From a virus: 23,362 nucleotides of DNA. The notes beneath the pieces are model-generated. The model saw nothing but the letters and a program-made list of their open reading frames with translations, was not told the DNA's origin and made no database searches. The stretch lies in IMG/VR virus record IMGVR_UViG_3300042691_029096, positions 1 through 23,362 of that record; one strand, given 5' to 3'. Below, piece after piece: positions 1 to 23,362 of this stretch (positions are counted from its first letter, which is position 1; every line of letters begins with the position of its first letter). The translations under genes were made by a program, and so were the position numbers.

Positions 1-18
1 CCACTGAGCTACAAGGGC
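1..18 (-). tRNA. 5' end of a tRNA gene, cut by the window edge
   Basis: Read on the minus strand, positions 18 to 1 give GCCCTTGTAGCTCAGTGG. This has a 7-nt acceptor strand, the TA at positions 8-9 and the GCTCAGTGG start of a D-arm, which is the standard opening of a bacterial or phage tRNA. The anticodon lies outside the window, so the amino acid cannot be named. It begins one base after the stop codon of the 89-aa gene at 20-289, so the two are probably co-transcribed and cut apart by host RNase P. Confidence 0.75.
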
Positions 19-19
19 A

Positions 20-289
20 TTAATCAGCAGGTAACATTTCTGGATTTTCCAGTTCCAACTCATATAAGAGTGGGTGACATTCTTCAAGCATTAAGTAATA
101 TGATGCTTGATATAAGTCTTCTGGTTCAAATCGTCTTTCGCTATCTGCTAATTTGATCAGTTCCAAATCGAATAAAGATTCTTTTGGGAGATCGTCAAAA
201 GTAAAAGGTATTTGATTTATGAAATACATTAGAACAATTTCAGTTCCACGATTATACCAAACGTATCTGGCATCTATTCTGTATTTCAT
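20..289 (-). CDS. Hypothetical 89-aa acidic cyanophage protein
   Basis: This short ORF starts at an ATG with a good ribosome binding site (AAAGGA, about 8 nt upstream). The product is acidic and rich in aromatic residues, with no signal peptide or membrane segment that I can see, and I do not recognise its family. It lies between the tRNA-Leu gene at 332-415 and a second tRNA starting at position 18, with a single base between its stop and that tRNA. This suggests one mRNA-tRNA transcript, probably driven by the sigma70-type promoter at 444-473. A TCTAAATA sequence at 312-319 is a weak candidate late promoter. Clear coding unit, function unknown. Confidence 0.7.
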   Translation of the reverse strand: MKYRIDARYVWYNRGTEIVLMYFINQIPFTFDDLPKESLFDLELIKLADSERRFEPEDLYQASYYLMLEECHPLLYELELENPEMLPAD

Positions 290-331
290 AGAATAGTCCT
301 TTACTTTTGTTTATTTAGAGGTAGAACCTCA

Positions 332-415
332 TAGGGCGAGGGAGACTTGAACTCCCACGGGCATAAGCCCAACAGATTTTAAGTCTGGTGTGTCTACCGA
401 TTCCACCACCGCCCC
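332..415 (-). tRNA. tRNA-Leu (anticodon UAA)
   Basis: The minus strand folds as a complete class II tRNA of 84 nt. The acceptor strand GGGGCGG pairs with TCGCCCT through two G-U pairs, with discriminator A at 332. The D-arm region GTGGAATCGGTAGACAC is typical of tRNA-Leu. The anticodon loop is CTTAAAA, giving UAA. There is a long variable arm (GGGCTTATGCCC) and a GGGAG/CTCCC T-stem with loop TTCAAGT. The CCA end is not encoded. The outermost anticodon stem pair looks mismatched (C-T). A Leu(UAA) tRNA would serve the TTA codons frequent in this AT-rich phage. Confidence 0.95.
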
Positions 416-422
416 AAAAAAC

Positions 423-626
423 TTACGCTTTGTAAGTAGTAGGATTATACTTGATGTACTCCCAGAATGTCAACTTCATTTCTTTTTGTGACATTCCACA
501 GTGCTTTGCTGCTTTAGGAAGATTCCACTTTGCTGAAAAGAGTGCTTCATTTGCCTCTTTTACATTTTCTGGAGTGGTTTTGACTGGTTCCTCTTTAAGG
601 TCTTTGTATGAAATTTTATAAACCAT
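423..626 (-). CDS. Small conserved phage protein, possible helix-turn-helix
   Basis: A 67-aa product beginning MVYKISYKDL. I chose the ATG at 626 because the alternative 9 nt upstream is a TTG lying inside the repeated upstream element. Residues around 38-60 (NLPKAAKHCGMSQKEMKLTF) look like a helix-turn-helix of the kind in small DNA-binding proteins, but this is only pattern reading. It is preceded by a leader element (631-684) that also precedes gp59. Its last 17 codons contain a perfect-hexamer sigma70 promoter (TTGACA encodes Leu-Thr and TATAAT encodes Tyr-Asn) firing into tRNA-Leu. It could be a small regulator; function unknown. Confidence 0.7.
   Translation of the reverse strand: MVYKISYKDLKEEPVKTTPENVKEANEALFSAKWNLPKAAKHCGMSQKEMKLTFWEYIKYNPTTYKA
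444..473 (-). promoter_or_regulatory. Sigma70-type promoter P1, upstream of tRNA-Leu
   Basis: On the minus strand, TTGACA (473-468), an 18-nt spacer and TATAAT (449-444) match both consensus hexamers perfectly. The promoter lies inside the 3' coding end of the 67-aa gene. The predicted start near 437 is about 20 nt before the 5' end of tRNA-Leu, so it would drive tRNA-Leu, the 89-aa gene and the next tRNA early in infection by host RNA polymerase. Confidence 0.7.
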
Positions 627-630
627 ACTT

Positions 631-684
631 TTCAAAAAAGTAATAAGGGCAATTTTTACCGGGAATTTTTTTGGACCAAAAATG
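631..684 (-). repeat. Repeated intergenic leader element, copy A
   Basis: This minus-strand stretch fills the gap between the stop of the 60-aa gene (689) and the start of the 67-aa gene (626). It shares three exact blocks in the same order with 20470-20523 upstream of gp59: CATTTTTGG, AAAAAATTCC followed by a CGG, and ATTACTTTTTTGAA. Both copies start a few bases after a stop codon and end at or just before a start codon. This suggests a regulatory leader (promoter, translational operator or RNA-processing site); the sequence does not say which. Confidence 0.7.
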
Positions 685-688
685 GAAC

Positions 689-871
689 TTAAAGTGGATT
701 TGCGTATGAGAGAGTCTCTTCATCCACTGTAGCACGAACGAACTCTAGCACATTCATAAACTCGTCTACCGTATCACAGGTCACTTGCTTCTCTGAACCT
801 TCACTGGAGTACAGGTACACTGTACGCTTGATGGGGTCCACAACGCAGCGTGAGAGGTACTCGTCTTGCAT
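689..871 (-). CDS. Hypothetical 60-aa protein behind an early promoter
   Basis: The 60-aa product MQDEYLSRCV... is rich in acidic residues and has a VTCDTVDEFMNVLEFVRATV segment likely to form a helix. I do not recognise a family. It sits about 26 nt downstream of a consensus sigma70 promoter (897-925), so the mRNA leader would be only about 20 nt and there is no obvious Shine-Dalgarno. The gene and promoter are visibly richer in GC than the neighbouring structural genes. Small proteins behind such promoters in T4-like phages are often early host-takeover factors; that is inference here. Confidence 0.65.
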   Translation of the reverse strand: MQDEYLSRCVVDPIKRTVYLYSSEGSEKQVTCDTVDEFMNVLEFVRATVDEETLSYANPL

Positions 872-896
872 TCGGTCGTCCGTTGATTACCTAGGT

Positions 897-925
897 ATCA
901 TAGCACGGTCAGGAGGGCGTGTCAA
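897..925 (-). promoter_or_regulatory. Sigma70-type promoter P2, upstream of the 60-aa gene
   Basis: On the minus strand, TTGACA (925-920), a 17-nt spacer and TATGAT (902-897) give a perfect -35, optimal spacing and a one-mismatch -10. The -35 is formed by the codons CTT GAC ACG near the end of the gene at 909-1241, and the -10 follows its stop codon. The predicted start near 890 leads into the 60-aa gene and on towards the tRNA region. Confidence 0.75.
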
Positions 926-1241
926 GGGGTTGAGCGGTCTCCAGGCGAGGAATGTCAATTCTCTCACCAAAGACCAGATAGTAGCAGTCTGCTGGAATAC
1001 CATTTGTTTCAATATAAACCTTAGTTCCTTCAATTCGTTTTACAAATAAATTTTGATTTGCCCGAATCGGAGTTAAGTGTACGGATATTTTTTGAATCTC
1101 TACAAATTTTTCCCACTCTTCTGGAAGTTGGATGAATTTTTTATTCGTCAATCTTCCTTGAGTGAATACTAAATTTTTATCCCCAAAAGGAGATTGATAA
1201 TTTAGAGTATAATTTTTATCTAGAGGATGTTGAATTTTCAT
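909..1241 (-). CDS. Stand-alone fiber C-terminal-type domain protein
   Basis: This 110-aa product is a clear relative of the C-terminal third of the protein at 3298-4272. Both share, in order, HPL/HPT, a (V)xxxGxL block, ILP/LPxxW, an LT block, LFVxxIE, and VFxERxDxP near the end. In T4-like cyanophages this domain usually ends longer virion or fiber proteins, so here it appears as a free-standing copy. Its start codon overlaps the stop of the 452-aa structural gene, which points to one tail operon. Its last codons contain the -35 of promoter P2. Role inferred as a virion component or fiber assembly factor. Confidence 0.75.
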   Translation of the reverse strand: MKIQHPLDKNYTLNYQSPFGDKNLVFTQGRLTNKKFIQLPEEWEKFVEIQKISVHLTPIRANQNLFVKRIEGTKVYIETNGIPADCYYLVFGERIDIPRLETAQPLDTPS

Positions 1242-2596
1242 GATACCAAATTAGTAACTGTTGAAACGCCAAGATATGTAAGTGTTTTATCGTAATTGAT
1301 AATATCGGCACGATATGATGCTATTTGTTGTCTTAAAGCCCAAATTTCCGATTGATATTCTTTCCTTTGCTCCCTAAGAGTATTTGCAACGTCTATTTTA
1401 TAGTTGATTGTACTAATACCCGCTGAAATATCAGCCTTCGCAGTATTTAGTGTATTGATTGCATTGGTCAAATTTGATTCTTGTGTTGGACAAGCAGAGG
1501 TGGCAGAAAGAATTCCACTAAATTGAGTTGCATTTACTGTGGTAACAAAACCAACAGCAACTCTTTGTCCATTTAAGGTAATTGGATAAGAAGAGAATCC
1601 AACCCTTAGATAATATGTGCCTGCACCAACATCAGGTTCAAAAGTAGTTGGATCTTCCTCATCAACTGCCTCTGGATTCCAAGAAACTGGATTTGAATAA
1701 TATCCAGAGTTATCATACTTAATTGAAACACCAATTCCAATATCACCTGTTGTCATGATTCCAATTGTTTGTGGCACATATGGATCTTTTTCTGACTGCA
1801 AATCATAATCATCATAAGAAAATTGTGTAGTTGACTTCAGAACAGTGAAAGTAACATAAGAACCGTCAGATTCTGGAGCTGCTGCAGTGTCAGTTGCAGT
1901 TGTGTCTAGTGTTAAAACAGTAACTAAGGAACCAGTTGATATTCCCAAAATAGATTGAGAAAGTGTTGTGGTTCCGATACCTATAATGTTGCTTGAAGAA
2001 GGAAGAACACCAGTCTTTGATGATGTAACTAACTGACCTGTAGTAATACCGACAGTTGAAGAAGAACCTACAACAGACAAAGCAATCAATTTATCTGAAC
2101 CAGTGGAAATTGTTCCAATAAAACTAGTCACAAAGGTATCTTCAATGTCTTCAGTAACTGGTTCATTATAATACTTAATGCCATATGCACTCTCAGTACT
2201 AAAACCAAAAGTACTGTAATTACTGTAAGTTACAAATCCAACACCATTAAAGTATTGAACATTAGGAAGTGTTCCAGCATAACCAGCAAGAGATAATTGA
2301 GTTGCTACTAACGTATAATTTGTACCAGCAGTTCCAGTCAATCTCCAGAATACATCGGTTCTACAACCAACGGAAATTCTATCTTGGTAAGCATTTGCAA
2401 CATTGAATATCTTTAGATTTACCCCTTGAATTTCATTAAAAATGTCAGCGTCTAAAGATATAACAATATCGTCATATGCTCCTTTAGTTCCATCTAACTC
2501 AATAATTCTTTCCGCAAAATCTTCAATAGCAGCGTTAGATTCTTCTAACTTCGTTTTCAAATCGTCATTAACAACTGAATAATATCTTGGATCCAT
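1238..2596 (-). CDS. Virion structural protein, 452 aa, with coiled-coil ends
   Basis: Long protein with helical ends and a beta-rich, Ser/Thr/Gly-rich middle (many STG, TTG and GIGTTT segments around residues 160-240). Residues 1-40 look like a short coiled coil, and the last 80 residues (around TLNTAKADISAGISTINYK) look like an extended coiled coil with repeated Gln, Lys and Glu. This layout suits a trimeric fiber or baseplate appendage. A late-promoter-like AATAAATA sits 19 nt upstream, at 2615-2622. The stop overlaps the start of the 110-aa gene. No enzymatic motif is visible. The structural role is inferred from layout and neighbours. Confidence 0.75.
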   Translation of the reverse strand: MDPRYYSVVNDDLKTKLEESNAAIEDFAERIIELDGTKGAYDDIVISLDADIFNEIQGVNLKIFNVANAYQDRISVGCRTDVFWRLTGTAGTNYTLVATQLSLAGYAGTLPNVQYFNGVGFVTYSNYSTFGFSTESAYGIKYYNEPVTEDIEDTFVTSFIGTISTGSDKLIALSVVGSSSTVGITTGQLVTSSKTGVLPSSSNIIGIGTTTLSQSILGISTGSLVTVLTLDTTATDTAAAPESDGSYVTFTVLKSTTQFSYDDYDLQSEKDPYVPQTIGIMTTGDIGIGVSIKYDNSGYYSNPVSWNPEAVDEEDPTTFEPDVGAGTYYLRVGFSSYPITLNGQRVAVGFVTTVNATQFSGILSATSACPTQESNLTNAINTLNTAKADISAGISTINYKIDVANTLREQRKEYQSEIWALRQQIASYRADIINYDKTLTYLGVSTVTNLVS

Positions 2597-2614
2597 TTTT
2601 ATTTTACTTTTGAG

Positions 2615-2622
2615 TATTTATT
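2615..2622 (-). promoter_or_regulatory. Late promoter-like AATAAATA
   Basis: On the minus strand this reads AATAAATA, one base from the T4 late consensus TATAAATA. It lies 19 nt upstream of the ATG of the 452-aa structural gene and next to the stop codon of the oxygenase gene. Confidence 0.5.
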
Positions 2623-2623
2623 T

Positions 2624-3298
2624 TTATAACTCTAACCATTGAGATGGGTGAGTTGATCCTTGATGGTAGTTTGGATTTTCTTTTTTCAAAGTAATTTTAA
2701 TATCTCCGGGTATTACGATTCTTTCACCTTTTCTTTCTGTAAATTTTTGAGTAAAATGAAATACATTGCTCGGAAATATTAAAACTGTGCCCTCAATTGG
2801 AGTGATAGTATAGTAGTTGCAATTATATTTGTTGTATCCTAAAAGAAGATTTCTTTGTTCAGAAGTTTCAAATAACCCACCAACGCATTCATTACGATTA
2901 ATTTGCTGGTTCACACAAAATTTATCAGAAGTTTCATTTGTGTCCAGGTAATACACAAAACTAATATTGGATTCATTATGATAATGTGGATTTAGTTCAG
3001 GAGTATCTTTTTCATGATACCCAACCCAAGATTTAATAATATGATAATCCAATTTTGTATAATCAACATTCAAATGTTTCATATACTCATTAATATTATT
3101 TTTTAGACTATCAAAAAAAGATTTATATTGATCTTGGAGATGAAGAAAGATTTTTCCAGAGAATTCTGGACTCTCATTTTCATATCCATTGAACCAGTAT
3201 TCTTTCAGAGACTTTAAATATTTTTCTTTAAATTCTTCATGGCAATCTATTTTCCCCTGATAAACAATCAGAGGAAATATTTCATGTATTTTATTCAT
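2624..3298 (-). CDS. 2OG-Fe(II) oxygenase family protein
   Basis: The 224-aa product resembles the cyanophage 2-oxoglutarate/Fe(II) dioxygenases of the 2OG-FeII_Oxy_5 type. Visible features are W91 followed by NPHYHNES (H105, H107), a SFVYYLDT strand, the GTVLIFPSNVFHF segment with H181, and R193, matching the metal-binding and 2OG-binding layout of this superfamily. Start: the ATG at 3298 overlaps the upstream TGA; a TTG one codon earlier is less likely. Such enzymes hydroxylate protein or small-molecule substrates using O2 and 2-oxoglutarate. The location between fiber genes suggests a virion protein as a possible substrate, which is inference. Family assignment is fairly secure, substrate unknown. 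Confidence 0.8.
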   Translation of the reverse strand: MNKIHEIFPLIVYQGKIDCHEEFKEKYLKSLKEYWFNGYENESPEFSGKIFLHLQDQYKSFFDSLKNNINEYMKHLNVDYTKLDYHIIKSWVGYHEKDTPELNPHYHNESNISFVYYLDTNETSDKFCVNQQINRNECVGGLFETSEQRNLLLGYNKYNCNYYTITPIEGTVLIFPSNVFHFTQKFTERKGERIVIPGDIKITLKKENPNYHQGSTHPSQWLEL

Positions 3299-4272
3299 CA
3301 ATTACCATTAATAGTATATTCTTTATTATCGCCTGGATAGTCTGCTGGTGTCAATCCTCTATATTCTGCAATATTTTTTGGAGTATCTTTTCTCTCTGCA
3401 AAGACTATAAAATTACAATTAATAGGTCCACCAAGATTATTTTTGATAATAATTCTAGATCCCCATTCAATCTTATCCACAAAAAGTTCTTGATAAACTC
3501 CAACTGAAGTTAAAGATACTCCGATAGTTTCAGTATCAACAAGATCTTTCCAATAATCTGGCAATTCTATTACATTAGAACCACTCAGTTTTCCTCTCAA
3601 ATAAACTTCTGCTGCTGGTCCTTCAACACAAATATATCTAAGTCTATGATCTTGTCTTGTTGGGTGTGGAATATCAAATCCTTTTTTACTTGCAATTTTT
3701 GCCTTTAGTAAAGTAATGGTTGGACTAGAAATAGTTCCGGCAACAGTCAATTTTCCATTAATATTAGTTTTACCATTAATAGTTTTCTTTCCAGTGGTTG
3801 TGCTTTTTCCAGTAAATGATGTTTTACCTGTTACATCAACTTTACCCAACCAACTTAATTTTCCAGTTCCTTTTGTTTTCGGAGAAACATAATTAGTTTT
3901 TGTGAGAACTTTGACATCAACAACTTGATTAACTGCTTTAAGTCCAACAGGACCTGTCAAATCACCAACTATTACGTCTAAAGGAGTTGGTGCTGATCCT
4001 CTACTCGTAATCTTTACAATTGGACCCGCTGCAGATGATGGTGATGTTGGATTTTTTGTTCTACCAATCATCAAAGTTGCTTCAGGTTTTGGTGAAGGAT
4101 AAGAAAGAGGAGATCCAACCAACATTGGACCTTCAATCCATCCACTCCCATTAATCGGAGGTGTTCCTCCACCTCCACCCAAACAAATTGCAGGAGGTCC
4201 AGGATTACCTCCAGGAATATTTGCTGTTACTTGAAATTGTCCACCAACTAAAAAACTTCCTACTTCTGGCAT
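3298..4272 (-). CDS. Fiber-like virion protein with hexapeptide repeats
   Basis: This 324-aa protein has three parts. Residues 1-135 are Gly/Pro/Ser-rich. Residues 137-178 hold seven tandem six-residue units each starting Gly-Lys (GK at 137, 143, 149, 155, 161, 167, 173), a period typical of beta-solenoid or beta-helix shafts. Residues 199-324 form the fiber-type C-terminal domain (DIPHPTRQDHRLRY, then LPDYWKDLVD, VFAERKDTP and ADYPGDN) that is also present alone at 909-1241. The gene starts one base after the stop of the spike-like gene, and its stop overlaps the oxygenase start. It is most likely a short tail fiber or baseplate appendage; receptor binding is inference. Confidence 0.8.
   Translation of the reverse strand: MPEVGSFLVGGQFQVTANIPGGNPGPPAICLGGGGGTPPINGSGWIEGPMLVGSPLSYPSPKPEATLMIGRTKNPTSPSSAAGPIVKITSRGSAPTPLDVIVGDLTGPVGLKAVNQVVDVKVLTKTNYVSPKTKGTGKLSWLGKVDVTGKTSFTGKSTTTGKKTINGKTNINGKLTVAGTISSPTITLLKAKIASKKGFDIPHPTRQDHRLRYICVEGPAAEVYLRGKLSGSNVIELPDYWKDLVDTETIGVSLTSVGVYQELFVDKIEWGSRIIIKNNLGGPINCNFIVFAERKDTPKNIAEYRGLTPADYPGDNKEYTINGN
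3325..3354 (-). promoter_or_regulatory. Candidate sigma70-type promoter P3, upstream of the 2OG oxygenase
   Basis: On the minus strand, TTGACA (3354-3349), an 18-nt spacer and GATAAT (3330-3325). It lies in the last codons of the fiber-like gene and would start about 20 nt before the oxygenase ATG. The same codons encode the TPADYPGDN stretch that looks conserved in this protein family, so the match may come from protein constraint. Confidence 0.4.
3739..3864 (-). repeat. Seven tandem 18-nt repeats coding for GKxxxx hexapeptides
   Basis: The stretch encodes seven six-residue units, each beginning Gly-Lys and rich in Thr, Ser, Val, Ile and Asn (for example GKTSFT, GKSTTT, GKKTIN, GKTNIN). The DNA copies have diverged while the amino acid period is strict, so selection acts on the protein. 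Confidence 0.85.
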
Positions 4273-4273
4273 A

Positions 4274-4888
4274 TTAACCCCCTAAACTACCAAGTAATTT
4301 TTTAAGACCATCTAAAAATTGTAAAGCAGTAACTGTGCCAACTGTAGGTCCAAAAGCAAAATCACAATCTTCAAAAAAACTATATGGTCCCCTAAGTTTT
4401 ATGTTTCCTGGAGAAGCAATTTGAACTTGTCTCTCAGCAGCGATATTAATATTTACTTTTGATTGTATGTTAATTGATGAACCAGAGTCAAGTTCTATTC
4501 CTTGGTTAGCTACAACATTTACATATCCAGTTTTTGTATCAGTTCCTGTAGCAATGAGATCAATGTCTTTAGCATAGAGTCTTAGTCTTCCACTAGGAGC
4601 TCCAATAATCACATCTCCATTTTCTGCATAGGTTACAAAAGCAACTCCATCAACTGGTGTAGTTCCGCAAATAATTTGATAAGTTCCGGGACATTGATTC
4701 CATGTAGATCCATCGAATTTACCAGAACTACCATAAGCCATAAAATGGTCTGATGCTTTCGCAGGATTTGAATTGCGAATTAATGCGGCAAGCTTAGTGC
4801 CATTAAGCATTACATCGCCAAATCTCAATTCACCTTGAGTCGTGCCAATACGGGAATAATCCCAACTCGTTTCTAATCTTTTACTCAT
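4274..4888 (-). CDS. Spike-like virion protein with a beta-helix C-terminal half
   Basis: In this 204-aa protein, residues about 90-170 are a run of short alternating strands (GDVIIG, GRLRLYA, DIDLIA, GYVNVVA, GIELDS, SINIQS, KVNINIA, RQVQIAS, NIKLRG). This pattern is typical of the beta-helical needle of contractile-tail spikes such as the T4 gp5 C-terminus or VgrG-type proteins. The N-terminal half is probably globular. Its start overlaps the stop of the 766-aa structural gene (ATGA), so translation is coupled. It likely forms, or caps, the membrane-piercing needle or a side appendage; no lysozyme motif is seen. Assignment rests on repeat pattern and context. Confidence 0.7.
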   Translation of the reverse strand: MSKRLETSWDYSRIGTTQGELRFGDVMLNGTKLAALIRNSNPAKASDHFMAYGSSGKFDGSTWNQCPGTYQIICGTTPVDGVAFVTYAENGDVIIGAPSGRLRLYAKDIDLIATGTDTKTGYVNVVANQGIELDSGSSINIQSKVNINIAAERQVQIASPGNIKLRGPYSFFEDCDFAFGPTVGTVTALQFLDGLKKLLGSLGG

Positions 4889-7185
4889 CCAGGTTTACCT
4901 ACACAATCTACGACATTTATAATTGTATCTACTGCTCCAAGTTTTGTGATCAATTCGTCACCTTTCAGAACTCTGAATACTGGTTTAATTACAGCATTAT
5001 GACCTGTGCTACTATCTATACCTATTTCTGGGACTTCAGTAAATCCTATTCCCGTATTTACTACAGTAACCCCAGTAAGTTGACCATTATATCCAAACTG
5101 TGGTGTTAATTCTGCTCCATTGTTTGGAGTAACAACCACAGTATTTCCAGAAGTATAACCAAAACCAGGATTAGTAATTTCAACCTCAATCAGTTCAAGA
5201 ATTACTGGATAAGATCCATCAGGAGTAGTTGGTCCAGTAATTGGAGTTTCTTCGGGTGGACATTCTGGAGCAGTAATAACTTCTTCCGTTGCAGAAATAA
5301 AAGGTGATTGATCTACAAGTTGCACATAATCTCCAACTTTAATGTTCATAATTTCACCAGGATTATATGGATAATCCCAGTTACCGTCTGCTCTTCTTAT
5401 TGTTGATTGGCATCTTGTAGCCCATGTTCTTTCATCTCCACCCTTGCTGCCATCTGGTTTTGGTAGATATTCTGTTCCATTATCAATTATGACAACTTTT
5501 GTTATTCCGCTAACAATTTCACCTGTTTTTGGTAGAGTCCCAATACCTGTTCCAGTCCCAGTTCCGGTTCCATTGGTTGCACCAGTTCCTACAGCACCAC
5601 CCGTTCCTGAAGGTGGAAAATATTGAGTATTCCCAATAACAGCAATCGCAGTAGCACCTTTTCCTCTTCCGCAAGAATCTTCAATGTTTATCAAAGGTGC
5701 TTTTGTGTAACCAAAACCTGGAGAAACAATATCGATTCCTAAAATATCACCGGTTGCACTAACAATTGCATTTCCTGTGGCACCTTGACCACCACCACCA
5801 AAGAAAGAAATTTTAGGTGGTCCACATAAAATAGGTCCAATATTACATGCGTCATTAACCCCAACAATCATTGAATTAATATCAAGATTAAACTTAAAGT
5901 TATTAGGATCAACAATAGATTTTGCTGAAGATATAATTGACTTAGCAGAATTGAAAATAGAGTTTATATCCAAACTAACTCTTGAAGATTTACCTCCCTC
6001 AAGAAAGTTCCATTCTTTTACATCTGGACATTCTGCTTTTACATCGCAAGATAAAAAGTCTAGTAAAGAAATTATAGCATTCAATACAGAATCAACAAGT
6101 CCTTTGATTCCTGCAATTGTTCCCAATACTGCTCCCAATATTCCATTGACTGCTGCTAATATTTGACCAATAATTTGTCCGACTAATTCTGTTAAAAATT
6201 TCTCAATAGCACATGTAGCCATATTAACATAACGACCGAGAATCTGATTTAAAAATTGTTCTATTAAAGAACTCAAGTTATCTAAAATTTTATTGAATAA
6301 GCAAGCAATTAAATCTAGTGCAGTTGTTTTCTTTTCTTGCAACTGAAATCTTTGATTTAAATATAATGCAGTTTTTGTCTTATTTACTGCCCAATTGACT
6401 CCTTTTTCAATTCTAAGTTTTATCTCATTAACTAACCATTTAATCCAACCTGTAATCTTATCCGCATATGAACTTACTTTTTGTTGTGCTTCATTTAAAA
6501 ATTTTTCTGCATTCGAGAGAGCACTGTTCGGACCATTAATTTTATTGCGTAAACCCTCAATATCTTTTTTAAGATTAATTAGATCACGATTAATTGCATT
6601 CGAATCTATAGGATTGCAAGCAGACGGAGCAAAAACGTATTTGTTTAGTTCTAGTAGTTGTTTGTCCGAATTAGAAATTGTACAATCCGCGCCAGCTCCA
6701 TTTTCATTAACTACTTTTCCACCATCCGTATTGGTATCTGGAACAGTAAACCCACCGATTCCTGCGCCGAAACCAGACTTCGGAGCACAACCTTTCCCAG
6801 GATCTTTACTATCACTAAATGAGCATAGTGAACTACCAATTACACTCGATATAATGTATTGTCTGTTCAGTCTATTTTTATGAATATTAACAAATGTATT
6901 TGGTGCTAAAGGTACATAGATCTGCAACCCAGCATGTCCTGAAGGGAAAGACATATTGCGGGTTGCATCAATCAGATCTTCGTCATTTGTTTCGTCTGAA
7001 TTTCTGAAACAAAGTCTTACCTTATATCTCTCTCCCCAACCCTTTGCGTCTTCGCCCTTATTCCCTCCCTTGTTAGGAACACAAAAAAGTTTATAGGTTT
7101 TGGGATCGACGATCTGACCAATACCTATAAATTCATATTCCTTGTCTTGATCGAAAACATAAGGTTGGTAGAGATATTGTGTCAT
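4885..7185 (-). CDS. Large virion protein, probable baseplate hub/spike component
   Basis: A 766-aa protein next to the gp27-like hub gene. Residues 15-115 look like an OB-fold start (GIGQIVDPKTYKLFCV, RYKVRLCF, YVPLAPNTFVNI, RQYIISSVIG), as in gp5-type hub proteins. Residues 195-315 are helical and charged; residues 331-379 are very hydrophobic and Gly/Ala-rich. The C-terminal half has at least three beta repeats of the PGFGYT type (488, 672, 710), a Gly-Thr run near 530-550, and scattered cysteines. Cyanophage homologues are usually called virion structural protein. I see no lysozyme catalytic motif. Calling it a gp5 equivalent is inference from gene order and the OB-like start. Confidence 0.7.
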   Translation of the reverse strand: MTQYLYQPYVFDQDKEYEFIGIGQIVDPKTYKLFCVPNKGGNKGEDAKGWGERYKVRLCFRNSDETNDEDLIDATRNMSFPSGHAGLQIYVPLAPNTFVNIHKNRLNRQYIISSVIGSSLCSFSDSKDPGKGCAPKSGFGAGIGGFTVPDTNTDGGKVVNENGAGADCTISNSDKQLLELNKYVFAPSACNPIDSNAINRDLINLKKDIEGLRNKINGPNSALSNAEKFLNEAQQKVSSYADKITGWIKWLVNEIKLRIEKGVNWAVNKTKTALYLNQRFQLQEKKTTALDLIACLFNKILDNLSSLIEQFLNQILGRYVNMATCAIEKFLTELVGQIIGQILAAVNGILGAVLGTIAGIKGLVDSVLNAIISLLDFLSCDVKAECPDVKEWNFLEGGKSSRVSLDINSIFNSAKSIISSAKSIVDPNNFKFNLDINSMIVGVNDACNIGPILCGPPKISFFGGGGQGATGNAIVSATGDILGIDIVSPGFGYTKAPLINIEDSCGRGKGATAIAVIGNTQYFPPSGTGGAVGTGATNGTGTGTGTGIGTLPKTGEIVSGITKVVIIDNGTEYLPKPDGSKGGDERTWATRCQSTIRRADGNWDYPYNPGEIMNIKVGDYVQLVDQSPFISATEEVITAPECPPEETPITGPTTPDGSYPVILELIEVEITNPGFGYTSGNTVVVTPNNGAELTPQFGYNGQLTGVTVVNTGIGFTEVPEIGIDSSTGHNAVIKPVFRVLKGDELITKLGAVDTIINVVDCVGKPG

Positions 7186-7394
7186 TCGTAAATTCTACAC
7201 TCAAGAGCATCTGGATGTCCATCGCAATAAAGTTCCAATGCAGTTGGATCATGATCATCATCTGGATGATTTGCTTGATACTTTTCCAAAGTATCAAGTT
7301 CGTCTTCTAAATGACGACGACGTTGCCCGCTTGTAGTTGGGTTATCTAATTCATCACGATCATCGTTGATGTGTTGTTGAAGTGACTTTTCCAT
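7182..7394 (-). CDS. cp12: CP12-like Calvin cycle regulator
   Basis: The 70-aa product ends ALELYCDGHPDALECRIYE, the C-terminal CP12 signature (LEQYCDxxPEAxECRxY in cyanobacteria) with the Cys57/Cys66 pair that forms the redox loop. CP12 binds GAPDH and phosphoribulokinase and shuts down the Calvin cycle. Phage copies are thought to divert carbon to the pentose phosphate route for nucleotide synthesis. The N-terminal half is charged (RRRHLEDELDTLEKY) and lacks the N-terminal Cys pair and AWD core of many plant and cyanobacterial CP12s. It lies between two baseplate genes and its stop overlaps the next start (ATGA), so it is expected to be expressed with late genes. The family call is strong. 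Confidence 0.85.
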   Translation of the reverse strand: MEKSLQQHINDDRDELDNPTTSGQRRRHLEDELDTLEKYQANHPDDDHDPTALELYCDGHPDALECRIYE

Positions 7395-7406
7395 AAGTTT
7401 TTTGAA

Positions 7407-8729
7407 TTAATTTTTTATACCGTAAGAATCTCTGACCAGAACTAATCCAGTATAAAAAGAGGAATCTGTTCTGCTACTCTTGGCACTAGGTGAAATGAAG
7501 TGACACAACTCCAATATCATATATATACCACTATCTATAGGACTTCTATCTGGAGTTTTTGCAGTCGCTAACTGCGGCAAATCACATTGTATTAAATCTC
7601 CAGCATGTAAACTAAAGTCTGCGCGTATTTTTATTTCAATCATATAGTTTAATCTTTGACGATAATTTTGATTTGCCTGAGCAATTGTTTGAGAAACATT
7701 AAAGTTTTCTTCTTTTGATTTTTTAAGTTGTTGATCAACAGAATCACGAGTTCCATATGCCATACCAATAGCCTCTGGTGTGGCATAGTAATTGGTTGGT
7801 TTTTTATAATACTCTCCATGATTTGGAAGTTTTTTCCCAGAAAGAACTTTATTTGCCTCAGGTGCTAATAGTGGAGTGTTTTTATTAACTTCCTGAGAAT
7901 AAAAATCAAATGTTTCGGTGACTGTTCCATAAGCACCATGATCCATTTGCCTTTCTACGTCAAAACTTCTATTTGCAGTGAATTCCAGTATTGTATCATC
8001 GTATCCAGCAGGAATATCCGAATCAACTTTAAAGTTATAAATGTATTTTCTAATTGGTTTTGAATTAAAAATTTCATCTGGAGACTTGAAATAAAATCCA
8101 TTTGCAGTTTGCCAGAAGAAAAATCCAGCAGTCTTCCCCTTAGCACCATTGAGATCTGGAATTGCCATTTGCTGCAACTCAAGGATTACTTCAAATGGTT
8201 CTCTTCTTAATCCAAAATCAGAAATAGTATTCAGTGTAGGACTAATGAAAGGATCTTTATCAGTTTTAAGATCGTCTTTTAAAATAGTTCTAACAGAATC
8301 AGATATTTTGCCACTATATCTTCTAGTAACTCTTCTCTCTAAAAGTTTATTATCCAAAAATTCTTTTGAAACTGCCTGCAAAAAATAGGTAGAACTTTTA
8401 AATGACTTAATCTCAAATGATTTATTTGTTAATCTTAATGAACTATCCTTACTAAGATCTAATGTATTTCCTCTGAAATCATTATACTTAAATAATACCT
8501 TTTCACCACCTTGTAACTCAAGTGCTTCTGCCGCACTGATTGTTTTATCACCTTCTTGAAGAGCATTACCAGTATCAACAATCACGGCACTTAAACGAAC
8601 CGTATGTTCAATCATACTCTCGCGATATTCAATTCTTGGGCTACCCGTCATCATATCAACAGACTTACCTGTTGTGTTTGAATAGATTTCAAACTTTTGC
8701 GTTGCTGATGTTTGATTCTTTGTGGACAT
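7407..8729 (-). CDS. Baseplate hub protein, gp27-like
   Basis: A 440-aa protein whose layout resembles T4 gp27 and related late-control-D hub proteins: an N-terminal beta domain (YSNTTGKSVDMMTGSPRI), a middle domain with FEVILELQQMA then FFFWQTANGFYFKSPDEIF, DDTILEFTANRSFD, and a C-terminal beta domain (RADFSLHAGDLIQCDLPQ, then IYMILELCHFISP) that looks like the second barrel. In T4 the gp27 trimer forms the torus joining tail tube and gp5 spike. Here the gene sits between tape-measure-like and spike-like genes, as expected. No Shine-Dalgarno is seen before the ATG at 8729. Assignment is good at fold level, weaker at orthology. Confidence 0.75.
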   Translation of the reverse strand: MSTKNQTSATQKFEIYSNTTGKSVDMMTGSPRIEYRESMIEHTVRLSAVIVDTGNALQEGDKTISAAEALELQGGEKVLFKYNDFRGNTLDLSKDSSLRLTNKSFEIKSFKSSTYFLQAVSKEFLDNKLLERRVTRRYSGKISDSVRTILKDDLKTDKDPFISPTLNTISDFGLRREPFEVILELQQMAIPDLNGAKGKTAGFFFWQTANGFYFKSPDEIFNSKPIRKYIYNFKVDSDIPAGYDDTILEFTANRSFDVERQMDHGAYGTVTETFDFYSQEVNKNTPLLAPEANKVLSGKKLPNHGEYYKKPTNYYATPEAIGMAYGTRDSVDQQLKKSKEENFNVSQTIAQANQNYRQRLNYMIEIKIRADFSLHAGDLIQCDLPQLATAKTPDRSPIDSGIYMILELCHFISPSAKSSRTDSSFYTGLVLVRDSYGIKN

Positions 8730-8753
8730 TTTTGTTTATTATTATGATACTAT

Positions 8754-11700
8754 TTACGCCATCACTGATTGGATTTCTTTCTGAAGAACAAAATGAGTTT
8801 TTTCAATTATAAGTCCATCAGTTGGGGTATTTAATATACCAGAATTTAAAGCTGCAACAGTTGAAGATTGAGTTGGTGCGACTGAAGATTGATTCCAATT
8901 AAAAAGACTGGATGGTTTATTATTATCTCTCTTTTTATTATCTTTTTTATTGATAGAGAATATATCTGCGGGTTTGCTTGTAGGTTTAGCAACAACATTG
9001 CCACCATACCTAAAGTAACTGTTCATAACAGATTCAGCTCTTCCATATCCTTCGTATGTCATTGCTCCGCCATTAGGATAATATTCAAAATGAAGATGAG
9101 AAGCCGTTGAACTGCCGGTATTTCCCTGTCTTCCTATCATTTGGCCAGCCTTTATTGTTCCTCCAGTTGAAACATTAAAAGATTTTAAATGGGCAAATCT
9201 AGTCTCTGCACCATTAGAATATCTAAGAATGACACTGTTGCCGTATCCATCACCTTTATCTCCAGCCCAAACTACCTTTGCATCTTGTGCAGATGAAATT
9301 GGAGATCCATCTCCACCGTCCAAGTCAACTCCTTTATGCATTTTCCCCCATCTCCATCCTTGACCAGAGGTTAAAGGAATATCTGTAGGTTTTATTCCAC
9401 CTTCTACCATAGCAGAAGGTGCCCCTGCACCTCCCATTAGTGAGGCAACAAATGATCTATTTTTTCTTTCATGTGGATTATCTGGGTTATACTTACTTCC
9501 AAGAATTGGTTTACTGTAAGCAGCTCTTTCGAATTCATTATAAAAAATACTAGCGGCTGCATCTGCGCTTTCTGCTTTTTTTAATCTAGCATCGGTGCCT
9601 GATTGTTTTAATTCAATGGCAATCCACTCTGCTTGAGCAGAGCGACTATAAGGATCCTTGCCTTTAGATTGAGCCCAAGCAACAAACTTTGGCCACCTAT
9701 CATTTCTACTCCATTGCGCCATTCCCTCAAAAGAAGAATTATCTGGAGTCCTTGTTCTTAATCCACTTTCTCTTAACAAGTTTGCAACAATGCCGATGGC
9801 AGCATTTTTTCCATATAGTTTTTCAAAATACTTAATAAGATCACTAGATGCTTTTCGTTGATCTTCTGAAATTTCTGCAGCAGGAACTTCACCTGGAGGA
9901 AATCCTCCATTTCCCCCAGAAGGTCCACCTTCTAAATTCAATTCTCTATTCAAATTCTGAAGTATTCTTGTTGCAGAACCTTCGATAGAAACTGCAAGTG
10001 CATTAGAAATAAACTTACCAATTCTTTCACCAATACTTAACCCAGATCCAATTCTTCTCGATGGAATAACTCCACCATTTGCCATTGCTAAAGTTCTACT
10101 AATATCATTAAATGAAGTGTTCAATTCAGAGTCAATAGCAGTTTGAACCACAGATCCAAACATACTACCAAGAGAAGTTGCAAGTCTCTTATCTGGTTTT
10201 TGTCCAAGTGCCATATCAATACCTGCACCAAACATTGCGCCAGAGAGACCATTTAGAGATCTCATTCCTTTTACATCTTCAGAACTCCTCTTCAATGCTC
10301 TTAATGCACTTCTCTTTCCTGGTTCGTCTTTACCATATAGTTCCTCGATCTTTAACTTACCACCAATATTTTTTCCAGGCTCTGTTTTTTGTGGTTGTAT
10401 TTTTTGTGGTCTTTTACTTATTGTTTTTTTAATTGCTCTTGATGGTTTTTTTCCTCTTCCAGAAACTTGACCACCTTGAGCAAATTTAGATTTCTTATTT
10501 ACATTAACCATATCATACAATGAAGTTCCAATGAAACTTCCAGCATAAGAAGCCCCACCGATAATTGCACCACCTAAGAGTGCTGCACCAATACCACCAG
10601 TCCCAAGTCCGAGAGCAGCAGTAGCAGCAGTTCCCAGCACACTTCCAATACCAGAACCAATTGCACTCGCAGCTGCTCTATTTGGCTTTTCTCCCAAAAC
10701 TTTAGTGCTGATAATATAATCAACCAATGCACTAACAACAGGTATTGATATCATTTTTAAAGATCCTTTTATGAATCCTAAACCACCACCGACTACTCCC
10801 TTTCCAGGTGTTACAGATACGGGAGGTTTAACTTGTGCCTTCGGAATACCTTTCTTTTCTCCATATATGGTACGTAATATCCCCTCTGCAGATTTCTTTT
10901 CGCGAGAAGATAAGGGTGCGGATCTGCCAGGTCCTTTTCCACCAACTCCAACTAAAGTTCTAACACCTTCAAGTTCTGGAGAAACTTTAACTAATGGTTT
11001 TACAACTGACTTTGCAGCAACTGTTTTTTTCTGAATAACAGTTTTAGCACCTTCCTTTAATATTTGAGAAGGGGTTCTTCCTTTATACCCTGTTAGTGCT
11101 GCTTTGGCAGCTGCTGATGTTCCAGCACCAGTGCCACCTAAACTTTTAGTGTTTCTTGCTACTACTCCGCCTGCAGCAATAAGAGCAATATTAAGCGCAG
11201 TATTTAAATTACTACTAAAATCAGTAAATAACTTCTCATAATTTTTTCCGCCAATATCTTTTACACTTTTCTTTATGGAATCATATGCTTTATATCCTAA
11301 ATCTATAAAACCTATAGTTCCGTCTAAAGCTATTTTTGCAAATGATTCAAAGAACCTAAGAGCAGGTGCTAACTTTGCACCCAACTTTACAAGTTTTGGT
11401 AAATATTTTGCATAGTTATTAAAGATATAACCAAGTAAAGTAAATCCAATAAATCGATTTACTCTATCTAATATATTTCCACCAGGAACAACTGGTATTA
11501 TACCAGAAGTAAACTTATCTCCACCCTTTAGTTTACTTTCTAATCTACTTTCCTTTTCTTGAAATTTATCCTTTTCTTTCGACTTTCTTTGTCTTTCGTC
11601 TTTTTTCTTTCCTAAAAGATAATTATTTTTAATAAGATCTTTTATTTTTATAACTTTATTTCTAATTACAACAACATCGTCTTTCTGTGTTGTTTCTTTA

Positions 11701-11834
11701 TCGACTGGTTTTAAATCCGAACCAGTTATCTTTTTAGTAGAAATATTTTTTAAGGGTACAAGAAACTTCGGTTTCTCTATTGCACCACTTTTTTTACTTG
11801 GTGGTAAAAGTTTTTTGGAATCTATAGTTGCCAT
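8754..11834 (-). CDS. Tape-measure-like tail protein with lysozyme and M23 peptidase domains
   Basis: In this 1026-aa protein, residues 75-105 are a Lys/Glu-rich segment and 121-145 a hydrophobic block related to the neighbouring 682-aa protein. Residues about 385-440 are Gly/Ala-rich and possibly membrane-active. Residues about 655-775 resemble a phage tail lysozyme (LLRESGL with Glu689, then FEGMAQW and AEWIAIEL). Residues 823-925 form an M23 metallopeptidase with H833/D837 (HKGVDLDG), H882 and HLH at 913-915, the zinc and catalytic residues. It is likely packed in or near the tail tube and used to cut host peptidoglycan at injection. The ATG overlaps the upstream stop (TAATG) and has a GGAG site. 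Confidence 0.85.
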   Translation of the reverse strand: MATIDSKKLLPPSKKSGAIEKPKFLVPLKNISTKKITGSDLKPVDKETTQKDDVVVIRNKVIKIKDLIKNNYLLGKKKDERQRKSKEKDKFQEKESRLESKLKGGDKFTSGIIPVVPGGNILDRVNRFIGFTLLGYIFNNYAKYLPKLVKLGAKLAPALRFFESFAKIALDGTIGFIDLGYKAYDSIKKSVKDIGGKNYEKLFTDFSSNLNTALNIALIAAGGVVARNTKSLGGTGAGTSAAAKAALTGYKGRTPSQILKEGAKTVIQKKTVAAKSVVKPLVKVSPELEGVRTLVGVGGKGPGRSAPLSSREKKSAEGILRTIYGEKKGIPKAQVKPPVSVTPGKGVVGGGLGFIKGSLKMISIPVVSALVDYIISTKVLGEKPNRAAASAIGSGIGSVLGTAATAALGLGTGGIGAALLGGAIIGGASYAGSFIGTSLYDMVNVNKKSKFAQGGQVSGRGKKPSRAIKKTISKRPQKIQPQKTEPGKNIGGKLKIEELYGKDEPGKRSALRALKRSSEDVKGMRSLNGLSGAMFGAGIDMALGQKPDKRLATSLGSMFGSVVQTAIDSELNTSFNDISRTLAMANGGVIPSRRIGSGLSIGERIGKFISNALAVSIEGSATRILQNLNRELNLEGGPSGGNGGFPPGEVPAAEISEDQRKASSDLIKYFEKLYGKNAAIGIVANLLRESGLRTRTPDNSSFEGMAQWSRNDRWPKFVAWAQSKGKDPYSRSAQAEWIAIELKQSGTDARLKKAESADAAASIFYNEFERAAYSKPILGSKYNPDNPHERKNRSFVASLMGGAGAPSAMVEGGIKPTDIPLTSGQGWRWGKMHKGVDLDGGDGSPISSAQDAKVVWAGDKGDGYGNSVILRYSNGAETRFAHLKSFNVSTGGTIKAGQMIGRQGNTGSSTASHLHFEYYPNGGAMTYEGYGRAESVMNSYFRYGGNVVAKPTSKPADIFSINKKDNKKRDNNKPSSLFNWNQSSVAPTQSSTVAALNSGILNTPTDGLIIEKTHFVLQKEIQSVMA

Positions 11835-13882
11835 TATGCTACTCCTACTAAGTCTCTAATACCAAGTTTGGTTGCAATATTAGAACGAGAATCACTCTCA
11901 GAAGATATATTAAAGGCAGGAAGTTTAGATCCTCTCGGAACATTTGATTCTTTACTGGGCGTCTTGGTTGGAGGAAGAACTGTAAACGTTGTTCTTGATA
12001 TAATTACTGGAGGACCAGGAACTACAGAACGACTTTGTGGACCCATATTAATTGGTTGACCACGAAGATTTACATACGAATCTGGTTCATATCCCATTTG
12101 TCGCATGATTACTTCTTGACGTTGTGCAGTTCCTTTTATAGTTTTTATATTTGCCCCAAAATTCTTAAAAGCATCTCCAACAAAAGATCCACCAGAAGTT
12201 CCTCTTGATTTTGGAACACTTACTTGAGTCGAATCAAATGGACTCCAGTTTCTTATTGTACTAGGAGCAGTAGGTGCTTGATTATATCTATTAACTGCTT
12301 TAGGAGAAAGTCTTTCTCCTGCTTGTTGATTAACAACTCTTCTATTCAGTGGCATACCAAGAAACTTATTCTGAAAACCCATTTCGGTATATCTTGGTGC
12401 TATGACACTACCAGTTCCAGGAAGAAATCTGCCAAGTTGATTTAATGCACCACCAACCATTCCGCCACCTTGGAATGACTTTATAGTTCTTTTAATTAAT
12501 CCACCACCAGCAGCAAGTTGAATATTATTTGCTATCTTTGGAATATTAGTTCCACCTGCTCTCTTATTTAAATCTAAAAAGAAGTTTGCCCCGTACTTAT
12601 CAACTGCCTTCTTAGACATAACGATTTCACCAGGAGCAGCAGCAATCAATTGTGTGTCAGGACCTGCTCCCGTTATTCTCATTCCAGTATTATCATTGAT
12701 ACCACCACCACCTTCAAATGCAATATCATTAACATTCAATTCAGGTTGTATCTGACCCCCACCAAAGAAAGATCTCCTTCTAACTAATCCACCAGCATTA
12801 AACATTCCCAATGGTCCAATTTTTGAGAATGTTTCGCCAAACATTCCAAGAGGAGAACTCTTTTCTCTTACAACTTCTTTCTGAACAACCTCTGGTTTTA
12901 CATTACGTTCTTGTGCTTCTCTTTGTATCTGCTTTTTTTCTTCTTTCTGACGCCACATTTCGGCACCAAAAGTTGCCAATCCTGCAGCAACGCTAGCAGA
13001 GGCAATAGGATTTGCTTTAATAAAACTCAGTAACTTTGGAGTAAATTTAAATAATAAACCTGTTACACTCCTTACAAATTTGCCAAAAGGAGTCGCAAAA
13101 AGAACATATGCCCCAAGAAGAGTAGGCCACCAGTCCTTTAGGAATCTAAAAATAGTCTCAACTTTTTTTGCATTTTTAGGATCAGAGAACCATTTTACAA
13201 AATTATTAAACGCATACCCAAGCAAAGTAAATGTAATGAATCTTAAAATCCTATCAATAATACTTTGAAATGGTTTAACTACGGTTTTGAGTAAATTTTT
13301 GGCAAGAGTTAATGGTTTTTCTAAATCAGACTCTCTCTTCCTTCTCTTCTTGTTTTCTTCTTCTTTCCTTTCTTTTGATTCTTTCTTTTTAGTTTCTTTA
13401 TTCTGTTCGGTAATACTTTTCAGTATTTCATCAAGTGCTTTAGTTATGTCTTTAACTTCACTTGAATCTGTTAAAACATCGGGAACAACTGCTTTACCCG
13501 CAAGCAAAAACTTGCTAGGAGATACTTTAATTGGTCCAGTTGTACCAATACTTTCTGCTGCTATTTTTTTCTTCTTTAACTTAAATCTCCCTACCTTTCC
13601 CTTTACTCTTTTAAATTCTCCAACGAGTAATTCGTCCTCTTCAGAAGAAAGTTTCTTATCAAAGTTTCTAGATGCAACTAGTCTTTCCTTTAGAAGAGAA
13701 ACATAAGTTCCATAATCAATATCAAAAACATCCTCTAGACCAAGAAGACCTAAAATTCTTTCGTCTACTTCTTCGTCAACAAGATCTGATTCTCCAACAC
13801 CCTCATATAAAGCAAGGGCGGATCCTCTTTTAGATTCCGCCTGTGCGCTTGCAAGTAGGTTGTTTAGATCGTCAGGTCCCAT
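11834..13882 (-). CDS. Tail tape-measure-like protein
   Basis: A 682-aa protein. Residues 150-190 are an extremely charged Lys/Glu/Arg helix, followed at 208-232 by a hydrophobic block (IIDRILRFITFTLLGYAFNN) and another near 250-275. Gly-rich motifs recur (NAGGLVRRR, FFGGGQI, LAAGGGLIKR, FQGGGMVGG), with an AAPGEIVMSKKAVDKYGANF motif typical of tail tape-measure and related proteins. It lies directly after gp26 and the gp51-like ORF, where T4 gp29 and tape-measure proteins of other phages sit relative to their chaperones. The start overlaps the upstream gp51-like ORF by 11 nt. It probably sets tail length together with the next gene's product; which of the two is the main ruler is not decided by sequence. 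Confidence 0.75.
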   Translation of the reverse strand: MGPDDLNNLLASAQAESKRGSALALYEGVGESDLVDEEVDERILGLLGLEDVFDIDYGTYVSLLKERLVASRNFDKKLSSEEDELLVGEFKRVKGKVGRFKLKKKKIAAESIGTTGPIKVSPSKFLLAGKAVVPDVLTDSSEVKDITKALDEILKSITEQNKETKKKESKERKEEENKKRRKRESDLEKPLTLAKNLLKTVVKPFQSIIDRILRFITFTLLGYAFNNFVKWFSDPKNAKKVETIFRFLKDWWPTLLGAYVLFATPFGKFVRSVTGLLFKFTPKLLSFIKANPIASASVAAGLATFGAEMWRQKEEKKQIQREAQERNVKPEVVQKEVVREKSSPLGMFGETFSKIGPLGMFNAGGLVRRRSFFGGGQIQPELNVNDIAFEGGGGINDNTGMRITGAGPDTQLIAAAPGEIVMSKKAVDKYGANFFLDLNKRAGGTNIPKIANNIQLAAGGGLIKRTIKSFQGGGMVGGALNQLGRFLPGTGSVIAPRYTEMGFQNKFLGMPLNRRVVNQQAGERLSPKAVNRYNQAPTAPSTIRNWSPFDSTQVSVPKSRGTSGGSFVGDAFKNFGANIKTIKGTAQRQEVIMRQMGYEPDSYVNLRGQPINMGPQSRSVVPGPPVIISRTTFTVLPPTKTPSKESNVPRGSKLPAFNISSESDSRSNIATKLGIRDLVGVA

Positions 13883-14048
13883 TTTGTTGTTGCTTTACTT
13901 TTTCCTCTTCCAAATAATTCTTTAACATTGCAACATACACATCCCTTTCCCAAGGCATCAAATGTTCAATCTCCCATAATGAATATTTATGGTACTGCAT
14001 CAAAGCAAAATTTAACTTATAGAAATTTTCTAGGTCCATATGGACCAT
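13872..14048 (-). CDS. gp51-like small ORF, probable -1 frameshift extension of gp26
   Basis: This 58-aa ORF starts MVHMDLENFYKLNF and contains SLWEIEHLMPWERDVYVAML, a pattern typical of the short C-terminal part of phage tail assembly chaperones (gp51-like in T4 terms). It starts 2 nt after the gp26 stop, in the -1 frame relative to gp26, and that frame is continuous with the slippery site at 14057-14063. It overlaps the tape-measure gene start. It may be translated from its own ATG (14048 or 14039, no clear Shine-Dalgarno), as a gp26 fusion of about 299 aa, or both. Its position just before the tape-measure gene is exactly that of the T part of G/GT chaperones. Confidence 0.75.
   Translation of the reverse strand: MVHMDLENFYKLNFALMQYHKYSLWEIEHLMPWERDVYVAMLKNYLEEEKVKQQQNGT
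13984..13991 (-). promoter_or_regulatory. Late promoter-like CATAAATA
   Basis: CATAAATA on the minus strand, inside the gp51-like ORF and about 100 nt before the tape-measure-like gene start at 13882. One base differs from TATAAATA. Confidence 0.35.
14033..14046 (-). other. Hairpin downstream of the slippery site
   Basis: GGTCCATATGGACC is a perfect inverted repeat with a 5-bp GGTCC/GGACC stem and an ATAT loop. It begins 10 nt after the slippery heptamer, within the range in which a stimulatory structure can act. A competing TAGGT/ACCTA pairing is also possible. Confidence 0.5.
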
Positions 14049-14050
14049 AC

Positions 14051-14770
14051 CTATGCGAAAAAACTGGACAAACCCTCCAGAACAACTTCACTTTCAACTT
14101 CAGTTTTTGGATTTTTAACCTTTACTGAATGCGAAAGTTTAGGCATAGTTTCAAAAAACTTTTCAATTTGTTTGAATTGAGCAGAATTCATTTGCTCTAG
14201 GAAATCAATGAGTTCCTTTTTAGTCACATCACTTGAAGCCCAGACTTCTTCTTCATTAAAGATTTTGTCAATACAACTGGCAACCAGATCAAAAGACTGA
14301 TCCATATTTGTGTCACCAGAAAAATCAAAATTATTTTTAATAAATTGATCCAATGAAGGATACTTCATTTCCATAATAATATTATCATCTACTTGAATTT
14401 TATTAGTGTGCTCTTCACTTTTTTGCACCCTAATTTCATCAATATTAATTTTGACAGGAACATAGGTTTCTCCGTCATCAGGGCAAATTACATTAACTTC
14501 AATTTCTTCCCCAACAGACTTACCACGAATATTCAAAAAGAGATATTCAATATCAAAGGTGGGAAGAGATTCAACTTTAATATTTTTTGTTTGAATGCAA
14601 CTCTTGATTACATTCTTAATTGCTGTTGTGATTTCTTTCGTATTCTCACTTTCTAGTGCAAGAACAAGAAGTTTTTCTTCCTTTACTAAAAATGGTCTAT
14701 ATTGAATTTCTTGTCCAGTAGAAGGAAGTTCCAACTCATATGTTGGCGTAGAGATCTTTGGTAAAGGCAT
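14051..14770 (-). CDS. gp26: Baseplate hub subunit gp26 (tape-measure chaperone)
   Basis: The 239-aa protein begins MPLPKISTPTYELELPSTG and continues EIQYRPFLVKEEKLL, the hallmark of the T4 gp26 / T4_baseplate family. A second conserved block is FDIEYLFLNIRGKSVGEEI followed by a CPDDGE segment. In T4, gp26 is needed to assemble the central hub; the family probably chaperones the tape-measure protein. Translation starts at an ATG with AGGT upstream, and a late-promoter-like AATAAATA lies at 14798-14805. Its last two Phe codons form a slippery sequence that links it to the gp51-like ORF. The gene is full length. Confidence 0.9.
   Translation of the reverse strand: MPLPKISTPTYELELPSTGQEIQYRPFLVKEEKLLVLALESENTKEITTAIKNVIKSCIQTKNIKVESLPTFDIEYLFLNIRGKSVGEEIEVNVICPDDGETYVPVKINIDEIRVQKSEEHTNKIQVDDNIIMEMKYPSLDQFIKNNFDFSGDTNMDQSFDLVASCIDKIFNEEEVWASSDVTKKELIDFLEQMNSAQFKQIEKFFETMPKLSHSVKVKNPKTEVESEVVLEGLSSFFA
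14057..14063 (-). other. Slippery heptamer T TTT TTC, candidate -1 frameshift site
   Basis: On the minus strand the last codons of gp26 are AGT TTT TTC GCA TAG. The heptamer T TTT TTC is in the correct X XXY YYZ register for -1 slippage. After slipping, ribosomes read CGC ATA GGT ATG and continue into the gp51-like ORF, avoiding the gp26 stop. Confidence 0.7.
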
Positions 14771-14797
14771 AATGACCTATAGAAATTTCAGTATGAT

Positions 14798-14805
14798 TAT
14801 TTATT
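14798..14805 (-). promoter_or_regulatory. Late promoter-like AATAAATA overlapping a stop codon
   Basis: AATAAATA on the minus strand, 28 nt upstream of the gp26 ATG. It overlaps the TAA stop of the gene at 14804-15601 (TAATAAATA). The spacing fits a T4-type late promoter for gp26 and downstream genes. Confidence 0.55.
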
Positions 14806-15601
14806 AGACCCCAAAGAAAGGTGCAAGAGGTCCACGATTTCTTCCGACATAAGGAAGTCCAGATTCCACCGGCGGTAACTGACCATAGTATTCCTCACCA
14901 TCAGTTACAGGAAATCCTGGATTTCCTGGGGCAATGGTTGATCCTTGCTGTGCTGGCGTTTGAGAAGTTGGTGGTGGTGCAATAAGTTCTCCGCCACCAA
15001 TAATATATCTTGAGTAATTAAATGACACTGTGCATTTTAACAACTGAGACGATTCGTAAGAAATTGGTATCGAGTTAATGCTAATAGGATATGCATTTAA
15101 AAGTCTATATTGCAACACTCTACCGGTATAATCTTTCTCAAATTTTTTGACATAGACTTCTGTTTTATAATCTTCAGGAAACTGAACTCTATAAGAAAAG
15201 TTATTGTTCTCTATTCCTTGGGAAAATTCTTCGCCAACAATATATGACATCCAGTTTTCAAAGAATTGAAGTACATTATAATCATGGTCTACATAAAAAG
15301 TAAAGTCAGCTCTATCATCGTATTGTCTTCTATAAACATGTCTCTCAGTAACACCAGTGAAATCATTATTAATTTCATGTGTTGCTAGTGAAGAACCAGG
15401 AAGTGATGCTTCAGAGCAAGACAAAGAAATAAACTCATCATTATAACCATTGCCTATTCCAGCACTAATTCTTTTTTGAACCCAGGATCTAACAGGATTT
15501 GGTGGATTAAACCAACATTGAAAGTGAGAGGTAAGAGCTGGATTTAATATTGTTGCCTTTAAATCAGATACCGTTTTTTTAACTGGAGGTAATGCTGGCA
15601 T
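14804..15601 (-). CDS. Baseplate tail tube initiator-type protein (gp54-like)
   Basis: The 265-aa protein has the tail-tube fold pattern: an N-terminal FQCWFNPP strand, CSEASLPGSS, RQYDDRADFTFYVDHDYNVLQFFENW, and near the end LLNAYPISINSIPISY followed by a VSFNYSRY strand. These are features of gp19-like tube proteins and of T4 gp54/gp48, which start the tube on the baseplate. The last 45 residues are a Pro/Gly-rich tail. gp48 lies nearby on the other strand. I favour gp54-like over the tube protein gp19 because of its baseplate neighbours. There is no clear Shine-Dalgarno before the ATG. Confidence 0.7.
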   Translation of the reverse strand: MPALPPVKKTVSDLKATILNPALTSHFQCWFNPPNPVRSWVQKRISAGIGNGYNDEFISLSCSEASLPGSSLATHEINNDFTGVTERHVYRRQYDDRADFTFYVDHDYNVLQFFENWMSYIVGEEFSQGIENNNFSYRVQFPEDYKTEVYVKKFEKDYTGRVLQYRLLNAYPISINSIPISYESSQLLKCTVSFNYSRYIIGGGELIAPPPTSQTPAQQGSTIAPGNPGFPVTDGEEYYGQLPPVESGLPYVGRNRGPLAPFFGV

Positions 15602-15606
15602 CTATC

Positions 15607-15614
15607 TATAAATA
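15607..15614 (+). promoter_or_regulatory. Late promoter TATAAATA upstream of gp4
   Basis: An exact match to the T4 late promoter -10 box, on the plus strand in the 44-nt gap between divergent virion genes and 31 nt before the gp4 ATG. Probably the start of the gp4-gp53 late transcript. Confidence 0.75.
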
Positions 15615-15645
15615 CTTCTATTAATATATTATGTAGTAAGGATAT

Positions 15646-16089
15646 ATGGCAGAATCTTACAAAAGTAGATACAAACCATCATTTCCCGAAAAGTACAAAG
15701 GAGATCCCAACAACATTGTCTGCAGAAGTAGTTGGGAAAGAAAGTTCTCATATTGGTGCGATCATAATCCAAGTGTTATTCTTTGGGCATCGGAAGAATT
15801 TTGTATTCCATATGTATCTCCAGTTGATAATAGAATACATAGATACTTTCCAGATTACCTAATAAAGATTAAGGAATCGGACGGTAAAGTAAAAACTTAT
15901 GTGATTGAAGTGAAACCAAAAAAACAAACCGTTGCCCCAAAGATTCCCAAAAGAAAAACAAAGTCTTGGTTATATGAGGCAAAGACTTATGCAGTTAATC
16001 AAGCAAAGTGGAAAGCAGCAGAAGAATTTTGTAAAGATCGTATGATTGAATTCAAGATCATAACAGAAGACAATCTAGGCATAAAGTAA
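15646..16089 (+). CDS. gp4: Head completion protein gp4
   Basis: The 147-aa protein matches the T4 gp4 (gp50/gp4) family: CRSSWERKFSYWCDHNPSV, then WASEEFCIPY, HRYFPDYLIKI, YVIEVKPKKQ and a C-terminal KWKAAEEFCKDR helix. The E (SSWE), D (FPDY) and ExK (EVK) residues match a PD-(D/E)XK nuclease-like core. In T4, gp4 acts with gp2 on filled heads before tail joining. The start has AAGGA just upstream and an exact TATAAATA late promoter. The stop overlaps the next start (TAATG), giving translational coupling. Confidence 0.9.
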   Translation: MAESYKSRYKPSFPEKYKGDPNNIVCRSSWERKFSYWCDHNPSVILWASEEFCIPYVSPVDNRIHRYFPDYLIKIKESDGKVKTYVIEVKPKKQTVAPKIPKRKTKSWLYEAKTYAVNQAKWKAAEEFCKDRMIEFKIITEDNLGIK

Positions 16090-16475
16090 TGGCACAAGGA
16101 TTCGGTCAATATGTTGAACCAAGTTCTAGAAGAGTTAATGAACTTAAAGATAGGTTGAAAAGATACAACTATACAAAACCAGATGATATTATGATGACCA
16201 TTATGGAAGTATTCCGTGATGGTGACTTTGTTCCTGACGTTGGGAAATATTATACCTTTATATACTCAGCCAAAACAAAAGACGTTACCTATGATGAGTT
16301 TCCTCTTGTAGCAGTTACTTCGATAGAACGTTGGGGATTCAGAGGCATTAACTTTCATTGGGGACAACAAAGACAATACACATGGTTTGAAGTTGACAGT
16401 AGACTATTAGAAATTAAACAAAACGAGATTGATTACTTCCGTTCTCTTCCATATGCAAAATTTAGAACTAAATAA
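16089..16475 (+). CDS. Conserved 128-aa phage protein of unknown function
   Basis: Coupled to gp4 by a TAATG overlap and followed by gp48. The sequence has a helical N-terminus (SSRRVNELKDRLKRYNYTKP) and a beta core with YYTFIYSAKTKDVTYDEFPL followed by GFRGINFHWGQQRQYTWFEV. I have seen a YDxFPLV plus GFxGxNFH pattern in small virion-associated proteins of myoviruses, but cannot name a function. Its position inside the gp4-gp48-gp53 block suggests a minor virion or assembly protein. No signal peptide, membrane segment or cysteine pair is visible. Confidence 0.7.
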   Translation: MAQGFGQYVEPSSRRVNELKDRLKRYNYTKPDDIMMTIMEVFRDGDFVPDVGKYYTFIYSAKTKDVTYDEFPLVAVTSIERWGFRGINFHWGQQRQYTWFEVDSRLLEIKQNEIDYFRSLPYAKFRTK

Positions 16476-16478
16476 ATA
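16471..16478 (+). promoter_or_regulatory. Late promoter-like AATAAATA upstream of gp48
   Basis: AATAAATA overlaps the TAA stop of the 128-aa gene (AAATAAATAAATA context) and lies 14 nt before the gp48 ATG. That spacing would leave a very short leader, and no Shine-Dalgarno is visible, so this is tentative. Confidence 0.4.
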
Positions 16479-16491
16479 AAAACTGTCCTAA

Positions 16492-17868
16492 ATGGCAACC
16501 CCATACACATATCAAATATCAAATCCAAATATTGACAACGGTGAAGGGAGAGTAAGTTCTGCCTATAAAGACTCTAGTGGAAAAAATAAGTTATCAACAA
16601 TAACTACAACAAATCCAACAGGATACAAACCAATTGATTCAAATTCTTCTGATTCAATTGTAAAAAAGTTAAGTTATGCAGTTCAAACTGATGGAAAAAT
16701 AACATATCAATATGATGATGGAACTGGAAATAAAATACAATATAATTCAATTCAAGAAATAGCAAATGATTTTGGAATATCCGGATATAGTTCTACAACA
16801 ACCGCAAAAATAAAAGATGGGATGAGGAGAGCATTATCAACAGCAACTGAAGAATATAATACAAAAAACCCGAATACCAAAATAGGTCCTACTGCAGCGA
16901 AACCAACTGACGAAGAAAAAACCCAACAAGCATCGGAAGTAGAAGCAAAAGATATATCAGCATCAATATCTGATGGATATGTGAGAACAAATTATGGAGA
17001 ACCAAAAAACCTAAGATATCCAGAAAAACTAGACTCAAAAACTCAAGATTGCATACAATTCAAAATGTTCAGATATGGAACAAAAAGTATTGACGCAAGC
17101 ACAGAAGAAAAAGCATTAAATTTAAAATTACCAGATAGAAATCTTACAGAAATAAAAGGAACAGTAACCCTACCAATTCAACCATCTATTACAGACAGTA
17201 ATGGCGTTGATTGGGGAGGAGCAAATTTAAGTCCAACAGATGCATACTTTGCTTCCCTTTCAAGGGGAGCAATGGAGGGAGAGGGAGGTCTTGCTGCAGT
17301 AGTATCAGATTTAGCAGGTAGAGTTTCTGGAGATTTGAAAAAAGCAGTAAAAGATCCTGACGTAAAAAATGCTCTTTTGACATATTTCACTCAAGAAGCA
17401 GTGGGAATTCAGGGTCTATTATCAAGAACTGCAGGAGCAGTTATAAATCCAAACTTAGAACTACTCTTTAATGGTCCAACACTAAGACCCTTTAGTTTTA
17501 CATTTAGATTATCTCCAAGAAGTGAAACAGAGGCAGCAAATGTAAGGAGAATTATACGATTTTTCAAACAAGGAATGTCAGTCAAAACTTCCCCCTCAAG
17601 TATATTTCTGAAGGCACCAAATGTATTTGAAATAAAATATCTTGCAAATGGAAAAGACCACCCTGCATTAAATAGAATTAAAAAGTGTGCTCTTCTTGGA
17701 TGTGATGTTGATTATACTCCAGATGGAACTTACATGACTTTTAATGATGATTCTAAAACTATGACTTCTTACCAATTATCATTAAGATTCAGTGAGCTAG
17801 ATCCAATCTATGAAGAAGATTATAACAGAAATGGATTATCTGAAACAGATACTCAAATAGGTTACTAA
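16492..17868 (+). CDS. gp48: Baseplate tail tube cap gp48
   Basis: A 458-aa protein. Residues 1-160 are a polar Ser/Thr/Asn/Lys-rich region, probably flexible. The C-terminal half carries the gp48-type tube-like fold: LLFNGPTLRPFSFTFRLSPR, then VRRIIRFFKQGMSVKT, FLKAPNVFEIKYL, GTYMTFND and YQLSLRFSELDPIYEEDY at the end. In T4, gp48 sits on the hub and gp54 polymerises on it to start the tube. The Gly/Ala-rich segment around 245-260 (SRGAMEGEGGLAAVV) is a likely loop or helix insertion. gp53 follows one base after the stop. Assigned from fold signature and gene order. Confidence 0.85.
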   Translation: MATPYTYQISNPNIDNGEGRVSSAYKDSSGKNKLSTITTTNPTGYKPIDSNSSDSIVKKLSYAVQTDGKITYQYDDGTGNKIQYNSIQEIANDFGISGYSSTTTAKIKDGMRRALSTATEEYNTKNPNTKIGPTAAKPTDEEKTQQASEVEAKDISASISDGYVRTNYGEPKNLRYPEKLDSKTQDCIQFKMFRYGTKSIDASTEEKALNLKLPDRNLTEIKGTVTLPIQPSITDSNGVDWGGANLSPTDAYFASLSRGAMEGEGGLAAVVSDLAGRVSGDLKKAVKDPDVKNALLTYFTQEAVGIQGLLSRTAGAVINPNLELLFNGPTLRPFSFTFRLSPRSETEAANVRRIIRFFKQGMSVKTSPSSIFLKAPNVFEIKYLANGKDHPALNRIKKCALLGCDVDYTPDGTYMTFNDDSKTMTSYQLSLRFSELDPIYEEDYNRNGLSETDTQIGY

Positions 17869-17869
17869 T

Positions 17870-18538
17870 ATGCCAAGTTATTTCCGCCAAGTTCCAGACT
17901 TTCAATACGTCAATAGAAACCCAGATTCCCAAGGAATTTCAGATTATTTAACTGTCAAGAATCTTTTCAAAAAAGGAAAGATAAGAGAGGATATATTTGG
18001 TAATTTAAGTTTCTTCACCAAATATAAAATTGTTGGTGACGAAAGACCGGATAATGTTGCGTATAAATTTTATGAAGATGAAACTTTGGATTGGATTGTT
18101 TTACTTTCAAACAATATTTTGAACGTTCAGACAGAATGGCCACTTCCACAACAAAGTTTTGATACTTTCTTGTTAGAAAAATATGGATCTTATCAAAATA
18201 TGAGTGCGGTTCGTCATTACGAAACCATAGAAATTACAAATGCTAGTGGAATCACAATTATTCCTGCAGGTTTAAGAGTACCGTCAAACTTTTCTACTAC
18301 TTTTTATGATGATAAACTAGGAAGACAAGTAACCAGAAGAAATATTACTGTTCCAATCACAAATTATCAATACGAACAAAAAATTGAAGACAATAAAAGA
18401 AATATTTTTGTACTCAAAGCAAGATACCTAAATGTCATTCTTAATGATATGGAAAGTTTAATGACATATAAAAAAGGTGGCGCTCAGTATGAGAGCGACA
18501 CCTTGAAGAAAGGGGATAATATTAGACTTTACTCTTGA
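17870..18538 (+). CDS. gp53: Baseplate wedge protein gp53
   Basis: The 222-aa protein matches the T4 gp53 family: an N-terminal YFRQVPDFQYVNRN, then YKIVGDERPDNVAYKFYEDETLDWIVLLSNNI (a LysM-like helix-strand unit; shown here in parts as YKIVGDERPDNVA and LDWIVLLSNN), PLPQQSFDTFLLEKYG, and a C-terminal RNIFVLKARYLNVILND. In T4, gp53 joins neighbouring wedges around the hub, the last step before baseplate closure. Its last codon abuts the stop codon of gp32 on the other strand with no gap. Its 3' end contains, in antisense, a hairpin followed by six U residues that is likely the gp32 terminator. Confidence 0.9.
   Translation: MPSYFRQVPDFQYVNRNPDSQGISDYLTVKNLFKKGKIREDIFGNLSFFTKYKIVGDERPDNVAYKFYEDETLDWIVLLSNNILNVQTEWPLPQQSFDTFLLEKYGSYQNMSAVRHYETIEITNASGITIIPAGLRVPSNFSTTFYDDKLGRQVTRRNITVPITNYQYEQKIEDNKRNIFVLKARYLNVILNDMESLMTYKKGGAQYESDTLKKGDNIRLYS
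18470..18502 (-). terminator. Intrinsic terminator for gp32, inside gp53 (antisense)
   Basis: Read on the minus strand: a stem with a GGTGTCGCTC arm, a 7-nt loop and a GAGCGCCACC arm (10 positions, one mismatch), followed directly by TTTTTT. It lies just after the gp32 stop at 18539. The plus strand has no T-run after the hairpin, so it should act mainly on leftward transcripts. Confidence 0.75.
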
Positions 18539-19483
18539 TCAATCTTCAGCAAGACGCTGGAAGTAGGAAAGAGCATCATCTTCGTCATCATCCTGAGAGA
18601 TTTGAGGAAGTGAAGGAGACTTAGAACGAGCATAAGATTGTTCCAGTTCTTCTACCACACGATCTTGAACTGTAGGAGTTTGAGTAAACTCTTCAAGTTC
18701 ATCCTCTTGCTCAACCACTGCACGGGAACGAGCAGGAGAAGAGTTCTTAAGACCCAGAACCATATTCATACGACGCTCAAGGTCTTCATAGGACTTGAAT
18801 TGATCAGGGGCAGTGATTGCAGTCAGAGAATACTCTTTCTTCCAGAGGGCTTCCAGAGCATCGTCATCATCCAGTAGTGGTTCAACAGAACCAAATTCTG
18901 ATTTGTCGTAGTTCCAATACCCATCTTTCTTTACGATCTTGAGTTTGAAATTAGCACCTTGCCAAAAATCAAAAGGATTGATAGGAGTCTCGTCTTCAAA
19001 CTCAGGTTGCATTGCTTCCATGATCTTATCAAAGATCTTCTTACCATACTTGAAGAGGAAGACCTTACCTTCGTTATGAGGATTTACGGGATCTTTTACA
19101 ACGTAGATATTGCTGTAATAAGACAGTTTACGCTTTTGCTTGCGAACAGTTTCTTTGTTAGATTCAATACCACTGTTCCACAGTTCACGGTTATATTCTC
19201 CCAGTGGATCTTTTTGTCCAATAGTGGTCAAAGAGTTTTCAATGTACCAACCACCAGGACCTTGGAAAGCATGAGAATACATTTTTGCCCAGGGAAGTTC
19301 TTCACCTTCAGGGGCAGGAAGGAAACGGATAACTGCGAAACCGTTACCAGTTTTGTCCATCTCGGGTTTCCAGAGACGCTCATCAGCACCTCCAGAAGTT
19401 GTACTCATCTTCTCAACTTCCTTTACCAGTTTGGAAGTAAGAGAACCAAGAGTGGATTGTTTTTTGAGATCAGAAAAAGACAT
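18539..19483 (-). CDS. gp32: Single-stranded DNA-binding protein gp32
   Basis: A 314-aa protein. The start is the ATG at 19483 (MSFSDLKKQSTLGSL) with AGGT upstream; the extended reading frame has no support. The N-terminus has a basic LAST-like motif (KKQSTLGSL) for cooperative binding. The core has VIRFLPAPEG and FLFKYGKKIFDKI, as in T4 gp32. The C-terminus is acidic (QDDDEDDALSYFQRLAED), the part used in T4 to contact gp59 and other replication proteins. It has no cysteine anywhere, so the T4 zinc site is absent. A sigma70-type promoter at 19530-19558 and a terminator at 18470-18502 make it a likely single-gene unit. Confidence 0.92.
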   Translation of the reverse strand: MSFSDLKKQSTLGSLTSKLVKEVEKMSTTSGGADERLWKPEMDKTGNGFAVIRFLPAPEGEELPWAKMYSHAFQGPGGWYIENSLTTIGQKDPLGEYNRELWNSGIESNKETVRKQKRKLSYYSNIYVVKDPVNPHNEGKVFLFKYGKKIFDKIMEAMQPEFEDETPINPFDFWQGANFKLKIVKKDGYWNYDKSEFGSVEPLLDDDDALEALWKKEYSLTAITAPDQFKSYEDLERRMNMVLGLKNSSPARSRAVVEQEDELEEFTQTPTVQDRVVEELEQSYARSKSPSLPQISQDDDEDDALSYFQRLAED

Positions 19484-19529
19484 TTGTGTACCTCGGATTT
19501 GTAAGGATTTGGCCTTTGTGTACTTCGTT

Positions 19530-19558
19530 ATTCTACAGGTCGGAACCCGTCTTGTCAA
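19530..19558 (-). promoter_or_regulatory. Sigma70-type promoter P4, upstream of gp32
   Basis: On the minus strand, TTGACA (19558-19553), a 17-nt spacer and TAGAAT (19535-19530). It lies in the last codons of the DUF1825 gene, and the TAG of the -10 is that gene's stop codon. The predicted start near 19523 gives a leader of about 40 nt before the gp32 ATG. Confidence 0.7.
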
Positions 19559-19877
19559 TCTGTTGCTTCATTATATCAAGCATTTTGGACATGTTGTTCA
19601 AAATGATATTCATGTCGGTGCCAGGAGGCATACCCATCATGATAGCAGAACTAATAATACGTTCTTTCATTTCTTTTGCTTCAGGATCATCAGACAAACT
19701 CATTCTTGTGTAAAGAACTTTTTGTTTTTCTAAAAGAGTTTCTAAAACTTCAACATGCTCAAGTTTTTCTTCCTTTGTCATGGAAGGAAACTTAAAAACA
19801 TTTTGATAGATTTGTTCTTGAAGTTCTGCGATTTCCGTCATTTCTGCACGGACGACTTCGGAACTAAAGAAACTCAT
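19533..19877 (-). CDS. DUF1825 family protein
   Basis: The 114-aa protein begins MSFFSSEVVRAEMTEIAELQ and continues with KLEHVEVLETLLEKQKVLYT and RMSLSDDPEAKEM. This matches the small helical DUF1825 family otherwise known from cyanobacteria. The phage form has an extra C-terminal part (IMMGMPPGTDMNIILNNMSK). Function is unknown in both settings. It sits between gp59 and gp32; the start has a strong GGAGG site inside the end of gp59 and overlaps its stop by 4 nt, so it is translated with gp59. Its 3' end contains the gp32 promoter. A role in replication or host interference is a guess from context only. Confidence 0.75.
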   Translation of the reverse strand: MSFFSSEVVRAEMTEIAELQEQIYQNVFKFPSMTKEEKLEHVEVLETLLEKQKVLYTRMSLSDDPEAKEMKERIISSAIMMGMPPGTDMNIILNNMSKMLDIMKQQIDKTGSDL

Positions 19878-20470
19878 TGATCCTCCAAAATAATTTCTTT
19901 CAAGATTTTGCGAAAATGAAATACATCAATATTTAGAAATGGATTATATTTTTTAATCCTACGACTTACGGTTTGCCACACCGGGTCTTGAAGTTTCTTA
20001 TCAAACTTGTTCCCGAACAGGAATATTCGGTCATAGATGACCATAGTTTCTAGGCTAATCTTCCCGCTCAGGAACTTTTTTAAAAGGGGCGGATGTCCTT
20101 TAGAACACTTAAAAACATCCTCAAAGTTATTTTCTTCAAATAAAGATTGACTTTCTTCTTTGAAAACATAAGAAAGAGACTGAACTTTCTTTTGCCAGTT
20201 TTGATATCTTTCTTCACCCTCTTTTATCATCTCACCAATCCAAAGTGTTTCTGGATCAGGGCAAGATACAAAGTTGGCAACAAAAAATTCAACTACTTCT
20301 TTATCTGATTTCTGTCTTGCGATCTTTTCAAACCAAAATCGATCTTTACGTTTATAAAACGATTGAACTGTTGCTCTGCTTTTGCCACAATACTTATGAT
20401 AATCGTAACTATCTTTCGTAAAGTGATTTTTTAAAGCAAGGTATTCACGATAAGCATCGAATGGCATCAT
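19874..20470 (-). CDS. gp59: Helicase loader gp59
   Basis: The 198-aa protein matches the T4 gp59 family: MPFDAYREYLALKNHFTKDS, then YDYHKYCGKSR, SFYKRKDRFWFEKIA, and a C-terminal half with ERYQNWQKKVQSLSYVF, PPLLKKFLSGKISLETMVIYD and NPFLNIDVFHFRKI. In T4 it loads the gp41 helicase on gp32-coated forks and recombination intermediates. Start: tandem ATG codons at 20470 and 20467 with no Shine-Dalgarno; the whole leader is the repeated element seen also at 631-684. It lies between gp33 and DUF1825, upstream of gp32, so loader and its DNA-coating partner are neighbours. Confidence 0.92.
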   Translation of the reverse strand: MMPFDAYREYLALKNHFTKDSYDYHKYCGKSRATVQSFYKRKDRFWFEKIARQKSDKEVVEFFVANFVSCPDPETLWIGEMIKEGEERYQNWQKKVQSLSYVFKEESQSLFEENNFEDVFKCSKGHPPLLKKFLSGKISLETMVIYDRIFLFGNKFDKKLQDPVWQTVSRRIKKYNPFLNIDVFHFRKILKEIILEDQ

Positions 20471-20523
20471 TCAAAAAAGTAATATAGGGATTTTTTTGCC
20501 GGAATTTTTTCAACCCAAAAATG
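20470..20523 (-). repeat. Repeated intergenic leader element, copy B
   Basis: This minus-strand stretch fills the gap between the gp33 stop and the gp59 start. It shares CATTTTTGG, AAAAAATTCC and ATTACTTTTTTGAA, in order, with copy A at 631-684, with 1-2 nt spacing changes. It contains TATATT, which could be a -10 box, but no -35 at the right distance. Confidence 0.7.
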
Positions 20524-20525
20524 AA

Positions 20526-20783
20526 TTAAAAAACTAATTTAGCGCGGGAAGTCTTTTTGAGAAAATTCAGTTCCATTGCTTCATACTTTATCTTTTCTTT
20601 CAGGGGTTTGGAGATAAGTTTTGGAACTGACTCCAAATCAATGTTGTTCTGTTCGCAGAAGTAGATAATCGCATCAATGTAATTCATTTCAACGTTTACT
20701 TGCACGAGACTTTCAATCTCTTGTGCAAAACGTGAAGGACAAAAGAACTTATTCTCTAATGCTTTCTCTAATTCATTCTCCAT
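20526..20783 (-). CDS. gp33: Late transcription co-activator gp33
   Basis: The 85-aa protein matches T4 gp33: ENKFFCPSRFAQEIESLVQ, then MNYIDAIIYFCEQNNIDLES, PLKEKIKYEAMELNFLKK, ending KLVF, the short C-terminal hydrophobic tail that in T4 gp33 contacts the sliding clamp. T4 gp33 bridges RNA polymerase and clamp at late promoters with gp55. The start is the ATG at 20783 with AGGT upstream, overlapping the exonuclease stop by 11 nt; a TTG further up is unlikely. A sigma70-type promoter at 20836-20864 would express it early enough to turn on late genes. Confidence 0.88.
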   Translation of the reverse strand: MENELEKALENKFFCPSRFAQEIESLVQVNVEMNYIDAIIYFCEQNNIDLESVPKLISKPLKEKIKYEAMELNFLKKTSRAKLVF

Positions 20784-21453
20784 CTGACCTAGTATTGTGA
20801 TGTACAAATTCTTTGATATAACGAACTAATAGTCTAATATAATCGTCTTTGTTCCTTTTGTCAAATACTTTCACCTCACCACCAGGAGTAACCATGAGTG
20901 TGATGAGTTTTTTAACAACCTGACCAGTGAGTTCGTAATATGCTGCAGCGTAAAATGTCTCTTGAACAAAGTAGTTCTCAATCCATTCTTCTGGTTTGAT
21001 TTTTTCTGAAGTCTTGAAGTCAATAACTGCTAACTCTCCTTCATATTCTGCGATACAATCAACTCGTCCAGCGAGTCCAAGATATTCAGAATAGAGAGTT
21101 CTTTCAATAGCATGAATATTATTTATCTTATCAAGATAAGGTTTTGCATGAATATACATGAACTTTGTCATGGGTTGATAATCATCCCAGTTTAGTTCTT
21201 TATTTTCTAAGTAGTCCTGACAGACTTGGTGAAAATCAGTTCCTCTTGCAGTTGCTTTTCTTGTAATCGCATTTGCTTTTTCTTCACCAACTCTTTTCCT
21301 CCACTCAACAAAGATTTGACGATTATAAAAAGAAGTCACAGAAGTAATAGAAGGCACCCACTGACCATCTGGAAGATTGTACAAGCGGATGCCATTTGTT
21401 TCTTTCTTTTCTAATTCAAGATCACCTAAGTAATTACAATGAACAAAACTCAT
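20773..21453 (-). CDS. PD-(D/E)XK exonuclease, RecB/MGME1-like
   Basis: The 226-aa protein has the motifs of RecB/Cas4/MGME1-type single-strand exonucleases: RGTDFH (H75), GLAGRVDCIAEY (D132), AVIDFKTSEK (D145 and K147 of the catalytic D-x-K), and QETFYAAAY (Q164, Y168). No cysteine cluster for an iron-sulfur site is seen. It starts by a 4-nt ATGA overlap with phoH. Role inferred: end processing in replication or recombination, or breakdown of host DNA. Its 3' part contains promoter P5 and overlaps gp33. The family call is strong, the substrate is not known. Confidence 0.85.
   Translation of the reverse strand: MSFVHCNYLGDLELEKKETNGIRLYNLPDGQWVPSITSVTSFYNRQIFVEWRKRVGEEKANAITRKATARGTDFHQVCQDYLENKELNWDDYQPMTKFMYIHAKPYLDKINNIHAIERTLYSEYLGLAGRVDCIAEYEGELAVIDFKTSEKIKPEEWIENYFVQETFYAAAYYELTGQVVKKLITLMVTPGGEVKVFDKRNKDDYIRLLVRYIKEFVHHNTRSDGE
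20836..20864 (-). promoter_or_regulatory. Sigma70-type promoter P5, upstream of gp33
   Basis: On the minus strand, TTGACA (20864-20859), a 17-nt spacer and TATATT (20841-20836). It is embedded in the exonuclease 3' coding region (codons for FDKRNKDDYI). The start near 20829 leaves about 46 nt to the gp33 ATG. Confidence 0.6.
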
Positions 21454-22205
21454 ACACCAACTTCCATTTTTGCAAGAATATACTCTTTAACTAGACCAGA
21501 ACGAACAATGTCTTCTACACCAAATTCTACAATGTCAATTGAAGGCATAATACGAAGAACCTTCATAAAATCAACGATCCCATTCTTCTCGTTTGTTTTG
21601 ATAAGATCGCTTTGAGTAGCGTCACCACAGAACATGATCTTTGAGTTTTCACCAACACGAGTAATGATACTATCAAGTTCATGATAGTTTAAGTTTTGAA
21701 ACTCGTCTACAATAATGATTGCATTGTCCAGAGTAGTTCCGCGAATAAAAGAAGTGCTCCAAAAACTAATCGTTCCCTGAGTTTTGAGGTTTCCATAAAG
21801 CATTTCAAACGATGCGTCGTCTGGCATTTGGAACATAAACTTTACCATATTCTTATAGGGAATTTGATAAAGTGACGACTTATCCTCATGATCACCAGGT
21901 AAGAAACCAATCTCGCGAGTAGCAACAAGAGATCTTACGATATAGATTTTTTCGTAAGGACTTCTATCGTCTAAAACATCTTGAAGGGCATTATATAACG
22001 TGATAAATGTCTTACCTGTTCCAGCACATCCGTAAGCAACAATGTTTTGTCCTTTTTCATATGCTTCATATAGAAGTTTTTGATTATCGGTGAGAGGTTC
22101 AATATCTCTCATTAGATCAAGGTTGATTGGCTTCTTGCGTTTCATTTGTTTAGCAGTCATGCCAACACCAATCGGTTGATCATCTACTCTTCTTTTTCTT
22201 GCCAT
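21450..22205 (-). CDS. phoH: PhoH-like P-loop ATPase
   Basis: The 251-aa protein has Walker A GCAGTGKT (59-66) and Walker B IIIVDEFQN (D167, E168), followed by RVGENSKIMFCGDATQSDL, a PhoH-type sensor region resembling superfamily 1 helicases. An N-terminal basic tail (ARKRRV, MKRKKP) may bind nucleic acid. PhoH is very common in cyanophages and widely used as a marker; its job is unsettled (RNA metabolism or phosphate stress). No PHO box is evident in the short upstream gap. The ATG at 22205 lacks a clear Shine-Dalgarno and sits 7 nt after the 82-aa gene, so co-transcription is likely. Confidence 0.92.
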   Translation of the reverse strand: MARKRRVDDQPIGVGMTAKQMKRKKPINLDLMRDIEPLTDNQKLLYEAYEKGQNIVAYGCAGTGKTFITLYNALQDVLDDRSPYEKIYIVRSLVATREIGFLPGDHEDKSSLYQIPYKNMVKFMFQMPDDASFEMLYGNLKTQGTISFWSTSFIRGTTLDNAIIIVDEFQNLNYHELDSIITRVGENSKIMFCGDATQSDLIKTNEKNGIVDFMKVLRIMPSIDIVEFGVEDIVRSGLVKEYILAKMEVGV

Positions 22206-22211
22206 ATAGAA

Positions 22212-22460
22212 TTAAATTGGTTTTACTTTTGAACCTGGTGCTTTTGAAGCTTTAGTCAATACATCATTCCAACCTGGATGAGACTTTCTAAGTCTATCAT
22301 AGATTTCACCAACTTCCCCTGAATTAGGGCAAGTTGATGGATCTGACCAGTCTCTGTCCCAATCAGGATTATCTTGTTTCCATTGATCCCAATCGTGAAC
22401 ACTCATAGAGACTTCTTTTTGTTCACCTGTAACTTTATTATAAACTGGATATGTTGCCAA
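22212..22460 (-). CDS. FmdB-like small phage protein without zinc cysteines, TTG start
   Basis: The 82-aa protein starts ATYPVYNKVTGEQKEVSMSV after the initiator and ends with a WNDVLTKASKAPGSK tail. The opening (TYxxxNKxTGE) and the PG-S tail resemble cyanophage FmdB-type regulatory proteins, but only one Cys is present, so the usual zinc ribbon is lost. The start is a TTG at 22460 with a strong GGAGGAG 5 nt upstream; the nearby ATG is stopped at once. A late-promoter-like AATAAATA at 22487-22494 lies 27 nt upstream. The FmdB link is weak. Confidence 0.65.
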   Translation of the reverse strand: MATYPVYNKVTGEQKEVSMSVHDWDQWKQDNPDWDRDWSDPSTCPNSGEVGEIYDRLRKSHPGWNDVLTKASKAPGSKVKPI

Positions 22461-22486
22461 TGTTACTCCTCCATAGTATGTAAGGA

Positions 22487-22494
22487 TATTTATT
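22487..22494 (-). promoter_or_regulatory. Late promoter-like AATAAATA overlapping the thyX stop
   Basis: GAATAAATATCC on the minus strand, with the TAA of thyX inside the box. It is 27 nt upstream of the TTG start of the 82-aa gene and could feed phoH and the exonuclease late in infection. Confidence 0.45.
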
Positions 22495-23200
22495 CAATAG
22501 TGATAGAAGGTGCGTCAACACAATCAGCACATCCTTCACGAGTCCAACCAAGTGCTTCAGATACCGCAGGGAACTGACAAGTAAAGATACAACGGACAAG
22601 TTCTGCAATCTCCATATGTTCTTTCTGCGTACCGTGTGCAGAGCGAAGATCGATGTAATGGATCCATGACCGCACAGAACCGGTCATATAGAGTCTTGTG
22701 GGCGTCGCCAAGGGCAGTACGAACCTTGCACACTCCTTCGCCACGCCCTTCTCCAGAAGGCGGTTGTAGAGGCGCAGAGACTGCTCAAAATGAACGCGGA
22801 TATCTTCGGTCAAGGTCAGTTTCAAATAATCAGGAATGTCGTCAATACTGTTCTGACGATTCTTAGTATCCTGACGACGTAGTTCAGGAAGAGGAATAGT
22901 ATTATTCAGAAGATTTGCATCAGCATATCGTTGCGAAAATTCTTGATATGTGAAAGAACGGTGGCGAAGGATTTGAGCTGCCAATCCACGAGTAGTATTG
23001 ATCTCAACAGTCATTGAAGCTTGTTCAAAGATACTCCAGTGTTGATGTTGAATACAATACTTAAGTAGTCCAGAAAACTTTTCATTATCTTGATTGGCAG
23101 GATTAGAAACCCTAGCACAATATGCCATGTGCTTTTCTGCGTCAGGAGTAACACTGATTAGTTTTACTTCTGGTTTCATAAACTCAAAGTCATCGTACAT
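22490..23200 (-). CDS. thyX: FAD-dependent thymidylate synthase ThyX
   Basis: ThyX makes dTMP from dUMP with FAD, NADPH and methylene-tetrahydrofolate. The signature RHRSFTYQEFS (the ThyX RHR-x7-S motif, residues 79-89) followed by QRY is clear, as are YCARVSNP, HWSIFEQASMT and the C-terminal LRSAHGTQKEHMEIA with FPAVSEAL. The start is uncertain: the ATG at 23200 has AGGAAG 9 nt upstream; ATGs at 23221, 23209 and 23179 are possible. The gene overlaps the preceding acidic ORF. The stretch around 22640-22810 is visibly GC-richer than the rest of the window. It supplies dTMP for phage DNA synthesis. Confidence 0.93.
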   Translation of the reverse strand: MYDDFEFMKPEVKLISVTPDAEKHMAYCARVSNPANQDNEKFSGLLKYCIQHQHWSIFEQASMTVEINTTRGLAAQILRHRSFTYQEFSQRYADANLLNNTIPLPELRRQDTKNRQNSIDDIPDYLKLTLTEDIRVHFEQSLRLYNRLLEKGVAKECARFVLPLATPTRLYMTGSVRSWIHYIDLRSAHGTQKEHMEIAELVRCIFTCQFPAVSEALGWTREGCADCVDAPSITIE

Positions 23201-23362
23201 CGTATTCATCTTCCTCGTCATAAAATACTTCGTCGTAGTCAGTTAAAAAAGTTTTAATCTCCTCATAGACGGGATCTTTAACCTCAGTTTCAATCTCAGG
23301 TTCAATCTCTGCCTTTAAACATTCTACCAGAGACTCAAGGTTTCTGACAATTAGCTTAAGCT
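23190..23362 (-). CDS. Acidic hypothetical protein, 5' end outside the window
   Basis: An open frame runs from the right edge to a TGA at 23190-23192, giving the last 56 residues. It is strongly acidic, with repeats of Glu-Ile-Glu and a tail FYDEEDEYDVR. It overlaps the start of thyX by about 11 nt or more, as is typical of coupled phage genes. No family recognised from this fragment. Confidence 0.55.
   Translation of the reverse strand, partial: LKLIVRNLESLVECLKAEIEPEIETEVKDPVYEEIKTFLTDYDEVFYDEEDEYDVR

Follow-up and report, generated by a model that had tools for sequence, protein, structure and literature searches.

The gp26 gene and the 58-aa open reading frame (ORF) that follows it in virus record IMGVR_UViG_3300042691_029096 very probably form a single tail assembly chaperone (TAC) gene, in which a C-terminal extension would be reached by −1 ribosomal frameshifting. 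We analyzed the 23,362 nucleotides of the record (here called the window) and compared the locus with its relatives; all features described below lie on the minus strand. gp26 (14051–14770, 239 aa) corresponds to the short form of the chaperone (TAC-N, lambda G-like) and matches PF12322 (E 6.6e-78) and phrog_150 (E 2.1e-82). Its zero frame ends at a TAG codon (14051–14053) that the predicted shift would bypass. The −1 frame extension (13872–14057; lambda T-like) would supply the C-terminus of a 299-aa fusion. The 3' part of this extension is the 58-aa ORF (13872–14048), which matches phrog_634, 'baseplate hub assembly catalyst' (E 1.9e-25), and is usually annotated as gp51 or baseplate hub assembly catalyst. 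The pair thus matches the profiles of the T4 gp26 and gp51 families (PF12322, phrog_150, phrog_634).

The 3' end of gp26 reads ...TCC AGT TTT TTC GCA TAG GT ATG GTC..., and the slippery heptamer T_TTT_TTC proposed in the first-pass annotation is present in the gp26 register (14057–14063). A −1 shift at this heptamer (read from 14063 to 14057) leads directly into the 58-aa ORF and yields the 299-aa product that had been predicted, with the junction SSFFRIGMVHM. A single in-register heptamer is by itself weak evidence and within chance, because in-register XXXYYYZ sites number 66 across the 6740 codons of the window's genes, or approximately one per 100 codons. Another in-register sequence, GGGTTTG at gp26 codon 233, was set aside as a slip site; few relatives have it.

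We assembled 160 IMG/VR loci containing gp26 or the 58-aa ORF, together with named phages and distant loci gathered with a Methylophilales phage query and a KVP40 query. The resulting 260 loci gave rise to 151 distinct junctions, and T_TTT_TTN is present in register in 149 of these. The heptamer, its register and the overlap of the two frames are all kept, and judged from these alignments the conservation of the slip site is far beyond chance. The site ranges from cyanophages to KVP40 and to phages of Sinorhizobium, Stenotrophomonas and Delftia; the same arrangement is found in phiM7, phiM9, DLP6, W-14, BUCT608, vB_OspM_OC, Melnitz-1, Aeromonas phage G2 and Atu_ph04. The Z base of the heptamer is C, T, A or G among the 151 distinct junctions. 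At every intact distinct junction except that of Synechococcus phage S-SCSM1, the −1 frame runs on into the extension and meets no stop codon.

The two junctions that depart from T_TTT_TTN are those of Vibrio phage K474 and of contig L100. In K474 (locus L173:3050-3100), which reads ACG CTT TTT GCG TAA TGATGG, CTT TTT and TAATGATG stand in place of the heptamer; frameshifting has possibly been lost there in favor of re-initiation or of single-tRNA slippage. Contig L100 (1120–1902) was considered as a natural in-frame fusion and rejected. It is an aberrant contig with a 113-nt deletion in gp26, and the fusion probably reflects either misassembly or a dead copy. In S-SCSM1 (L161:1476-1520) the heptamer is kept, but an insertion of 11 nt beyond the stop codon shifts the extension into the +1 frame. 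We found no second case of this insertion in IMG/VR, and the annotation of its relative S-SCSM2R shows the usual spacing.

Selection on this site acts at the level of the nucleotides. We traced codon changes on a tree of 176 gp26 sequences from which the slip region had been left out: the TTT codon of the slip site underwent no change, compared with at least 8 codon changes (median 35) in each of 48 other conserved columns (columns in which a single amino acid accounts for 90% or more of the rows). The codon on the 5' side of the T run changed at least 20 times among AGT, TCT, GAT and AAT, its last base always being T. The Z base changed at least 10 times, including changes from Phe to Leu (TTA, TTG), and the first six T never changed. 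Six fixed T followed by a free seventh base are, in comparative terms, the signature of tandem slippage. Comparison of the junctions shows a slip site in register, a −1 frame that is open and selection at the level of nucleotides, and it supports the proposal of the first-pass annotation that a frameshifted chaperone operates in T4-like cyanophages.

In the scheme that we infer for frameshift efficiency, stimulators and binding partners, most ribosomes would terminate at the TAG codon and release the 239-aa short form. A fraction would pause on U_UUU_UUC, where both tRNAs could re-pair one base back on UUU UUU; translation in the −1 frame would then produce the 299-aa long form, carrying a small helical C-terminal domain. 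In lambda G/GT the short form coats the tape measure and the long form recruits tube subunits (summarized in PMC5009743). By analogy, we would expect the tape measure protein to be coated by the part common to both forms and tail-tube subunits to be brought in by the extension, with both forms then leaving the particle.

The same fusion could arise from slippage of RNA polymerase on the T run, giving mixed mRNAs, some encoding the fusion, in place of slippage by the ribosome. A six-T run, extended to at least seven in Melnitz-like phages, is a known kind of substrate for such slippage, and the protein outcomes would be alike. We nevertheless consider transcriptional slippage improbable, since tandem tRNA slippage agrees with the register and with the free Z base, and the run is only T6 in most sequences. 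Six T are a short run for efficient RNA polymerase slippage.

Alternatively, the 58-aa ORF could be a gene in its own right, on which ribosomes re-initiate once they have terminated at the gp26 stop codon (translational coupling). The window copy has an ATG 2 nt after the gp26 stop codon, and TAATG or TGATG overlaps occur in KVP40, phiM9, W-14, BUCT608 and K474. Many relatives, however, have no such codon. The extension frame, from the upstream stop to approximately residue 16, contains no ATG in 45 of 176 relatives, so that in these the extension is not an ordinary separate gene, and it contains no ATG, GTG or TTG in 28 of 170. The cases without a start codon include complete genomes (ACG-2014b, ACG-2014d, Melnitz-1 and Aeromonas phage G2). 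Translation as a separate gene would also leave the invariant six T and the free Z base unexplained; the GGAGG sequence of the window stands 10 nt away from the heptamer and 25 nt away from the ATG, and in T4 gp51 the corresponding domains are a single fused protein (see below). As the general case, the separate-gene reading was rejected on the many relatives that have no start codon at all, and we regard it as very improbable as the explanation of the locus. The extension thus appears not to depend on a start codon of its own. Some independent initiation in the window is possible, because the copy there does have an ATG at the start of the ORF.

A requirement of the protein for Phe-Phe, combined with a T-rich codon bias, has a negligible probability of accounting for the heptamer: two Phe do stand at the gp26 C-terminus in most relatives and TTT is favored in the window (232 TTT versus 72 TTC), but the other conserved Phe columns underwent 9 to 44 codon changes versus none here, the second residue goes to Leu with the T run retained, and the preceding codon always ends in T.

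Annotation of the extension varies among the named phage records that we examined. Several, among them Melnitz-1 and Syn9 (in which no ATG occurs near the beginning of the extension frame), use an internal ATG as the start of the extension, and four (ACG-2014b, ACG-2014d, Aeromonas phage G2 and Atu_ph04) leave the extension unannotated. A joined annotation of gp26 and the extension was found in none of these records. We recommend that gp26 and 'gp51' of these phages be annotated together as a single tail assembly chaperone gene, and not as baseplate hub proteins.

Two elements near the slip site were considered as stimulators. The hairpin reported by the first-pass annotation is present: GGTCC-ATAT-GGACC (14033–14046) forms 5 bp and begins 10 nt downstream of the heptamer. 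The local fold around it is unremarkable (z −1.6). All five pairs are kept in 62 of 87 near relatives versus none of 69 distant ones, and among the near relatives 19 cells are changed on both sides versus a shuffled mean of 6.5. The palindrome GGTCCATATGGACC has compensatory variants in near cyanophages (GATCC/GGATC and GGTTC/GAACC), although it lies within coding sequence. We rejected the hairpin as an essential stimulator, the five pairs being formed in 0 of 69 distant junctions where the slip site is kept; at most it is possibly a clade-specific stimulator of frameshifting. The second element, the Shine-Dalgarno-like GGAGG (14074–14078), lies 10 nt 5' of the heptamer, and GGAGG, GAGG or AAGG(A) is found 8–10 nt 5' of the heptamer in most relatives. 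This position is only suggestive of a stimulatory role, because a conserved Glu-Gly forces part of the motif.

An AlphaFold2 model of gp26 (pLDDT 88) is consistent with a chaperone function. Residues 1–90 superimpose on the HK97 TAC (2ob9, Z 7.8), RBSTP2171 (3fgx, Z 8.1) and YqbN (3klu, Z 7.3); the next matches are 5ir0 (Z 5.4) and, from Z 2.8, unrelated structures. With Z near 8, the model gives moderate support for a tail assembly chaperone-like fold at the gp26 N-terminus. The resemblance to these three proteins is one of fold, with sequence identity of only 5–13%, and gp26 differs from them in carrying approximately 150 further residues. Foldseek alone gave no significant E-value for the gp26 model, and comparison of the gp26 profile with the sequences of solved structures gave no credible match. 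A predicted structure of T4-like gp51 (six sequences, pLDDT 81) had no TAC match (best Z 4.8).

The first-pass annotation had likened the gene order to that of lambda, and part of this likeness holds. Upstream of gp26, in the position of lambda V, is a tail-tube-family gene (14804–15601; PF23849, E 1.7e-18; phrog_45). The 682-aa gene downstream (11834–13882) is a putative tape measure gene by position only; we found no homology of its product to T4 gp29 or to the product of the KVP40 656-aa gene. The products of the 682-aa gene and of the 1026-aa gene also downstream (together 8754–13882) share a homologous stretch of approximately 97 residues (hhalign probability 97, E 5e-11) that includes an R-F-I-x-F-T-L-L-G-Y-x-F-N-N motif, and the 1026-aa protein also carries tail lysozyme and M23 peptidase domains.

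The arrangement as a whole resembles lambda gpG/gpGT in having a short protein with a −1 extension, a slippery heptamer near the 3' end of the short gene, a position downstream of a tail-tube-family gene and, in gp26, an N-terminus with a TAC-like fold. It differs in its slip site, T_TTT_TTN, in the greater length of gp26 (239 aa), which has a second domain, and in that the tape measure gene is putative. The lambda slip site is G_GGA_AAG. The TAC-N/TAC-NC genes of the Vandenendeviridae and Andersonviridae, as described in the phage Adele paper (PMC12846349), likewise combine a conserved poly-T slip motif and a −1 open frame with a mis-annotated chaperone locus; they belong to other phage families, and the motif is given there as GTTTTT.

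That T4-like gp26 and gp51 are tail chaperones is already in published work, and the idea is not new in kind. PRFect (PMC10885494) refers to Vladimirov, Gautam & Davidson 2022 for T4-like phages in which a short gene is accompanied by a longer, fused one; the phage Adele paper (PMC12846349) refers to the same study for T4-like TAC-N genes with poly-T slip sites. In the literature searched, in which Vladimirov et al. 2022 is represented by the papers that cite it, we found no description of the cyanophage gp26/ORF pair as frameshifted. The present comparison shows that strict nucleotide-level selection on the slip site spans T4-like phages of cyanobacteria and other hosts, which include some of the most abundant viruses of the sea.

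According to Atkins et al. 2016 (PMC5009743), frameshifting between G and T is a conserved and widespread feature of long-tailed phages, T4 being the exception. In T4, as the first-pass annotation stated, gp26 and gp51 are separate genes; they lie on opposite strands, likewise in 44RR. The accompanying view of the 58-aa ORF as the plain counterpart of gp51 did not hold. Both T4 proteins match PF12322, gp26 with E 8.8e-64 and gp51 (249 aa) over residues 1–201 with E 3.9e-52; the C-terminus of gp51 in addition matches phrog_634. When 85 predicted fusions were combined into a profile, T4 gp51 aligned to it with no gap at the junction, and the alignment of T4 gp26 ended at the slip site. By these alignments T4 gp51 is a gp26 domain plus the extension, and T4 therefore has one gene for the short form and another for the long form. 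T4 gp26 (L166:3303-3929) also matches phrog_1140, the gp28 family, though weakly (E 9e-4).

T4 and the window thus resemble each other in having a short PF12322 protein and a homologous extension joined to PF12322. They differ in that the two genes of T4 and 44RR are separate, lie on opposite strands and involve no frameshift, whereas the window has one gene with a −1 extension. We lean toward the view that the frameshifted gene is ancestral in the whole T4-like group and was lost in T4 and its close relatives by gene duplication. If so, gp26 would be the copy that retained the short form alone and gp51 the copy to which the extension became hard-fused, and the long-quoted T4 exception would be a derived state in which gene duplication has replaced recoding. 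The comparison with T4 also offers a clean example of recoding being traded for a pair of genes.
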